Under the pieces are notes generated by a model that made no database searches, was not told the origin of the DNA, and saw nothing but the letters and a program-made list of their open reading frames with translations. This document shows, piece by piece, positions 1 through 64,000 of a DNA stretch of 64,000 nt. A program made the translations under genes and the position numbers. Position 1 is the first letter of the stretch, and every line of letters begins with the position of its first letter. This DNA is from Rheinheimera lutimaris (GTDB lineage: Bacteria; Pseudomonadota; Gammaproteobacteria; Enterobacterales; Alteromonadaceae), in contig NZ_JABSOD010000006.1 of the NCBI RefSeq assembly GCF_013283795.1, positions 1-64,000 on the forward strand. Reading direction: 5' to 3'.

Positions 1-275
1 AACTCTTTGCGTAAGCGTTTAAGTTCCGACTTTTCTTGCTCATCTACAGGCTTATCCGCGGGCTCTTTCGTCATGCTGATCCTTCTCGTAGGTTGGGCAA
101 CAAATCTACCCTCCCGGTACTCTTGCCGCCAACGATAAACCATTATTGGGTGTAACCCTAAAGCTTCAGCTATCTGAACCGAAGTAACACCGAGTTTCTC
201 GGTCAAATCGATAACCTTTAACTTAAACTCAACGCTGTATTCAACTACCCGCTGGTCACAAAGTATTCTTGCCAT
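1..275 (-). CDS. IS3 family transposase OrfA (partial)
   Basis: The first 91 codons of a minus-strand frame start at ATG 275 with MARILCDQRVVEYSVEF and continue into a helix-turn-helix (residues about 15-45, with LGVTSVQIAEALGLHPIMVY and WRQEY). This is the layout of IS3/IS911-type OrfA, which binds the IS ends and is normally followed by orfB by programmed frameshifting. A basic, lysine-rich segment follows, and the gene leaves the window at base 1. The family call rests on the HTH and the recognisable WRxxY segment. OrfB, the DDE catalytic part, is outside the window. Confidence 0.8.
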   Translation of the reverse strand, partial: MARILCDQRVVEYSVEFKLKVIDLTEKLGVTSVQIAEALGLHPIMVYRWRQEYREGRFVAQPTRRISMTKEPADKPVDEQEKSELKRLRKE

Positions 276-319
276 ATTTTGCCTACCTCATCGTAATGAT
301 AGGCGTCTACTTTATTGGG

Positions 320-913
320 GGAGGTTTCGGGAGCAAACCACAGTGCTTGAAAAATGTCATGTTTACCAGAGGCAATCCACTGATGGCCAACTGGGTGCTG
401 ATGAAAACACCGGCTAAAGGCCGAAAACTCCTCAATCGATTCGGCCAGTCACGGCTTGATAAGCCCAGCAGGGATGCCGCTGCTGCCTCGCGGGAACCAT
501 GGTTGCTGGCAACTTCACTGCCCACAGATTCTGCTGCCCAAGCACAAGCGGTAGCGAACTGCTATGCATCCCGTATGCAGATTGAAGAAGGGTTCCGCGA
601 CCAAAAAAGCACCCGGTTTGGTTTAGGTATGTCGCTGCATGAATCGCGCTGCCATCAACGATTAGCGGTACTTGTTCTCATTGGCACATTAGCGCTGTTT
701 GCCATGAGTTTTATTGGCGTAGCGGCGGAGCAAGCGGGTTTGACCAAACGCTTCCAGGCTAACACTATCAAGCACCGACGGGTACTCAGCTACTGTTACA
801 TCGCGGGAAGGTTAATTCATCAGAGCGAACTTCGGATAACCTTAAAACATTGGTTATCCGGCATTCTTTACTTCAGACAAAGAACGGCAGAGTATGGATT
901 GTGTTGGAGCTGA
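320..913 (+). pseudogene. IS4 family transposase, C-terminal fragment
   Basis: This fragment retains the C-terminal catalytic half of an IS4-family DDE transposase. The diagnostic YREK signature is intact in YASRMQIEEGFRDQK (Y-x2-R-x3-E-x6-K), which carries the catalytic glutamate. The stretch GNPLMANWVLMKTPAKGRK before it is the usual pre-YREK strand. The two catalytic aspartates should lie in the missing N-terminal half. The open frame extends upstream to 269, but its first codons come from the IS3 element on the opposite strand. It is therefore a truncated gene with a fortuitous start, not a functional transposase. Confidence 0.8.
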
Positions 914-1090
914 ATTCGTGGGGATCCCTCAGGGTCGGAGCTAATAATCGGCACGCCTCTGCAAGGTGCTGAACTACATAGGATTAACCTAACCCGTCTT
1001 TAATTGTCTCCGTCCGCTTTTTCCCTGGTGAGTTGACGGTACCTGAATGTTTTCGGGTACTCCAATCTTTAAAATAGAGTACAGGATCCC

Positions 1091-1119
1091 TTGAGGATGT
1101 ACTTTATTAAGACTATATT
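1091..1119 (+). promoter_or_regulatory. Sigma-70-type promoter of the Phd/ParE-type module
   Basis: TTGAGG (1091-1096) and TATATT (1114-1119) are separated by exactly 17 bases, 27 bases upstream of the antitoxin start. Just upstream, GTACTC and GAGTAC (1057-1082) form a spaced inverted repeat that could serve as an autoregulatory operator. The operator role is inferred. Confidence 0.6.
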
Positions 1120-1146
1120 TGGTACCAATTGGCTGCGGAGACGACT

Positions 1147-1419
1147 ATGAAATACTCTAACCAGATAAAACCCATCAGCTACCTGAAAAGCCACACTGCA
1201 GAGTTAGTGAAGAATGTAAATGAGCAGAGAGAGCCTTACATTATCACCCAAAATGGTGAGGCTAAAGTGGTCATGCAGGATATTAAAAGTTACGAGCAAA
1301 CTCAGGAAGTGTTGGCACTGTTAAAAATCCTGGCATTGGGTAATCAGCAAATAACCGAAGGGCAGGTGACTCTGGCTACCGATGCGTTTACCAGTATCAG
1401 AGCGTCCCGGAACAACTGA
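1147..1419 (+). CDS. Phd/YefM-family type II antitoxin
   Basis: A 90-residue protein starting MKYSNQIKPISYLKSHTAEL. The ISYLKSHTAELV...REPYIITQNGEAKVVM segment is the Phd/YefM N-terminal fold that binds operator DNA, and the C-terminal tail would wrap the toxin. ATG 1147 is preferred over an upstream in-frame codon (1129) because GCGGAG lies 6 bases before it and because family members begin at this methionine. Its stop is 4 bases before the toxin start, so the two are co-transcribed. It probably represses its own promoter (TTGAGG/TATATT just upstream). Confidence 0.85.
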   Translation: MKYSNQIKPISYLKSHTAELVKNVNEQREPYIITQNGEAKVVMQDIKSYEQTQEVLALLKILALGNQQITEGQVTLATDAFTSIRASRNN

Positions 1420-1423
1420 GCTG

Positions 1424-1744
1424 ATGCATAAAGTTTATCTTACTAATGCGGCACAGCAGGATCTGTTAGATTTATACCAGTATGTTGAGCGGAACGATGT
1501 TCCCGGCAAAGCCGACTATGTGTTGGACCAGTTGCAGCAGCTCGTTGAAAGTTTAGCTGAACTGCCAACACGAGGTGCAGTGGTAAAAGAGTTGGCCCTG
1601 CTTGGTATTCATGAATATCGCGAACTGTACTTTAAACCCTACCGTGTCATTTACCGCCAGCTGCCATCTGGCGTGTATGTGTATCTTATTGCGGACGGCC
1701 GGCGAAATATGCAAAGCTTGCTGCAGCGCAGATTACTGGGCTGA
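1424..1744 (+). CDS. RelE/ParE-superfamily toxin
   Basis: A 106-residue protein starting MHKVYLTNAAQQDLLDLYQY. It has the ParE/RelE fold pattern: N-terminal beta strand, two helices, then YRELYFKPYRVIYRQ and a terminal VYLIADGRRNMQSLLQRRLL. The closing IADGRR.MQSLLQ is typical of ParE-like toxins, most of which poison gyrase, while RelE relatives cleave mRNA. Which activity applies cannot be decided here. The ATG at 1424 is chosen over the earlier frame opening (1382), which overlaps the antitoxin. Frame and key basic residues are intact, so the module may be active. Confidence 0.85.
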   Translation: MHKVYLTNAAQQDLLDLYQYVERNDVPGKADYVLDQLQQLVESLAELPTRGAVVKELALLGIHEYRELYFKPYRVIYRQLPSGVYVYLIADGRRNMQSLLQRRLLG

Positions 1745-1777
1745 AAAGCAGCTTACGCTAAAGGATTAGTGCTTTAG

Positions 1778-1981
1778 AAATTAACGTATAGCGCATACAG
1801 GCGGCAAATAGTTTTTCGGACAAAAAATTGGCCTGAATGCCGCTGGTTTGGTAACCCGGTGGCTGTGCTGGTATGCTTTATTTTGCTGTTGGGCGCCAAC
1901 CGTGCCTGGCGAAATGAGCTGAAGGGGCGCTTATACCATGCTGCATCGCGTACATCGCTTAACCCGCAGACACTGCCTTAA
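1778..1981 (+). pseudogene. Possible remnant of a membrane-protein gene
   Basis: A stop-free frame without a start codon reads ...NWPECRWFGNPVAVLVCFILLLGANRAWRNELKGRLY... : one convincing hydrophobic helix followed by a basic tail. It overlaps the start of the aldo/keto reductase in another frame. Composition suggests the decayed C-terminal end of a gene that once preceded the reductase, perhaps truncated when the toxin-antitoxin/IS region arrived. I do not recognise the family, and a chance open frame is possible. Confidence 0.25.
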
Positions 1982-2897
1982 ATTACTTGCTGGCGCTGCA
2001 GCAGCCGGTTTATTACCGGCCTGGTCCGGTTTTGCCGCTGGCGGCGGGCCTTTGCAAAAAGCCATTCCCAATAGTAATAAAACCCTGCCGGTTATTGGTA
2101 TGGGCACCTGGCGCACCTTTAATGTGGGTAATGACCCTAAGTTACTGGCGGCGCGTACTGAACTGGTAAAAACCTTTCTGCAGCTTGGTGGCGGCCTGAT
2201 TGACTCATCGCCGATGTATGGCTCTGCACCGGATGTAATGGGGCATGCCTTATCGCAGCTTGTTAAAGCGCAGCCTGGTATTGCTGATAATTTATTTGCC
2301 GCCGAGAAAGTCTGGAGCCCGGCCGGTGGCTCTGCCCGCGAGCAGGTAGCCGCTTTGCAGCAGCGCTGGAATATGCCGCGATTTGATTTACTGCAAGTAC
2401 ATAACCTGAGCGACTGGCGCGAGCATTTGGCGGTACTGCGGGATATGAAAGCCGCCGGCAAAGTTGGCTATATCGGCGTTACAACCTCACATGGCCGTCG
2501 CCATCGGGAGGTTGAACAGATTATGAACTCAGAAGGCATCGACTTTGTGCAACTGACTTACAACATTGTTGAGCGCGAAGCGGAAAAGCGGCTGCTGCCA
2601 TTAGCAGCAGAGCAGGGCATAGCGGTGATTGCCAACCGGCCTTACAACGGCGGTAGTTTAATTACCAACCTTAAGCGGCGTGGTGAGCGCCTGTCGGATT
2701 GGGCTGTTGACGAGTGCGGCTGCAGCAGCTGGGCAGAGTTTCTGCTGAAGTTTATTGTCAGCCACCCGGCGGTTAGCTGCGCCATTCCCGCCACGACCAA
2801 GCTTGCGCATTTGCAGGAAAATATGCGCGCCGGCCTTAGCCCGATGCCCTCTGCCAGGACGCGTATGCAGATGGCACGCTTTTTTGACGCACTATGA
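1938..2897 (+). CDS. Tat-exported aldo/keto reductase
   Basis: A 319-residue protein. The N-terminus has a twin-arginine signal (TRRHCLKLLAGAAAAGLLPA, about residues 9-28), so it is probably exported folded to the periplasm. The remainder is an aldo/keto reductase barrel: LPVIGMGTWRTF, GGLIDSSPMYGSAPDVMG (Asp and Tyr of the catalytic tetrad region), AEKVW (Lys), DLLQVHNLSDW (His) and a C-terminal SCAIPATTKLAHLQENM segment typical of the NADP-binding end. The substrate is unknown. AAGGGG lies about 10 bases before the ATG. The next gene follows after 16 bases and is probably in the same operon. Confidence 0.85.
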   Translation: MLHRVHRLTRRHCLKLLAGAAAAGLLPAWSGFAAGGGPLQKAIPNSNKTLPVIGMGTWRTFNVGNDPKLLAARTELVKTFLQLGGGLIDSSPMYGSAPDVMGHALSQLVKAQPGIADNLFAAEKVWSPAGGSAREQVAALQQRWNMPRFDLLQVHNLSDWREHLAVLRDMKAAGKVGYIGVTTSHGRRHREVEQIMNSEGIDFVQLTYNIVEREAEKRLLPLAAEQGIAVIANRPYNGGSLITNLKRRGERLSDWAVDECGCSSWAEFLLKFIVSHPAVSCAIPATTKLAHLQENMRAGLSPMPSARTRMQMARFFDAL

Positions 2898-2913
2898 ATA
2901 ATACAGACAGGCT

Positions 2914-3615
2914 ATGACCAGCTATCAGCTGCAGGATTTTATTCCCTTTAGCGCTGAAGTGTATTTTCGCCTGCTGGAGCGCATCAGTGAAAGCGGGTGG
3001 CCGCTGCATATACTCAGCCTGGCGCTGGGCGCCGCCGCGCTTGTACTGGCGTTTTTTGTCCGGAAATACGAGCAGCGGGGCCGGTTGGCGTTGTTGTTTA
3101 TTGCGCCGCTGTGGGCTTGGGTAGCCGTAGTGTTTTTTATGCAGCACTATGCTCAGCTTAACTGGGCGGCTAACTATATTGCGTACGCTTTTTTGGCTCA
3201 GGCCATACTGCTGTTATGGTTGGCGTTAACCGGCGCTGGGTTTAACACGGCTGCAGCGGCTAAAACGCCTGCTGTTATTGGTCTCGCTATTGCTGTTACC
3301 GGCCTGGTTATTCAGCCGCTAATGACAGCGCTTGGCGGTGCCGGCTGGTGGCAGGCGCAGGTGTTTGGCATCCATGCCGATCCTACGGCGATTACCACCC
3401 TGGGCTTGACGCTGATGCTGCTGCGGGGCTGGCGTTTGTGGCTGGTCACTGTTATTCCCATGCTTTGGCTTACCCTCTCAAGCCTGACGTTATGGGTGTT
3501 AGAGGCAACAGAAGCCTGGCTGTTATTCGCCGTATTGGCAGCCGTGCTAATGAAGGCCTTACTTTTAAGCAGACTTTTATCCGTAATTATTAGGGGCAGA
3601 ACAAAATTAAGCTGA
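2914..3615 (+). CDS. DUF6064-like multipass membrane protein
   Basis: A 233-residue very hydrophobic protein with about six to seven predicted transmembrane helices. The first begins near residue 32 (HILSLALGAAALVLAFFV) and the last ends near 225. The opening FIPFSAEVYFRLLERISESGWPLHI resembles DUF6064 proteins, which start with a short amphipathic F..E.Y....Y..WP segment. The function is unknown. It follows the exported aldo/keto reductase closely, suggesting co-expression. No catalytic motif is evident. The DUF6064 assignment is from recalled pattern only. Confidence 0.6.
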   Translation: MTSYQLQDFIPFSAEVYFRLLERISESGWPLHILSLALGAAALVLAFFVRKYEQRGRLALLFIAPLWAWVAVVFFMQHYAQLNWAANYIAYAFLAQAILLLWLALTGAGFNTAAAAKTPAVIGLAIAVTGLVIQPLMTALGGAGWWQAQVFGIHADPTAITTLGLTLMLLRGWRLWLVTVIPMLWLTLSSLTLWVLEATEAWLLFAVLAAVLMKALLLSRLLSVIIRGRTKLS

Positions 3616-3928
3616 CCATCTGCTTTTCGCCTCATAACAGTCATTCGCAATAAATCAGCAGCAAAAAAGCTGTTGGGGCGTCTTAGCAATACTGCCCGGG
3701 AATGCGGCACTTATTGTTGTGCTACTGTTATTACAGCCAATATCTGTTAACCAGAACTGACTGGTGGACGAAAAAGTGCCGTTGTTGCAGAAAAAGAAAG
3801 TGAAGTAAAAGCCCGTTATCGCTACTCCAAATTTGCCTTTGTACTTAATCATCTTCTGTTATAGCTTAGCTTTTTTGCCTGCCCCCCATAGCCATTGGTT
3901 TAGCTGCAGTGTATGGCTATTACAGGTT
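3616..3928. other. Intergenic stretch with possible degraded coding remnants
   Basis: There is no credible intact gene here. Plus-strand frames contain pieces that look protein-like but are interrupted: a hydrophobic LAILPGNAALIVVLLLLQPIS (frame around 3685-3745) and KARYRYSKFAFVLNHLLL (around 3810-3862), separated by stops and frame changes. They may be the relics of a small membrane protein. A 65-codon minus-strand open frame (3655-3852) lacks a ribosome site and looks like chance. No promoter or terminator is clear. Confidence 0.3.
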
Positions 3929-4795
3929 CTACTTTATTTTTGATAAAAGGCTGGTGTTGATTACAAGGTTTCTCACGCCATGAGCATGATTTTCATTAAA
4001 TACATTACTTTTGCACCACTCACCAACAGATTCGATGTGTACCTTAGCGACTTTAGGGCGAACACTCCAGCTAACCTGAAAAGGCGAACCGGTTTCATTG
4101 TAAGCTGGTCCTGTTGTTGAGCCTGCATACTGAATGGCCTTGCCAGTATTAGCGGGAATATTCAGCGCCTGATGAAAGCCATTCTTTACGCCAGGTTTGG
4201 TTAATTCAACAAAGTTCAGCGCCTTGTTGTCATTAACTAACACATACACCTGCGCTTCAACGCGCAATTGCGGATTGTTAATTGAGTCATTCAGGCAAGC
4301 GGCTAAAGTAGGACCCGGACCAACTTGGGCGGTGGAATGCACATAATGCAGCTCTATGGTGTCACCGGGCTGAAGATGACCGTGGTCGCTTGGGCATATT
4401 TCAGTGGGCACAGGTCTTAACTCTGCTTCGGTCAGTTGCCCGGAGTACATGTAGCCGCTTTGCCCTCCATGCCCGTCACCGTTGCCGGCGTATTTTGTAA
4501 ACTCACCACCTTTATGTTCAGCATTTTTGTGGAAATGAATATTACATAAATTCATGTTCTCAAAAGCAGGGGCTGCGCTGAAATTGACAGGGTTTTCTCC
4601 GGCCTTTGATTCGATATCACGTGGTGACTGCGGCCCAAATCCTTTGCTCCGGGTGTTTTTTACAAGCATGTCATGTTGCTGCGTGAGCAATTGATCGGCA
4701 ACCTGCGGTTGCTCGTTTAAGTTGTTATCTTTGGCGCCGGCATAAAAGGCCGACAGTGATATGCTGAAGAGTAAGATAAGTTGATTTATTTTCAT
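3929..4795 (-). CDS. Secreted delta-type carbonic anhydrase family protein
   Basis: A 288-residue protein with a Sec signal peptide (MKINQLILLFSISLSAFYAGA). The mature part carries CNIHFHKNAEHKGGEF (about residues 97-112), the metal-ligand segment of delta/CDCA-type carbonic anhydrases. It also has GDTIELHYVHSTAQVGPGPTLAACL and VGEWCKSNVFNENHAHGVRNL near the C-terminus; the paired cysteines probably form a disulfide. The expected reaction is CO2 hydration in the periplasm or outside the cell. ATG 4795 is used because it begins a clean signal peptide; a longer in-frame opening to 4834 adds a non-signal extension. It stands alone, divergent from murI. Confidence 0.85.
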   Translation of the reverse strand: MKINQLILLFSISLSAFYAGAKDNNLNEQPQVADQLLTQQHDMLVKNTRSKGFGPQSPRDIESKAGENPVNFSAAPAFENMNLCNIHFHKNAEHKGGEFTKYAGNGDGHGGQSGYMYSGQLTEAELRPVPTEICPSDHGHLQPGDTIELHYVHSTAQVGPGPTLAACLNDSINNPQLRVEAQVYVLVNDNKALNFVELTKPGVKNGFHQALNIPANTGKAIQYAGSTTGPAYNETGSPFQVSWSVRPKVAKVHIESVGEWCKSNVFNENHAHGVRNLVINTSLLSKIK

Positions 4796-4993
4796 TGTGT
4801 GCTCTGGGATGTTTGTTGTTGCCGGAGTGAACATACTAGGACATGTTTTTATATTGCGCGAACGCCAACCTCAGGCAACTGATGATGTTTGCGTGATAAG
4901 GCTGGTGTTATTTCAGTGTATAGACGCAGAAATGGCGAAAAAAATAGCCGAAATATGCTAATTTTGCTGCCTTAAATTACAGGTGGGCACTTA

Positions 4994-5782
4994 ATGGCGA
5001 ATTCTGCTGCAACAGGTATTTTTGATTCCGGCATCGGCGGGCTGTCTGTCGCCCGTGCAGTGCGTGAACTGCTACCCAATGAACCGCTGATTTATGTCGC
5101 TGACACCGGCCATGCGCCTTATGGCGAAAAAACCGATGACTATATTTATCAGCGGATGCAGCTGATAAGCCGGCACCTGATAAATCAGGGGGTTAAAGCC
5201 ATAGTGGTGGCCTGTAATACCGCCACTACTGCCGCTATTGCCAGATTAAGAGCAGAGTGCCCGCTGCCGGTTATCGGCGTGGAGCCCGGGGTAAAACCAG
5301 CGGTGTTGGCCAGTAAAACCGGAGTAGTGGGTATTTTAGCCACGCCGCGCACCTTACAAACGCCGGCCTTTGCCAATTTGGCGCAGCGTTTTGCCGGCCA
5401 GGCCCGGATTGAATTACAACCCTGCCCGCAGTTAGTGCAGCTGATAGAAACATTAGATTTTAACGGCGCGCCGATGCAGGCATTGCTGAAAAGCTATATT
5501 TACCCCTTGCTGGACAAAGGTGCCGACACCCTGGTACTGGGTTGTACCCACTACAATTTTGTTGCCGATGCTATTGCCGCTATTGCCGGGCCTGCGGTAA
5601 CTATTATCCGCACTGAGGCTGCGGTGGCGAAACAGCTACAGCAGCGCTTATTGCAGGCACAGTTGTTGGCAGATCCCGACAACAGCATCAGCGACATATT
5701 TTATAGCAGCGGCAGCCTTGAATTGTTTCGCCGGCAGTTGCAACAGCTGTGGCCGGGCGCAGAGAACCCGCTACCCTTGTAA
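4994..5782 (+). CDS. murI: Glutamate racemase
   Basis: A 262-residue cytoplasmic enzyme that interconverts L- and D-glutamate for peptidoglycan precursors. Both catalytic cysteines are present: Cys74 in VVACNTATT and Cys184 in LGCTHY. The glycine-rich IFDSGIGGLSV near the start has Asp11, and ADTGHAPYG carries the conserved substrate-binding segment. Length is normal for the family. The ATG follows AGGTGGGC. The flanking genes (carbonic anhydrase divergent, BASS transporter 116 bases downstream) are functionally unrelated. Confidence 0.97.
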   Translation: MANSAATGIFDSGIGGLSVARAVRELLPNEPLIYVADTGHAPYGEKTDDYIYQRMQLISRHLINQGVKAIVVACNTATTAAIARLRAECPLPVIGVEPGVKPAVLASKTGVVGILATPRTLQTPAFANLAQRFAGQARIELQPCPQLVQLIETLDFNGAPMQALLKSYIYPLLDKGADTLVLGCTHYNFVADAIAAIAGPAVTIIRTEAAVAKQLQQRLLQAQLLADPDNSISDIFYSSGSLELFRRQLQQLWPGAENPLPL

Positions 5783-5898
5783 AGCAACTGCAGGCAGCGC
5801 TGCATCTTGCTGTATTAACGCGTTTTTTTGCATTAAAGCGCTTTGTCAGTTGGCGGATAATAGGGTAACGTGGTGTTTTCTGTGCAACCGGCGGTGAT

Positions 5899-6759
5899 AT
5901 GTTTGCAACCCTGACCCAAATTGGTTTACCGCTGGCGCTGATCCTGATTATGACCGGCGTTGGCATGAGTTTGCGTGTGGCGGATTTTTCCCGCGTGTTT
6001 CTGGCACCGAAAGGTTTTTTACTCGGCGCCCTGGCGCAGCTGTTGTTGCTGCCGTTGGCGGCCATAGCGGTTATCGCTGTATTGGATTTACAGGCTGAGT
6101 TAGCAATAGGGCTGTTTATTTTAGCGCTGTGCCCGGGCGGTACTACGTCTAATTTGTACAGCTACCTGAGTAAAGCCGATGTTGGCTTGTCGGTGTCACT
6201 TACCGCCGTGGTGGGCTTTATTACGCCCTTTACCATACCGCTGCTGGCAGCCTGGGCCATCGGTTTTTATGCCGGCGCTGAAACAAATTTGCACTTGCCG
6301 GTGTTTCGTACCTGGCTGACATTAATGGTTGTTAGTGTCTTTCCGGTGTTAGTGGGTATGCTGCTACGGGCAAAATGGCCGGCATTTACTAAAATGACCG
6401 CACCTTATATCAGCACCTTTTCTATTCTGGTATTGCTGCTGTTAATTATCAGTATTGCAGTTGATTTAGGCGATGAGCTGTGGCGCTATATTGTCGCGGC
6501 CGGGCCGGCAGCGTTACTGCTTAACCTTGGCACTATGCTGCTGGGTTATGGCCTGGCCAAATGGCTGCTTAAGCACGAGAATCAGGCCCGTACTATTTGC
6601 CTGGAAGTAGGGCTGCAAAACGGTACCCTGGCGCTGCTTATTACCACCGGTATTTTACAAAGCTCTGCTATGTCGATAGCCCCCAGTGTGTACAGCCTGC
6701 TGATGTTTGGTAGTGCCTCGGTATTTGCGTTGTGGGCCAGACGCAATGCCGCTACATAA
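5899..6759 (+). CDS. Bile acid:sodium symporter (BASS) family transporter
   Basis: A 286-residue inner-membrane protein with about nine to ten helices. The family hallmarks are present: N-terminal LILIMTGVGMSL, LALCPGGTTSNLYSYLSKADVGLSV (residues about 74-98, the sodium-binding crossover region) and LEVGLQNGTLALLI near the C-terminus, which matches the second E-x-G-x-Q-N crossover. BASS proteins use a sodium gradient to import organic anions; the substrate here cannot be read from sequence. No operon partner is obvious. Confidence 0.9.
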   Translation: MFATLTQIGLPLALILIMTGVGMSLRVADFSRVFLAPKGFLLGALAQLLLLPLAAIAVIAVLDLQAELAIGLFILALCPGGTTSNLYSYLSKADVGLSVSLTAVVGFITPFTIPLLAAWAIGFYAGAETNLHLPVFRTWLTLMVVSVFPVLVGMLLRAKWPAFTKMTAPYISTFSILVLLLLIISIAVDLGDELWRYIVAAGPAALLLNLGTMLLGYGLAKWLLKHENQARTICLEVGLQNGTLALLITTGILQSSAMSIAPSVYSLLMFGSASVFALWARRNAAT

Positions 6760-6869
6760 AGTGATACAAGATAAAAATACTTGATTTACATTCTGTCGGC
6801 AGAATAGACTCTTGCTCCCGCGTAAAAGGGTCAACAATATGCCGGTAGCGCAGTAAATTAAGGTAAAAC

Positions 6870-7565
6870 ATGAAAGCAATTGCAATTGTTAAATATTTAT
6901 TCAGTTTGGTCGGCCTGGTTATGCTGGTCGGGGCATTTTATAGCTACAACAGCACGGCGGCATTTTTAAAAGAAGCCGCAACAGCAGAAGGTATTGTGGT
7001 TGAGCTTTTGCTGTCACGCTCGAGTGATTCAATTTCTTACCGGCCTTTAGTGCAGTTTACTGCCCAAAGTGGTCGGGTTGTTGAATTCGCCCCCTCTGCC
7101 GGCAGTAATCCTGCCCGCTATGCCGAAGGCGAACAGGTCGAAGTGCTGTATCAGACAGCGCAGCCCTCAGATGCCAAAATTAATGACTTCTTTTCCCTAT
7201 GGGGCGTGGCGCTTATTTTGGCTGCTATGGGCGCCGTATTTTTTCTGATCGGTGCCGGTATTATCCAGGTTATTGCGTTAAAAGGCCGGCAGGATAAAAT
7301 GTTGAAAACCAGCGGTATAGCAATAGAAACCCGCTACCAGAGCGTTGAGCAAAATACGACATTATCGGTTAACGGCAAACACCCGTTTCGGGTGCTGACG
7401 CAATGGCAAAACCCGGCTACCTCGGATATACACATCTTTAAAAGTAATAATCTGTGGTTTGACCCATCCGCTTATATCGACAGGGAAACGATCAAAGTAT
7501 TTATCGCTCAGGGTAACCCGGCAAAATATTACGTCGATTTATCATTTTTGCCCAAACTGAAATAG
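6870..7565 (+). CDS. DUF3592 membrane protein
   Basis: A 231-residue protein. One helix lies at residues about 7-28 (YLFSLVGLVMLVGAFYSY) and a second at about 112-136 (LWGVALILAAMGAVFFLIGAGIIQV). Between them is the beta-rich DUF3592 module: TAEGIVVELLLSRS...SYRPLVQFTAQSGRVVEFAPSAG...YAEGEQVEVLYQTAQPSDAKIN. A second related beta module follows in the C-terminal third (GIAIETRYQSVEQN...FRVLTQWQNP). The function is unknown. It is a single-gene unit with 104 and 247 bases free on either side. Confidence 0.8.
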   Translation: MKAIAIVKYLFSLVGLVMLVGAFYSYNSTAAFLKEAATAEGIVVELLLSRSSDSISYRPLVQFTAQSGRVVEFAPSAGSNPARYAEGEQVEVLYQTAQPSDAKINDFFSLWGVALILAAMGAVFFLIGAGIIQVIALKGRQDKMLKTSGIAIETRYQSVEQNTTLSVNGKHPFRVLTQWQNPATSDIHIFKSNNLWFDPSAYIDRETIKVFIAQGNPAKYYVDLSFLPKLK

Positions 7566-7812
7566 CCAGCGATATGCTGCGGTTTAACATGCTTTATCTT
7601 ACAGTTGTTAGTTGAGATGCCATTTACACAGCATGGATAAAACGCAGTACTAAGGGCTTATCTGGCGCAGCGTGCCACAAAGCAGCGAACTTTGGCGTTT
7701 GCTGCTTAGCTTTTAACAGAAAATCGCAGATAGTGGCGGTTATCTTCGTTGCTTCCATGTAGAATGCGCGTTTAAAAGCTGGCTCAGCTTTGGCACCTCT
7801 GTAGGAAATGTA

Positions 7813-8139
7813 ATGAAAAAGACAATCGCATTAACGCACCCGAAGCTGACACCTGCCCGGTTGGTAGACGCTGTTAAGTATGATATTAAAAAATACTTAA
7901 ACAGAGAGCGGCGTAAATCGCTGCCTGACGGCACCGATTACTGGACGTTTGATTGTCGCTTTGGGGCCACTGAAGAGGTTGCCGAAACCATTTTCACCTC
8001 TGAAATCAACAAGCATATTGACGCTGCCGTGGCGCAGGAACTGCCGGCGTTCTATATTGAAATTCTGGCCCGTGCCTGTAAGCATAAACCGCGCCCTGCG
8101 GCACCTGCCGCCGATAACGCTGAAGACGACGGCGAATAA
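7813..8139 (+). CDS. DUF6172 family protein
   Basis: A 108-residue soluble protein starting MKKTIALTHPKLTPARLVDA, with the conserved block KKYLNRERRKSLPDGTDYWTFDCRFG and later INKHIDAAVAQELPAFYIEILA. This matches DUF6172 proteins as I recall them: small, basic then acidic, with no known function. The tail (PRPAAPAADNAEDDGE) is acidic and disordered. AGGAA lies just upstream of the ATG. It is 77 bases ahead of the RhlE-like helicase and may share a transcript. The 247-base region before it shows no other gene. Confidence 0.75.
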   Translation: MKKTIALTHPKLTPARLVDAVKYDIKKYLNRERRKSLPDGTDYWTFDCRFGATEEVAETIFTSEINKHIDAAVAQELPAFYIEILARACKHKPRPAAPAADNAEDDGE

Positions 8140-8216
8140 CCGCAGCTTACAATGCAACGGCAACAAAACCTTTATTTACTCATTTTTTACTGTAGCTAAT
8201 CTACAGAGGAACTCTT

Positions 8217-9485
8217 ATGCAATTTTCATCTTTAGATTTGGCACCAGACTTACAACGCGCGCTGGTTGCATGTGGCTACAGTGAAATGACCCCGGTACAG
8301 CAGCAGGCCATAGTGCCGGCGCGACGCGGCAAAGATTTACAGGTCACGGCGCAAACCGGTACCGGTAAAACCGCTGCTTTTGCCATTCCGCTGTTACAGC
8401 GCATGTTAGACAAGCCTAAAGCTACTGCCGAGCGTCGGCCACGGGCGTTGATCCTGACGCCAACCCGCGAACTGGCCGAGCAGTTAGCTGATGCGATAAC
8501 GGCTTATGCACAGTTTTTACCCCTGAGCGTTACAGCGCTGTACGGTGGGGTAAAAATGGGCGGCCAGGCCAATAAACTGATTGCCGGCGTCGATATGGTT
8601 ATCAGCACGCCCGGCCGCTTGCTGGAGCATATGGCACTGGGCAATGTGATATTAAGCGATGTGGAATTTGTGGTACTGGATGAAGCCGACCGTATGTTGG
8701 ATATGGGCTTTATTACCGATGTGATGAAGTTACTGCAAATGACCGCGACCACACGGCAAACCCTGCTGTTTTCTGCCACAACCTCTCCTGCGGTTAATGA
8801 GTTATCGCATAAAATTCTGCGTAATCATCAGCAAGTGCGGGTAACCAGAGTAAACAGCACCGCTGATACGGTAAACCATGTGGTGTATGCGGTAGAAGAA
8901 AGCCGCAAAATTGATTTATTTGAACAACTGTTGGCCGAGCATAACTGGTTTCAGGTGCTGGTGTTTACCAGTACCAAAGAGCAGGCAGATCAACTGTTAG
9001 CCGGCTTACAAAAGCGCAAAATTGACGCGGCAGTATGCCATGCCGATAAAAGCCAGGGCGCACGCCGCCGTGCTATCGCTGAGTTTAAATCGGCAAAATT
9101 ACAGGTACTTATTGCTACCGAAGTAGCCGCCCGTGGTTTGGATATTCAGGGGTTGGATTACGTGGTTAACTTTAATCTGCCGTATTTACCGGAAGATTAC
9201 GTGCACCGTATCGGTCGTACCGGCCGCGCCGGCGCCAGCGGTAACGCTATTTCCTTTGTCAGCCGTGAAGATGAGCAAACCTTAGAGCGTATTCAAAAAC
9301 TGATTGGCAGCGATATCAAACGCATTGTTAAGCCGGGCTTTGAAGTCAGTAATCGCGGTTCGCTGTTAAAGAGTATTTCGCGCAAAGTGTTGTCAGGTCG
9401 CTCTAACAAAGCCAGCGAAACCGTAATAGAGCTGCAGGGCAACGCCAGTGCCAAGCCAAAGGCTAAACCACGTCGCAAGGGCTGA
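8217..9485 (+). CDS. DEAD-box RNA helicase, RhlE-like
   Basis: A 422-residue ATP-dependent RNA helicase core. Motifs in order: Q motif (SEMTPVQQQAI), I AQTGTGKT, Ia PTRELAEQ, Ib TPGRLLEH, II DEAD, III SAT, IV VLVFTSTK, V ARGLDIQGLDYV, VI HRIGRTGRAG. The tail is short and basic (SAKPKAKPRRKG), as in RhlE-type helicases involved in ribosome assembly and RNA decay, often induced by cold. AGAGGAA precedes the ATG. A truncated acetyltransferase frame starts right at its stop codon, indicating an old deletion or recombination at this end. Confidence 0.93.
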   Translation: MQFSSLDLAPDLQRALVACGYSEMTPVQQQAIVPARRGKDLQVTAQTGTGKTAAFAIPLLQRMLDKPKATAERRPRALILTPTRELAEQLADAITAYAQFLPLSVTALYGGVKMGGQANKLIAGVDMVISTPGRLLEHMALGNVILSDVEFVVLDEADRMLDMGFITDVMKLLQMTATTRQTLLFSATTSPAVNELSHKILRNHQQVRVTRVNSTADTVNHVVYAVEESRKIDLFEQLLAEHNWFQVLVFTSTKEQADQLLAGLQKRKIDAAVCHADKSQGARRRAIAEFKSAKLQVLIATEVAARGLDIQGLDYVVNFNLPYLPEDYVHRIGRTGRAGASGNAISFVSREDEQTLERIQKLIGSDIKRIVKPGFEVSNRGSLLKSISRKVLSGRSNKASETVIELQGNASAKPKAKPRRKG

Positions 9486-9487
9486 TA

Positions 9488-9664
9488 GATTGGGCCGGCA
9501 CCACGCATAACATTAAGTGCCACCGGGCTGTGGCTGAAGGCAATGCCGCATCGGAAAAGGTGTTAAGCAAATGCGGCTTTGCTTTACAGCATATTGCCGC
9601 CAATGCGCATTGCATCAGCGGCAAGTACTTCGCGGACAGTATATATCTGCTTGACACATTCTAA
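9488..9664 (+). pseudogene. GNAT acetyltransferase C-terminal remnant
   Basis: An open frame with no start codon begins immediately after the helicase stop and ends at TAA 9664. It reads ...VAEGNAASEKVLSKCGFALQHIAANAHCISGKYFADSIYLL. The segment E-x-N-x-A-S-x-x-V-L-x-K-C-G-F is the C-terminal acetyl-CoA/fold signature of RimJ/RimL-type N-acetyltransferases, and the ending KY.AD.IYLL also fits. The first two thirds of the domain are absent. This is a 5'-truncated relic, apparently cut off where the helicase gene now ends. Confidence 0.7.
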
Positions 9665-9690
9665 AATGCAATTGCCTTATTAAATCTGAT

Positions 9691-9718
9691 TTGACACTAT
9701 GCGCTGTTTCACTAAGAT
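9691..9718 (+). promoter_or_regulatory. Promoter of the DUF4160/DUF2442 pair
   Basis: A perfect TTGACA (9691-9696) and TAAGAT (9713-9718) are separated by 16 bases, 26 bases before the DUF4160 start codon. A consensus-quality promoter directly ahead of a two-gene unit suggests strong or autoregulated expression. Confidence 0.6.
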
Positions 9719-9744
9719 GAAACTACATTCTTAAGGATACGCTA

Positions 9745-10002
9745 ATGCCGGTGATAAGCAGGTTTTACGGGATTTTGATCGCCATGTATTTTAACGATCA
9801 TAACCCACCGCATTTCCATGCTAAATACTCTGGTTATGAAGCACTGTTTTCATTTGATGGAACCATGCTGGAAGGCGAGTTACCCAAAAGAGCTGCTGCG
9901 TTTGTACAGGAATGGATTACATTGCATCAGGTTGAATTAGAACAAAACTGGCTCCGCGCCAGAGCTGGTGAACCGCTTAATTACATAGCACCATTGGAGT
10001 AA
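9745..10002 (+). CDS. DUF4160 domain protein
   Basis: An 85-residue protein starting MPVISRFYGILIAMYFNDHNPPHFHAKYSGYEA. The F-x-D-H-N-P-P-H-F-H-A segment defines DUF4160, and its histidine cluster could bind metal or form an active site. The C-terminus is helical (ALVQEWI-type). It is followed after three bases by a DUF2442 gene. The DUF4160-DUF2442 pairing is common across bacteria and has been suggested to act as a toxin-antitoxin-like module, but no activity is visible in the sequence itself. It has its own strong promoter. Confidence 0.85.
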   Translation: MPVISRFYGILIAMYFNDHNPPHFHAKYSGYEALFSFDGTMLEGELPKRAAAFVQEWITLHQVELEQNWLRARAGEPLNYIAPLE

Positions 10003-10005
10003 TTT

Positions 10006-10257
10006 ATGTTGCATATTAAAGCTGCGAAATACGTAACTGATTACATTATCTGGGTAGCGTTTGATGACGGGACTTCAGGCGAGGTGAATTTGGATGGCGT
10101 GTTAAGGGGACCGGTGTTTGAACCACTAAAAGACATCGCGATATTCCGAAAAATTGCTGTTGATCCTGAGTTGGAAACCGTTGTCTGGCCTAATGGCGCC
10201 GATTTAGCTCCTGAGTTTCTCAAACAATTACACCTGAAACAAATGCAGCCAGCGTAA
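10006..10257 (+). CDS. DUF2442 domain protein
   Basis: An 83-residue protein starting MLHIKAAKYVTDYIIWVAFDDGTSGEVNLD and ending in VVWPNGADLAPEFLK, the conserved DUF2442 motif (W-x-N-G-x-D-x-x-P-E-x-L). It is translationally close-coupled to DUF4160 (three bases between stop and start). In paired loci this is usually the second gene and is the putative partner or antitoxin; that role is inferred. A GC-rich hairpin without a T-run (AGCCAGCG/CGCTGGCT, 10247-10267) overlaps its stop and separates it from the convergent PAP2 gene. Confidence 0.88.
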   Translation: MLHIKAAKYVTDYIIWVAFDDGTSGEVNLDGVLRGPVFEPLKDIAIFRKIAVDPELETVVWPNGADLAPEFLKQLHLKQMQPA

Positions 10258-10301
10258 AACGCTGGCTAACCTAACTGCAACTCTTCGACAGTCTTTCGTC
10301 G

Positions 10302-10838
10302 TTACCACGTCGCACTTAACTGCAAACCCACACCATTTAAACCTGCGGTTGGTGTAACCTGTACACCATAAAACGGCTCGGCAAAATAATAGCTGGCAGC
10401 GATGCCGATTAACGCGCCGGCCAGTACGTCGCGACTATCGTGATGATCATTGTTTACCCGGCTGTAACCGACATAGCTTGCCAGTGCATAGGCCGGTGCA
10501 CCGTATTGCCAACCGTAACGGCGTTGTAAAAACGCCGCGCCCTGAAATGCCATGGAGGTATGGCCGGAGGGGAAGGCGTCGTTGTCTGAGCCATCAGGGC
10601 GGTTTTTGTGAATGGCGGTTTTCAGCGCCAGAGTTGTAGCTACAGTGGCGGCAAAGCTGTAGTAAAATTGCTTGCTGCCCTCAGTGTCGTCCAAATACTG
10701 TGTCATGCCCCAGGCTGCGGCTGGCAGGGCAACACGCAGCACGTCAGCTGCAGTGTCTTCTGTATTGGCGCAGGCCTGATGCAGCGGTAACAGCCATAGC
10801 AGTATAGCTGCGGCCAGAGGGTAAACAGGTTTAGTCAT
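10302..10838 (-). CDS. PAP2-superfamily phosphatase, exported
   Basis: A 178-residue protein. The signal peptide is about residues 1-24 (AAAILLWLLPLHQACA). The three phosphatase motifs are complete: KTAIHKNRP (C1), FPSGHTS (C2, with the general-acid His) and SRVNNDHHDSRDV (C3, SR-x5-H-x3-D with the nucleophilic His). It probably removes phosphate from a lipid phosphate such as phosphatidic acid or undecaprenyl pyrophosphate at the periplasmic side. The helices are short and the C-terminus ends in a beta-like GVQVTPTAGLNGVGLQLSATW. It follows the J-domain operon by 37 bases and could be its last, or an independent, gene. Confidence 0.88.
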   Translation of the reverse strand: MTKPVYPLAAAILLWLLPLHQACANTEDTAADVLRVALPAAAWGMTQYLDDTEGSKQFYYSFAATVATTLALKTAIHKNRPDGSDNDAFPSGHTSMAFQGAAFLQRRYGWQYGAPAYALASYVGYSRVNNDHHDSRDVLAGALIGIAASYYFAEPFYGVQVTPTAGLNGVGLQLSATW

Positions 10839-10875
10839 TAGATGTCCATTAATCGTTGTTACTTACTGTTCCGGC

Positions 10876-11769
10876 TTATAGTTCAAGATACTGCGGCCAG
10901 CCCAGCAGTGGGTTGGTTAAGCCTTGTTTACCTTCGAAGGCGTCGAGCTTTTCCGGTGAAGCATCTTGTGTTGCCAGTGCCTGGTAGTCTTTGGCAAACG
11001 CTAAGGTACGCGACAGCGCCGGAATAAAATGCTGGCCTAAATCGTTACGGATAGCATCGGCATTGGCCTCAGGCAATTCTGCCAGAGTGGCTTCGGTTTG
11101 CAGTTGGAAAAAGGTGTCGCTAAACCAGTGCGGTTGCAGAGCTATAGTACGGATGCGCTTTTTTAAATCCTGGCGTACTTTATCGCCGCCGGTAAGCGCG
11201 CGGTAAAACACTACTTCGGCTAACACTTCTTCCAGGCTGAAATGCTCAAACTCATCAAAGTGGCTGCGGGCGTAAAATTGCTGCTGCAGAAGCTGCATAG
11301 ACTGGCTGCGGCGGTGCTCCCTCAGTGCTTGTTGGTACTGTGCCCAACCGTGCCATTCTTCGGCGTCGGGCGGGCTGGCAATACTTTGCAGCAGTTGCTC
11401 TTCGACATCGCCGTATAATGAATTTTTACCGGTTTTTTTGCTGACAGTGCTTAGCATATTCCAGCCTTTTTGGAACGGCTTTACCACGCCTTCCGGCGCC
11501 AGCAGCAGGGTTAACGCACGATCGGGGTCGTTGTCGCTAAGCTCGAGTAAACCTAAACTTACCACGCCGATAATGTCGTATGCCGCTTGCTCCAACAGGT
11601 GCATTTTGTACTTGTTGTAAAACTTGTCGGCAAATTTCAGGCTCATCAGCACGGCTTTGCTTTTAATCTGTTGCAGCTCTGCCTGGCTGAGTTTGTCGTC
11701 GGCTTGCGCCTTAGTCAGCACCTGAGTTAAAAACGGGCCAAAGCTGCCATCGCGTAGCATTAACTGCAT
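10876..11769 (-). CDS. Uncharacterised protein, last gene of the J-domain operon
   Basis: A 297-residue soluble protein with no signal peptide or TM segment and no motif I recognise. It opens MQLMLRDGSFGPFLTQVLTKAQADDKLSQAELQQIKSKA and is almost wholly alpha-helical by composition. Q-rich helices lie in the middle (MQLLQQQFYARSHFDEFEHFSLEEVLAEVVFYRALTGGD). It starts 11 bases after the preceding gene and shares its transcript. By context it is probably a cytoplasmic partner in whatever complex the J-domain protein serves. No enzymatic residues stand out. Confidence 0.7.
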   Translation of the reverse strand: MQLMLRDGSFGPFLTQVLTKAQADDKLSQAELQQIKSKAVLMSLKFADKFYNKYKMHLLEQAAYDIIGVVSLGLLELSDNDPDRALTLLLAPEGVVKPFQKGWNMLSTVSKKTGKNSLYGDVEEQLLQSIASPPDAEEWHGWAQYQQALREHRRSQSMQLLQQQFYARSHFDEFEHFSLEEVLAEVVFYRALTGGDKVRQDLKKRIRTIALQPHWFSDTFFQLQTEATLAELPEANADAIRNDLGQHFIPALSRTLAFAKDYQALATQDASPEKLDAFEGKQGLTNPLLGWPQYLEL

Positions 11770-11780
11770 GTGGTTGTTCC

Positions 11781-12545
11781 TTAGTCGAGAAAGCTGAACA
11801 TATCGTCCACTTCGGCATATTCATCCGTGGCCTGGTTTTTCTCTTTGGCCTGCATCACCAGTTCGGTGGCAAATTTGCTTATTATGCCTTCCCAGCCGGA
11901 GTTTTCATTGCGAATAAGCGCTTTAATGGCTTGCTCTACTTGCGGCGTTAACTGGCGGATAAGTGCCAGCAGGCTGCGTGGGTCGTCAAAGCCCAGGCCA
12001 TGAGCATCTTCAGTAAGCTGGCGCTCGGTATAGGCCAGCGCTTCTTCCAGGTCCTCTTCCTCTTCGTGCAGGGTGTCGGCGTAGAAGTCTTCATCGGCAA
12101 ATTGTTCGCCGCGGTAAATTTCGATAAACGGAATAGACAAGTAAAACAGCCCGGCCGGGTCTTCTGCCACGCATTCTAAAATGGCGGCTTGTTTGTCTTC
12201 ACTGTCCTGGGTACGGATTAAATAGGTTAAAAAGTCGAAGGTATGTTGCTTAAGTTCTTCGGCGTTATTCTTAATTTTTTCTTCCCAGTACAACGGCTGC
12301 TGGCAGACGATATCGCGAATACGCTCGGGGCTCATCAGCTCCGAGATAATCGACGGGAAGGAAATATCATGTTCGCTGTTAATCTGGGTTAGCGTAACAA
12401 TATCTATTTGTTCAATCAATTCAACCAGTTGCTCATCACTCATGGTGTTGGCAATCAGCTCAAACTTTTTGCTGGCTTGCTTGGGTTCTACTACGGCCAG
12501 CTGTTTAATTTCGGCAACGGCTATCTCAATCAGATTAGTGCTCAT
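11781..12545 (-). CDS. Uncharacterised acidic helical protein in the J-domain operon
   Basis: A 254-residue cytoplasmic protein, strongly acidic (for example DTLHEEEEDLEEALAYTERQL around residues 150-170). It opens [24 protein letters not shown] and ends DEYAEVDDMFSFLD. Its start codon shares one base with the previous gene's stop (TAATG), indicating translational coupling. No recognised domain was found. Helical repeats and acidic patches suggest a protein-protein interaction scaffold; that is inference from composition. Confidence 0.7.
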   Translation of the reverse strand: MSTNLIEIAVAEIKQLAVVEPKQASKKFELIANTMSDEQLVELIEQIDIVTLTQINSEHDISFPSIISELMSPERIRDIVCQQPLYWEEKIKNNAEELKQHTFDFLTYLIRTQDSEDKQAAILECVAEDPAGLFYLSIPFIEIYRGEQFADEDFYADTLHEEEEDLEEALAYTERQLTEDAHGLGFDDPRSLLALIRQLTPQVEQAIKALIRNENSGWEGIISKFATELVMQAKEKNQATDEYAEVDDMFSFLD

Positions 12546-13129
12546 TACGGTTTTTCTCCGTTAAAACGAATATCGTCGTACTGGTTGTCGTAACCTTCTT
12601 CATCGCTGTCATCATCGCTGTCGTAGTCGTCGCTGGCATAATGTCCGCGGTCGCTGTCTGCATCGTCGTAACCGGCATCGTCGTAGGACGGGTCTTCGTT
12701 GTAGGTTTCGCTGCCGTTGCGGCGTTTTGCCACCAGTTTATCGCCGGCTTCAAGCATAAACAGTACGGCACAGGCTTCGATAAGCTGTGCTTCATTGTGG
12801 GCGCGAATAGCTTTTACCAGTTCAACATCGGCGTTATTAAACGCCACTGAGGTTTTAAATTGATCCCACGTCGGGGCGGTGGCACTGTTTAGCCATTGCT
12901 GCCATTGCAATTTTGCTGCCGGGGTGAACTTTACCCGACCGTATAACGCCATTGGCAGGTATTCCGGTACGGAGTCGAGCATATCCGGACTGGCCAGTAA
13001 AATGGCTTTCATTTTAGCGGTAAATTGCTCCAGCGCTTTGGGGGTGTCGGGGTCCATATAGGACTCGATATTTTCCAGTGCGTCGGTTTGCAGGGCACGA
13101 ATGCGTGCCATATTTAATTTGTTTGCCAT
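12545..13129 (-). CDS. Uncharacterised protein with acidic D/Y-rich tail in the J-domain operon
   Basis: A 194-residue protein in two parts. Residues about 1-138 are helical ([27 protein letters not shown]..., with repeated W/K-rich amphipathic segments). Residues about 139-194 are a low-complexity tail extremely rich in Asp, Ser and Tyr ([20 protein letters not shown]). Such tails are disordered and can mimic nucleic acid or act as client-binding regions. It starts 24 bases after the J-domain gene and is coupled to the next gene by TAATG. The function is unknown. Confidence 0.7.
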
Positions 13130-13153
13130 AAGCTGTTGACGACCCTGATAGGT

Positions 13154-13438
13154 TTAAGAGTAGTACTGATCCCACAGTTCCTGCATAGCAGAAGCGGGGT
13201 CGGTAACAATGACATTGTTGAAATCTTTAATAAAAGCCGCTTTTTGTTTTGGATCGGACAACACCTCATAGGCCGCTTTTACCCGTTGCAACTGTACTGC
13301 AGCCTGGTCTTTTTCGTCGTCAGTCAGGCCGTGCAATTTGTCCGGATGATACTTATTGGCGAAGCGTTTATAGGCTTTTTTAATATCGTCATCGCTGGCA
13401 TTGGTTTTTACGCCAAGTACGCGAAAGTGGTTAATCAT
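13154..13438 (-). CDS. Stand-alone J-domain (DnaJ-like) co-chaperone
   Basis: A 94-residue protein that is essentially only a J domain. It has MINHFRVLGVKTNASDDDIKKAYKR (helices I-II), the HPD triad at residues 31-33 (YHPDKLHG) that stimulates Hsp70 ATPase, and helix III-IV ending in YEVLSDPKQKAAFIKDF. There is no G/F region, zinc finger or client-binding C-terminus, so specificity must come from partners. It is the first gene of a tight four-gene operon with three unrecognised proteins, which are its most likely partners or clients. Confidence 0.9.
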   Translation of the reverse strand: MINHFRVLGVKTNASDDDIKKAYKRFANKYHPDKLHGLTDDEKDQAAVQLQRVKAAYEVLSDPKQKAAFIKDFNNVIVTDPASAMQELWDQYYS

Positions 13439-13595
13439 AAGTCATCCCGTAAAAACAGTAATCCTGTGAAACAAAGCGGAATTGTGCCGGCCTGCTGCGC
13501 CGTTACGAGGGCGGCAAACAGCAGGCAATAATAGCAGATAGCGCACGGTACTTCACCAGGTAGTACACAGTACTTATCCGCTTGCTGAGTGATAC

Positions 13596-14702
13596 TTATT
13601 TCAGACCCTGAATAAACCAGCGCGGGTCTACCGGCAGGATAAACAGTAGCGGCGCAAACTTAGTAAAATGCGCGGCATTAGCCGGGCATTGAATATTGTC
13701 GGAGTAACGTTTTTTCCAGGCATCGTTAACTAAATATACCGTGTCACCGTGCACTGCCACACCTTCAATGGCGGTTTGTACCATGTGCTCATAGGCCGGG
13801 CAGTTACTGTCGGCCGGTGTGGGAGCATAGTAAGCCATTTGCTGCACAAAGGGCGCTTGTTGTTGGCTTAAATCAATGATCCACAGCTGGTCGTCATTGC
13901 GCGCCGCAGCCACCAAATAACCGGGGTGGCCCAGTTTTTTTGCGGCTAAGTAGTCCAGGCCGTTAATCGGGTGATCTTTATTATCCGGCACCGGCAACAT
14001 AAAGCCGCTGTCCTGTACCTTGACGTAGCCATCTTGCTGCCAAAACGTGTTGCTGTACGGCGTTTTAAAAATCATCGGCGCATTGGCGGCATTTTGCTCC
14101 AGCGCTAAATATAAGTTACCGGCATTATCAAAGGCTAAACCTTCAATGCCATCATTCGGTGCATTACCAACAGCGGCAGCTTTGGGGAACTGCACCGGCC
14201 GCACTGCGGTTATTTCAGCGCGGCTTAGCTTGCGGTCGGTTTCAATTTTAACCAGTAAGGTAGGAAAATCGGTAGAGTGGGTGGTGCCGTATTTTGCTTT
14301 GCAATCTGCAGTTAACTGCACAAAAGAGGAGTCTTCGGTAACGCTGATAAACACAGAATCGTCTGCTCTGTCCCATGCTAATGACTCAAAGTCAGGGTAC
14401 TTGCTGAACAGTTCGCCAAAGCAGCCATTTAATACCTGTGCTGACACCGTAACATTAAGCGGCTCAGCGATAAGCTGAGCGGTGTTCGGGTTTATCCGCA
14501 GCAATTTGTTGCGCATAGGCTCTGCGGCACTGTTATCCCCCAGGTGAATAAGCTCACCATGGCGCCAGGTGAAACCGGAGCTTTGCGGATCGGTTAAGGT
14601 ATGGCCTTGTCGATCGGTGATCCATTTTCCGGCAACCGGCTGGCTGGTGGCAAAAGTGCCGGTGGCGAACAATATACTGACTAAATACAGGCTGGCTTTC
14701 AT
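13596..14702 (-). CDS. Exported esterase-like/phytase-like beta-propeller protein
   Basis: A 368-residue protein with a Sec signal (MKASLYLVSILFATGTFATS). Three similar blade motifs occur: FESLAWDRADDSVFISVTEDSS, DGIEGLAFDNAGNLYLALEQN and TAIEGVAVHGDTVYLVND. This E(G/S)-L/V-A-x-D/H pattern is that of the 'esterase-like activity of phytase' and SdiA-regulated propeller families. It probably acts in the periplasm or outside the cell, but substrate and activity are not deducible. It is a single gene; the 157 bases toward the J-domain operon show no clear terminator. Confidence 0.65.
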   Translation of the reverse strand: MKASLYLVSILFATGTFATSQPVAGKWITDRQGHTLTDPQSSGFTWRHGELIHLGDNSAAEPMRNKLLRINPNTAQLIAEPLNVTVSAQVLNGCFGELFSKYPDFESLAWDRADDSVFISVTEDSSFVQLTADCKAKYGTTHSTDFPTLLVKIETDRKLSRAEITAVRPVQFPKAAAVGNAPNDGIEGLAFDNAGNLYLALEQNAANAPMIFKTPYSNTFWQQDGYVKVQDSGFMLPVPDNKDHPINGLDYLAAKKLGHPGYLVAAARNDDQLWIIDLSQQQAPFVQQMAYYAPTPADSNCPAYEHMVQTAIEGVAVHGDTVYLVNDAWKKRYSDNIQCPANAAHFTKFAPLLFILPVDPRWFIQGLK

Positions 14703-14782
14703 AGATATGCTTCATCACTTGTAGTTAAGGCTATTTTGCCAGCCGCAGGTGACAAATTAAAGCCTGATCGGTTTTGCACCGG

Positions 14783-15520
14783 TTATGGCAGGTTTAATTG
14801 CCGTCCACCATCCAGGCCAATAACTTTGCCGGTTATATAGCGGCTGTTAAGCAGATACATTACCGTGCTGCTTAGCTCTGCGGCGCCGGGTTCAACCTGC
14901 AATAAAGACTTTTGTAAGGCTTTTGCACGGTAGCTGGCGTCATCGTGGTCATTAAACATCAGCAGCGCCGGGGCAATCGCATTTACCTTAACGTTGGGTG
15001 CCAGCGCGCGGGCAAAGCTGTAGGTTAAATTTTCCAGCGCGGCTTTAGAGGCGGCATACGCCATATGCTTGCTGCTGCCAACGCTAGCGACAAAATCGGT
15101 TAAATGAATAATGTCGGTTACGCCGTTATGCGCTTGCAATAAAGCTGTAAAGGCGCGGTTGAGCAAATAGGGTGCTCTGGCATGTACCGCTTGCATAGCA
15201 TCGTACACCGCTGCATCTGCCGCAAGTGCATCTGTGCCGGCGTCGTTGAACGGTGCATCTTTTTTCCAGTCGGAGGCATTGTGGATCAATGCTCTTAAAC
15301 TGCGGTGTTGTTGTTTGACCTGTGTAATAAAACCTGCCAATTGGGCCGGATCTGTTACATCCAACTGTATACAGTGCACACCGGCATCTCTGAGTTGTTG
15401 CAGGCCGGGCTTTTCACTACGGTAGGTGGCAATAACCTGAAACCCGGCATGTTGTAATGTCAGGGCGCAATGCAACCCCAGGCGCTGCGCTGCGCCGGTA
15501 ATAATAATGTTGTTTTCCAT
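14783..15520 (-). CDS. folM: Dihydromonapterin reductase
   Basis: A 245-residue short-chain dehydrogenase. The nucleotide loop is TGAAQRLG rather than the usual TGxxxGxG, the TGxxxRxG variant of FolM and trypanosomatid PTR1. Catalytic residues fit: Asp142 (HLTDF) in place of Ser, Tyr155 and Lys159 (YAASK). It reduces dihydromonapterin and dihydrofolate with NADPH in the cytoplasm. ATG 15520 is preferred; an in-frame TTG three bases upstream is closer to the AGGA but less likely. It is divergent from the HiPIP gene. Confidence 0.85.
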   Translation of the reverse strand: MENNIIITGAAQRLGLHCALTLQHAGFQVIATYRSEKPGLQQLRDAGVHCIQLDVTDPAQLAGFITQVKQQHRSLRALIHNASDWKKDAPFNDAGTDALAADAAVYDAMQAVHARAPYLLNRAFTALLQAHNGVTDIIHLTDFVASVGSSKHMAYAASKAALENLTYSFARALAPNVKVNAIAPALLMFNDHDDASYRAKALQKSLLQVEPGAAELSSTVMYLLNSRYITGKVIGLDGGRQLNLP

Positions 15521-15723
15521 CAAAGAAGTTCCTGATACGGGCTGCTAAGCTTACAGCTGTAACTGTTACGTGACATCAGTGCTTTGGTTTGGTTTTTTCT
15601 GTTGCAATATGAACTAAACCAGCAGGAACTGACAGCAGTAACACTACTGCAGGCAAATAAAAACAATATGCAATGCAACGATGTGTAACGACAAAACCGC
15701 AATATAAAACCAGAGGAAAAATT

Positions 15724-16014
15724 ATGACAACCAGCAGAAGACGTTTTTTAAAACTATCGGCCGGTGGCGTAGTAGGGTTAAGCATGGGGGGGATCAGCTT
15801 AAAGGCCTTTGCTAACGAGCAACTGGACCCGGAAAACCCGCAAGCCAAGGCACTGCAATATGTGCATAAGTCGGCCAAAGAGGGCCAAATGTGTGGTAAT
15901 TGCGCACTGATCCAGGGCGCTGATGGCGAAGCCTGGCGGCCATGCGGTATTTTCCCGGGTAAATTGGTGAACAGCGAAGGTTGGTGTGCAGCCTGGGCGA
16001 AAAAACCGGGCTAA
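15724..16014 (+). CDS. High-potential iron-sulfur protein (HiPIP)
   Basis: A 96-residue protein with a twin-arginine signal (SRRRFLKLSAGGVVGLSMGG). The mature domain has the four [4Fe-4S] ligands Cys57, Cys60, Cys74 and Cys88 in the HiPIP spacing C-x2-C-x13-C-x13-C, and ends with the typical GWCAAW. It is a soluble periplasmic one-electron carrier, usually serving cytochrome oxidases or photosynthetic/denitrifying chains. The start is chosen at 15724 because AGAGGAAAA precedes it; the frame is open further upstream. The electron partner is not encoded nearby. Confidence 0.93.
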   Translation: MTTSRRRFLKLSAGGVVGLSMGGISLKAFANEQLDPENPQAKALQYVHKSAKEGQMCGNCALIQGADGEAWRPCGIFPGKLVNSEGWCAAWAKKPG

Positions 16015-16034
16015 GGCTGGCAACCAAGCGCTGT

Positions 16035-16208
16035 CTATAACAGCGCTTTGCCCTGTGGCGTTTTTAAGAACTTAAACCAAAAGCAGCCTTCGAAAAACAC
16101 ACCTGCTACTACCAGCACGCCCGAGCTAATGCTAAAGCCGAGAAAGTAACAAATTAATGCTGCAACTAACAGCAGACTTAAGGTGCCCCATCTGACAGTG
16201 TTACTCAT
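16035..16208 (-). CDS. Small two-helix membrane protein
   Basis: A 57-residue protein: MSNTVRWGTLSLLLVAALIC..., two transmembrane helices (about 9-27 and 30-48) and a basic tail FWFKFLKTPQGKALL. AAGGAGT six bases before the ATG at 16208 supports this start over a frame opening at 16226. The family is not recognised. It sits convergent with the HiPIP gene and 97 bases downstream of sdaA in the same direction, without a clear terminator between them. Confidence 0.7.
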   Translation of the reverse strand: MSNTVRWGTLSLLLVAALICYFLGFSISSGVLVVAGVFFEGCFWFKFLKTPQGKALL

Positions 16209-16305
16209 GCCAATACTCCTTATCACAGATAGGCTTAGTCTGGTTGTCTCAGGTTATTATTTCAACCTTGTCGCCAACTTAAGTTGTAAGCAAGTTTAAC
16301 CGCGC

Positions 16306-17688
16306 TTAGCACTCGATAATATTTACCGCCAAACCACCACGCGAGGTTTCTTTGTACTTGGTTTGCATATCTTTACCGGTATCCCACATGGTTTTAATGA
16401 CTTTATCCAGTGACACCTTTTGATCGCCGCTTCCGCGCAGCGCCAGGCGTGATGCGTTAATAGCTTTAATCGAACCCATGGCGTTGCGCTCGATACAAGG
16501 CACTTGCACCAAACCACCTACCGGGTCGCAGGTTAACCCCAGGTTGTGCTCCATGCCAATTTCCGCGGCGTTTTCGACATGCAGCGGGGTACCACCCTGA
16601 ATTTCGGTTAATGCCGCAGCCGCCATAGAACAAGCAACGCCGACTTCACCCTGACAGCCCACTTCAGCACCGGAGATAGAGGCGTTTTTCTTATATAAAA
16701 TACCGATAGCCGCTGCGGTTAACAGATACTGCACGGCGATATCCGGGGTAACCGGCTGAATAAATTTATCGTAGTACATCAGTACTGCCGGAATAATACC
16801 GGCGGCGCCGTTAGTGGGGGCGGTAACCACGCGGCCACCGGCAGCATTTTCTTCATTTACCGCCAGCGCAAACAAGTTTACCCAGTCCATCACTTGTAAA
16901 GGATCACTGCTTTTTTCGGCCATCAGCTTTTTATACAGCGCCGGGGCGCGACGTTTTACTTTTAAACCGCCCGGCAGTATGCCTTCGGTTTTAATGCCGC
17001 GCTCAATACAGGCACGCATGGTAAGCCAGATATTATTCAGCTCGTCGGTAATTTGCGCCGGGCTACGTAATACTTTTTCGTTTTCCAGCATTAAACCGGC
17101 TATCGATAACCCATGCTCTTTGCACAGGGCTAACAGTTCGGCGCCAGACTCAAACGGAAACGGTGGCGGGTTATCCGCAGCAAATTGGCTGGCGGCTTCT
17201 TTTTCTTTGGCAAAATCTTCCGCTTTCACAATAAAACCGCCGCCGATAGAGAAGTACACATCGCTTAGTACAATGTTTTTGTCTTTATCGTAGGCAATCA
17301 GCTCCATGCCATTGGAGTGCTCTTTTAAGGTTTTACGCCGGTGAAATACAATAGCGCCTTCGCGCGGGAAGCTAACAGGCTTTACCTTGGCCAGACGAAT
17401 TTGCTGCTCGTCATTCACTTGTTTGAGTAAACCCGGCACGGCGTCCGGGTCAACCGTTTCCGGCAGGTAGCCGGCCAGACCTAAAATAACCGCTTTGCCG
17501 GTACCGTGGCCAATGCCGGTTTGGCCCAGCGAGCCAAACAGTTCTACTTTTACGGCAGTAACGTTATCAAGTAGGTTTTTTTCGGTTAAATCGTCGGTAA
17601 ACTTTTTCGCTGCCCGCATTGGGCCTACGGTATGTGAGCTGGACGGCCCTATGCCGATACTGAACATATCAAAAGCGCTGATAATCAT
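16306..17688 (-). CDS. sdaA: L-serine ammonia-lyase, single-chain iron-sulfur type
   Basis: A 460-residue cytoplasmic enzyme converting L-serine to pyruvate and ammonia. The N-terminal beta domain has [20 protein letters not shown]. The C-terminal alpha domain has the [4Fe-4S] cysteines in [21 protein letters not shown] and [19 protein letters not shown], and the C-terminal cysteine (NIIEC) expected as a tail ligand that autoinhibits the cluster. Length matches E. coli SdaA/SdaB. It is monocistronic, divergent from the solitary ParD gene. Confidence 0.96.
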
Positions 17689-17925
17689 AATAAATTCTGT
17701 TTGGTCGTTATCAAAGTTGCACCATTGTAGCCCAAGCAGCGCTGTTCTGTAAGTCGGTTGGTAACTGGTCGGCGCTTATTACAGATGAGAAAAACTAATG
17801 GGAGTTGCTTATGTGATTTGCAGATACAAACCAATACGTTGGTTGGCACGCACAGAAGTCTCTTGCTTTGCCTTTTTGTACAACTTGTATTCATTATTGT
17901 TATTTTTGAATATCTGAGGTGTGCT

Positions 17926-18174
17926 ATGGCAACTACCAGCCTGAGCTTGGGTGAGCACTGGGAAGCGTTTATTAAGAATGAAGTCTCCAGCGGCCGATAC
18001 GGCTCGGCCAGTGAAGTGGTGCGCGATGCACTTAGAGCTCTGGAAGAGCGCAAAAGTAAACTGGAAGCGTTGCGCTCGCATTTATCTGAAGGCGCCAAGC
18101 AAGCCGGTAATGGCGACTTTGTTGATAACTTCAGTATGGATTCGCTTATTCAACAACTGGATAGCGGCGCTTAA
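17926..18174 (+). CDS. ParD-family antitoxin without an adjacent toxin
   Basis: An 82-residue protein: ATTSLSLGEHWEAFIKNEVSSGRYGSASEVVRDALRALEER, the ribbon-helix-helix of ParD/CopG type that binds its own operator, followed by a helical toxin-binding tail. The frame opens 168 bases earlier, but CTGAGG is well placed before ATG 17926. A plausible promoter is TTGTAT-17-GAATAT at 17885-17913. The expected ParE gene is missing: three bases after the stop, the convergent NUDIX gene ends. It is therefore an orphan antitoxin, maybe keeping immunity to a related ParE elsewhere. Confidence 0.85.
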   Translation: MATTSLSLGEHWEAFIKNEVSSGRYGSASEVVRDALRALEERKSKLEALRSHLSEGAKQAGNGDFVDNFSMDSLIQQLDSGA

Positions 18175-18177
18175 TAG

Positions 18178-18738
18178 CTAAGCCAGCTGCAAACACAACC
18201 TATGCAAAATAGCAGCTGTTGCCCCCCAGATAAACTTATCCTGATACGGCATGGCATGCAGCTGCTGCACTTTGCCGCGCAGCCGTAAGCTGAACAGATG
18301 GCGGTTTTCCTGCTGCAGAAAATGTGTTAGCGGTACTTCAAAAATACCGGCCACTTCATCAGCCTGCAAAATCCAACTGCGCTGTGGTTTAAGCAGGCCA
18401 ACCCAGGGCTCTATGGTAAAACCGGTACTGGTGCTTTGCAGTGGCAAGCGGCCAAGTAACTCTACTGCATCAGGGGCTAAACCTATTTCTTCGTGTGCTT
18501 CGCGCAGCGCAGCTGCACAGCTGCTTTCGCCGGACTCTATCCGACCACCAGGGAAACTGATTTGCCCGGGATGATGGCGTAAATGCAGTGCGCGCTGGGT
18601 AAACAACACCTGCAGCGTATCACCGTAATTAATTATCGGCACTAACACTGCAGCTTGATGCTTGTCTGTAGCGGCGATAGCGCCACCTGCGGCAGCGGTT
18701 TGCAGTGAAAATCGCTGACGAAACTCGCCGGCCAGCAT
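18178..18738 (-). CDS. nudL: CoA pyrophosphatase-type NUDIX hydrolase
   Basis: A 186-residue protein. The NUDIX box is complete (GGRIESGESSCAAALREAHEEIGL, about residues 64-87), with the REAHEE metal ligands. It is preceded by LFTQRALHLRHHPGQISFPGG, the NuCoA signature of coenzyme A diphosphatases. It splits CoA to 4'-phosphopantetheine and 3',5'-ADP. It lies immediately downstream of pabB (2 bases between), the same arrangement as in E. coli. Confidence 0.92.
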   Translation of the reverse strand: MLAGEFRQRFSLQTAAAGGAIAATDKHQAAVLVPIINYGDTLQVLFTQRALHLRHHPGQISFPGGRIESGESSCAAALREAHEEIGLAPDAVELLGRLPLQSTSTGFTIEPWVGLLKPQRSWILQADEVAGIFEVPLTHFLQQENRHLFSLRLRGKVQQLHAMPYQDKFIWGATAAILHRLCLQLA

Positions 18739-18740
18739 CG

Positions 18741-20120
18741 CTATAACTCCTGCACTGCCAGCACCGGCAGAATTTTATTCACCTTATCTAAGGTTTCCTG
18801 GTATTCGCTGTCAGCGTCGGAGTCGGCTACGATGCCGCCGCCGGCCTGACAGTGAATTTTGCCTTCGCTGCAAATCAGCGTGCGAATAGCAATATTGGTA
18901 TCCATATCGCCGTTGCTGTTAATGTAACCAATGGCGCCGCAATACACTGAACGGCGCTGTGGCTCTAATTGCTCAATGATCTGCATTGCCCGCACCTTGG
19001 GCGCGCCGGTAATAGAGCCGCCCGGGAAGGCGCCACGCAGTAAATCACAGGCGCTGTACTCTGGCGCTAAGGTACCGGTTACCGTGCTGACCAAATGGTG
19101 CACCGCCGGAAAACTTTCAATGGCAAACAGCTGCGGTACGGCGACTGAGCCCGGCAGACAAACTTTGCCTAAATCGTTGCGCAGTAAATCGACAATCATC
19201 ACGTTTTCGGCGCGATCTTTGGGTGATAGCTTAAGATTTTCAGCTTCTACCGCATCGGTCATCGGGCATATACCGCGCGGCCGGGTGCCTTTAATCGGTT
19301 TGGTTTCAACCTTATTGCCGTGCAGTTGTAAAAAACGCTCTGGTGAGATACTCAGCACCGCACCTTGCGGCAGGCGGATAAAGGCAGAGAAGGGCGCGGC
19401 GTTTTTATCCCGCAGCTGCAAATAGGCCTGCCACTCATCGCCCTGATAGCCTGCGCTAAAGCGCTGAGTCAGGTTTATTTGGTAGCAGTCGCCGCTAAGC
19501 AAATACTCTTGTACCTGATTAAACCGTGCCACGTAACAGGCTTTATCCATATTGGCTTGCCAGTGACTGTTTAAACTAAAGGGCGCTGCCGCCGCTGAAT
19601 TTTGTTGTAACCTGGCGTACAGTTTTTGCCAGCCGGCTTCGGCGTTGCCACGGTAATCGACATACCAAAGCTGGCGTTGTTGTTTATCTAATATCAGCGC
19701 TTGTTGATAAAACCCTACCGCCATATCCGGCAGGTTAATATCAGCCTCTGCCGTGGCCGCTAAGGTTTCGGTATAACGGCCTAAATCATAGCCAAAGTAG
19801 CCAAGGGCACCGCCGACAAAGGGCAGGCTGCTTTGGGCTGCTGTGGGGAAATAGCGCTTTAACGCACAATTAAGCACGGTAAAGGGGTCTTCCTGATAAC
19901 TGTGCGCGCCGTGCTCGTCGGTTAATATGCTGATGCCGGCTTTGGCCTCTAAGGTGGCCAGTGGCCCGCTAACTAAAATGTCATAACGGCTGTTAACGTG
20001 CGCTGGCGCGGCCGAATCGAGCAACATGGCCCAGGGTTGCATGGCAACGTGGCTGAACAGGGCCAGTAAGTTATCCGGCGTGTCGCCATAAATTTCCGGT
20101 GGAATAAGGTACTGCTGCAT
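18741..20120 (-). CDS. pabB: Aminodeoxychorismate synthase component I
   Basis: A 459-residue chorismate-utilising enzyme that makes 4-amino-4-deoxychorismate for folate, using ammonia from PabA. Diagnostic segments: KPIKGTRPRG (the PIKGT Lys marks PabB rather than the PIAGT of TrpE), SPKDRAENVMIVDLLRNDLGKVC, GAFPGGSITGAPKVRAMQII and the C-terminal GGGIVADSDADSEYQETLDKV. The N-terminal domain is complete. It is co-transcribed with nudL. No trp-type leader was seen upstream. Confidence 0.95.
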   Translation of the reverse strand: MQQYLIPPEIYGDTPDNLLALFSHVAMQPWAMLLDSAAPAHVNSRYDILVSGPLATLEAKAGISILTDEHGAHSYQEDPFTVLNCALKRYFPTAAQSSLPFVGGALGYFGYDLGRYTETLAATAEADINLPDMAVGFYQQALILDKQQRQLWYVDYRGNAEAGWQKLYARLQQNSAAAAPFSLNSHWQANMDKACYVARFNQVQEYLLSGDCYQINLTQRFSAGYQGDEWQAYLQLRDKNAAPFSAFIRLPQGAVLSISPERFLQLHGNKVETKPIKGTRPRGICPMTDAVEAENLKLSPKDRAENVMIVDLLRNDLGKVCLPGSVAVPQLFAIESFPAVHHLVSTVTGTLAPEYSACDLLRGAFPGGSITGAPKVRAMQIIEQLEPQRRSVYCGAIGYINSNGDMDTNIAIRTLICSEGKIHCQAGGGIVADSDADSEYQETLDKVNKILPVLAVQEL

Positions 20121-20223
20121 GAATGGGGCTAGCCGCTGTTTCTGATGCGCGCTATCATACCAGCACCGACACTAATAGTTAAACATGGCGCTGCCAGAGG
20201 CGTCAGAGGACAGGTAAAACAAC

Positions 20224-21744
20224 ATGACGGTTATTCGCCAGCAAGACTTTATCGACAGCATTGAAGATGCACTGCAATACATCTCTTATTATCACCCGTT
20301 AGATTTTATCAAAGCGCTGGAAGTTGCTTACCACAAAGAGCAAAACCAGGCGGCGAAAGATGCCATCGCACAAATTTTAATTAACTCGCGCATGTCGGCT
20401 GAAGGCCACCGGCCCATTTGTCAGGACACAGGTATTGTGACCTGCTTTGTTAAAATTGGTATGGATGTCAAATGGGATAAAACCGATATGACAGTGCAGC
20501 AGATGGTGGATGAAGGTACCCGTCGTGCTTATTTAAACCCTGATAACCCGCTGCGCGCGTCTATCGTGGCAGACCCTGCCGGCGGCCGCAAAAACACCAA
20601 AGATAATACGCCTTCAGTAGTGCATATCGATTTAGTCGCCGGCCATCATGTTGAAGTGATGATTGCGGCCAAAGGTGGTGGTTCAGAAAATAAAACCAAG
20701 ATGGCGATGCTTAACCCGTCTGACTCTATTGTGGACTGGGTACTGGAAACGCTGCCGAAAATGGGCGCCGGCTGGTGTCCGCCGGGTATGCTGGGTATAG
20801 GTATTGGCGGCACAGCAGAAAAAGCCGCTGTGTTGGCCAAAGAAGCGCTGATGGAGCCGGTTGATATTCAGGATTTAATTGCTAAAGGCGCAGAAACAGC
20901 TGATGAAAAGCTGCGCTTAGAGCTGTATGAAAAAGTGAATAAACTCGGTATTGGTGCCCAGGGCTTAGGCGGTTTAACCACCGTAGTGGATGTAAAAATT
21001 AACAGCGTACCCACTCATGCTGCCAGCTTGCCGGTAGTGATGATCCCAAATTGCGCTGCCACACGCCACGTGCATTTTCATTTAGATGGTAGCGGCCCGG
21101 CCGATATTCAGCCACCAAAACTGGAAGACTGGCCGCAGGTAACCTGGGAGCTGGGCGCTAATGTACGCCGGGTAAACCTGGATACGGTAACGCCAGAAGA
21201 TGTATTAGAGTGGAAAGCCGGCGAAACCGTGCTGCTAAGCGGCAAAATGCTGACCGGCCGTGATGCGGCGCATAAACGCATTGCCGATATGCTTAGCAAA
21301 GGCGAGGCACTGCCGGATGGCGTAGACTTTAAAAACCGCTTTATCTATTACGTTGGCCCGGTAGATGCGGTGGGTGATGAAGTAGTAGGCCCGGCCGGCC
21401 CGACAACGGCCACACGGATGGATAAATTTACCGACATGATGCTGTCGCAAACCGGTCTGCTGGGTATGATTGGTAAATCAGAGCGCGGCGATAAAACCGT
21501 TGCCAGCATTAAACAGCACAAAGCGGTATATTTAATGGCGGTAGGCGGTGCGGCTTATCTGGTATCCAAAGCGATTAAAAAATCGCGCGTGGTGGCTTTT
21601 GCCGATTTAGGTATGGAGGCCATTTATGAGTTTGACGTACAGGATATGCCGGTAACGGTGGCGGTAGATTCCAACGGTAACAACGTGCACCAGCAAGGCC
21701 CGGCCATTTGGAAAGTGAATATTCAGCAAATGGATAAAGCTTAA
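20224..21744 (+). CDS. Class I (iron-sulfur) fumarate hydratase
   Basis: A 506-residue cytoplasmic TCA-cycle enzyme, fumarate to L-malate. The three cluster cysteines appear in PICQDTG (Cys66), GWCPPGMLGIGIGGTAEKA and VMIPNCAATRHVHFHLDGSG. The C-terminal beta subunit-like domain has LLSGKMLTGRDAAHKRI and GMIGKSERG. Both halves (TtdA- and TtdB-like) are fused, as in FumA/FumB, but it is slightly shorter, like the Pseudomonas-type single-chain enzymes. It is divergent from pabB and followed by a hairpin terminator. Confidence 0.95.
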   Translation: MTVIRQQDFIDSIEDALQYISYYHPLDFIKALEVAYHKEQNQAAKDAIAQILINSRMSAEGHRPICQDTGIVTCFVKIGMDVKWDKTDMTVQQMVDEGTRRAYLNPDNPLRASIVADPAGGRKNTKDNTPSVVHIDLVAGHHVEVMIAAKGGGSENKTKMAMLNPSDSIVDWVLETLPKMGAGWCPPGMLGIGIGGTAEKAAVLAKEALMEPVDIQDLIAKGAETADEKLRLELYEKVNKLGIGAQGLGGLTTVVDVKINSVPTHAASLPVVMIPNCAATRHVHFHLDGSGPADIQPPKLEDWPQVTWELGANVRRVNLDTVTPEDVLEWKAGETVLLSGKMLTGRDAAHKRIADMLSKGEALPDGVDFKNRFIYYVGPVDAVGDEVVGPAGPTTATRMDKFTDMMLSQTGLLGMIGKSERGDKTVASIKQHKAVYLMAVGGAAYLVSKAIKKSRVVAFADLGMEAIYEFDVQDMPVTVAVDSNGNNVHQQGPAIWKVNIQQMDKA

Positions 21745-21759
21745 TCGCTTTACCATCAG

Positions 21760-21790
21760 GGCTGTAGCATTGCTGCAGCCTTAATTTTTC
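21760..21790 (+). terminator. Probable intrinsic terminator after fumarase
   Basis: GGCTGTAGC (21760-21768) and GCTGCAGCC (21772-21780) form a hairpin with one mismatch and a 3-base loop, followed by TTAATTTTT. It separates fumarase from the S9 peptidase gene. Confidence 0.55.
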
Positions 21791-21821
21791 AGCCTATAAC
21801 AATAAAATCCAGGGAATACGC

Positions 21822-23843
21822 ATGAAAAAGACTTTAGTTACGCTGGCGCTGTTAGCGTCGGGTGCTGCCGTGGCGAAAGCGCCGCTGACGGTTGAGCATT
21901 TAAACCAGTTTAATAAGTTGCACGATGTGGTGCTGTCTGATGATGGCCGCTTTTTAGTTTACGGCCAAACCAACGCCGGTTTTAGCCCGGCAGATAACTC
22001 CAGCGATTTATATCTGATGGACTTATCTAACTTAAATAAAGTAACCCGTTTAACCCAAAGTGCCGGCCGTGAAAGCCAGCTGCAGTGGGCCAATGATGGC
22101 CAAAGTATTTATTTTGTAGCAAACCGTAGCGGTACTAACCAGGTATGGCAGTTACCGCTGTACGGCGGTGAAGCCTTGCAGCTTACCGATTTACCGCTGC
22201 CGGTAGATGGTTTTAAAGTGTCAAATGACGGCAAACAAATTGCGCTGGAGCTATCAGTAAAACCAGGCTGCCAGAACCTGCAATGTACACTGGATGCTAA
22301 AGCGGCTGATGCAGCGAAAAAAGATACGGCGATGGCCTATGATCAGCTGATGGTGCGCCACTGGGACCATTGGTTAACACCGTACCGCAGCCATTTGCAT
22401 GTGGCTGCGCTGGGTAAAGGCGCGGTGAAAGATGCGACTAACCTGATGAGCGAATGGAATACCGATATTGCCGGTATCAAAGAAGTGGCGTTTACGCCGG
22501 ATAATGCGCGGCTGGTATTCAGCGCAAAAATACCCAATGCCGATCAGGCCTGGCACACCAATTACGATATCTTTATGGTGCCGGTAAATGGCGGTGAAAA
22601 GCAAAATTTAACTGCATCAAACCCGGCATGGGATGCACAGCCGTCGTTCTCCAGTGATGGCCGTTTTATGGCCTATAAAGCCATGAGTAAGCCACAAGCC
22701 GAAGCCGATAAGTTCAGCCTGATGTTGCTGGATATGGTGACCGGGCAGCGTAAAGAGCTGGCGCCGGAATTTGACCGCTCAGTCAGCGATTATAAATTTG
22801 GCCCCGATAACCGCACTGTGTATGTCACTACGCAGGATGTTGGCCAGTACAGTATTTACGCCATTAACACAGGTTTTGGTGATGTACGTAAAGTCTATGG
22901 CGATGGCACGGCCGGCGCATTGAACGTGGCGGTGGATAAAATTGTGTTTACTAACCATAAACTGGATATGCCGCCTGAGGTGTTTCAACTCAGCTTGGAC
23001 GGTAGCAGCTTAACGCAGTTGACAGACATTAATGCGGATTGGCGCCAGGCTGTGCAGTTTGGTGATTACGAGCAATTTAGCTTTAAAGGTGCCAACGACG
23101 ATACGGTATATGGCTACCTGGTTAAGCCGTGGGATTTTGATGCAAAGAAAAAATACCCGATGGCATTTTTAGTGCACGGCGGTCCGCAGGGCAGTTTTGG
23201 TAATATGTTTAACGAGCGCTGGAATGCGCAAATGTATGCTGCTAAAGGCTACGCGGTGGTGATGGTCGATTTTCATGGTTCAACCGGTTATGGCCAGGCC
23301 TTTACTGATTCTATCAGCCGTGATTGGGGTGGTAAGCCGCTGGAAGATTTAAAGAAAGGCTTTGAGTATATCGTTAAAGCCCAACCCTGGATTGATGGCG
23401 ACCGTGCTTGTGCACTGGGCGCATCGTACGGTGGTTATATGATGAACTGGATAGCCGGTAACTGGCCAACCGGTTTTAAATGTCTGGTAAACCATGCCGG
23501 CTTATACGATATGCCAAGCTTTTACGGCAGCACCGAAGAGCTGTGGTTTCCGGAGTTTGATTTAGGTGGCCAGGCCTGGAACCCGGAGTCTGATTACCAG
23601 AAATTTAACCCGGCGGCGCACGCCGATAAATGGCAAACGCCGATGTTGGTTATTCACGGCTTAAAAGACTACCGCGTGCCTTATGCCCAGGGTTTAGGTG
23701 CTTTTACTAACCTGCAACGCAAGGGTATCGATTCGCGCTTAGTGATTTTCCCTGATGAAAATCACTGGATCTTAAATAAAGATAACCGCGTGCGCTGGTA
23801 CAACGAAGTATTTCAGTGGCTGGATAAATATACTAAACCTTAA
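21822..23843 (+). CDS. Exported S9-family serine peptidase (acylaminoacyl/dipeptidyl-peptidase type)
   Basis: A 673-residue protein with a Sec signal peptide (MKKTLVTLALLASGAAVAKA). The N-terminal beta-propeller (about 30-400) has repeated blades such as LQWANDGQSIYFVANRSG and PSFSSDGRFMAYKA. The C-terminal alpha/beta hydrolase has the nucleophile Ser535 in GASYGGYM, Asp616 in GLKDYRVPY and His648 in DENHW. It probably degrades short peptides in the periplasm. AGGGA precedes the start. A strong terminator follows. Confidence 0.92.
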   Translation: MKKTLVTLALLASGAAVAKAPLTVEHLNQFNKLHDVVLSDDGRFLVYGQTNAGFSPADNSSDLYLMDLSNLNKVTRLTQSAGRESQLQWANDGQSIYFVANRSGTNQVWQLPLYGGEALQLTDLPLPVDGFKVSNDGKQIALELSVKPGCQNLQCTLDAKAADAAKKDTAMAYDQLMVRHWDHWLTPYRSHLHVAALGKGAVKDATNLMSEWNTDIAGIKEVAFTPDNARLVFSAKIPNADQAWHTNYDIFMVPVNGGEKQNLTASNPAWDAQPSFSSDGRFMAYKAMSKPQAEADKFSLMLLDMVTGQRKELAPEFDRSVSDYKFGPDNRTVYVTTQDVGQYSIYAINTGFGDVRKVYGDGTAGALNVAVDKIVFTNHKLDMPPEVFQLSLDGSSLTQLTDINADWRQAVQFGDYEQFSFKGANDDTVYGYLVKPWDFDAKKKYPMAFLVHGGPQGSFGNMFNERWNAQMYAAKGYAVVMVDFHGSTGYGQAFTDSISRDWGGKPLEDLKKGFEYIVKAQPWIDGDRACALGASYGGYMMNWIAGNWPTGFKCLVNHAGLYDMPSFYGSTEELWFPEFDLGGQAWNPESDYQKFNPAAHADKWQTPMLVIHGLKDYRVPYAQGLGAFTNLQRKGIDSRLVIFPDENHWILNKDNRVRWYNEVFQWLDKYTKP

Positions 23844-23854
23844 ATGAGTGACAC

Positions 23855-23886
23855 AGAGCCCTGACTTATGCAGGGCTCTTTTTTTC
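23855..23886 (+). terminator. Intrinsic terminator after S9 peptidase
   Basis: A perfect 9-bp stem AGAGCCCTG/CAGGGCTCT (23855-23863 with 23871-23879) has a 7-base loop and is followed directly by eight T residues. Confidence 0.9.
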
Positions 23887-23898
23887 GTGCAGGGGCAA

Positions 23899-23991
23899 AT
23901 CGGGTTGTACACGCCGACTCGCCGTGAATACATCCCTGTAGGCTCCTCTCAGGCATCCATGCCTTCAAGGGTCGGCTTAGCACAACCCGAT
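23899..23991. repeat. Palindromic REP/MITE-like repeat element
   Basis: Perfect terminal inverted repeats ATCGGGTTGT/ACAACCCGAT bound a 93-bp element with inner complementary GCCGAC/GTCGGC arms. The sequence at 23920-23945, read on the minus strand, shares 21 of 26 positions with another palindromic element at 31694-31719, with core CAGGGATG..TT.ACGGCG. It lies between the peptidase terminator and the MmcQ gene. A dispersed non-coding hairpin family is likely. Confidence 0.6.
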
Positions 23992-24020
23992 CCGCCCTGT
24001 CAGATAAAGGAGTGCATTCA

Positions 24021-24377
24021 ATGTTCGACTTTCAACAATGCCGTGATCACTGCCTGATGCAACTGCAAAGCATGGAAGACTTCCCGTTTGGTCCGGATAT
24101 CTACGTGTATAAAGTCGGCAAAATCTTCGCCATTTTAAGTGAAAAAGAGGGCGTAGCCCGGGTCAACCTGAAGTGCGACCCGGCTGAAGCTTTGATGCTG
24201 CGGGATATTTTTCCGGCCATTACCCCCGGTTACCATATGAATAAACAGCACTGGAACACCGTGCTGCTGGATGGCAGCGTACCGGATAACGAGATAAAAC
24301 GGCAGATTGAAAATTCGTATCAGTTAATTGTTAAAAGCTTACCGAAAGCGAAAAGGCCGGTGCTAAACTCAAACTAA
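24021..24377 (+). CDS. MmcQ/YjbR family protein
   Basis: A 118-residue protein with the CyaY-like MmcQ/YjbR fold: MFDFQQCRDHCLMQLQSMEDFPFGPDIYVYKVGKIFAIL, then VNLKCDPAEALMLRDIF and ITPGYHMNKQHWNTVLLDGSVPDNEIKRQIENSYQLIV. The FPFG..YKV.GK.FA and MNK.HW.T segments are family signatures. The biochemical role is unknown, with proposed DNA or nucleotide binding. GGAG eight bases before ATG 24021 fixes the start (an in-frame GTG at 24012 overlaps that site). Confidence 0.88.
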   Translation: MFDFQQCRDHCLMQLQSMEDFPFGPDIYVYKVGKIFAILSEKEGVARVNLKCDPAEALMLRDIFPAITPGYHMNKQHWNTVLLDGSVPDNEIKRQIENSYQLIVKSLPKAKRPVLNSN

Positions 24378-24406
24378 GTCACTTGTATAGTCGGTCTTGC
24401 TCTACC

Positions 24407-24454
24407 TTGACAAGATCGCATTGCACTACCAAAATACATACATAATTGTGTGTA
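24407..24454 (+). promoter_or_regulatory. vapBC promoter and candidate operator
   Basis: TTGACA (24407-24412) and CAAAAT (17-base spacer) form a plausible promoter. Overlapping its downstream side is an imperfect palindrome TACATACA-TAAT-TGTGTGTA (24435-24454), 13 bases before vapB. Such operators usually bind the VapBC complex; here that is inferred from position. Confidence 0.5.
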
Positions 24455-24467
24455 CAAAGAGGTGGCT

Positions 24468-24719
24468 ATGTCTGCGGTAAGTCGTGTGTTTATGAATGGT
24501 AACAGTCAGGCTGTGCGGATCCCACAGGAATTTCGCCTCGATACTAACACCGTTGAGATAAGCCGTAATGAGCAGGGTGATTTAGTTATTCATCCTTTAC
24601 CAGCAAAACGTGGTGAGGCTTTAATGGCCGCATTGGATGGATTCGATGCTGACTTTGTTGCAGAACTTGAAGCAGAATATCGTGCTCAGCCATTGATGCA
24701 AGACAGGGAGGAGTTGTGA
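24468..24719 (+). CDS. vapB: VapB-type antitoxin (AbrB/SpoVT fold)
   Basis: An 83-residue protein. SRVFMNGNSQAVRIPQEFRLDTNTVEISRNEQGDLVIHPL is the swapped-hairpin AbrB-like DNA-binding domain typical of VapB, and the acidic C-terminus (DGFDADFVAELEAEYRAQP) inserts into the toxin. The start at 24468 follows AGAGGTGG; the frame opens at 24450. It overlaps the toxin by four bases (GTGA), so the two are translationally coupled. Confidence 0.92.
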   Translation: MSAVSRVFMNGNSQAVRIPQEFRLDTNTVEISRNEQGDLVIHPLPAKRGEALMAALDGFDADFVAELEAEYRAQPLMQDREEL

Positions 24720-25120
24720 TCTATTTGCTGGATACAAATATTCTTATTTATCTGTTAAAAAATAATCCTCCTTCAGTTGCTGCACATATCGACACTTTGC
24801 CAGCCGATACACAATTACGAATGTCATTTTTTACCTATGCCGAGCTACTTAAGGGGGCACAGAACAGCAACAAAACTGCTGAAGTTATGCGAAAGCTGGC
24901 AATGTTGACCAGGCAAATTCCGGTTCTATATCAATCTTCTCCTTCACTTTGTCTTCATTACGCAGAGCAATTTAATCGCTTAAAATCAGCTGGCACACCT
25001 ATAGGGGCAAATGATTTATGGATAGCCAGCCATGCACTGGCGGAAGACGCGATACTGGTGACCAACAATGCGCGGGAGTTTAATCGCGTGACGGGATTGA
25101 GGGTGGAAAATTGGGTATGA
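24716..25120 (+). CDS. vapC: VapC-type PIN-domain toxin
   Basis: A 134-residue PIN-domain ribonuclease. The acidic catalytic residues are present: Asp6 (LLDTNILIYLL), Glu43 (YAELLKG), Asp100 (GANDLWIASHAL) and the VTNNAREF segment near the C-terminus. VapC toxins typically cleave tRNA or rRNA. It starts with GTG within the vapB stop region. Its end overlaps the start of the thiolase gene, so the TA module and thiolase may be read together, which is unusual. Confidence 0.92.
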   Translation: MIYLLDTNILIYLLKNNPPSVAAHIDTLPADTQLRMSFFTYAELLKGAQNSNKTAEVMRKLAMLTRQIPVLYQSSPSLCLHYAEQFNRLKSAGTPIGANDLWIASHALAEDAILVTNNAREFNRVTGLRVENWV

Positions 25121-26313
25121 CCGGAATGAACTTAACGGATATTGTAATTTTAGCCGGTGCCCGTACGGCCATTGGCAGCTTTGGCGGTAGTTTGGCAAAC
25201 CTTAGCCCCGCGCAGCTGGGTTCAGCGGCCGCGACCGAGGCAATCAGCCGCGCCGGCGTGGCAGCAACTGATGTCGACCATGCGGTTTTTGGCCATATTA
25301 TTACCACCGGCGCTGAAGATGCTTATTTGGCGCGGCATATTGCATTAAACGCCGGTATGGCCGCCGGTTCTGCTGCTTTTAACGTTAACCGCTTATGCGG
25401 CTCGGCGGTGCAGTCGGTGATATCGGCAGCGCAACTTATTCAGCTGGGGCAAAGCACTATTGCCCTGGCCGGTGGCGCCGAGAGTATGAGTAACGGCGCT
25501 TATTTATTGCCTAATGTGCGGCGCGGTTTAAAAATGGGCCACGCTGGCATCACGGATTTAACACTGGGCATTTTGACCGATCCGTTTGGCAGCGGCCATA
25601 TGGGCATTACCGCGGAAACTATCGCCGGCCAATATGGCTTTAGCCGCGCTGATTTGGATGCCTTTGCGCTAATAAGCCAGCAGCGTGCTGCCAATGCGCA
25701 GCAGCGGGGCTGGTTCGACAGCCAGATAGTGCCGCTCACTGTAATACAGGGCCGCACAGAGCAGGTATTTAACCGCGATGAGCATATCCGCGCGGATACC
25801 ACAGCAGAGAGTTTAGCTAAACTTAAACCCGCGTTTAAAGCCGATGGCATAGTCACTGCCGGTAATGCCTCGGGCTTAAACGATGGTGCTGCCGCCATGT
25901 TGTTAACCAACCGGTTTGAAGCTGAAAAACGTGGCCTTAGGCCACAGGCACGTATGCTCGGTTATGCTTTTGCCGGCGTGGAGCCGGGTGTGATGGGATT
26001 AGGGCCGATACCGGCAGTACAGCGGGTGCTGGCGCAAACCGGCTTAACTGTGGCCGATATAGATGTGATTGAGTCCAACGAAGCTTTTGCTGCCCAGGCA
26101 CTGGCAGTAAGCCAGACGCTGGGCTTTGACAGCGCTAAAGTAAACCCCAACGGCGGCGCTATCGCACTGGGGCATCCGGTCGGAGCCACCGGCTCTATCT
26201 TGATCATTAAACTACTGGCAGAGCTTAAGCGTATTGGCGGCCGTTATGGCCTGGTAACCATGTGCATCGGCGGTGGTCAGGGTATAGCGCTGTTGCTGGA
26301 GTCTTTAGCATAA
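25117..26313 (+). CDS. Acetyl-CoA acyltransferase (thiolase), BktB-like
   Basis: A 398-residue thiolase. Nucleophilic Cys lies in VNRLCGSAVQSV, His in GGAIALGHPVGATG and the second Cys in TMCIGGGQGIA. ESNEAFAAQALAVSQ is the conserved NEAFA motif. Overall it reads most like BktB/beta-ketothiolase enzymes that make or cleave 3-oxoacyl-CoA. The start is uncertain: ATG 25117 overlaps the vapC stop as ATGA, and ATG 25126 is an alternative. No other beta-oxidation gene is adjacent. Confidence 0.9.
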   Translation: MTGMNLTDIVILAGARTAIGSFGGSLANLSPAQLGSAAATEAISRAGVAATDVDHAVFGHIITTGAEDAYLARHIALNAGMAAGSAAFNVNRLCGSAVQSVISAAQLIQLGQSTIALAGGAESMSNGAYLLPNVRRGLKMGHAGITDLTLGILTDPFGSGHMGITAETIAGQYGFSRADLDAFALISQQRAANAQQRGWFDSQIVPLTVIQGRTEQVFNRDEHIRADTTAESLAKLKPAFKADGIVTAGNASGLNDGAAAMLLTNRFEAEKRGLRPQARMLGYAFAGVEPGVMGLGPIPAVQRVLAQTGLTVADIDVIESNEAFAAQALAVSQTLGFDSAKVNPNGGAIALGHPVGATGSILIIKLLAELKRIGGRYGLVTMCIGGGQGIALLLESLA

Positions 26314-26380
26314 GCTGGGGAACTTTATCGCTGCAGGTGCGCCTTATGCCAGAGTTTAACGGCGTTGCAAGGAGCAATTT

Positions 26381-27004
26381 ATGCCGGTTTTCCTGTTATC
26401 CCGAGTAGTAAAACCTACGTTGGTCATAGTGCTGTGGTTATTGTCCCTGCACAGTATGGCCGAAACATTCAGCGATAAATTGGTGGCTGCGGCGCTGGAG
26501 CGTACTGAGCACCAGGTGCGCTACGATGGCCGTTATTTGCGTATTGCTTATCCAAATGGCGATGTACCGGCGGATATCGGTGTCTGTACTGATGTGGTGA
26601 TCCGCAGTTATCGTGCCTTGGGCATCGATTTACAACAGTTGGTGCATGAGGATATGCGTGCTGATTTTGATTTGTACCCGTCAAAACGGATTTGGGGTTT
26701 AACCAAGCCGGACAGCAATATCGATCATCGTCGCGTACCTAACCTGCAAACCTTTTTCAGCCGCTATGGTGAGCAGTTAGCGCTTAGCCGGCAGGGCATT
26801 GATTATCAGCCCGGCGATTTGGTTACCTGGCTGTTGCCGGGTAATTTGCCGCATATCGGTATAGTGACAGATAAACGCTCAACTGACGGCAAACGGCCGT
26901 TAATAGTACACAATATCGGCGCCGGGCCGGTACTGGCCGATATGTTATTTGCCTATAAAATTACCGGCCATTACCGTTTTCATCCCGCTTCTGACGCTCA
27001 GTAG
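26381..27004 (+). CDS. Exported DUF1287 protein (YijF-like)
   Basis: A 207-residue protein with an N-terminal signal or anchor (VVKPTLVIVLWLLSLHSMA, about residues 8-27). The DUF1287 core follows: YPNGDVPADIGVCTDVVIRSYRALGIDLQ with a Cys-Thr-Asp that resembles an NlpC/P60-like nucleophile site, DFDLYPS, DHRRVPNLQTFFSRYG, QPGDLVTWLLPGNLPHIGIV with a likely catalytic His, and a final IVHNIGAGPV. It is probably a periplasmic cysteine peptidase or amidase of the wall; activity is not established. AAGGAG precedes the start. Confidence 0.85.
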   Translation: MPVFLLSRVVKPTLVIVLWLLSLHSMAETFSDKLVAAALERTEHQVRYDGRYLRIAYPNGDVPADIGVCTDVVIRSYRALGIDLQQLVHEDMRADFDLYPSKRIWGLTKPDSNIDHRRVPNLQTFFSRYGEQLALSRQGIDYQPGDLVTWLLPGNLPHIGIVTDKRSTDGKRPLIVHNIGAGPVLADMLFAYKITGHYRFHPASDAQ

Positions 27005-27008
27005 CAGG

Positions 27009-27656
27009 TTAAGCCATTTCGTCGGCAATTTGCTGCAGGCTGGCAGCCAGTTGGGCGGGTTCCTGCGCGCCGGAGATCAGGTAGCGGTTATTAATAATAA
27101 AGGCCGGTACTGATGAAATACCGGCTTGCTGATATTTAGCGATATCTGCTCTGACGGTATCGCTGAAAGCATCACTGGCTAAAATACGCTGTGCGTCGGC
27201 TTTATCCAGCCCGGCCTGTTCGGCGCAGTTGGCTAACACTTTAGCATTGGACACATCTTTAGCCTCACCAAAATAGGCAGTAAATAACGCCAGTTTCATG
27301 GCGGTGCCTTTGTTTGCTGTGGCCTCAGCCCATTTCACCAGTCGATGTGCATCAAAGGTGTTACAGGTAAAACGCTGCTGCATGTTGTCGAAATTAAGCC
27401 CTAAACCGGCGGCTATTTGCATCATATTGGCCTGCGCGGCGCGCATTTCCTCCTCAGAACGACCATATTTTCGGCTTAGGGCCGGCAGTATAGGCTCTTG
27501 CGGCGCGTTTTTATCAGGGTTTAGCTCAAACGCATGCCATTCCAGTTCTGTTTTTAACTCAGGCAGGCTGCTAAGCGCTTGCTGTAATCTGGCATAACCA
27601 ATAGCGCACCAGGGGCAGGCAATATCTGATACCAGGTCGATTTTTAGTGTGGTCAT
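27009..27656 (-). CDS. Cytoplasmic DsbA-fold oxidoreductase (FrnE-like)
   Basis: A 215-residue thioredoxin-fold protein without a signal peptide. LVSDIACPWCAIGYARL gives the active-site CPWC at about residues 14-17. EWHAFELNPDKN and NTFDAHRLVKWAE are family segments, and the C-terminal ISSVPAFIINNRYLISGAQ has the cis-Pro. This is the FrnE/2-hydroxychromene-2-carboxylate isomerase-like DsbA subfamily, linked to oxidative stress in some species. It overlaps the upstream DsbA-like gene by four bases. Confidence 0.88.
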   Translation of the reverse strand: MTTLKIDLVSDIACPWCAIGYARLQQALSSLPELKTELEWHAFELNPDKNAPQEPILPALSRKYGRSEEEMRAAQANMMQIAAGLGLNFDNMQQRFTCNTFDAHRLVKWAEATANKGTAMKLALFTAYFGEAKDVSNAKVLANCAEQAGLDKADAQRILASDAFSDTVRADIAKYQQAGISSVPAFIINNRYLISGAQEPAQLAASLQQIADEMA

Positions 27657-28270
27657 TCTGCGGCTCCGGGTTTTAAGCTCAACAGGTGGTTAATCAAAGC
27701 ATTAAACTGCTGTTGCGATGACACGGCGCTGATGTTCACCAAATACTTGTCATTAACGATAAAGCCGGGTACCGAGCGGATATTGGCATCACGGATCGCC
27801 TGATCATATTCACTGATCAGCGTATTTACCGGCATGCTGTTAAAGTTGGCATCGAATTTTTCATTGTCCACACCAAGTTCTGCAAATAACTGCTTTAACG
27901 CATTACGGTTTTGCGGTGGTTTACGCTGCTGATGAATTTGGGCAAACAGCGCAGTAGAGAATGACTCTGCCACATTTAACGTTTCGGCCAGTGCATGAGC
28001 GCGTTGTACATCCGGCGCCATTGGGCCGCCGTGAAAAGCCACTGGTATCTTATAGAATTTTGCATCAGCGGGCAGCGCTGGCTTCAGCTGTGCCACTATC
28101 GGCTCAAAGTTATAGCAAAACGGGCAATAATAAGAGAAATATTCCACTACATTAGCGGTATCAGCCGCCGGTAACGGCAGTGTTTGGTAATGTTCACCGT
28201 CGTTAAAACTGTCGTTGGCGTAACTGACGCTGGCCAGCAGCAGGCTAAAAGCACAAAGCAGGTATTTCAT
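27653..28270 (-). CDS. Periplasmic DsbA-like thiol:disulfide oxidoreductase
   Basis: A 205-residue protein with a Sec signal (MKYLLCAFSLLLASVSYA). YFSYYCPFCYNFEPIVAQLKPALP resembles DsbA, but the active site is CPFC rather than the CPHC of the main enzyme, which would shift redox potential. Other landmarks: PVAFHGGPMAPDVQRAHALAETL and a cis-Pro in IRSVPGFIVNDKYLVN. It is coupled by ATGA overlap to a cytoplasmic FrnE-like gene, so one transcript encodes two thiol oxidoreductases in different compartments. It is likely a DsbA paralogue rather than the principal one. Confidence 0.88.
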   Translation of the reverse strand: MKYLLCAFSLLLASVSYANDSFNDGEHYQTLPLPAADTANVVEYFSYYCPFCYNFEPIVAQLKPALPADAKFYKIPVAFHGGPMAPDVQRAHALAETLNVAESFSTALFAQIHQQRKPPQNRNALKQLFAELGVDNEKFDANFNSMPVNTLISEYDQAIRDANIRSVPGFIVNDKYLVNISAVSSQQQFNALINHLLSLKPGAAE

Positions 28271-28352
28271 AGTGTGTCCAAAGTTGTAGTTAATACTAAA
28301 ACGCTATCACAGCACAGGCGCAGCACCAAGATAGTTTGCTGTGAAAACAAGA

Positions 28353-29222
28353 TTAATTCAGCTTAGCGGCAAGGTAGTCTACCAGCACCCGCACCTTGGC
28401 CGATAAATGCCGGTTTTGCGGATAAAGCGCCCAAATGCCGTCGTCAGGCTGGCGTAGCCCGTTCAGTACGGCTACCAGCTCACCACGTTGTAGTTTGTCG
28501 CCGACGTAGTAATCCGGTAGCTGTACGAGGCCTAAACCTTTCAGAGCGGCATCCAGCAGGGCCACACCGCTGTTGCAGACAATACGGCCCTGCGGTTTAA
28601 ATTGGACCACTTTGCCGTGCTGCATAAAACGCCACTGGGCTACGGTGCCGGTTAAGCATTGATGTTGGGCAAGCTCCGTCAGGTTTTGTGGTGTACCGTT
28701 TTGTGTCAGATAAGCCGGTGAAGCCACCACATACTGGGTTCTGCTTGCCAACTTGCGCGCAATAAGGCTGGAGCTTTCCAGTGTGCCCAGGCGGATAGCT
28801 AAATCGAAGCCGCCCTGGACTAAGTCCAGTTTGTTGTTGCTCAGCTGTAAATCCAGCTCGGTGTCGGGGTAGAGCCGCATAAAGTCATGCAGCAGTGGGG
28901 CGATGCGGGTTTCACCATAAAACACCGGCGCGGTAAGTTTGATTTGGCCGCGTGGGGTGGCTTTTAAGTTTGCCAGCGTGCGGTTGGCTTCTTCTAAACT
29001 GGCGACTAAATGCCGGCAATGCTGTAAATACAGCAGGCCTTCTTCGGTTAGGCTAACACTGCGCGTACTACGATACAGCAGTTTTATCGCCAAACTGGCT
29101 TCAAGTTCGGCAATATTGCGGCTTACTTGCGCCACCGAGATGTTTAATTGCTTTGCGGCTTTGGTAAAGCTTTGCAGCTCTGCCACGGCGACAAATTCAC
29201 TGATGCCAATCCACTGTTTCAC
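28353..29222 (-). CDS. LysR-family transcriptional regulator
   Basis: A 289-residue protein. The N-terminal winged HTH is FVAVAELQSFTKAAKQLNISVAQVSRNIAELEASLAIKLLYRSTRSVSLTEEG (residues about 9-60). The rest is the effector-binding domain with FDLAIRLGTLESSSLIARKL and GLGLVQLPDYYV. It is divergent from frmA, separated by a 91-bp repeat copy. By the usual LysR arrangement it probably controls frmA-fghA in response to formaldehyde or S-hydroxymethylglutathione; this is inference from position. Confidence 0.92.
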   Translation of the reverse strand: MKQWIGISEFVAVAELQSFTKAAKQLNISVAQVSRNIAELEASLAIKLLYRSTRSVSLTEEGLLYLQHCRHLVASLEEANRTLANLKATPRGQIKLTAPVFYGETRIAPLLHDFMRLYPDTELDLQLSNNKLDLVQGGFDLAIRLGTLESSSLIARKLASRTQYVVASPAYLTQNGTPQNLTELAQHQCLTGTVAQWRFMQHGKVVQFKPQGRIVCNSGVALLDAALKGLGLVQLPDYYVGDKLQRGELVAVLNGLRQPDDGIWALYPQNRHLSAKVRVLVDYLAAKLN

Positions 29223-29257
29223 TAAGCCCCCTCTGCTCCGTCAACCGGCTGCTTGCG

Positions 29258-29348
29258 TTACAACACCCGCCCTGGCTCGCCACAGCAACTCGCCCTACTG
29301 CCTGCGGCAGGGCTCAGACACTCTGTGGCGACCAAAACGGGGTTCTAA
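29258..29348 (+). repeat. 91-bp inverted repeat flanking frmA, copy A
   Basis: The sequence from TTACAACACCCGCCCTGGCT to GGGGTTCTAA matches, in reverse complement, 88 of 91 bases of a second copy at 30645-30735, without gaps. It contains its own inverted repeats: CGCCACAG/CTGTGGCG and a central CTGCCTGCGGCAG. It lies between the LysR gene and frmA. Confidence 0.9.
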
Positions 29349-29419
29349 CCGCAGCCTATTGCTTGTTAAGTTTTGCATATATGAAAAACTGATTTGCATT
29401 TTAGTGGCATTCATACTGA

Positions 29420-30616
<1,197 letters not shown>

Positions 30617-30644
30617 TAGTAAACGAATGTGATTGATGGGCGGA

Positions 30645-30735
30645 TTAGAACCCCGTTTTGGTCGTCACAGAGTGTCTGAGCCCTGCCGAAGGCAGTAGGG
30701 CGAGTTGCTGTGGCGAGCCAAGGCGGGTGTTGTAA
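30645..30735 (-). repeat. 91-bp inverted repeat flanking frmA, copy B
   Basis: This is the reverse-complement partner of the repeat upstream of frmA (three mismatches in 91 bases). It occupies most of the 149 bases between frmA and fghA. Its internal hairpin arms are slightly decayed (CGTCACAG against CTGTGGCG), whereas copy A is perfect. Confidence 0.9.
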
Positions 30736-30765
30736 TCGGCCCTTACTGAACACTATGGACAGACT

Positions 30766-31635
30766 ATGACAATTTCAGCATTAACCAAAGTGAGTGAACA
30801 GCTTTGCTTTGGCGGCAAACAGATCCGCTTTACTCATACATCCACTGCGCTGAGCTGCGATATGCAGTTCTCGGTGTTTTTACCGCCGCAAGCAGAAAAG
30901 CAAGCCGTGCCGGCATTGTATTGGCTGTCGGGCTTAACCTGTACTGACGAAAACTTCTCCGCTAAAGCCGGAGCGCAGCGTATTGCCGCAGAGCTTGGTA
31001 TAGCGCTTATTATGCCTGATACCAGCCCGCGCGGTGATGGTGTACCGGATGATGCAGACGGTGCTTATGACTTTGGCCTGGGCGCCGGCTTTTACGTTAA
31101 TGCCACGCGTGAGCCGTTTGCTAAGCATTACCGCATGTACGACTACATTGTTAACGAGCTGCCGCAGTTGCTTGAAGCCGCACTGCCGCTGTCGGACAAA
31201 CGCGCTATCAGCGGCCATTCTATGGGTGGGCATGGCGCTTTAGTTATTGGTTTGCGTAACCCGCAGCGTTATAGCAGCATTTCGGCGTTTTCACCGATTT
31301 GTAATCCGGTAAATTGCCCTTGGGGCATTAAAGCATTTAGCGGTTATTTAGGCGATGATAAAAGCCAATGGAAGCAATATGATGCATCTTTGCTGCTAAG
31401 TAGCGCCGAAAGCCCGCTACCGCTATTGGTTGACCAGGGCACTGCAGACAGCTTTTATCCTGAGCAATTGCGCACCGACAGCTTAATTACTGCAGCGAAG
31501 CAAAGCGCTGCGCCGGCTGAAATCCGCCTGCAGGCGGGTTATGATCACAGCTATTATTTTATCGCCAGTTTTATTGAGCAGCATCTGCGGTTTCATGCGA
31601 AGTACCTGATTGATAAAATCTGCCGCGATGCCTGA
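30766..31635 (+). CDS. fghA: S-formylglutathione hydrolase
   Basis: A 289-residue alpha/beta hydrolase of the esterase D family. It hydrolyses S-formylglutathione to formate and glutathione, the step after FrmA. The nucleophile Ser152 is in the [10 protein letters not shown] elbow; the acid is in [10 protein letters not shown] and the His in GYDHSYYF. [17 protein letters not shown] is the conserved oxyanion region. The repeat copy B lies between it and frmA, so it may depend on read-through or on a promoter inside that region. Confidence 0.95.
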
Positions 31636-31660
31636 TTTAGCCCGGCATAATACTTTTTAG

Positions 31661-31727
31661 CCGGAACCGTTGAGCGCCCGGACGGCGCGAATCGAGCCCC
31701 CAGGGATGGGTTTACGGCGCGTTCCGG
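31661..31727. repeat. Palindromic REP/MITE-like repeat element
   Basis: The ends are CCGGAAC (31661-31667) and GTTCCGG (31721-31727). The core CAGGGATGGGTTTACGGCG is shared, with few changes, with the element at 23899-23991 on the opposite strand. It lies between fghA and the HIT-protein gene; no coding potential is seen. The remaining bases to 31852 should hold the HIT-gene promoter. Confidence 0.6.
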
Positions 31728-31852
31728 TAAAAATGTATGGCGCCGGGTGATAAAGCCCGCGTTTGTGAGCTGCCAAGTATCGTCAAAAGCTGGTTTTATA
31801 CCGTCAGATGCTGGCATACTTGGTTGCATAAGCCTGCCTAAAGGAGAGCTGC

Positions 31853-32266
31853 ATGAGCTACGATAGCAACAATATTTTTGCCAAAATTCTGCGCGATGAA
31901 ATCCCCAGTTTTAAAGTGTACGAAGACGACTACACGTTAGCCTTTATGGACATTATGCCGCAGGCCGACGGCCATACCCTGGTGATCCCGAAATTTCAGG
32001 CACAGACGCTGTTAGATATTCCGGCAGACGAACTTAGCCATACAATGACCACGGTGCAAAAAGTGATGTCGGCGCTTAAATCTACCCTTGGCGTTGAAGG
32101 CGTGGTGCTAATGCAGTTAAACGGCGCTGCCGCAGGTCAGACAGTACCGCATTTGCACTTTCACTTAATTCCGGAGCATTTATCTAAATTATCCGGCCAT
32201 GGTGCTGCAATGGGCGATATGGAAAAAATAAAAGCGCTGGCAGAAAAAATCCGCACTGCACTTTAA
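31853..32266 (+). CDS. HIT-family nucleotide-binding protein
   Basis: A 137-residue histidine-triad protein. The hydrolase motif HLHFHLI (H-x-H-x-H) is at about residues 101-107, and the N-terminal NIFAKILRDEIPSFKVYEDD and DGHTLVIPKFQ are typical of HinT-like members. They hydrolyse purine nucleoside phosphoramidates or dinucleoside polyphosphates; the exact substrate is unclear. AAAGGAGAG precedes the start. The nucleotidase gene follows after 23 bases, so the pair may be co-transcribed. Confidence 0.93.
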   Translation: MSYDSNNIFAKILRDEIPSFKVYEDDYTLAFMDIMPQADGHTLVIPKFQAQTLLDIPADELSHTMTTVQKVMSALKSTLGVEGVVLMQLNGAAAGQTVPHLHFHLIPEHLSKLSGHGAAMGDMEKIKALAEKIRTAL

Positions 32267-32289
32267 CCGGAGTTACACAGGTTTTATTT

Positions 32290-34290
32290 ATGCGATTTAG
32301 CTCTTCATTGCTGTTTTCTGCGCCGCTTTTTTCTGCACTGTTGCTGATCGGCTGCAGTGCGCTGCCATCTTCATCACTATCACCAGAGCCGGGCTTAACG
32401 CTAAGCCTTATCCATATTAACGACACTCACTCGCAGTTTGATGCCAGCCCAGCCAGCGTAAAAGATGCCGCCGGCAAGCCCGTTTATACCTATATTGGCG
32501 GCCATCCGCGCTTGTTAACCCTGGCACAGCAGTTGCGGCAGCAGGCGGCGCAAGATGGCGTGCCGGCGCTGTTTTTACATGGCGGCGATGCATTTAAAGG
32601 CAGTGCCTATTTTGAGCTGTTTGAACAGCGCATTAATATCGATGTGCTAAACCGGATGAATATCGATGCCATGGCGCTGGGCAATCACGAGTTTGATATT
32701 GGCCTGACCAAACTGGCAGACTTTGTCGACAAGGTAAACTTTCCTGTGCTGGCCGCCAACGTTGATACCAGTGCTGAACCGTTGTTAGTCAATAGCCAAA
32801 ACCTGAAGCCTTACAGCTTATTTGTACTGGATAACAACCAACTCAAGCCGCTAGCCGGTGTTGATGCCGCAGCAGGGCATGAGCTGGTGGCGGTGTTTGG
32901 CCTGGCGCTGGAAGATATGCGTGCCATAGCGCCCGATACCGGCGCGATAGTATTTAACAATGAAGTGCAAAGTGCACAGCAAACCGTAGATAGGTTAACT
33001 GCGCAGGGTGTTAAGCACATTATTGCGCTAACGCATTTGGGTAATCAGCGTGATTTGGCGCTGGCCGGCGCGGTAAATGGTATCGATGCCATTGTCGGCG
33101 GCCACTCGCACAGTCTGCTGGGTGATTTTCGCCATTGGTATCTGGGCAACCAACGACCTTATGCTGAGCTGGTTGCTAACCCTGATGGCAAAGGTAAAAC
33201 CTGTGTGGTACAGGCAGGACAGTTTGCTCAGGCCGTGGGCCGGGCAACGCTTAAGTTTAACGCAGGCGGTGAGCTGTTAAGCTGTGCCGGACAAAATACC
33301 TTACTGGCAGGCACTGATTATTTCCGCTCGGCACTGCGCAATGAACCCAGCCGCATTGCCGCAGCTGAGCAAGCTGCGACAGAGCGTTATGTTGCCGGTC
33401 TGCCGCGCACAGCCATTGTGGCCGAAGATGCCGCGCTGCGCGCTGTGCTCGATAACACTTATTTGCCGGCGGTACAGCAAGCCTATGGTGCGGTGATCAG
33501 CAGCACCGAAACCGAAGTAACCCATGTACGCCTGCCCGGCAGCGGCGGCAGTGATAAGCATGGCTCGCCACTGGCAGGGCATATCGCCGATGCGATGCTT
33601 AACTATGTTAACCAAACTGCAGTGCAAAACCTGATGAAACGGCCGGTGCAGTTGGCGCTGATTGGCGCAGGTAATATCCGTGCGCCGTTGGCAGCAGGTG
33701 AAGTACGCGAAGGTAATATCCGCCTGGAAGTACTGCCGTTTGATACGCCGCTTAGTGTGCTGAGTATCAGCGGTGCCGAGCTGCGTGCGCTGTTAACCGA
33801 TATTATCAGCCAGTCGGTGGTCGCCGGCGCCCATACCGGTAAGTTTCCTTATGTTGCCGGTATACGCTATGTGGCAAAACAAAGCGGCCCGGCTACCGCG
33901 GAGTTAACCACGCTGGATATCAAACAAGGCGGGAGCTGGCAAGCCGTTGAGGCGCAACAACGTTATAGCCTCGTCACCACCAGTTACCTGGCCGATGGCA
34001 ATGACGGCTGGCAGTTATTACAGCAATTACAAGCAGAGCACAGTGACCGGCTGGATATTATCCTGCGCCGGCAGCAAGTGGCGTTATATCCGGTTAAGCG
34101 CGTTACCGCTATACAAGACAGCACAGGTCAGCAGTCTTTTAAGACGCAATATCATAATGTTGCCGCACTGCCATGCAAAACAGACGGTGTAGATTGCAAA
34201 GTAGCGGCTCAGGCGTTTATTGAGTATTTACGCACTAACCCGGCGCTGTGGCAACAACAGCGCGAGCCAACGGTAACGTTGTTAAGGTGA
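32290..34290 (+). CDS. Lipoprotein 5'-nucleotidase/2',3'-cyclic phosphodiesterase (UshA/NadN type)
   Basis: A 666-residue protein. The lipoprotein signal ends in a lipobox LLIGC (Cys22). Metallophosphatase motifs: HINDTHSQFD, GGDAFKGS, MALGNHEFDIGL, ALTHLGNQRD and GGHSH. The C-terminal substrate domain has the usual GAGNIRAPLAAGEVREGNI and DGWQLL segments. It probably dephosphorylates extracellular nucleotides (perhaps NAD) at the outer membrane or periplasm. A hairpin terminator follows. Confidence 0.92.
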   Translation: MRFSSSLLFSAPLFSALLLIGCSALPSSSLSPEPGLTLSLIHINDTHSQFDASPASVKDAAGKPVYTYIGGHPRLLTLAQQLRQQAAQDGVPALFLHGGDAFKGSAYFELFEQRINIDVLNRMNIDAMALGNHEFDIGLTKLADFVDKVNFPVLAANVDTSAEPLLVNSQNLKPYSLFVLDNNQLKPLAGVDAAAGHELVAVFGLALEDMRAIAPDTGAIVFNNEVQSAQQTVDRLTAQGVKHIIALTHLGNQRDLALAGAVNGIDAIVGGHSHSLLGDFRHWYLGNQRPYAELVANPDGKGKTCVVQAGQFAQAVGRATLKFNAGGELLSCAGQNTLLAGTDYFRSALRNEPSRIAAAEQAATERYVAGLPRTAIVAEDAALRAVLDNTYLPAVQQAYGAVISSTETEVTHVRLPGSGGSDKHGSPLAGHIADAMLNYVNQTAVQNLMKRPVQLALIGAGNIRAPLAAGEVREGNIRLEVLPFDTPLSVLSISGAELRALLTDIISQSVVAGAHTGKFPYVAGIRYVAKQSGPATAELTTLDIKQGGSWQAVEAQQRYSLVTTSYLADGNDGWQLLQQLQAEHSDRLDIILRRQQVALYPVKRVTAIQDSTGQQSFKTQYHNVAALPCKTDGVDCKVAAQAFIEYLRTNPALWQQQREPTVTLLR

Positions 34291-34298
34291 CGAGAATG

Positions 34299-34320
34299 AG
34301 GGCAGAGTAGTCTGCCCTTT
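34299..34320 (+). terminator. Probable intrinsic terminator after nucleotidase
   Basis: An 8-bp perfect stem AGGGCAGA/TCTGCCCT (34299-34306 with 34311-34318) with a GTAG loop is followed by only a short TT. It sits 9 bases after the stop codon. Confidence 0.6.
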
Positions 34321-34336
34321 AAATTGCATGCTTTAG

Positions 34337-34698
34337 TTATAGTAGTTCTATATAAAGCACACTAAATACAATTAATGTCAGCCAAGATCCCATCATCCAG
34401 GCCGCTAATATCCGGTCACGTCTTGTCGAGAGCTGTTTTAACAAAAAGGGGTCAATAAACATAGCATGCTCGCCCCAACTCGAGGCCGGCAAAATAAGCT
34501 TTATCGCATAAGTGGCGACACGCCAGCCGGGGCCATCCCATTCACTGATCGTGTCTTTGTTTAGTGCTCTTAGCTTTTTTCCAGCGGGCGCATTCCAAGC
34601 AGTGCGAAGATCAGCCAGGATGCCGCAGCATTGAACATTAGAACAATGCCAAAAATAGTGACAAAATCTAAGGCATTATTTATTTCTGTATCTGGCAT
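34337..34698 (-). pseudogene. Frameshifted paralogue of the adjacent two-TM putative immunity protein
   Basis: ATG 34698 opens MPDTEINNALDFVTIFGIVL..ASWLIFALLGMRPLEKS and then stops. A shift of one base in a run of six A restores KLRALNKDTISEWDGPGWRVATYAIKLILPASSWG..MFIDPFLLKQL and a final TM helix to TAA 34337. This matches the neighbouring 122-residue gene nearly end to end, including RPLEK, LNKD.IS.WDGPGWRV.TYA.KL.LPAS.WG and IDP.LLK.L. It is therefore a decayed or slippage-dependent second copy lying downstream of the intact one. Confidence 0.8.
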
Positions 34699-34734
34699 TA
34701 GCGCCGACCTCTTACATTTCTACCTGCACGGTAG

Positions 34735-35103
34735 TTATGAAAATGTCTCAACGTACCAAATGCATACAATAACGAACAAAAGACCTGACAACATTAACCA
34801 AAACGCAAGTGTCTTGTCTTTAGTCGTAGCTAATTCTTTAAGTAAGTGAGGATCAATCAGCATCGTATTTTTACCCCAGAATGATGCTGGCAACACCAGC
34901 TTCATTGCGTAGGTAACCACCCGCCAGCCCGGCCCGTCCCACTGACTGATCGAATCTTTATTCAGCGCTTTTAACTTCTTCTCTAATGGCCGCATACTCA
35001 GGTGCGCGAATATCAGCCAAGAGAGAAAAAAATTGATCATAAATGCAAACATTAAGATGGTTGCTAAGAACAAAATATCGTCAGAGGTGAACTCTGAAAT
35101 CAT
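34735..35103 (-). CDS. Two-TM membrane protein, candidate immunity protein
   Basis: A 122-residue protein. Helix 1 is at about residues 10-33 (FLATILMFAFMINFFLSWLIFA), followed by a cytosolic loop RPLEKKLKALNKDSISQWDGPGWRVVTYAMKLVLPASFWGKN, and helix 2 is at about 98-120 (LAFWLMLSGLLFVIVCIWYV). I do not know the family. It overlaps the upstream 352-residue gene by four bases (ATGA), a coupling typical of toxin-immunity pairs, and an inner-membrane partner is what a membrane-inserting toxin would need. That role is inferred. Confidence 0.6.
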   Translation of the reverse strand: MISEFTSDDILFLATILMFAFMINFFLSWLIFAHLSMRPLEKKLKALNKDSISQWDGPGWRVVTYAMKLVLPASFWGKNTMLIDPHLLKELATTKDKTLAFWLMLSGLLFVIVCIWYVETFS

Positions 35104-36158
35104 CTTCTACCCCTGGTCGAGTAATTTGCACTTCGATCGTAAATGACACCAGCACCTGTTTTTGCTGCTGAATTAACGTATTTAGCTGAGTAGTAACCTG
35201 CTGCTAATGCAGTTAAGCCTGCTCCAGCTAAAATAACCCACCCAGCAGGCGTCCAGCCCAATGCAATACCTACTTTTGTCATTGCCGCAGCAGTAGATGC
35301 GAAAGCAATTTGTGCTGTATATGCACCTGCAGCAGTACTGGCACCGAAACCGGTAATTTCTTGTACTGCAACTCGATGATAATCTTGTCCTTGCTGTTTT
35401 GCATCTGCAACACTGTAAGCTCTGAGTCCTGCATCAATCAGGATTACACTGTTTCCAAGATAAGTTGCTCGCCTGGACATGTTGCGTAAAGTTTTAACAT
35501 CAGTTGATTTTGTCACTTCAAGTTTGGCAACAGTAGATTGGTTTAACCTGCCAGACATAGCGATATTAGTGCCTCGGTTGGCACTAGCGATAGCGCTTCG
35601 GGCTCTGGGAGACTTGAAGTTAGCAAGGTGTCGTTTGAGTTGATATTCAAAGGTTGTCTGTAGTTTTCCATGATGAGTTTTAGCAATTTGTTCAAGGCGT
35701 CGTATTTCAACTTTGGTGGCGCCTTGCTTTCTGGCTTCGTATATCTGCAGTAATGCTTTTTCATACTTAGACATACTTTCCATCAAGCCGTTTCTGCTTG
35801 AGGAGAGTGTGCCTGCCAGCGCACCACTTAAAGTTGAACCATCGTCTTTCAAGTATGGATAAATATGCTCATCGTACATCGCAGCCAGTGCCAGCGTATT
35901 ATCTGAACCAATGCTTTCTACGGTGTGGCCGATAACTTCACGCTGTTGCTGCGGAATAGTGCACATTTGGTTGTAAAAATCGTGGGTGTCTGCATTGCCG
36001 CCATTGAGCATATATGGCTGGTAGGGCTGTAGAATATCGGCAACTATGCTTCTGTTATTACGATAAAATTGCTGCTGCCAGTCTTTGTCGGCAAACGCTG
36101 AATTGGCAAATAAAGCGTTAGTGTGTTGTGGGCGGGTGTTTAACAGAATCTCAGCCAT
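35100..36158 (-). CDS. Candidate membrane-active toxin/effector with glycine-zipper C-terminus
   Basis: A 352-residue protein with no signal peptide. Residues 1-110 are soluble (MAEILLNTRPQHTNALFANS). About 110-260 is a helical, basic, coiled-coil-like middle. About 260-340 alternates Gly/Ala-rich hydrophobic helices (ITGFGASTAAGAYTAQIAFA; GWTPAGWVILAGAGLTALAA), resembling glycine-zipper pore or carrier segments of T6SS-type and polymorphic effectors. ATG 36158 is seven bases after AAGGA; another ATG at 36164 is too close. The two-TM partner gene overlaps its stop. No secretion genes lie in the window, so effector status is a hypothesis. Confidence 0.5.
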   Translation of the reverse strand: MAEILLNTRPQHTNALFANSAFADKDWQQQFYRNNRSIVADILQPYQPYMLNGGNADTHDFYNQMCTIPQQQREVIGHTVESIGSDNTLALAAMYDEHIYPYLKDDGSTLSGALAGTLSSSRNGLMESMSKYEKALLQIYEARKQGATKVEIRRLEQIAKTHHGKLQTTFEYQLKRHLANFKSPRARSAIASANRGTNIAMSGRLNQSTVAKLEVTKSTDVKTLRNMSRRATYLGNSVILIDAGLRAYSVADAKQQGQDYHRVAVQEITGFGASTAAGAYTAQIAFASTAAAMTKVGIALGWTPAGWVILAGAGLTALAAGYYSAKYVNSAAKTGAGVIYDRSANYSTRGRR

Positions 36159-36261
36159 AACCATATCCTTATCGGTAAATTACACGAATTTTAAAACGTG
36201 GTTATGACTACAGCAAGTTTTATTTACAACTTGTTATCCATAAGTTTCTTTATTTATCACT

Positions 36262-36690
36262 TTAACGTTTAAACTTGGTTTCCAGAATGACCGAGGAGTT
36301 AGTGCGCTCTACGCCGTCTAAATTGCCTATATCATCAAGGATATGGCTGAGTTGCTCGGTGCTTTGCGCCTGCACTATGGCGATAAGATCGTACTCGCCG
36401 CTGATGGCGTACAGCGCCGAGACTTGAGCAATTTGCTTTAGCTCAACGTTGGTTTTGGCGGTGAGTTTCTGCCGCACTTTAATGCTGACATGGGCCGACA
36501 CCAGTGAGGCCAGATAGTCTTCACCGTAATCGACCGAATAGCCTTTAATTACGCCGCTTTGCTCGAGTTTTGCGATGCGGGTTTGTACCGTCGAGCGGGA
36601 TAAATCCAGCATCCGCGCTAAATCCGAAATACTGGCGCGGGCATGGTGTTTTAGTACCGCTAACAGCTTTTCATCTTCCTTGCTTATCAT
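36262..36690 (-). CDS. Lrp/AsnC-family transcriptional regulator
   Basis: A 142-residue protein. The N-terminal HTH is MISKEDEKLLAVLKHHARASISDLARMLDLSRSTVQTRIAKLEQSGVIKGY, followed by the RAM ligand-binding/oligomerisation domain (VSALYAISGEYDLIAIVQAQS...LDDIGNLDGVERTNSSVIL). It is divergent from the astC-astA genes across 166 bases and is the obvious candidate regulator of arginine catabolism there. The intergenic region contains a TATAAT at 36773-36778 facing astC without a good -35, consistent with an activated promoter. Confidence 0.93.
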   Translation of the reverse strand: MISKEDEKLLAVLKHHARASISDLARMLDLSRSTVQTRIAKLEQSGVIKGYSVDYGEDYLASLVSAHVSIKVRQKLTAKTNVELKQIAQVSALYAISGEYDLIAIVQAQSTEQLSHILDDIGNLDGVERTNSSVILETKFKR

Positions 36691-36853
36691 TTTGACAACC
36701 TCTTCCGTTAAATTGCAGCTTTGACTTTGTAAATTGATGATAATGATACTGCAATGTGGCGAGTGACAGCAATATAATAAGGTTAAATTTATCCGGACCC
36801 GCCACTACGTAAATTTATAAAGGCAGGCCACCCCTACAGCAACTGAGAGGTAG

Positions 36854-38062
<1,209 letters not shown>

Positions 38063-38065
38063 GCC

Positions 38066-39094
38066 ATGTTAGTTATCCGGCCGATAACGGCAGCGGATTT
38101 TGCTGCACTAAAGCACATTGCTATTGAATCCGGTGCGGGTTTTACCTCGTTGCCGGTAAACGATGTGCGTTTAAAGCAAAAAATTGACCATGCCGAGCAC
38201 AGCTTCGCTGCTAAGGTGGATGGCCCGGGCGATCAGGGTTACTTATTTGTGCTGGAAGATAGCCAAACCGGTGAAATTGTCGGTACTACCGGTATTGAGG
38301 CTGCGGTGGGTTTAAGCACGCCGCTGTATCACTTTCAGCAGAATACCGTTATTCACCACAGCGCTGAGTTAAACGTATTTAACCAGTTAAAAACCCTGAC
38401 GCTGTGTAACGACTACACCGGCGCGTCAGAAATTTGTACGCTGTTTTTGCGTGAAAGCTACCGGCGTAATCACGCTGGCCGGTTTTTATCCAAGGTGCGG
38501 TTTTTGTTTATGGCCGAGCACCCGCAACGCTTTAGCGACCGGGTAATTGCCGAGATGCGCGGTGCGGCAGACAGTGATGGCCAGCCGCCGTTTTGGCACT
38601 GGCTGCAGCAGCTGTTTTTAACCATTGATTTCCCCACCGCCGATCACCTGATTGGTGTGGGTAAAAAAGCCTTTATTGCCGAGCTGATGCCGCGTCATCC
38701 GATTTACGTCGGTTTACTGCCACAGGCCGCTCAGGATGTCATTGGTCAGGTGCATCAAAACACCAGGCCGGCACTGAAGATGCTGGAAGGCGAAGGCTTT
38801 ACCCATCGTGGTTATATCGACTTATTTGACGCCGGCCCTACGGTTGAGGCGCGCTTAAACCAGATTAAATCGGTGGCGGCCAGTCAGAAAGTCAAAGTTA
38901 AAATCGCCGATGTGCAAGGTGAGCAAACGCTGGCCGTGGCGAATACCCAACTGCAAGGCTTTCGCGCCAGCTTTGGTAAACAGGCAAAGTTTGATGCAGA
39001 TCAGCAGCTGTTGCTGCTAAGTGCAGAATTTGCCGATACACTGCGCCTGCACGATGGCGATATGGCAAGATTTATAGTGTTAGATAAGGCCTGA
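38066..39094 (+). CDS. astA: Arginine N-succinyltransferase
   Basis: A 342-residue acyltransferase that starts the AST arginine-degradation pathway by succinylating arginine. The family body is complete: MLVIRPITAADFAALKHIAIESGAGFTSLP, LFLRESYRRNHAGRFLSKVRFLFMAEH, DFPTADHLIGVGKKAFIAELMPRHPIYVGLLP and the C-terminal tail. It starts three bases after astC's stop, so the two are one operon. In relatives astD normally comes next; here the next gene is DUF1338. Confidence 0.95.
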   Translation: MLVIRPITAADFAALKHIAIESGAGFTSLPVNDVRLKQKIDHAEHSFAAKVDGPGDQGYLFVLEDSQTGEIVGTTGIEAAVGLSTPLYHFQQNTVIHHSAELNVFNQLKTLTLCNDYTGASEICTLFLRESYRRNHAGRFLSKVRFLFMAEHPQRFSDRVIAEMRGAADSDGQPPFWHWLQQLFLTIDFPTADHLIGVGKKAFIAELMPRHPIYVGLLPQAAQDVIGQVHQNTRPALKMLEGEGFTHRGYIDLFDAGPTVEARLNQIKSVAASQKVKVKIADVQGEQTLAVANTQLQGFRASFGKQAKFDADQQLLLLSAEFADTLRLHDGDMARFIVLDKA

Positions 39095-39138
39095 GGGCCA
39101 AACAAGTATTAACCGGTAAATGTTAAGGCGGATTAAAA

Positions 39139-39942
39139 ATGCATACTGATGTAAAAGTGTTGTTTGCCAACCTGTGGCAAGACTATGTAGCGGTGACTCC
39201 TTCTGCCAAACAAGTACACCAGTTACTCGGCAGCTCGCAGCAGGATGATGTGATAAACGATCATATCGCGCTGCGTACCTTTAACCTCGAAAAGGTTGGC
39301 CTGGAAAAATTGGCGGCGCATTTTAAAGCGCTGGGCTATGAAGAGTGCGGTGAATACCATTTTGAGGCAAAAAAGCTGTACGCCAAGCACTATGAACACC
39401 CGGATCGCAGCTTGCCCAAGGTATTTATCTCTGAACTGCTGTTAGATAAATGTTCGGCTTATTTGCGCGACACCATTACCGCGCTGGTTGAGCAAATTCC
39501 GGCTGAAGCTGTTACGGCAGATAACTTCCTGTATAGCGGTACACACTGGCAGGTAAGCCAGGCAACCTACGAGAAACTGTTAGCAGAAAGCGAATATGCT
39601 GCCTGGGTATCAGCCTGGGGCTATCGCGCTAACCACTTCACAGTAAGTGTGAATGATTTACAAAGCTTCGCCAGCTTAGAGCAGGTAAACAATACACTGA
39701 AAGACGCCGGCTTTCTGTTAAATACCTCAGGCGGCGAAATTAAAGGCACGCCAGAGGTGTATTTAGAGCAGTCATCGACATTGGCCGATTTGCATCCGGT
39801 ACAGTTTAGCGATGTTGTCGCAACCATTCCAAGCTGCTTCTATGAGTTTGCCCGTCGTTACCCGATGACCAACGGCATGCTGTATACCGGCTTTGTTGCC
39901 GCATCTGCGGATAAAATTTTTGAAAGTACTAACGCCCGTTAA
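39139..39942 (+). CDS. DUF1338 protein, 2-oxoadipate dioxygenase/decarboxylase (HglS)-like
   Basis: A 267-residue protein of the DUF1338 family, which includes the non-haem iron enzyme HglS that converts 2-oxoadipate to 2-hydroxyglutarate. Probable metal ligands are His in NDHIALRTF, His in YRANHFTVSV and Glu in CFYEFARRYP. It is shorter than HglS (about 460 residues) and resembles the compact form found beside ast genes in Alteromonadales. It ends the astC-astA run; whether it acts in arginine catabolism or on another 2-oxo acid is unknown. Confidence 0.85.
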   Translation: MHTDVKVLFANLWQDYVAVTPSAKQVHQLLGSSQQDDVINDHIALRTFNLEKVGLEKLAAHFKALGYEECGEYHFEAKKLYAKHYEHPDRSLPKVFISELLLDKCSAYLRDTITALVEQIPAEAVTADNFLYSGTHWQVSQATYEKLLAESEYAAWVSAWGYRANHFTVSVNDLQSFASLEQVNNTLKDAGFLLNTSGGEIKGTPEVYLEQSSTLADLHPVQFSDVVATIPSCFYEFARRYPMTNGMLYTGFVAASADKIFESTNAR

Positions 39943-39970
39943 TACTGTCAGCTAAAGCTTCGCTCCTACG

Positions 39971-39999
39971 AAAAGCCGGCAAATTGCCGGCTTTTTGCT
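39971..39999 (+). terminator. Intrinsic terminator of the ast gene cluster
   Basis: AAAAGCCGGCAA (39971-39982) and TTGCCGGCTTTT (39984-39995) form a long perfect stem followed by further T residues. It lies 28 bases beyond the DUF1338 stop. Confidence 0.85.
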
Positions 40000-40159
40000 T
40001 TATTGATGTTGCTGAACCGGCGGGGGCAAAACAATCCTTACGGCGGCAGCAGACACCGTCACCAGCCGGCTGGACAAGATTTGCTAAAGGTTTTACCCTG
40101 CAGTGCAGTGAACCAAAAGTGTTGATTGTACGTTAATTTTGCTCAATGAATTATCAGGG

Positions 40160-41623
40160 ATGCCATTGACCGTGAAGTATTTTAGGTGTTGTGTATTGTT
40201 ATTGCTGCTAAGCGTGACCGGCAAAGCATTTGCTACGGGCAGTGAGCTGAAAACAATTAACCTGCCACATCCGCCCAACGGCGATATGCTGCAGTTGGCA
40301 GGTCGTAATCAGCTATTGGCGTCCGGTTATAGCCAGTTTGCCCGTTGGCTGAGTTTGGTAGATTTAACGGATTACAGTAGCCGGATGTTGCCGGTACCGG
40401 ACGATGCACAGTTTTTCAGTGCTGCCGTATTGGCGGGTGAACCCGGTGAGCAACTGGTGTTTTTAGGCTTGGGCGGCGTTAGCCGCTTAAGTAAAGATGC
40501 CAGCTATGCGCAGCGTATTGTCGCCTCAGATTCGTTATACCGCGTACTGGACCAAAACCGTTTGCGCAGTGCAAATTTTGTTGTTGAACTGGGTTCTGGT
40601 TTAAGTGACTTTTTAATTGCTGATTTTCAACACACGCACCTTTATCGCCAGCAAGCTGATGGCAGTTTTACGCATTATGCGCTGCAAATTCCGGCATTGG
40701 TGCAAAGCTGGCGCAGCAGCCCCGATTATACGCCGCGTAAGCACTACATTGTTGATGTAAATCTGGATAAAAAGCCGGATTTGCTGTTTGTATGGCAAGG
40801 CAAGTTTCAGGCTTTTTTGCAACAGGCAGATGGCAGCTTCAGTACTGAACCCCGGGTAATGGACTGGCCGCAGCTGTTATCTACTGAACAGGAAGCTGAT
40901 CAGCGTAACGATGCCGGGCGCAGTTACAGCGGGCAGAATATTGATACCTTGCGCGAACTTACGGATCTTGATGGCGATGGTGTGCCGGACCTGGTTATTA
41001 ATCGCGAGCAACTGGCCGATGCATTGGAGCGTAATAACAGTTTTCGCATCCATTTTGGCCGCCGCAGCGAACAGGGCCTGAGTTTTAATGCTGAGCCGGA
41101 TACCTTAATTACCACTGATACTTCGCCGATAGATGTAGTAATAGACGATTTTAACAATGATGGTCGCAAAGACTTTTATATCCCCAGTACGCATTTTGGT
41201 GTAGGCACTATTATCCGGGTGTTGCTGCGTGGCAGCGCTAACTTAGATATCGATTTTTACTTACTCAATGCACAGCGACAGTATTCGCAAAAAGCCGATT
41301 TTCGCCAACAAGCGACCATCGACGTAAGCATAGGCAACCTGCGCTACGATATGCCGCTGTTTCAACTTGCTGATATTAACGGCGATGGTTTTAAGGCGTT
41401 ACTAATTGGCGAAGGGCTAAGCCAGCTGAAGGTTTATCAGCATGATGACAAACGTTTATTCAGCCGGCGCAGTGAAAGACTGAAACTGGATTTACCGCGT
41501 GATGCGCGCAAGGTGAGGGTAATGGATTTAACCGGCAATGGTAAACAGGACCTGATACTGCCGTTTGATAGCCAGGAAGCTGAAAATTTGCGCAACCAGC
41601 TGCATATATTACTCAGCTATTAG
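40160..41623 (+). CDS. Secreted FG-GAP/VCBS-repeat protein
   Basis: A 487-residue protein beginning with a Sec signal (FRCCVLLLLLSVTGKAFA). Calcium-loop FG-GAP blades recur: DVNLDKKPDLLFV, DLDGDGVPDLVI, DFNNDGRKDFYIP, DINGDGFKALLIG and DLTGNGKQDLILP, making an integrin-like beta-propeller. It is likely exported and involved in binding rather than catalysis. The start is uncertain: ATG 40160, with TTG/GTG a few codons later also possible. Its 3' end overlaps the convergent P-II-like gene by 11 bases. Confidence 0.75.
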   Translation: MPLTVKYFRCCVLLLLLSVTGKAFATGSELKTINLPHPPNGDMLQLAGRNQLLASGYSQFARWLSLVDLTDYSSRMLPVPDDAQFFSAAVLAGEPGEQLVFLGLGGVSRLSKDASYAQRIVASDSLYRVLDQNRLRSANFVVELGSGLSDFLIADFQHTHLYRQQADGSFTHYALQIPALVQSWRSSPDYTPRKHYIVDVNLDKKPDLLFVWQGKFQAFLQQADGSFSTEPRVMDWPQLLSTEQEADQRNDAGRSYSGQNIDTLRELTDLDGDGVPDLVINREQLADALERNNSFRIHFGRRSEQGLSFNAEPDTLITTDTSPIDVVIDDFNNDGRKDFYIPSTHFGVGTIIRVLLRGSANLDIDFYLLNAQRQYSQKADFRQQATIDVSIGNLRYDMPLFQLADINGDGFKALLIGEGLSQLKVYQHDDKRLFSRRSERLKLDLPRDARKVRVMDLTGNGKQDLILPFDSQEAENLRNQLHILLSY

Positions 41624-41972
41624 TGTCTTTATTTTGTACCAGTCGTTGTTCAAATTGCTCCAACTGGCTTAAATCTATACCTGTCAGATGTTCTATCGGC
41701 AGGCTAAATGCCAGGCCACGTGAGTCACCATCAGTTACTAGCAGGTTATGCATGGCGTTAAGAACAGGCTCTGCAAGGCTTTTGGCGACCACCATTAGCA
41801 ACACCGACTGACTGCCTTCAAATGTCATACCAAAAAAGGTTTTCTTAGTTTTTGCGCCGATACCGCGACCATTTAGCAGGGTAATGCCAGCGGCTCCTGC
41901 TTGATGCGCCGCTTCTATGGCGTGTTGTTCAAGTTCTTCCGGTGTAATAGCTACTACGATAGAAAATTTCAT
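41613..41972 (-). CDS. P-II-like signalling protein partnered with DUF1538
   Basis: A 119-residue protein with the ferredoxin-like P-II fold: MKFSIVVAITPEELEQHAIEAAHQAGAAGITLLNGRGIGAKTK, a T-loop region KKTFFGMTFEGSQSVLLMVV lacking the GlnB uridylylation tyrosine pattern, and LTGIDLSQLE near the end. It overlaps the DUF1538 gene by four bases. P-II proteins bind ATP/ADP and gate transporters or enzymes; here the likely target is the DUF1538 membrane protein. Coupled pairs like this recur in other genomes, but mechanism and substrate are unknown. Confidence 0.8.
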   Translation of the reverse strand: MKFSIVVAITPEELEQHAIEAAHQAGAAGITLLNGRGIGAKTKKTFFGMTFEGSQSVLLMVVAKSLAEPVLNAMHNLLVTDGDSRGLAFSLPIEHLTGIDLSQLEQFEQRLVQNKDTNS

Positions 41973-43453
41973 GGAATTGCACTCCTGCGGGGATTTAAGT
42001 ACTCCACTACGATGGCATACAGCATCACAGTGATAATAGGGAATATAGACGCAAAGGCAATCAGACCAAAGCCATCAATCAGTACGTTACGACCTTCAAT
42101 AGAGCTGGCAAGGCCTATACCCAGAGCGGTAACCAATGGTACGGTAACTTCTGAGGTGGTCACGCCACCCAGGTCAAACGCCAGCGCGATAATATAGCGT
42201 GGTGCAAGTGCTGTCAGCAGCACAACGATGACGTAACCGGCCATAATGTAATAATGAATTGAATCACCGCTGATAATACGGTAAACGCCAACGGTAATAC
42301 CCACGGCAACCCCAAGCGCTACAATAAGGCGGATCACTGAGCCTTTTAGTTTACCAGGGGAGGCCTGTTCGGCCTGTTCGCCGATGGCTATCAGTGCCGG
42401 TTCTGCCATAGTAGTGGCAAAACCAATTAAAAACGCAAACAATAAAATCAGACTATTGTAGTTTTTGGCAATCAGTTGCTCTGCCATCAGGCTGCCAACC
42501 GGAAATAAGCCCAGTTTTAATCCCAGTACAAATGCATATAAACCCAGCAGCACCATGCTAAAACCTACTACTACTTTAACAGGGTTGGCCAGCGGCCGGC
42601 GCAAAATCAAATATTGGAATATCAGCACCACCAGTATCATCGGTAAAATGTCTTTTACCATGGTAGCCAAATCAATAATGGCTTTGAGTAGCCAGAATAC
42701 CGGCTGGTTATTTGCGGCTACCGCGGTTATCGCTACGGCATTGCTAAAGTTGTAAACCCAAATACCATATAACTGCACGCTGATCATCGGCACCATAACC
42801 GCTAATGCTACTAAGCCAAAGCCGTCCATCAGCGGGTTGCGGCCTTTAATTGAACTGGCAAGTCCCAGCCCCAATGCTGCAATCAGCGGCACAGTAACAA
42901 TGTTGGTAGTAACGCCGCCGGAGTCATATGCAAGGCCAACAATCTCGGCCGGGGCAAAAAAGGTTACCGTCAGCACTATGATATAGCCGCCAATCATCAG
43001 CCAATGGATAGGCCAGCCAAGAATAATGCGCAGTACGCCCAGCGCCATCACAGCGCCAACTGAGCAGGCCACAACTAAGCGTAATGTTAAACCATCGACG
43101 CGGCCTTCACTGATAAGTTGTGCTTGTTGTGCCACAGCAATTAATGCCGGCTCGGCAATGACGGCGGCAAAGCCAATGGCAAAGCCAAATAGCAGTAATA
43201 AGGGCAGGGAGCCTTTACGGGCAAACTGATTGGCCAGGTTTTTACCCACCGGGAAGATGCTCAGCTCAAGTCCGAGCAAAAACAGTGCTATACCAATAGC
43301 AACAATCAGCAGGCCAATAATAATACTAAGCGGCTCAGGTGGCAGGGTTTGAAAAATTGCCAGTTGAAAAAACAGCACTACAACCACTATCGGCAGCAGG
43401 TTTTTCAGAGCATGGATAAACTGATGCAGAAACTGCTGCAATAACGGCACCAA
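41969..43453 (-). CDS. DUF1538 double-domain membrane protein
   Basis: A 494-residue multipass protein built from two homologous halves. Each half carries the same signature: GLLIVAIGIALFLLGLELSIFPVG... and VLLGLYAFVLGLKLGLFPVG; FGFAIGFAAVIAEPALIAVA and FAFLIGFATTMAEPALIAIG; AYDSGGVTTNIVTVPLIAALGLGLASSIKGRNPLMDGFG and AFDLGGVTTSEVTVPLVTALGIGLASSIEGRNVLIDGFG. This internal duplication predicts an inverted-repeat channel or transporter. The repeated AEPALIA and D.GGVTT loops are candidate substrate sites. The P-II-like gene follows directly. Confidence 0.88.
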   Translation of the reverse strand: MVPLLQQFLHQFIHALKNLLPIVVVVLFFQLAIFQTLPPEPLSIIIGLLIVAIGIALFLLGLELSIFPVGKNLANQFARKGSLPLLLLFGFAIGFAAVIAEPALIAVAQQAQLISEGRVDGLTLRLVVACSVGAVMALGVLRIILGWPIHWLMIGGYIIVLTVTFFAPAEIVGLAYDSGGVTTNIVTVPLIAALGLGLASSIKGRNPLMDGFGLVALAVMVPMISVQLYGIWVYNFSNAVAITAVAANNQPVFWLLKAIIDLATMVKDILPMILVVLIFQYLILRRPLANPVKVVVGFSMVLLGLYAFVLGLKLGLFPVGSLMAEQLIAKNYNSLILLFAFLIGFATTMAEPALIAIGEQAEQASPGKLKGSVIRLIVALGVAVGITVGVYRIISGDSIHYYIMAGYVIVVLLTALAPRYIIALAFDLGGVTTSEVTVPLVTALGIGLASSIEGRNVLIDGFGLIAFASIFPIITVMLYAIVVEYLNPRRSAIP

Positions 43454-43528
43454 GGATCCTTAATGAACTAAATTACAAATATTGTCAGTATAGGTAACTC
43501 ACCGTTGTTATAAATTGATACAGCACAT

Positions 43529-43556
43529 AAAAAAGCTCGTCGACTGACAAGCTTTT
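43529..43556. terminator. Probable bidirectional terminator
   Basis: AAAAAGCTCGTC and GACAAGCTTTTT form a 12-bp stem with one mismatch and a 4-base loop. T-runs are present on both strands. It is positioned to end the lipoprotein transcript on the minus strand. Confidence 0.6.
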
Positions 43557-43585
43557 TCGCACTATGTCCACTTTTTTAAATTTTA

Positions 43586-43819
43586 TTAAGTGCCGGACAC
43601 TTTACGACAGGTGCGTACTTTTTTGTTAGAGCCAATTGTTTTTTCATACCGACATACCAATTTTTCGTCTGATGTCTCTGTTTGCTGAACCGATTGCTCA
43701 GCTGTTTGTGTTGTCGAAATTCTGTCAGCTGATGCGGGCGCAGGATCCGTTGAGCTCACTTCTGTTGATGCACAGCCTGTCAATATTAACAATGTAAAAG
43801 CAACACCTAAATAACGCAC
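43586..43819 (-). CDS. Small lipoprotein with a two-cysteine C-terminal motif
   Basis: A 77-residue protein starting at GTG 43819 (AGGAG five bases before). The lipoprotein signal VRYLGVAFTLLILTGCAS ends in lipobox LTGC. A linker rich in Ser, Thr and Gln follows, then a C-terminal CRYEKTIGSNKKVRTCRKV with two cysteines. This C-x10-15-C 'TIGS..R.C' ending occurs in small exported proteins of marine gammaproteobacteria; no function is known. The frame is open to 43915, but no ribosome site supports the longer form. Confidence 0.65.
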   Translation of the reverse strand: MRYLGVAFTLLILTGCASTEVSSTDPAPASADRISTTQTAEQSVQQTETSDEKLVCRYEKTIGSNKKVRTCRKVSGT

Positions 43820-43921
43820 GTTAACTCCTAGTTTTTTATTTGATAAAAATTTAAGATAAAGCAAAGTGCATATTGTTTCAATAGAAGAAACGTGAATATT
43901 TACTAATCCAAACAACAGTAT

Positions 43922-43944
43922 AAGCCTGTCAATACAACAGGCTT
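43922..43944. terminator. Hairpin between lipoprotein and amidohydrolase genes
   Basis: AAGCCTGT (43922-43929) and ACAGGCTT (43937-43944) form an 8-bp perfect stem. A T-run follows on the plus strand; on the minus strand, downstream of the amidohydrolase, the tail is TATAC. It is a probable terminator, weaker in the direction that matters. Confidence 0.5.
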
Positions 43945-43960
43945 TTTACTCTGCAAGAGC

Positions 43961-46900
43961 TTATTGGGGTTCAAACTCAAACGGTGCGCGTTTACGTTCA
44001 CGCAGGCCAATTTCATTTAAGCTGTTGGCATCAAACAAGCGACCGTTCACCATAGTGTGTGTTACGCGGTCGCTAACGCGGATATCCTCTAACGGATTGC
44101 CGTCGATAACGATTAAATCAGCCAGTTTGCCGGCTTCAAGTGAGCCCAACTGATGGTCCATGCCGAAGGTTTTCGCTGGGTTAATGGTGGCAGTTTTTAA
44201 CGCTTCCAGCGCACTCATGCCGCCTTGGGCAAACATCCACATTTCCCAGTGTGCACCTAAGCCCTCACGTTGGCCATGGGCGCCGATATTCGCCACAACA
44301 CCAAGATCGCTCAGTTCTTTGGCGGTTTTTACCACATTAAAATGGTTGTAATGGTGCTCTGGTGCGGTAGGGCGGCGCATGCTGCGTGGTGCCAGCTCAT
44401 CCATCGGCACATAGGTGCGCATTTTCGGGTGTTTCCACACTTCCGTTTTATCGTACCAGTAGTTTTCGCCCCAAATACCGCCGTAGGCTACCACCAGTGT
44501 CGGTGTGTAAGCTGTTTTACTGGCTTGCCAAAGCTGCTTGATATCGTCATACACTTTGGCGGCCGGCAGCGCATGCTCGATGGTGGTGTGGCCATCAACA
44601 ATCATCGTCAGGTTATGTTGCATTAATGAACCACCTTCCGGTACCACCAGCATATTCAATTCCCGCGCTGCTTGTATTACCTGTTGGCGTTGGTTGCGCC
44701 TTGGCTGGTTATAGCTTTTGACGCTAAAGGCGCCGGCTTTTTGTAAGCGTTCCAGGTGAAATTTGGCATCATCCAGGCTATCGATATGCGAGGTATAACC
44801 GGCGCCCTCGGCACCATACAAAATAGTACCGGTAGAGAAAATACGTGGTCCGGCAATACGGCCGGCTTGCTGCATTTCGCTGGCGGCGAAGACTTCGCGG
44901 GTGTCGTTCGACGGGTCATGAATGGCTGTAACGCCAAACGCCAGTGAGGCATAGTTTTGCCAGTTTTGCTGTGGGATCAACTGATTGCTGCCCTGACTGC
45001 TATGGGCATGGGCATCAAATAAACCCGGCATAATAGTTTTACCACTGATATCAAACACTTCAGCGTTGCGGGGGACGGCCACTTCGCCGCGTTTACCTAC
45101 GGCTTTAATTTTATTGTTTTCAACCAGCACTACGCCGTCCTGAATCACTTCGTCGCCGTTCATGGTTATTATCTGGCCGCCAATAAAAGCCACAGTGCCC
45201 CGAGGGATGTCAGCTGGTGCGCTAAAGCCCAGATTTACGCCGTTTTTGGCAGCGAAATCAGTTTTTTCACTAAAATCGAATAAGCCGTCGATACCGGCAT
45301 GATACAATTCAGGACCCAAACTCCAGTAAAGGTGGCGGCTGTCGCCACTCCAACTGATATATTCACCGGCGCGCACCGACAGCTGCTTTACCGGAAATTG
45401 TTTATCTGAGCCACTGATATCAATAGCGCTGCCACGCTCGGTAAAGGGCGTAACAAAGATTTTAAAACGATCGGCAAAGGCCAGATATTTACCGTCCGGC
45501 GACAGTTTAAATTCAGTGCCGAATTTAGCGGTATACAGTGTTTGTTGAGTATGTTTGGTTAAGTCAATACGAATAAGCGCGGGTGCTTTGCCATAGTCCA
45601 TCGCGTATACGGCATCGTTACCGGCACCAAACATGGGCGTGTTGCCGTTGCGGCTGATAAGCTCAGGCGTGCCGCCTTTGCTGCTGATTTTGTACAAACC
45701 GGTGTTAAGCGACCATTGCCGCGGCAGCAGGCTGTCGCCACCAGTCTTACGATACACCACAGTTTTGCCATCCGGGCTGAACGCCGGTTCAACATATTTA
45801 CCAGGCTCAGTGGTCAGTTTGTTGATGCGGCCGTTGCGCAAGTTAAGAATATTCACGGCACCCTGAGTATTGTCATTCCAGCTGACATACACCAGCTCTT
45901 TACCGTCACGGGAGAACTGAGGGTAATATTCAAAGTCGGTGCTTTGTTTGGTTAAGCGCTTTGGTTTCGGGTTAGTCACATCGGTGATATACAAATGACC
46001 CAGGGCGCTGAATACTGCTTGTTTGCCATCAGGTGATACCTGGACAAAGCGCAGCATTTTGGTATCGAACTGCTCTTTGTCGATATCTTGTTTTACCCGC
46101 ACCGCTGTTTGAATTTGCTTGTCAGTGCTGACACTAAACGGCACCGTGGCGACTTTTTTATCGGCAAGGGTTAAGCGTTTAATTTCGCCACCGGCCCAAA
46201 ACAACAGGCTTTTGTTATCCGGTGTCCAGGCCAGTGTTGGGTAAACACCATGAATGGCCCAGGTTTCCTGCATATCACGGTCTAAGCCATCATACAGTTT
46301 GATATGTTCGCCGCTGTGTAAGTCGTACAAAAACAGTGTGCTTTGAAAATCGACCCGGCGAATATAGGCCAGATATTTACCATCCGGTGATGGTGTAGGG
46401 CGAATAGCGCCGCCGGCGCCATCCAGTACCACGTCCCATTTGCCTGTTTCGCGCTCAAAACGTTTAATCTTATAAATGCCGCTTTCTGAGTCTTTGCTGT
46501 AGTGAAAGGTTTTGCCAGGCGTATCGTCCTGCGAAAAGTAAATGTATTTACCGTCGGGTGAAAACGCCGGTTCGCCCAAATCTTTTTGATCATTCGGCCG
46601 TTCGGTTAGCATAATGCCGTTGCCACCGGTTTTATGATATTGCCAAATTTCACCGGCGCCTAATGAGCGGCCGGCAGTGAAATGTTTACGTGCGACAATA
46701 AATTCGCCATCCGGGCTCCACGCAGGGCTGTTTAACAGCCGAAAGGTTTCATTAGTGACTGCTCGTGGTTCGCTGCCGTCGGCATTCATCAGCCAAATAT
46801 TGTCACCGCCGCCTTCATCGCTGGTATAAGCAATATATTTACCATCCGGGCTGAAGGTTGGCTGCATTTGCCAGCCAATGTCGCCGCTGAGCAAGGTGGC

Positions 46901-47143
46901 TTTACCACCGCTTACCGGCATCGTATAAATATCGCCCAACAGGTCGAATACGATGGCTTTACCATCCGGGCTGATATCAACGTTCATCCAGCTGCCTTGC
47001 GTAACGTTAATATTGACCGTCTCAAACAGACCTTTTGGTGCAGTGACATCCCATGCTGTTTCTTTATTCTCTGCTGTGGTGTCGGCTTGCAGAGCAAAAC
47101 TGCCAATGGCTAGCGCAATAAGGCTTGGTTTTAGTAGGTTCAT
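43961..47143 (-). CDS. Exported fusion of TolB-like beta-propeller and amidohydrolase
   Basis: A 1060-residue protein. The signal peptide is about residues 1-21 (PSLIALAIGSFALQA). Residues about 50-640 are PD40/TolB-type propeller blades (FSPDGKYIAYTSDEGG, PAWSPDGEFIVARKH, FSPDGKTVVYRK). About 650-1055 is an amidohydrolase with ISGKTIMPGLFDAHAHSS (metal ligands near His712/His714), TTIEHALPA and the C-terminal GKLADLIVIDGNPLEDIRV. It is probably a periplasmic metal-dependent peptidase or hydrolase of the imidazolonepropionase-like group. ATG 47143 is preferred for AGGAA spacing and the clean signal peptide; the frame opens at 47200. Confidence 0.9.
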   Translation of the reverse strand: MNLLKPSLIALAIGSFALQADTTAENKETAWDVTAPKGLFETVNINVTQGSWMNVDISPDGKAIVFDLLGDIYTMPVSGGKATLLSGDIGWQMQPTFSPDGKYIAYTSDEGGGDNIWLMNADGSEPRAVTNETFRLLNSPAWSPDGEFIVARKHFTAGRSLGAGEIWQYHKTGGNGIMLTERPNDQKDLGEPAFSPDGKYIYFSQDDTPGKTFHYSKDSESGIYKIKRFERETGKWDVVLDGAGGAIRPTPSPDGKYLAYIRRVDFQSTLFLYDLHSGEHIKLYDGLDRDMQETWAIHGVYPTLAWTPDNKSLLFWAGGEIKRLTLADKKVATVPFSVSTDKQIQTAVRVKQDIDKEQFDTKMLRFVQVSPDGKQAVFSALGHLYITDVTNPKPKRLTKQSTDFEYYPQFSRDGKELVYVSWNDNTQGAVNILNLRNGRINKLTTEPGKYVEPAFSPDGKTVVYRKTGGDSLLPRQWSLNTGLYKISSKGGTPELISRNGNTPMFGAGNDAVYAMDYGKAPALIRIDLTKHTQQTLYTAKFGTEFKLSPDGKYLAFADRFKIFVTPFTERGSAIDISGSDKQFPVKQLSVRAGEYISWSGDSRHLYWSLGPELYHAGIDGLFDFSEKTDFAAKNGVNLGFSAPADIPRGTVAFIGGQIITMNGDEVIQDGVVLVENNKIKAVGKRGEVAVPRNAEVFDISGKTIMPGLFDAHAHSSQGSNQLIPQQNWQNYASLAFGVTAIHDPSNDTREVFAASEMQQAGRIAGPRIFSTGTILYGAEGAGYTSHIDSLDDAKFHLERLQKAGAFSVKSYNQPRRNQRQQVIQAARELNMLVVPEGGSLMQHNLTMIVDGHTTIEHALPAAKVYDDIKQLWQASKTAYTPTLVVAYGGIWGENYWYDKTEVWKHPKMRTYVPMDELAPRSMRRPTAPEHHYNHFNVVKTAKELSDLGVVANIGAHGQREGLGAHWEMWMFAQGGMSALEALKTATINPAKTFGMDHQLGSLEAGKLADLIVIDGNPLEDIRVSDRVTHTMVNGRLFDANSLNEIGLRERKRAPFEFEPQ

Positions 47144-47280
47144 CCGCGGGTTCCTGTATTTTCTTATGATAGTTGTTATTAGACGGCTCCAGATTGGCAT
47201 AAACTGACGGCTTAGTTAAGCTATTCACTGCAGGATTGCGGTAAAATTGCGGCTTAAACCGATAAAATCAGGAGTTAAAG

Positions 47281-47520
47281 GTGGTGGAATCGCCCTGTGT
47301 GGCAGCGTGTCGTTTGAATGTTGATAAGGTTTGTGTGGGTTGCTACCGTCATATAACTGAAATAGTTGACTGGAACCTGCGCAACGACGCTGAAAATGCC
47401 GCTATATTGCAAAAGGTTGCGCTGAGAAAACAATATGCTACAACTGAACAGGAAGGCCCGACCAGTCCGATCACGCAAGCGGAATGGCAAGCGGCCAAAG
47501 TAGCAGCACGTTTACGTTAA
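47281..47520 (+). CDS. DUF1289 protein
   Basis: A 79-residue protein starting at GTG 47281, six bases after AGGAG. The four-cysteine signature SPCVAACRLNVDKVCVGCYRHITEIVDW is that of DUF1289, a small probable metal-binding domain (C-x3-C-x7-C-x2-C) of unknown function. The MgtC-like gene follows by 10 bases, so the two probably form an operon. Confidence 0.9.
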   Translation: MVESPCVAACRLNVDKVCVGCYRHITEIVDWNLRNDAENAAILQKVALRKQYATTEQEGPTSPITQAEWQAAKVAARLR

Positions 47521-47530
47521 AGGACGGTAT

Positions 47531-48085
47531 ATGTTGGACTGGCAGTTACTACTGAATATCGCCCCTTTTGCCTGGGCAGAGCTTGGCACTGCGGTGCTGT
47601 GTGGTTTTATTATCGGCCTGGAGCGGCAACTGCGTGGCAAGCCGGCCGGCATCCGCACCTCTATTTTAATTGTGTTGGGTACCTATGTGTTTATCGCCGC
47701 CTCTATGTCGGTAAACAGCAGCATGACCGATCCATCGCGTATTATTGGTCAGGTAATAACCGGTGTCGGTTTTCTGGGGGCCGGTGTGATGCTGGCGCGC
47801 GATGGTATGGTGTTAGGGGTAACATCTGCTGCCACCATATGGGTGTTAGCTGCGGTGGGTGTATGTATTGGTATCGGTGAAGATTTAGTGGCAATAAAAT
47901 TGTCGTTATTGGTTGTCGCTGTGCTGGTGGGCATAGATATGCTGGAGAATTCGTCATCGGCTATGCGCCGTGGTGTGCACCGTACATACAAAGAGTGGTT
48001 GAATCGCAGTAACGGTAATTTGTTTAACCGACGCAAAGACGACAATAAAGCCCCAACCGTGGCGGACATTGATGATCCACATTAA
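47531..48085 (+). CDS. MgtC/SapB-family membrane protein
   Basis: A 184-residue inner-membrane protein. The MgtC core is VLCGFIIGLERQLRGKPAGIRTSILIVLGTYVFIAASM, RIIGQVITGVGFLGAGVML and GVTSAATIWVLAAVGVCIGIG. The C-terminal tail is hydrophilic and short. MgtC-like proteins are linked to magnesium limitation and to modulating F-type ATP synthase in some pathogens, but environmental members are uncharacterised. It lies in an apparent operon with DUF1289. The antiporter gene starts 60 bases downstream. Confidence 0.9.
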   Translation: MLDWQLLLNIAPFAWAELGTAVLCGFIIGLERQLRGKPAGIRTSILIVLGTYVFIAASMSVNSSMTDPSRIIGQVITGVGFLGAGVMLARDGMVLGVTSAATIWVLAAVGVCIGIGEDLVAIKLSLLVVAVLVGIDMLENSSSAMRRGVHRTYKEWLNRSNGNLFNRRKDDNKAPTVADIDDPH

Positions 48086-48145
48086 TGCAGCTACAACAAA
48101 AGTGCGTTAGTATGTTGAATAACATTATAAAAATGGATCCGTCAT

Positions 48146-49696
48146 ATGCTTGAAGCTGTATGGATTGGCTTTGCGTTTTCTTTAGGTTTGTTGGTTCGCG
48201 CTATCGGCTTACCGCCGTTGATTGGCTATTTGCTGGCTGGTTTTGTTATTTCGGCTACGGCATCAGATCTGAGCTTGCCGCAAGAGGGTAATCAGATTAT
48301 TCATCATGTGGCGCATTTGGGTGTGTTATTACTGTTGTTTACTGTTGGTTTAAAGCTGAATGTACGCAGCTTAGGTAAACCGGAAGTGCTCGGCGGTAGT
48401 ATGCTGCATTTTGCGCTGTCGATTATTTTAACGCTGCCGGCCGTATTATTTATTTTCGATGTCAGTTGGTATCAGGCGTTGATGCTGGCAGTCGCATTGG
48501 CGTTTTCCAGCACAGTGCTGGCGGCCAAAGTATTGGAAGGCAAGCGTGAAATTCGTGCTTTTCATGGTCGGGTAGCTATTGGTATTCTCATTATGCAGGA
48601 CTTATTGGCATTGCTGGTAATGAGCCTGGCCAACGGTACGACACCATCGCCCTGGGCGCTGCTGGTGTTTGGCTTACCGCTACTGCGGCCGTTGCTTTAC
48701 AAATTACTTGATGCCAGTGGTCATGAAGACTTATTGATCCTGTTTGGTTTACTGCTGGCACTGGTAATTGGTGGCCAGGGCTTTGAACTGGTAGGTTTAA
48801 GCTCCGAGTTAGGTGCGCTGGTGTTTGGTGCTATGTTGGCCAGGCATGCCCGTGCCGGCGAGTTGTCTAAGTCGCTTTGGAGCATTAAAGAGTTTTTTCT
48901 GGTGGGCTTCTTTTTGCAAATTGGTATTGATGGTTTGCCGGATGCTAATGCATGGCTATTTGCCGGTGTTATGTCGCTGTTGCTACCGGTTAAAGCGCTG
49001 CTGTTTTTCTTGTTGCTTATTATGTTTAAGCTGCGGGCACGCAGTGCTTTCCTGGCCAGTTTAAGCCTGACTAATTACAGCGAGTTTGGTTTGATCGTCG
49101 CCAGCGTGGTTCTACCCGAATGGTTGATCCCACTGGCGTTAACGGTAGCTATTTCTTTTGTTATTTCAGCGCCGCTAAATCGTATGGCACACCCGTTATA
49201 CGAAAAGCTTTGCAACCGTTTGCTGAAGTTTGAACGCAATATCCATCACCCGGATGAACAACCGGTATCACTTGGGGATGCTGATGTGTTGATTATGGGC
49301 ATGGGGCGAACCGGAACTGCGGCCTATAATTATTTATCAAGCAGTCGTAAAATTATTGCGATGGATTCGGACCCGGCCAAAGTCGCCGAACATCAGCAAA
49401 AAGGTATTAATATTTTCTATGCCGACGCTGAAGATCAGGTGTTTTGGCAAGGGCTGGATTTTGGCAATGTTGAAGCGGTGATTTTAAGCATGAACGATGT
49501 AGAAGCTAAAATGATCGCCGCAAAAAAACTGCGCAATGCCGGTTTTGGCGGCTTTATCGTGTCGCACAGTATGCATGATGATGAAGCGCGCGATATTATT
49601 GCTGCCGGTGCCGACCAAACCTATTTAACCATGGCTGAAGCCGGTGTTGGTATAGCAGAGCATGTTAAACAGCATTGTTTTGTGTTAAAGGCGTAA
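48146..49696 (+). CDS. CPA2 monovalent cation:proton antiporter with TrkA-N domain (YbaL/KefB-like)
   Basis: A 516-residue protein. The N-terminal exchanger domain (about 1-370) has 11-13 helices including the unwound-helix motifs GYLLAGFVISA and VALAFSSTVLAAKVLE. The C-terminal Rossmann fold starts DVLIMGMGRTGTAAYNYL (GxGxxG) and regulates transport through NAD(H) binding. KefB-like proteins exchange K+ or Na+ for protons. It shows no glutathione-ligand peculiarity by eye and no accessory KefG/KefF gene is adjacent. A bidirectional terminator follows. Confidence 0.92.
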   Translation: MLEAVWIGFAFSLGLLVRAIGLPPLIGYLLAGFVISATASDLSLPQEGNQIIHHVAHLGVLLLLFTVGLKLNVRSLGKPEVLGGSMLHFALSIILTLPAVLFIFDVSWYQALMLAVALAFSSTVLAAKVLEGKREIRAFHGRVAIGILIMQDLLALLVMSLANGTTPSPWALLVFGLPLLRPLLYKLLDASGHEDLLILFGLLLALVIGGQGFELVGLSSELGALVFGAMLARHARAGELSKSLWSIKEFFLVGFFLQIGIDGLPDANAWLFAGVMSLLLPVKALLFFLLLIMFKLRARSAFLASLSLTNYSEFGLIVASVVLPEWLIPLALTVAISFVISAPLNRMAHPLYEKLCNRLLKFERNIHHPDEQPVSLGDADVLIMGMGRTGTAAYNYLSSSRKIIAMDSDPAKVAEHQQKGINIFYADAEDQVFWQGLDFGNVEAVILSMNDVEAKMIAAKKLRNAGFGGFIVSHSMHDDEARDIIAAGADQTYLTMAEAGVGIAEHVKQHCFVLKA

Positions 49697-49730
49697 CTTT
49701 TTCACGTCATATAAGTAGTCGTATAAAAAC

Positions 49731-49759
49731 AAATAAGGCGCCACACGGGCGCCTTATTT
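49731..49759. terminator. Bidirectional intrinsic terminator
   Basis: A perfect 12-bp stem AAATAAGGCGCC/GGCGCCTTATTT has a 5-base loop between two convergent genes. A/T tracts on both ends make it work in either direction. Confidence 0.85.
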
Positions 49760-49772
49760 CAGAATCAGGATA

Positions 49773-50144
49773 TTAGCTTGCGCTACGTTCTTTAATTGCA
49801 GCGATAATTGGTGACGTGCCGAAACCGTTGCTGGTAGCCCACTCTATGTCACCTGAAGCGGCAACCTGGCTGCCAGGTAGCTGGCTGATGATAAAGCCGG
49901 CAGCGTCTGCAGCATTGTGTTTAATTGCATGGCGAACCAGTGGTAAACCGTCACATACAATACCGTCATATACGTTACGCAGGCGTAAGCGGTTATCAGA
50001 CAGAGTTTTACGCAGGTTGTTTTTGCTATCCGCTGCAACATAAGAGCAGATAGATTGAGCTAATTGATCGTTGGCAGCAGCAGGAGCGCTGATAAATGAA
50101 GTGGCGGCAATAACAGTAGCTAAAGTGATAAATTTTGCTTTCAT
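49773..50144 (-). CDS. Secreted DUF3718 protein under riboswitch control
   Basis: A 123-residue protein with a Sec signal (MKAKFITLATVIAATSFISAPAAA). DUF3718 features: LAQSICSYVAADSKNNLRKTLSDNRLRLRNVYDGIVCDGLPLVRHAIKH, with two cysteines that may form a disulfide, and a C-terminal helical tail. The function is unknown; periplasmic or outer location is expected. Its 5' leader contains a cyclic-di-GMP-I riboswitch about 120 bases upstream. GGAG is positioned before the ATG. Expression would therefore follow the motile/sessile switch. Confidence 0.85.
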   Translation of the reverse strand: MKAKFITLATVIAATSFISAPAAANDQLAQSICSYVAADSKNNLRKTLSDNRLRLRNVYDGIVCDGLPLVRHAIKHNAADAAGFIISQLPGSQVAASGDIEWATSNGFGTSPIIAAIKERSAS

Positions 50145-50261
50145 ATTCGAGCTCCAAAATGTGAGTTAATTAACAATCATTAATGCAACCGTGGTTGCAG
50201 AACACGAAAGGACATAAGGCATGTCGTTTAACTCTGACAGAGCAGAATAAACATCGCACTT

Positions 50262-50352
50262 AGCGACGGCAGCCCAGCTATCGTAGATGCCTTTACGGCA
50301 ACCCTTAGACCTGAAGCTTTGCGTGTACACCCTTTCGGGAGACTTGCCTTTC
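50262..50352 (-). promoter_or_regulatory. Cyclic-di-GMP-I (GEMM) riboswitch aptamer
   Basis: Read on the minus strand, the leader of the DUF3718 gene matches GEMM-I. It has a 5' GGCA arm, a CUCCC-GAAA-GGGUG stem with GNRA tetraloop, the invariant ACGCAAAGC, then CUAA, a second variable stem (GGGUUGCC...GGCAUC) and UAGCUGGGCUGCC closing P1 with the 5' arm. Order and spacing agree with the Vibrio Vc2 aptamer. Downstream are small hairpins (GACAU..AUGUC and GCAACC..GGUUGC) before the ribosome site that could form the expression platform. Whether it turns expression on or off cannot be read. Confidence 0.88.
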
Positions 50353-50451
50353 GAGCGTGCGCATTCTAATTAACGCTGGTTTTTTATGCAAGCTTAATTT
50401 TCGCTGAATTGAAACTTTTTCTAAATCTGATGGTTAGAGCTGTGTTGGTTA

Positions 50452-51948
50452 TTACGCTATCGCCATATTCAATGCCACCAGTGCTGCGTTAACACGTTGC
50501 CAACGCTGATACAACGCGTCGGCCAATGTCGGTGACAACTCAGGTTGTAACTGCCAATCACTGTGCCAAATCGTGTTGATATCTGCCAGCTTATCGACAT
50601 ATCCCAGCTGCAGCGCTACCAAAAATGCTGCGCCCAGTGCAGTGGCATCGGTGGTATGGCAGCGCGTTATTGCTGTTTGGCTTAAATCTGCCAGTGCTTG
50701 TAAAAACCAGCGGTTGGCCGTCATACCGCCATCAACACGCAAGCTGCTGACATTGATGCCATCTTGTTGCATAGCGATAAGTAAATCACGGCTTTGATAG
50801 GCTACGCTGCGAAGTGCCGCCGCCGCTATTTGCGTGCGGCCACTGTCGCGGGTTAAGCCAAATAATGCTGCCCTTACCTGCGGTTGCCAATGTGGTGTGC
50901 CAAGACCGGTAAAGGCGGGCACAAGCAGCTCGGTTTGTTGATAATCAATCCCGGTTGCCAGCACCTCACTGTCACTGGCCTGATGAATAATGCCCAGTTG
51001 GTCGCGTAGCCACTGTATGGTTGCGCCAGCCATAAAAATACTGCCCTCCAGCGCATAGGTGGTATTGCCGTTTAAGCGCCAGGCTATGGTGCTCAGCAGC
51101 TTATGCTCGCTGTGCAGTACTTTGTCGCCGGTATTTACCACGGCAAAGCAGCCGGTACCGTAGGTACACTTTACCATGCCGGCGTTGATACAGGCCTGGC
51201 CTAATAAAGCTGCCTGCTGGTCGCCAATCATGCCAAGCAGCGGCACGGCGGCGCCAAACATTCTGTTATCAGTCAGGCCGAATTCTGCTGCGTTGTCGCG
51301 TACCTGCGGCAACATAACCGCAGGAACATTAAACAGCTGCAGCAGTTCATTGTCCCATTGCTGGCTGTGAATATTAAACAGTAAAGTACGGCTGGCATTA
51401 CTGGCATCAGTGGCATGCACTTTACCGCCACTTAGTTGCCACAGCAGGTAGCTGTCGATGGTGCCGAAACATAACTCGCCGGCTTCAGCCAGAGCACGCG
51501 CTGTTGGCAGGTTATCTAATAGCCAGCTGAGTTTGCCGGCAGAAAAGTACGGGTCGGCTAATAAACCGGTTTTTTGTTGCAGCATGCTGTTGTGACCGGC
51601 ATCTTTCAGCTGCTGGCAGAGCTTTGCCGCACGTCTGTCTTGCCAGACAATAGCGTTGTATAACGGCTTACCGCTGCTGCGGTGCCACAATACAGTGGTT
51701 TCACGTTGATTAGTGATACCAATACCGGCGATATCAGCCGGTGTCAGGTTTGCTTGCTGTAATGCAAGGCTGATACTTGTGCTGACACTTTGCCAAATTT
51801 GTGCCGGGTCTTGCTCAACCCAGCCGGACTGCGGATAGCTCAGTGGCAGTTCTTGTTGCGCAGAGGCAATAGCTTGCAGTGCCGGATTGTAGATTATGGC
51901 GCGGCTTGACGTGGTACCCTGATCAATAGCGAGTATATATTTTGACAT
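50452..51948 (-). CDS. glpK: Glycerol kinase
   Basis: A 498-residue FGGY-family kinase making sn-glycerol 3-phosphate. N-terminal ATP-binding region ILAIDQGTTSSRAIIY, GWVEQDPAQIW, NQRETTVLWHRSSGKPLYNAIVWQDRR, LGMIGDQQAALLGQ, CTYGTGCF and the second FGGY signature VDGGMTANRWFLQALADL are all present. No glpF or glpD is adjacent in the window, so the rest of glycerol catabolism must lie elsewhere. It is divergent from the DUF1840 gene. Confidence 0.96.
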   Translation of the reverse strand: MSKYILAIDQGTTSSRAIIYNPALQAIASAQQELPLSYPQSGWVEQDPAQIWQSVSTSISLALQQANLTPADIAGIGITNQRETTVLWHRSSGKPLYNAIVWQDRRAAKLCQQLKDAGHNSMLQQKTGLLADPYFSAGKLSWLLDNLPTARALAEAGELCFGTIDSYLLWQLSGGKVHATDASNASRTLLFNIHSQQWDNELLQLFNVPAVMLPQVRDNAAEFGLTDNRMFGAAVPLLGMIGDQQAALLGQACINAGMVKCTYGTGCFAVVNTGDKVLHSEHKLLSTIAWRLNGNTTYALEGSIFMAGATIQWLRDQLGIIHQASDSEVLATGIDYQQTELLVPAFTGLGTPHWQPQVRAALFGLTRDSGRTQIAAAALRSVAYQSRDLLIAMQQDGINVSSLRVDGGMTANRWFLQALADLSQTAITRCHTTDATALGAAFLVALQLGYVDKLADINTIWHSDWQLQPELSPTLADALYQRWQRVNAALVALNMAIA

Positions 51949-52034
51949 GGCGTAAGCTTTTGACGTTATGCTTAAGTTATTGTTTAGCTTGGCAGCAAAT
52001 GTTTGCCGAGTCTACGCCTGAGGACGGAGTTTGT

Positions 52035-52361
52035 ATGATAGTTACCTTTAAAACCAAAGCCAGCGGCGATTTAATTTACTTTAAAGAGGCTGCTGTACAA
52101 TTACTGCAGCTGATGGGCCGTGACGATAAAATTCCGTCCGCACTTTATGCAGAGGACGTATCGGCAGCACTGGCAAAACTGCAGCAGGGTTTGGCGGCCA
52201 TTGCCGATAAAGATCGGGCTAAAGCCGAACAAGCCGGCAATGAACGGGCTGATAGTGAGCAAGACAGCAAAGCGCAGATCAGCTTAAATACCCGTGCGCT
52301 GCCGCTGCTGGAAATGCTGCAAAAAGCACAGAAAAAGCAGTGTCCGGTGTCTTGGGAATAG
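52035..52361 (+). CDS. DUF1840 protein
   Basis: A 108-residue soluble protein: MIVTFKTKASGDLIYFKEAAVQLLQLMGRDDKIPSALYAEDVSAALAKL is the DUF1840 pattern, followed by a charged linker and RALPLLEMLQKAQKKQCPVSWE. The function is unknown. GGAG five bases before ATG 52035 and family length favour this start; the longer frame from 51942 would overlap glpK's start. It is convergent with the histidine kinase gene. Confidence 0.88.
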   Translation: MIVTFKTKASGDLIYFKEAAVQLLQLMGRDDKIPSALYAEDVSAALAKLQQGLAAIADKDRAKAEQAGNERADSEQDSKAQISLNTRALPLLEMLQKAQKKQCPVSWE

Positions 52362-52368
52362 CAGGGGG

Positions 52369-53682
52369 TTAAGCTGTCGTGTGTGGTTGATGCCGTGGCA
52401 GAGTCAGCGTAACCTCAAGGCCGGGTGGCTTGTTACGCAAACCGATATGGCCGCCGTGGGCTTCAATAATATCGCGGCACAACGTCAGCCCTATGCCGGA
52501 GCCACCGCTTTTATTGGTATAAAACGGCACCAGAGCGTGTTGCAATATCTCATCGCTCATACCGCCTCCGGCGTCCTGTATGATCAATAACAACTTGTCA
52601 GGGTGTTCAACCGGTTTTAAAGTGATTTGCTCCGGCGTTGAGCCTGATTCATGGGCATTTTTCAGCAGGTTTAACAGCAACTGCATGAGTTGCTGTGCAT
52701 CCGCCTGCCAGTCTGCTGCAGGTAAACAACCCAATAACTCAAACTCGTACTGATCCTGCAGCTGATTAATCAAACGTGGCCAATTAATGTTTGCCAATTG
52801 CGGCGGTGGTAATTTAGCAAACTCAATATATGCCTGAACAAACTGATTCAGCTGCAAACAGCGCTCGCTGATAGTGTCAAACAGCTGGCCCAGTTGGTTA
52901 TGCTGTTGCTGCTGCGCCAGCTGCCCACCGGAAAAGGCCAGTGATGAAAGCGGTGCCAGGGTATTGTTTAGTTCATGGCCGATGACCCGCAGCAGTTTTT
53001 TCCAGGCGTTCAGCTCTTCGCGCTGAATCTCGCGTGTTAACGGTTTGAGCAGGTATAACCAGTGCAGCTTCTGGTTCAGTTGAAATTGGCTGACCGATAA
53101 ATGCCAGACGCTTTGCTCAGCGGTATCCAACCGGATCAACCCCTGTTGCTGCCGCATTAGTGCCTGATGCAGTTCAGGCTTATCAGTCGCAATAGTGTGA
53201 AGCTTACTGCCATCAAACGCTTTGCTGGCGTGTAGCAGTTGCCTTGCTGCAGCGTTGCTCATTAGCACCGTATCAGCTGCGTCAGTCAGCAGCAGCGCAG
53301 TGGGGCTGCTCTGCAGCACAGTATCAAGCAACAGCTCACGTTGGTATAAGGTTGCTCGCTCAGCCCTCAGTTGTGCTGACATCCGCTGCAGACTGTCTGC
53401 CAGTGGCCGCAGTTCGTGCACAGTCAGTTGATTGGCACTGGTGTTAAAACTGCCATCCTGCAGGTTTTGCGCATGCAGGTTAATTGCTTGTATTTCCAGT
53501 CTCAGTGGTGTTATTGCCCAGTGCAACAGCAGGGCCAGGCCAATAGCTGCGCTGCAAATTGCGGCAGTGATGCCCGGGCTGTTGCCGAAAAAGCTATGCT
53601 GCAGAGCAAGGGCCAGCACTGTCAGTACCAGACACAACAGGTTCAGCCGACTGTGGCTGCTAAAGCGTAAGTCAGGGCGCAT
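52369..53682 (-). CDS. Sensor histidine kinase of the exporter operon
   Basis: A 437-residue membrane kinase. There are two TM helices (about 13-33 and 36-58) with almost no periplasmic loop, a HAMP/coiled linker, and a PAS-like domain (about 115-215). HisKA has phosphoacceptor His236 in IGHELNN, and the catalytic domain has LLNLLKNAHES (N box), IQDAGGGM (G1) and NKSGGSGIGLTL (G2). It probably phosphorylates the NtrC-type regulator encoded just upstream. ATG 53682 overlaps that gene by 11 bases; a longer frame from 53748 lacks support. The tiny sensor loop suggests intramembrane sensing. Confidence 0.88.
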   Translation of the reverse strand: MRPDLRFSSHSRLNLLCLVLTVLALALQHSFFGNSPGITAAICSAAIGLALLLHWAITPLRLEIQAINLHAQNLQDGSFNTSANQLTVHELRPLADSLQRMSAQLRAERATLYQRELLLDTVLQSSPTALLLTDAADTVLMSNAAARQLLHASKAFDGSKLHTIATDKPELHQALMRQQQGLIRLDTAEQSVWHLSVSQFQLNQKLHWLYLLKPLTREIQREELNAWKKLLRVIGHELNNTLAPLSSLAFSGGQLAQQQQHNQLGQLFDTISERCLQLNQFVQAYIEFAKLPPPQLANINWPRLINQLQDQYEFELLGCLPAADWQADAQQLMQLLLNLLKNAHESGSTPEQITLKPVEHPDKLLLIIQDAGGGMSDEILQHALVPFYTNKSGGSGIGLTLCRDIIEAHGGHIGLRNKPPGLEVTLTLPRHQPHTTA

Positions 53683-54997
53683 CAATACCGTAATGCTCCA
53701 TGCGTCGGTATAATGCCTGGCGGCTGATACCAAGCTGCCTGGCGGCACGGGACACCACGCCTCCGGCTTGCAGCAGTGCCTGTTCTAACTGAACACGGTC
53801 GATATCATCCAGCGATCTTTTGTTTATGCTGACCGTGTCCGCTAAACCCAGATCGGCGCTTTGTATTTCATCACTGCTACTTAGCAGCAGCGCTCGCTGA
53901 CAGACATTTTGCAGCTCGCGCACATTGCCGGGCCAGCGGTAGTTTAACAGTATATGCTCAGCAGCATGGCTTAACGTTTTTTTACCGGCGAGAAAATAGC
54001 GTGCCAGCGGTAATATATCGTCCGGACGCTCGTTGAGCGCCGGCAGAGCCAATTGCACTACATTAACGCGGTAGTACAAATCCTGGCGGAACTGGCCCTG
54101 CACAATAGCAGTGTCTAAATCGCTGTTGGTGGCGCTGATCAGTCTTACATCCACCTTACGTGTGTGGCTTGAACCTAAGCGTTCAAATTCGCCGGTTTGC
54201 AGCACGCGCAATAACTTAGCTTGACCAGCCAAGGATAAGTTACCAATTTCATCTAAAAACAAGCTGCCGCCATCTGCTGCTTCAAAACGACCAATGCGGG
54301 TTTTGTTAGCACCACTGTAGGCACCGGCCTCAGCGCCAAACAGCTCCGCTTCCAGTAAATCTGCCGGTAGGGCGCCCATATTTACTTTAATAAACGGCTT
54401 ATTTTTGCGTGGTGAGTTGGCATGCAACACATTGGCAATACCTTCTTTGCCTGCGCCATTGGGGCCGGTGATCAGCACGGCTGCCTGCGATGGCGCCAAT
54501 TGCAGAGTCATCTGCAGCAATTGCTGCATTTGGCTGCTGGCAAATACCAAACCGCATAAGTCTTTACCGGCAAAGGCGGCACTGCGCGCTTGCTCAATGC
54601 GTTGCTGCTGTTCGGTTAGCTGTTTAAGTTTTAGGGCATTGGCGACAGTAAGCAGCAAGCGTTGGTCGTCCCACGGTTTGGCGATATAGTCGGTCGCACC
54701 GGCTTTTACCAGTTCGACTACCATCTCCAATTGCGTCCAGGCTGTCATTAATACGATAGGAATATCCGGGCGCCGTTCCCGTAGCTGGTAAAATAAAGTT
54801 TTGCCCTGGACGCCTTGCATCTGGCCGGTGCTAAAGTTCATATCTTGCAGAATAAGGTCGATGTTGTGTTCGTTTAACAGTTGCCAGGCCAGTTCGGGAG
54901 AACCGGCACACAGTACCTGATAACCCTGCAAGGCAAACAGCGTTTGCAGGGCCTGACAGATTGGCTGATTGTCATCAATAACCAATAATTTCAACAT
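53672..54997 (-). CDS. NtrC-type sigma-54-dependent response regulator
   Basis: A 441-residue three-domain regulator. The receiver domain has acidic pair Asp8/9, phosphoacceptor Asp52 (ILQDMNF), Thr in LMTAWT and Lys in IAKPW. The AAA+ domain has Walker A GPNGAGKE, the sigma-54 contact loop GAYSGA (a variant of GAFTGA) and Walker B GSLFLDEIG. The C-terminus has a Fis-type HTH (VVSRAARQLGISRQALYRRM). It presumably activates the operon's own -24/-12 promoter through palindromic upstream sites, working with the adjacent histidine kinase. Confidence 0.92.
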   Translation of the reverse strand: MLKLLVIDDNQPICQALQTLFALQGYQVLCAGSPELAWQLLNEHNIDLILQDMNFSTGQMQGVQGKTLFYQLRERRPDIPIVLMTAWTQLEMVVELVKAGATDYIAKPWDDQRLLLTVANALKLKQLTEQQQRIEQARSAAFAGKDLCGLVFASSQMQQLLQMTLQLAPSQAAVLITGPNGAGKEGIANVLHANSPRKNKPFIKVNMGALPADLLEAELFGAEAGAYSGANKTRIGRFEAADGGSLFLDEIGNLSLAGQAKLLRVLQTGEFERLGSSHTRKVDVRLISATNSDLDTAIVQGQFRQDLYYRVNVVQLALPALNERPDDILPLARYFLAGKKTLSHAAEHILLNYRWPGNVRELQNVCQRALLLSSSDEIQSADLGLADTVSINKRSLDDIDRVQLEQALLQAGGVVSRAARQLGISRQALYRRMEHYGIDAP

Positions 54998-55000
54998 AGT

Positions 55001-56194
55001 TTATAAGGCTTTAGTGGCAGTCGCCGGTGATACCCGGGTAGCAGTAGCCGCAGGATACCATGTTGCGACAGTGACACAAAGTAGCAGTACCGCTATCGTT
55101 ATCACCGGGAGATACCAATTCAATGCCGGTATAGAAATAACTTGTGCCAAGGCCTGATTTAACCACAGCGCTAATGCCACACCCAGCATGGAGCCTAAGG
55201 CTGTACACAGCCAGTTTTCACTGAGTAACTCCAATAAAATTAAGCTTTTGCTGGCACCCAGTGCGCGTTTAATACCAATTTCCTGCTGGCGTTTCAGCGC
55301 ATGAAAATGAGTGCTGCTGTAGCTGGATACCATAGTGACCAGCAGCATCAGCGCACTTAAGACCCCTAACAACATGGCGAGGCCATACTCGTTTCGATAC
55401 AAGTGCTGATGTTGTTCTGCCAGAGAGCGGATATGATAGATTTCGATGTTAGATTCAACATTACGCAACACTGAGGCGAGTTGCCGCCTTACGGATTCGG
55501 TCTGCGCCGGATCAGTGCGCAACAAAATGCTGTAGCCCCAATCAACACCATAAGGTGGGGCGACCTGTACACTGTTATACATAATATGGTCACCACTGCG
55601 CTGGCCGTAAAAGTCATTGATAACCGCTGCCACCCGGCCGCGATTAATTTGTTGGCCCACAGCTGGCGTACCGGCAAACAGTTTGTCTGCCAGACTGCTG
55701 GTTAATACCACATCCGGGCTGCCCGGAGCGTCCAGTGACACGGAGTGCTGTGGCAGTTCACCCTGAATTACCTTGCTGTCCAGGACGTTGAAAAAACCCT
55801 TTGATACAAAGTACATTGGCACAGTAGACACATTAGTGCGTTCTTGTTGCTCTAACACATAAATATTGCCGTTATTACCGCCGTGCAGGAGGACAGATTG
55901 GTTGGAATAGGCAGCTGCGATGACACCGGGAACCGCTTGCACCGCATCCAGTTGCCGGTTGAGTAATTCTTCCAGTGCCGGATAAACCCGTAATGCTGCA
56001 GTAGTAGGTTTAAGTTGTACCAGCAGAGTATTGTCCAGATCCAATCCGGTGGGTTGATTGAGTTGCTGCTGAGTTTGTTGTGCCAGCAGCAAGCTGTTTA
56101 GCAGTAGCGCCAGCGTCATGGCCAGTTGAAGTAACAACAGGGCTGTTACTACTTTACGGCTGAACAACACTTTACACAGTAAATATAATGACAT
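55001..56194 (-). CDS. ABC exporter permease (MacB/FtsX fold), second
   Basis: A 397-residue protein. TM1 is at about residues 15-37 (VVTALLLLQLAMTLALLLNSLLL), then a periplasmic MacB-like core domain, then three C-terminal TM helices in the FtsX pattern (LAMLLGVLSALMLLVTMVSSY; LLSENWLCTALGSMLGVALALWL; WYLPVITIAVLLLCVTVATW). ALKRQQEIGIKRALGASK is the coupling segment conserved in MacB-type permeases. It is the second of two dissimilar permeases, so the transporter is likely a heterodimer. Confidence 0.88.
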   Translation of the reverse strand: MSLYLLCKVLFSRKVVTALLLLQLAMTLALLLNSLLLAQQTQQQLNQPTGLDLDNTLLVQLKPTTAALRVYPALEELLNRQLDAVQAVPGVIAAAYSNQSVLLHGGNNGNIYVLEQQERTNVSTVPMYFVSKGFFNVLDSKVIQGELPQHSVSLDAPGSPDVVLTSSLADKLFAGTPAVGQQINRGRVAAVINDFYGQRSGDHIMYNSVQVAPPYGVDWGYSILLRTDPAQTESVRRQLASVLRNVESNIEIYHIRSLAEQHQHLYRNEYGLAMLLGVLSALMLLVTMVSSYSSTHFHALKRQQEIGIKRALGASKSLILLELLSENWLCTALGSMLGVALALWLNQALAQVISIPALNWYLPVITIAVLLLCVTVATWYPAATATRVSPATATKAL

Positions 56195-56199
56195 AGCTA

Positions 56200-57498
56200 T
56201 TATTCCTTAAGCTGCTGATTTAAAGTACCAAAAGAGGCGCGAAGCGACGGGTACAGCGTAACCAGGTAGCTGCAGATAAAAGCGACAGCCAGTAAGCTCA
56301 GTAACAGCGGCAGGTCCCACGAAGAGAACAGGCTGTTACGCGGCAACAGATGGTTCATCAGTTTTATACCGGCATAGCCGGTCAGCAGCGCGCCGGCGAT
56401 AGTGAACACTGCCATCAATAATACGTCGGCCAGCATTTGCAACTGCAACTGACCGCGACTTGCACCCAAAGCGCGGCGCAGGCTAAATTCATACTGATTA
56501 CCTAAATAGCGGTTTAAAGACAAATGGCTGGCATTAAATAAACACACCAGTAAAAACAACAATGTGACCAACGCGAAAGCTTTGATGTCGCTGCTTTCGC
56601 CGCCAAAATAGTTAACAATATTACGCATTGCTACTAACTGGTTATTGGGTTCCGACGGATGGCGACCGGCAACCTTTTCATCCTGTGCCAAATTGGCCAT
56701 AAACTGCTTGTAAGCTTGTTGGGCGGTCGGGGTGTCCAGTTGCACCCAGTATTGCAGTTGGTTCAGAGCACCGGTGCGTCCCTGAGTACTTAACTTGCGG
56801 TAATCGGTATCATCAAAGGTTTGCGACTGCGTATTAGACAGATAATTCATGTCGTAACCGGTTTCCAATGGCAGGTAAATATCATCCGCAGGGCTCAAAT
56901 GGTTACGGTTATTGGCGTCGTATAACCGCGGCAGCATTTGCCAGTCATCCAACACGGCCGTCACCGTTAAATGGCGGTCATCCAGTAACAGCTTTTCACC
57001 TACAGCATCGGTACGGCCAAAGAGTTTTTCAGCTGTGGCTTTGCTCAGAATGATTTCAAGCCTGGCACTGTTATCCGGCCAAACACTGCCATGCAGCAAC
57101 GGTACGTCAAACATACTGAAAAAATCGCGCTGCGTAATGCGGATATTAACCGGCATAGGGGTCTGTTCAGCATTTTTGCGCAGATAACCATCGGCACTGT
57201 ACATTGCTGTTTTGGCTGAGGGGATATCGCTCTGGCTGAGTTTTTCTATATTACTGTAACTAAGCACCGCGGGTGGTTTGCAGTCTGTGCACTCGTAAGG
57301 TGCCAACAGCATCATCGGGAAAAACAATTTACTGCTTTTATGCGGCAGCGGATCGGAATTCAGTTGGTAGTAAAACGTCGCATTGGCAAAAAAAATACCC
57401 AAGCCCACACTCAGAATAAAAATGGTTAAAGCATAGGGGAGTGGTGCACGCTTAATGCTGACAAAGCTGACTTTAAGATAGTAGATAAACTGTTCCAT
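56200..57498 (-). CDS. ABC exporter permease (MacB/FtsX fold), first
   Basis: A 432-residue protein. The N-terminal TM helix is about 18-40 (LPYALTIFILSVGLGIFFANA). The large periplasmic core contains RITQRDFFSMFDVPLLHGSVWPDN and LFGRTDAVGEKLLLDDRHLTVTAVL, typical of MacB_PCD. Three C-terminal helices contain GNQYEFSLRRALGASRGQL. The start at 57498 follows AAGGAG; the frame opens at 57552, inside the ATPase gene. Two CxxC-like cysteines (ECTDCKPP) in the periplasmic part are unusual. Confidence 0.88.
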   Translation of the reverse strand: MEQFIYYLKVSFVSIKRAPLPYALTIFILSVGLGIFFANATFYYQLNSDPLPHKSSKLFFPMMLLAPYECTDCKPPAVLSYSNIEKLSQSDIPSAKTAMYSADGYLRKNAEQTPMPVNIRITQRDFFSMFDVPLLHGSVWPDNSARLEIILSKATAEKLFGRTDAVGEKLLLDDRHLTVTAVLDDWQMLPRLYDANNRNHLSPADDIYLPLETGYDMNYLSNTQSQTFDDTDYRKLSTQGRTGALNQLQYWVQLDTPTAQQAYKQFMANLAQDEKVAGRHPSEPNNQLVAMRNIVNYFGGESSDIKAFALVTLLFLLVCLFNASHLSLNRYLGNQYEFSLRRALGASRGQLQLQMLADVLLMAVFTIAGALLTGYAGIKLMNHLLPRNSLFSSWDLPLLLSLLAVAFICSYLVTLYPSLRASFGTLNQQLKE

Positions 57499-57508
57499 GC
57501 TCAGCTCC

Positions 57509-58207
57509 TTAAGCGCTCTGTGCCGCCAGGGGGTCGTATAACACCGCGTCACTTAGTTGGCCATCGATGATCTGAATATGTCGTCCGGCGCGGCGCGCCT
57601 GATCCGGATCATGCGTAACCATTAAAATGGTGCAGCCTTGCTGGTTTATCTGCTCCAGCAGTTCCATTACCTGGCGGGCCATCAATGAGTCGAGGTTACC
57701 GGTAGGTTCATCGGCGAGCAGAATACGCGGCTGACCGGCAATAGCTCGGGCGATAGCCACCCGCTGTTGTTGGCCGCCGGATAATTGCCCCGGCAGATAG
57801 TCGCGCCTGGCATGCAGGCCCACCAGCTCCAGCGCATGTTCAATGCGCTGTTTGCGCTCACTGGCTTTTAAACCACGATAGCGCAGTGGCAGCTCGATAT
57901 TGTCATAAATGCTGAAATCTTTTATCAGGTTAAAACTTTGAAAGATAAAACCGATTTTTTCATTACGTAGTTTAGACAGCGCGGCATCTGATAAACCTTT
58001 TACCGATATGCCATCGAGCAGATAATCGCCGGCATCAAAGTTTTCCAGAGTGCCGAGAATATTCAGAAGCGTTGACTTACCTGAGCCGGACGGCCCGGTT
58101 AATGCAGCAAACTCACCTTCATTTACCTGCAGATTAATATCGCGCAGGGCATGAGTTTCAATTAACTCGGTGCGAAATATCTTGCTTAAATTAGTTAGCG
58201 TTATCAT
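57509..58207 (-). CDS. ABC exporter ATP-binding protein (MacB/LolD type)
   Basis: A 232-residue ATPase. Walker A GPSGSGKST, Q-loop FIFQSFNLI, signature LSGGQQQRVAIARAI, Walker B ILLADEPTGNLDS and H-loop VTHDP are all intact. It belongs to the MacB/LolD/FtsE group that powers mechanotransmission-type exporters. ATG 58207 is preferred (AAGGA seven bases upstream); an in-frame TTG lies at 58231. Confidence 0.93.
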   Translation of the reverse strand: MITLTNLSKIFRTELIETHALRDINLQVNEGEFAALTGPSGSGKSTLLNILGTLENFDAGDYLLDGISVKGLSDAALSKLRNEKIGFIFQSFNLIKDFSIYDNIELPLRYRGLKASERKQRIEHALELVGLHARRDYLPGQLSGGQQQRVAIARAIAGQPRILLADEPTGNLDSLMARQVMELLEQINQQGCTILMVTHDPDQARRAGRHIQIIDGQLSDAVLYDPLAAQSA

Positions 58208-58231
58208 CTTCTTGTCCTTATTTTTATCCAA

Positions 58232-59500
58232 TTAGTTCAAATTTACCCTGCTGTGATCTTCAAAATCACTGAGGTTGGAAATTACCCACTGCTCGCCTTC
58301 GGTAGCTCCGCTAAGTATTTCTACCCACTGCACCGACAGCGCACCCAGCTCGACATTTTTACGCAGCGCCTGATTATCCAACACCTGATAGGCCTGGCGG
58401 CCGCCGCCGGAACTGACAAAATCACCACGGGCAATTTTCAGTACATTTTCTTTGTGTTCCAGAATAACGCGGGCGGTTAAGCGTTGGCTTTGGCGCAACT
58501 GTGTGTTATCGGCCTGAACAAAACGTACCCGTGCGCTAACCTGGTTATTGCGCACTTCCGGAGCGATATAACTAATGGTGCCACTTAGTAGCTGGCTACC
58601 CAGGTTAACTTCTACCTGTTGGCCCGGCTGTAAATCACGGGCGTAACTTTCCGGCACCGCCAGTTCTGCTTCGTATTGGCTTAAATCGATTACGGTTAAC
58701 AGCGCCTGGCCCGGCAACACATGGCTTTGTTGCTCTACCAACCAGTTGCCCAGTTGGCCGGTTACCGGGGCGGTGATATTTAACGCTGTAACTTTACGTT
58801 GCAGCTCATCGACCACTAATTGCTGACGGTGGATATCTTGCTTGCGCGAACTTTGTTCAAAGCTCAGCTTATCTTTTGCCAGCTCTACCTTGCGCTTGGC
58901 ATGGTCAAACTCCAGCTCAGCTTTGGTCAGGTTGTCTGTTGCAATGTCAAAGTCCAGCTTGCGGATCACGCCCAGTTCAATGGACTGTGTGGCACGTTGC
59001 AGCTCGCGCCGCGCTGCCAATAAGTTAACCTGAGCTGCGTTCATAACTTGCTCCATATCCAGTTGTTGTTCGCGGGCATCCAATTCGGCGCGTTCAGCTT
59101 CGCTTTGCATGCCTGCTAACACCGCTTGTTGCTGTTGCAGGTCGTTTTGCAAGGCCGGGCTGGTAATGGTGGCCAGCAAATCACCCAGAGTTACCGCTTC
59201 GCCAGGTTGTTTAAACAGCTGCACCTGGCCGGTTTCCTGGCTATACAGGGTAGGGGCATTGGCTGCGACAATACGGCCCTGCACCGCGACATCACGCACT
59301 AAATCACCGCGTTGCACGGTAGCAAACTGCATTTGATTTCGTGGTAGAACCAGAGCGGCGCTTTCACCGACAGATTGGAAAAACGCTGCAGCCAGCAGCG
59401 AGATAAGGCCTGCCGTAGCAATGCCCGGCAGATAGCGGCGTAATGCATTTTTTTGTGGTCGTTGAATAATATTGTCTTGCTGCGCTGTACCCTGGATCAT
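58232..59500 (-). CDS. Periplasmic adaptor (HlyD/MacA family) of the exporter operon
   Basis: A 422-residue protein. The N-terminal TM anchor is about residues 28-50 (YLPGIATAGLISLLAAAFFQ), followed by MFP features: a lipoyl half (DLVRDVAVQGRIVAANAPTLYSQETGQVQLF...GEAVTLGDLLATITS), a long coiled-coil hairpin (about 110-230), the second half (ALNITAPVTGQLGNWLVEQQSHVLPGQALLTVID), then beta-barrel and membrane-proximal domains. It links the inner-membrane ABC parts to an outer-membrane TolC-like channel, not encoded here. It is the first gene of the operon and is preceded by a sigma-54-like promoter. Confidence 0.92.
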   Translation of the reverse strand: MIQGTAQQDNIIQRPQKNALRRYLPGIATAGLISLLAAAFFQSVGESAALVLPRNQMQFATVQRGDLVRDVAVQGRIVAANAPTLYSQETGQVQLFKQPGEAVTLGDLLATITSPALQNDLQQQQAVLAGMQSEAERAELDAREQQLDMEQVMNAAQVNLLAARRELQRATQSIELGVIRKLDFDIATDNLTKAELEFDHAKRKVELAKDKLSFEQSSRKQDIHRQQLVVDELQRKVTALNITAPVTGQLGNWLVEQQSHVLPGQALLTVIDLSQYEAELAVPESYARDLQPGQQVEVNLGSQLLSGTISYIAPEVRNNQVSARVRFVQADNTQLRQSQRLTARVILEHKENVLKIARGDFVSSGGGRQAYQVLDNQALRKNVELGALSVQWVEILSGATEGEQWVISNLSDFEDHSRVNLN

Positions 59501-59535
59501 CTGAAGTCCCTGTTTATTGCTTGTATAACGTCATA

Positions 59536-59550
59536 GCAGCTTTAATGCCA
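59536..59550 (-). promoter_or_regulatory. Sigma-54-type (-24/-12) promoter of the exporter operon
   Basis: On the minus strand TGGCATTAAAGCTGC lies 36 bases before the HlyD start. Compared with TGGCAC-N5-TTGC, the TGGCA block and TGC block are kept with exact GG-N10-GC spacing. Because the operon encodes an NtrC-type activator, this is the expected promoter class; confirmation needs transcript mapping. Confidence 0.7.
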
Positions 59551-59604
59551 ACTATTAAGTTGTTGAAATAAAACAACTAAATATATCACTGCTGGTGGGG
59601 TGAG

Positions 59605-59646
59605 TGTCCGCGGACAATTTAACTGTCCGCGGCAAGGTTGCGGACA
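59605..59646. promoter_or_regulatory. Candidate enhancer sites for the NtrC-type activator
   Basis: A perfect 12-bp palindrome TGTCCGCGGACA (59605-59616) is followed by a second dyad with the same arms, TGTCCGC (59624-59630) and GCGGACA (59640-59646). They lie about 55-95 bases upstream of the -24 element, the usual range for upstream activator sequences. Binding by the operon's own regulator is inferred. Confidence 0.65.
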
Positions 59647-59711
59647 ACTATTGCTAAAACAACTGCTTAACGTAGAATCGGCATAGAGAGAAAGCAGCCG
59701 GTAAACTAAAA

Positions 59712-60647
59712 ATGGATGTATCAGCAGGGCAGTGTGATAACTGCTACACCCCGTTGCAAGGGGACTTTTGCCATCAGTGTGGCCAGGAAAAAAAGAGCTA
59801 TATCCGCAATGTCAGCGGTGTGGTTACTGAATTTTTTGGCGAGTTCAGCAACTGGGATACCCGCGTTTGGCGCACGCTGCTGCCGCTGTGGTTCCGGCCC
59901 GGCTTTTTAAGCCGCCGTTATGTCGATGGCCACCGCGTACCTTATGTACCGCCGTTGCGGTTGTATTTGTTTACCTCGATTATCGCTTTTTTAATCTTCG
60001 CCAGGCTGCTGCCTGATACCAAGGTTAATACCATGATGCCGGAAGCTTCTGTAGTGCAACCCGGACAGCCGACGGAGCAAGGCCGGAAAATTTGGTCGGA
60101 TGTAATAACAGAGGTTCAGCGGGACATAGAGCAAGAGCAACAGCAAACGCCGTTCGACAGTAAGCTATCTTTCTTGTCTGATCAGGGGCAAAAAGAGTTT
60201 GATGCTAAGCTGGACGCTATTATCGCTAATCCGAAATTGGCTATAAATAAGTTTTTCAGTCTGGCGCCGCAAATGATGTTTTTGTTGCTGCCATTGTTTG
60301 CTTTGCTATTAAAGCTGCTGTATATCCGCTCAAACCGCTACTACATGGAGCATTTAATTGTCGCATTGCACAGCCACAGTTTTATTCTGCAAATGTCGGT
60401 GTTTTATCTGGCCTTGTCGCTACTTCCTGCTTATATCAACTGGCCGAGGTTGGCAACAATAGTCAGCCGCCTGGCGGAGGTCGCGTTTTTATGGATGCCG
60501 TTGTATTTATTGTTATGCCAGAAATTTTACTATCGTCAGAGCTGGGGGAAAACGCTGCTTAAGTTCTGGTTAACCAGTTCGTTGTATATGGTGCTGGCAA
60601 TGTCTGCTTTTACCGGTTTAATTATTCTCAGTATATTGTGGGCTTGA
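59712..60647 (+). CDS. DUF3667 membrane protein with N-terminal zinc ribbon
   Basis: A 311-residue protein. CDNCYTPLQGDFCHQCGQ (residues 8-25) is a CxxC-CxxC zinc ribbon. It is followed by the DUF3667 block FFGEFSNWDTRVWRTLLPLWFRPGFLSRRYVDGHRVPYVPPLRLYLFTS and about five TM helices, with a long charged loop at about 100-170. The function is unknown. It diverges from the sigma-54 exporter operon, and its upstream region contains the palindromic activator sites, so it might share that control. Confidence 0.85.
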   Translation: MDVSAGQCDNCYTPLQGDFCHQCGQEKKSYIRNVSGVVTEFFGEFSNWDTRVWRTLLPLWFRPGFLSRRYVDGHRVPYVPPLRLYLFTSIIAFLIFARLLPDTKVNTMMPEASVVQPGQPTEQGRKIWSDVITEVQRDIEQEQQQTPFDSKLSFLSDQGQKEFDAKLDAIIANPKLAINKFFSLAPQMMFLLLPLFALLLKLLYIRSNRYYMEHLIVALHSHSFILQMSVFYLALSLLPAYINWPRLATIVSRLAEVAFLWMPLYLLLCQKFYYRQSWGKTLLKFWLTSSLYMVLAMSAFTGLIILSILWA

Positions 60648-60805
60648 CCAACAGTTATTAATTGACGTTACAATACAGGCAAAAACCGGCTTGCAGATAG
60701 TATAACAATGACTTCAGCATGCTTATTTTAAGCTGCTGAGATTGCAAAAGCAGTACTTTCTGGTTAGATTGATTAACAACGCAAGTGAACAAACAGGAAG
60801 TCATA

Positions 60806-61198
60806 ATGAAAAAGTGGGCAAGTGCAGTGATTGCTGCAGCAGTGTTTTCAACCTCAGCTGCTGCCGATACACAGGATTATAAATTGGTAACCGTTGCCGG
60901 CTACCTGAACTTTTATTTACTTAATCTGAATGCCTGTGAAGATTTTCACCCGACAGTTCGCGCTGCAGCTTATGATGCTGAGAAAACCTTATATCCGTAT
61001 TTAGATAAGCTATATAGCAAAATGGGTGGCGTTAAAGGCGAAAACCAGAAAATGGTGGCTGATATTGTGATGAAGCGCCGTAATATGCTCAATACGCAGA
61101 TTGCTGAAGGCGATTTTACCATTGAACATTGCGAAGCTATCGTAAAAATTCTGAAAGAAGACGGGCTGGATAAAACGTTAATCAGTGCCTTAGATTAA
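60806..61198 (+). CDS. Uncharacterised exported protein
   Basis: A 130-residue protein. The Sec signal MKKWASAVIAAAVFSTSAAA gives a mature protein of about 110 residues, starting DTQDYKLVTVAGYLNFYLLNLNACEDFHPTVR. Two cysteines (ACEDFHP and EHCEAIVKIL) may form a disulfide. It is mostly helical and I do not recognise a family. AGGAAG six bases before ATG 60806 supports this start; the frame opens at 60785. A terminator follows. Confidence 0.65.
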   Translation: MKKWASAVIAAAVFSTSAAADTQDYKLVTVAGYLNFYLLNLNACEDFHPTVRAAAYDAEKTLYPYLDKLYSKMGGVKGENQKMVADIVMKRRNMLNTQIAEGDFTIEHCEAIVKILKEDGLDKTLISALD

Positions 61199-61223
61199 CA
61201 GCTAAGGTTTTTTAGCTTCGAAC

Positions 61224-61250
61224 ACGCCGGCGTAAGCCGGCGTTTTCATT
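61224..61250 (+). terminator. Intrinsic terminator before the cobalamin operon
   Basis: ACGCCGGC (61224-61231), a GTAA loop and GCCGGCGT (61236-61243) make a perfect GC-rich stem followed by TTTCATTTT. Confidence 0.85.
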
Positions 61251-61285
61251 TTGCTGCCCGAAATCTTTTTCTGTTACACTTGCCG

Positions 61286-61452
61286 GCGCTGAGGTGCGGG
61301 TGTATGCCCGCTGAAAAGGGAAGCAGGTTAAATGCCTGCACTGTACCCGCAACTGTAAAAAGTGCTGCAATCATTAACCACTGGCGATGTTATGCCGGGA
61401 AGGGGATTGTGGGTTATCACTTTAAGTCAGGAGACCTGCCTGAGCCTTATTA
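61286..61452 (+). promoter_or_regulatory. Cobalamin (adenosylcobalamin-type) riboswitch
   Basis: Conserved segments in order: GGUGCGGGUGUAUGCCCGC, GGGAAGCAGGUUAAAUGCCUGCACUGUACCCGCAACUGUAA, and at the 3' side the B12 box region AAGUCAGGAGACCUGCCUG. Downstream, CAGCAG (about 61474) and CUGCUG (about 61505) can pair ahead of the ribosome site at 61519-61523, suggesting translational control. It represses the uptake operon when cobalamin is abundant, as known for this class. Confidence 0.95.
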
Positions 61453-61529
61453 CGCCTGCGTGCGGGAGTTCACAGCAGCGGGGTTCCCCCATTTACCGGC
61501 GGGCCTGCTGCATTTGTCAGGAGTGGGTT

Positions 61530-62300
61530 TTGCTTAAGCTTTCAGCCGTTTCATTGCAGCTTGGTACACAAACTGTGCTGCATAACATCAGCTTTTCCCA
61601 ACAGCATGACGAGTTTATCGGCATTATCGGGCCTAATGGCGCCGGTAAGAGCTCATTGCTGCGGCTTATTCAGCGTGAATTGGCGCCCGATAGTGGCAAT
61701 ATTATGCTGCGCCAGCGGGCATTAGCACGCTATAGCAACCTGGAGTTGGCAAAAAGCCTGGCCGTGGTCAGCCAAACAGCGCCGCCTTTATTTAGTTTAA
61801 CAGTAGAGCAAGTCGCTACGATGGGCTTATTACCGCATAAAAGCTGGTTTGAGCTGAGTAACAGCCATGATAAGCATCAGGTTGCGTTAGCCCTGCAACA
61901 GGTTGGCTTACTGCATAAGGCATCACAGCTTACGGATACGTTATCCGGCGGAGAATTGCAGCGGTTGTACATCGCCCGCGCCCTGGTCCAGCAACCGGCG
62001 TTGTTATTGCTGGACGAACCCACTAACCATTTGGATGTACAGTATCAGCATCAGATATTGCAGCTGACACGCAGTTTGGCTATTCCGGTACTGGCGTGTT
62101 TGCATGACTTAAATCTTGCTGCAATGTATTGTGACAAAATCTTGTTGCTGAATAAGGGTCGGCAGTGTGCATTTGGTGCGCCTGCTGAAGTGCTGCGACC
62201 CGATATGTTGCAGGAGGTATTTGGTCTGCCGTGTGAAGTGAATATGCAAAGCCGGCTACGAAAGTTGCAAGTTACGTTTATGCCGGAGCCGGTATGTTAA
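61530..62300 (+). CDS. btuD: Cobalamin import ABC ATPase
   Basis: A 256-residue ATPase. Walker A GPNGAGKSS, Q-loop VVSQTAP, signature DTLSGGELQRLYIARALV, Walker B LLLLDEPTNHLD and H-loop CLHDLN. These are the FecE/BtuD-type features of siderophore and B12 importers. The start is taken as TTG 61530, six bases after AGGAG (61519-61523) downstream of the riboswitch. The frame is open back to 61362, but that part is riboswitch RNA. It overlaps btuC by 7 bases. Confidence 0.9.
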   Translation: MLKLSAVSLQLGTQTVLHNISFSQQHDEFIGIIGPNGAGKSSLLRLIQRELAPDSGNIMLRQRALARYSNLELAKSLAVVSQTAPPLFSLTVEQVATMGLLPHKSWFELSNSHDKHQVALALQQVGLLHKASQLTDTLSGGELQRLYIARALVQQPALLLLDEPTNHLDVQYQHQILQLTRSLAIPVLACLHDLNLAAMYCDKILLLNKGRQCAFGAPAEVLRPDMLQEVFGLPCEVNMQSRLRKLQVTFMPEPVC

Positions 62301-63286
62301 AAAAGCATTATGCCCTGGCAATGTTGTTGGCGGTGCTGTTACTGCTGTTTAGTATGCTGTTAAGCCTGAACGTCGGCAGTGCAACGCTTAGTGTCAGTGA
62401 TATTGTTAAAGTATTAAGCGGGCAGGTGCCGCAATCTGCACTGGCAGAAACGATTATCTGGCAAATCCGTTTACCACGTTTGCTTTGTGCTGTGCTTGTT
62501 GGTGCCGGGTTGGCAATCAGCGGCGCTATTTTGCAAAATGCCAGCCGCAATCCACTGGCCGACCCTTATCTTTTTGGTCTAATGGCAGGCGCCGGACTGG
62601 GGGCGACCTTAGTCAGTGTGGTGCTGCCGCCTCAGATGGTAAGTATGGCGTTGGGCGCATTTTGCGGCGCTTTGTTTGCCGTAGCGCTGGTGTTTATGGT
62701 GTGTGCGGGGCAAAACTGGCGCAGGATAGAAATCACCTTACTTGCCGGGGTTGCAGTGTCTTTTATGCTCAGCGCAATCAGCAGCTTTATCTTATATTTT
62801 GCCGAGCCTTTTGCCGCTAACAGGGTGATTTTCTGGTTAATGGGTAGTTTAAGCCCAGTCAATTGGCACAGCGTATTGTTGCTGGCGCCGGTTACGCTTT
62901 TGGTATTGCTGCTGGCGTTGGCTTTGCGCCGGCAACTCGATGCATTATTACTCAGTGACGACAGTGCCCGTACTTTAGGTGTTAATACGCAACGTTTGCG
63001 GCTGGTGTTATTGCTGGCTACGGCGTTGCTTACGGCATGTATTGTTTCACAATGCGGCGGCATTGCTTTTGTCGGGTTAATGATCCCGCATATCGTGCGG
63101 CACTTTTTCGGTGTGACCTCAGTACGCTTATTGCTGGGGTGTGCTGTTGTTGGCGCGTTGTTTATGATCTGGGTAGATAATCTTGCCCGTACTGTGCTGC
63201 CGCAACAGGAAATTCCGCTGGGAGTGATTACGTCGTTGGCCGGCAGTATATTTTTCCTTTTAATTATGCGCCGGCAACGGCTATAG
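62294..63286 (+). CDS. btuC: Cobalamin import ABC permease
   Basis: A 330-residue FecCD/BtuC permease with about ten TM helices. Signatures: WQIRLPRLLCAVLVGAGLAISGAILQNASRNPLADPYLFG, FWLMGSLSPVNW, SDDSARTLGVNTQRLRL and AGGIAFVGLMIPHIVRHFFG-like SQCGGIAFVGLMIPH (the coupling helix to the ATPase). It is translationally coupled to btuD and precedes cobO. The B12 specificity is inferred from riboswitch and neighbours. Confidence 0.94.
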   Translation: MLKKHYALAMLLAVLLLLFSMLLSLNVGSATLSVSDIVKVLSGQVPQSALAETIIWQIRLPRLLCAVLVGAGLAISGAILQNASRNPLADPYLFGLMAGAGLGATLVSVVLPPQMVSMALGAFCGALFAVALVFMVCAGQNWRRIEITLLAGVAVSFMLSAISSFILYFAEPFAANRVIFWLMGSLSPVNWHSVLLLAPVTLLVLLLALALRRQLDALLLSDDSARTLGVNTQRLRLVLLLATALLTACIVSQCGGIAFVGLMIPHIVRHFFGVTSVRLLLGCAVVGALFMIWVDNLARTVLPQQEIPLGVITSLAGSIFFLLIMRRQRL

Positions 63287-63294
63287 CGGTAGTT

Positions 63295-63900
63295 ATGACA
63301 ACAGATGAACAAAAGCAACAGCGTCACAAAGAGCGTCAGCAGCGTTTAAAAACTCAGGTTGATTCGGCAGTCGCTGCGGCAGTGGATGAAAAAGGTTTGC
63401 TGCTGGTGATCACCGGTAACGGTAAAGGTAAGTCGACTTCGGGTTTTGGTACTGTAGCCAGAGCGGTAGGCCATGGTTTACGTGCAGCGGTGGTGCAGTT
63501 TATTAAAGGTGGCTGGGACTGCGGCGAGCGTAATTTACTGCAGCAGCATGGCGTGCAGTTTGCGGTTATGGCCACCGGTTTTACCTGGGATACGCAAGAT
63601 AAAGCCGCAGATATAGCTGCTGCTGAGCTGGTATGGCAGCAGGCTGAGCAATTTCTGGCTGACCCGGCTATCGATCTGGTGTTACTGGATGAACTGACGT
63701 ACATGCTCAGTTACCATTATTTGCCGTTACAGCGTATTGAACAGGCGTTGCTGCAACGGCCGGCGACACAACATGTGGTGATCACCGGCCGCGCTTGTCA
63801 CCGGCGCTTGATTGAGCTGGCGGACACGGTCAGTGAAGTACAAAATGTTAAACATGCGTTTGATAACGGTATTAAGGCACAGAGGGGGATTGATTGGTGA
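63295..63900 (+). CDS. cobO: Cob(I)yrinic acid a,c-diamide/cobalamin adenosyltransferase
   Basis: A 201-residue CobA/BtuR-type enzyme that adenosylates corrinoids using ATP. The P-loop GNGKGKST is at residues 41-48; VVQFIKGGWDCGE, DLVLLDELTYML and HVVITGRACHRRLIELADTVSEV complete the family pattern. It converts imported B12 into the coenzyme form (the ligand of the riboswitch). It overlaps btuF by four bases. Confidence 0.95.
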   Translation: MTTDEQKQQRHKERQQRLKTQVDSAVAAAVDEKGLLLVITGNGKGKSTSGFGTVARAVGHGLRAAVVQFIKGGWDCGERNLLQQHGVQFAVMATGFTWDTQDKAADIAAAELVWQQAEQFLADPAIDLVLLDELTYMLSYHYLPLQRIEQALLQRPATQHVVITGRACHRRLIELADTVSEVQNVKHAFDNGIKAQRGIDW

Positions 63901-64000
63901 GATATGTACCGCTGTGCACGTTGTTACTGTTAGTGCTCTGCTGTTGTAAGGCAGTGCAGGCTGCACCACAGCGTATTGTTGCGCTGGCACCACATATCAC
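63897..64000 (+). CDS. btuF: Cobalamin periplasmic binding protein (partial)
   Basis: GTG 63897 opens a signal peptide MRYVPLCTLLLLVLCCCKAVQA, followed by APQRIVALAPHIT, the characteristic mature N-terminus of BtuF/FecB-like binding proteins (RIV.LAPH.TE). AGAGGGGG precedes the start, and GTGA overlaps the cobO stop. The gene continues beyond the window, so domain completeness cannot be judged. Confidence 0.85.
   Translation, partial: MRYVPLCTLLLLVLCCCKAVQAAPQRIVALAPHI

Follow-up and report, generated by a model that had tools for sequence, protein, structure and literature searches.

A very probable c-di-GMP-I riboswitch ahead of a DUF3718 gene in Rheinheimera lutimaris, and the recurrence of this pair in its family

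We analysed a stretch of 64,000 nucleotides from Rheinheimera lutimaris (contig NZ_JABSOD010000006.1, positions 1 to 64,000), hereafter the window. A cmscan search of the whole window returned two Rfam families at gathering score, RF01051 (c-di-GMP-I) and RF00174 (cobalamin). The cobalamin riboswitch (61275-61457, plus strand, 112.6 bits) precedes genes for an ABC ATPase, a FecCD-type permease and a CobO/BtuR-type adenosyltransferase, an ordinary B12 locus. The c-di-GMP-I (GEMM-I) element lies on the minus strand, as does the DUF3718 gene that follows it, with about 120 nt between aptamer and ATG. The main features of this locus are:

50363-50391, minus strand: promoter-like TTGCAT - 17 nt - TAGAAT just upstream of the aptamer (read from the sequence)
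50265-50358, minus strand: c-di-GMP-I (GEMM-I) aptamer (RF01051, cmscan, 54.1 bits against a gathering score of 35, E-value 8.6e-8, full model 1-87)
50152-50155, minus strand: Shine-Dalgarno-like GGAG, 7 nt before the ATG (read from the sequence; GGAGC is aligned in most genus leaders)
49773-50144, minus strand: gene for a DUF3718 protein of 123 aa (PF12514, 67.8 bits against a cut-off of 22.5, residues 32-92; alignments A2 and A3)
49731-49759, minus strand: intrinsic terminator-like hairpin after the gene (12 pairs, 6 of them G-C, T-rich tail)

An earlier note, made from the sequence alone, had claimed that the conserved GEMM-I blocks (GGCA, a GAAA loop, ACGCAAAGC, CUAA and UAGCUGGGCUGCC) stand in this leader. 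All of them are found in the window aptamer, and the covariance-model score that the note proposed as a check lies well above the gathering score. The aptamer extends 6 nt past position 50352, the limit in the earlier note. Its core (GGCA, GAAA loop, CGCAAA, CUAA and 3' GGGC..CC) is invariant across 30 aligned leaders of the genus; GGCA agrees with the RF01051 consensus and is likewise invariant in this leader alignment (A1). Its first G is presumably the equivalent of the ligand-selecting G20 of the Vc2 riboswitch, where G rather than A would point to c-di-GMP instead of c-AMP-GMP. As a full-length RF01051 match with the consensus blocks, the window aptamer resembles Vc2 of Vibrio cholerae. 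The two differ in their targets: Vc2 is described as preceding VC1722 (PMC4744006), whereas the window aptamer precedes DUF3718.

The description of a lone gene for a secreted DUF3718 protein behind a GEMM-I leader also holds. Besides the PF12514 match, the protein has a signal-peptide-like N-terminus with SAPAAAND (judged by eye), while Cys33 and Cys64 are invariant in an alignment of 44 sequences, consistent with a disulfide in an exported protein. Upstream lies glpK (ORF end at 50452) and downstream a convergent gene for a Kef-like antiporter, and the DUF3718 gene is followed by its own terminator-like hairpin. From these neighbours, the hairpin and the promoter-like sequence before the aptamer, we therefore read the locus as a single-gene transcript that starts with the riboswitch. 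A consensus scan reported no promoter in the 50363-50391 stretch, where the -35 element agrees with the consensus at only 3/6 positions. Within the -10 hexamer, T1, A2 and T6 do not vary in 30/30 aligned genus leaders. Using the loose pattern TAnnnT at 6-34 nt before GGCA, for which no chance control was made, we found matches in 51/51 leaders of the window's type and in 15/15 type B and 22/32 type A leaders (two further leader types, from other genera).

The pair recurs throughout the genus and beyond it. All 31 genus genomes contain GEMM-I (62 copies in total) and an orthologue of the window protein, and in 31/31 a GEMM-I lies 99-130 nt upstream of the match to the best orthologue; in 18 of them this copy is the only c-di-GMP-I riboswitch found. 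The closest orthologues among named relatives are in Rheinheimera, Arsukibacterium, Alishewanella and Alkalimonas. An Rfam scan of 14 loci found the aptamer in seven orthologue loci (L142, L143, L145, L147, L148, L150 and L154) and no aptamer in the seven loci of paralogues or other genera. Of 295 genomes sampled from the same family, 281 contain DUF3718, and a profile search of these 295 revealed two further genera with close orthologues, g42 and g45. Here too GEMM-I precedes the orthologue (6/6 in g42 and 15/15 in g45), so that the aptamer, whose conservation before orthologous genes had been named as a check, is present in 31/31 genus leaders and in 21/21 from the two further genera. Two of the 19 more distant DUF3718 loci fetched alongside also have GEMM-I.

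For a wider sample we took 40 genomes from 24 other genera, chosen for holding GEMM-I and including two (G041 and G155) already known to hold a GEMM-I-DUF3718 pair. Together they contain 123 GEMM-I and 170 DUF3718 domains. Of these GEMM-I, 49 sit 141-199 nt upstream of a DUF3718 domain on the same strand, where random placement would give about 0.04, and the pairs are spread over 34/40 genomes and 18/24 genera. One of them (L246) has a degraded aptamer core; without it, the count is 48 pairs in 33/40 genomes and 17/24 genera. The remaining 74/123 GEMM-I are not before a DUF3718 match. Conversely, most DUF3718 copies have no riboswitch: GEMM-I is missing at 121/170 domains in the 40 genomes and at 39/39 lesser DUF3718 matches in the 31 genus genomes, which rules out the link as a general property of DUF3718. 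In 40 genomes from other families of the order, no pair was found within 3 kb when 44 GEMM-I were compared with the 53 of 99 DUF3718 matches listed.

Several loci in this sample are unusual in their arrangement. In one (L243 and L244, G084:C1:35648-37540), the order GEMM-I - DUF3718 - GEMM-I - DUF3718 forms a tandem, and elsewhere (G205:C3:387078-387269) two GEMM-I aptamers lie 12 nt apart on one strand, not before DUF3718. A neighbouring upstream DUF3718 copy in G112 (L290) has no GEMM-I match. At L227 (G101:C29:7740-8596), GEMM-I stands before a DUF3718 frame with no start codon and a shortened domain match, a likely pseudogene.

A chance match at the window locus is very unlikely, and was discarded, because of the E-value and the GEMM-I before the best orthologue in every genus genome. 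It is also highly improbable that the element is an inherited passenger whose regulation goes unused, or that it acts mainly elsewhere, for example on the upstream glpK. c-di-GMP riboswitches are described as enriched among antisense-oriented elements (PMC9943018), which would fit such a role, but the window element has the same orientation as DUF3718 and its own promoter-like sequence. The aptamer core is moreover invariant or nearly so while the linkers differ strongly, and pairs are found in two DUF3718 lineages and in 17-18 of the 24 other genera. Judged on its sequence and conservation, the window element is very probably a genuine c-di-GMP-I riboswitch acting on DUF3718.

We then turned to the linker between aptamer and gene. 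The elements that bear on a possible switch are:

50347-50353, minus strand: aptamer 5' strand CGAAAGG, partner of the linker motif (genus leader alignment A1 and complementarity statistics)
50252-50268, minus strand: hairpin H1 (CGUCGC-UAAGU-GCGAUG), beginning at the last C of the aptamer's 3' GCC (covariation)
50252-50226 and 50225-50211, minus strand: two more predicted linker hairpins (minimum-energy fold)
50205-50211, minus strand: CCUUUCG linker motif, candidate switching strand (reverse complement of 50353-50347; 3/7 positions invariant in alignment A1)
50200-50210, minus strand: left arm of a predicted stem covering the start codon, with its right arm at 50148-50138 (minimum-energy and centroid folds without the aptamer)

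H1 is strongly conserved in its pairing. Scored in 50 of the 51 window-type leaders (in L125 no aptamer 3' end was located), a stem of at least 6 pairs starts exactly at the last C of GCC in 46 (exceptions L122, L123, L124 and L127), against a mean of 2.3 and a maximum of 8 for shuffled sequences in a test that takes no account of relatedness. Its arms fall into 10 classes, such as CGUCGC/GCGAUG, CGUAAU/AUUACG, CAUUAA/UUAAUG and CAUCCC/GGGAUG, with two-sided changes at three positions. The earlier note had suggested that small hairpins in the linker may be the switch; they are indeed present and H1 (50268-50252) covaries strongly, but the CCUUUCG motif is the better candidate for the switch itself. 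For the window linker, an intrinsic terminator was considered and rejected: H1 alone scores as terminator-like there, and the H1 of several relatives has no U-tail.

The linker motif is the reverse complement of the aptamer 5' strand, and such complementarity is common to all three leader types. At least 6 nt of perfect complementarity to that strand are present in 45/51 (88%) window-type leaders (shuffled mean 14%, highest 25%), in 80% of 15 type B leaders (mean 13%, highest 40%) and in 94% of 32 type A leaders (mean 24%, highest 44%), with shuffles that preserve base composition only and ignore relatedness. Two leaders of other genera, L246 with its degraded core and L227, were excluded from these statistics and from the tree below, so that 47 of 49 were used. 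The partner strands also change together, GAAAGG going with CCUUUC in most window-type leaders and GAAACG with CGUUUC in most type B leaders. Mean duplex energies are lowest when both strands come from the same type: -9.1 within the window type (R) vs -3.7 and -5.6, -8.3 within type B vs -6.6 and -5.7, and -7.0 within type A vs -6.1 and -4.7, a small margin in U-rich linkers. For the window leader alone, 10% of dinucleotide-shuffled linkers pair with the aptamer 5' strand as well as the real one. Pairing of the linker with other parts of the aptamer is about equally strong, and in many leaders stronger. Overall, we judge that the CCUUUCG motif has an even chance of being the switching strand.

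The same complementarity could instead close the aptamer. CGAAAGG and CCUUUCG would then form a distal P1 across the intervening hairpins in the bound state, rather than an anti-aptamer helix. The covarying H1 occupies the sequence right after the aptamer's 3' GCC and so leaves little room for an ordinary P1, and a P1-like pairing is present in the unconstrained fold of the window leader (one leader). This arrangement nevertheless seems unlikely to us, as the longest complement is CCTTTCG in 35/51 window-type leaders and there pairs both Gs of GGCA as well, which GEMM-I is described as using (the Vc2 G20 equivalent) for ligand and P2 (PMC9262584).

The motif overlaps the predicted stem over the start codon, which may provide the second state. 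When the leader is folded without the aptamer, CUUUCGUGUUC (50210-50200) pairs with GAAUAUGAAAG (50148-50138) in the minimum-energy and the centroid structure alike; this fold has a z-score of -2.81 and is better than 199/200 shuffles. For the window leader, the modelled start region has an openness of 0.00 when the aptamer is omitted vs 0.52 when the anti-aptamer helix is enforced. The Shine-Dalgarno region gives 0.62 in the 'bound' model vs 0.52 in the 'free' model, which speaks against an OFF switch. The anti-aptamer helix, when enforced, carries a penalty of about 10 kcal/mol for the window leader and a median of 5.6 kcal/mol across 47 window-type leaders. Folded in full and without constraints, the window leader retains the start-codon stem plus an aptamer-like 5' half. 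The two-state model, from which 4 window-type leaders and 1 type B leader with no complement of at least 5 nt were left out, has the start region of the free state opening in 15 of the 47 window-type leaders, closing in 2 and hardly changing in 30. Among 14 type B leaders it opens in 3 and closes in 7, and it opens in 32/32 type A leaders. The start reads ATGAAC in several genus leaders, which weakens the start-codon stem.

Taken together, these elements suggest how the leader may work. Without c-di-GMP, CCUUUCG (50211-50205) would pair with CGAAAGG (50353-50347) and capture the GG of the conserved GGCA. Because these Gs are taken up, the aptamer would be open and the start site relatively free at low c-di-GMP. 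When c-di-GMP binds, the 5' strand would be kept in the aptamer and CCUUUCG released; the freed CUUUCGUGUUC could then pair with GAAUAUGAAAG, covering the start codon and turning translation off. DUF3718 would accordingly be made at low c-di-GMP, and may act in the periplasm or outside the cell as an ankyrin-like binding protein. For the full scheme (a single-gene mRNA under a c-di-GMP-I riboswitch, with CCUUUCG as the switching strand and translation turned OFF), our confidence is evenly poised, and the OFF direction by itself is something of which we are no more than half convinced.

Both directions have precedents. Vc2 of V. cholerae is described as switching translation OFF, with a key role for P1 (PMC9262584). 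In the window leader, by contrast, the aptamer passes at its 3' end into the covarying H1, and it is the aptamer 5' strand that the candidate switching strand would engage. Vc1, which precedes gbpA, is described as an ON switch in which c-di-GMP activates, GbpA serving chitin association (PMC4744006). Like the window element it is a GEMM-I in a long leader, one for which its authors report no apparent Rho-independent terminator or anti-Shine-Dalgarno sequence (PMC4744006). In the window leader, a candidate for the switching strand can be identified.

It is thus conceivable, if somewhat less than probable, that the same riboswitch turns DUF3718 ON: binding of c-di-GMP would prevent a terminator-like or RBS-blocking fold, and DUF3718 would be a protein of the sessile state. 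The type A leaders fit this. Their linkers carry GUGGUUUU, then more U, as the exact complement of the aptamer's AAAACCAC in 27/32 cases; of the others, L211 and L219 pair with a G-U, L234 has compensating changes, and L207 and L237 have one mismatch. Because GUGGUUUU complements AAAACCAC of the aptamer, a terminator with a U-tract would be available to type A leaders only in the open state of the aptamer. The window's H1, taken together with the TTTATTCT tail behind it, scored as terminator-like. The H1 of g42 and of most g45 leaders, however, has no U-tract after it (e.g., UGAACUGC and UAGGACGC), and folding the window leader without its aptamer puts the start codon into a stem, both of which argue against an ON switch. 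The type A U-tract and the example of Vc1 (PMC4744006) mean that we still reckon with the ON direction.

An AlphaFold2 model of the DUF3718 protein, built from 44 aligned sequences, is mostly helical (pLDDT 79, pTM 0.64). It aligns with ankyrin-bearing chains over about 85-100 residues, with a best VIA Z of 9.3, below the level of about 13 that the tool advises for helical repeats, and 8-20% identity in the matches listed. DARPins and other ankyrin proteins also make up most of the 50 Foldseek matches listed for the model, all with E-values of 0.5 or worse; among these are neurotensin receptor entries, in which the part matched is presumably a fused DARPin. While the model thus resembles ankyrin-repeat proteins (DARPins, tankyrase, FEM1B), the sequence does not: no ankyrin family profile matched, PF12514 alone being reported at E-values up to 10 in a search whose HMMER filters drop most weak matches. 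A sequence search of solved structures gave no clear relative and one weak match to an ankyrin protein (E-value 1.6). For helical repeats, a Z of this size is no more than suggestive of an ankyrin-like fold. Our best guess is a small exported binding protein.

To place the riboswitch-linked proteins among their relatives, we used a tree of 123 DUF3718 proteins, 62 of them with GEMM-I. The GEMM-I label requires only 3 changes on this tree, vs a mean of 41 for shuffled labels. Window-type proteins form one clade (SH-aLRT 99) whose nearest relatives have no GEMM-I (joint support 93), while types A and B form a second linked cluster of 47 (support 90) with one unlinked member, L290. A single clade of GEMM-linked DUF3718 was rejected (p-AU 0.0065) on a set of 83 proteins with few columns and in which long branches meet; this test dropped 40/123 rows (3 long branches, the unlinked L290, 20 of a far clade and 16 near-copies), and its group was named only after a first tree. 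The sequences suggest either two acquisitions of the GEMM-DUF3718 link or one old link lost in between. That two DUF3718 lineages carry GEMM-I leaders may mean that the link was gained more than once.

DUF3718 as a riboswitch target, and the breadth of this link, appear to be unreported in the open-access literature that we searched. There we found no mention of DUF3718 or PF12514, with most subscription papers and the early tables of GEMM targets lying outside this scope; no paper with both 'c-di-GMP riboswitch' and 'Rheinheimera'; and, in literature on Colwellia and on ankyrin repeats, nothing on the DUF3718 gene of the window.

Familiar as this class of riboswitch is, its targets show what is under c-di-GMP control. 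Of the three other GEMM-I of the same genome (L001-L003, on contigs C50, C8 and C2 of G000), one lies between flhA and a MotY-like gene, another precedes a ShlB/FhaC-type secretion gene, and the third precedes a lipoprotein-looking gene with no Pfam match. DUF3718 would be placed in the biofilm/motility switch, as the earlier note had proposed, and the DUF3718 family is likely an output of c-di-GMP, the signal for the change from swimming to surface life. Perhaps it is a dedicated extracytoplasmic output across the family, consisting of small exported ankyrin-like binders with a disulfide, each leader type having its own strand complementary to the aptamer and the link having been gained repeatedly; to this broader picture we attach moderate confidence. 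Pfam assigns this protein family no function; its position behind the riboswitch in one genus after another links it to c-di-GMP and makes its function testable, through motility, attachment and envelope phenotypes at high vs low c-di-GMP.
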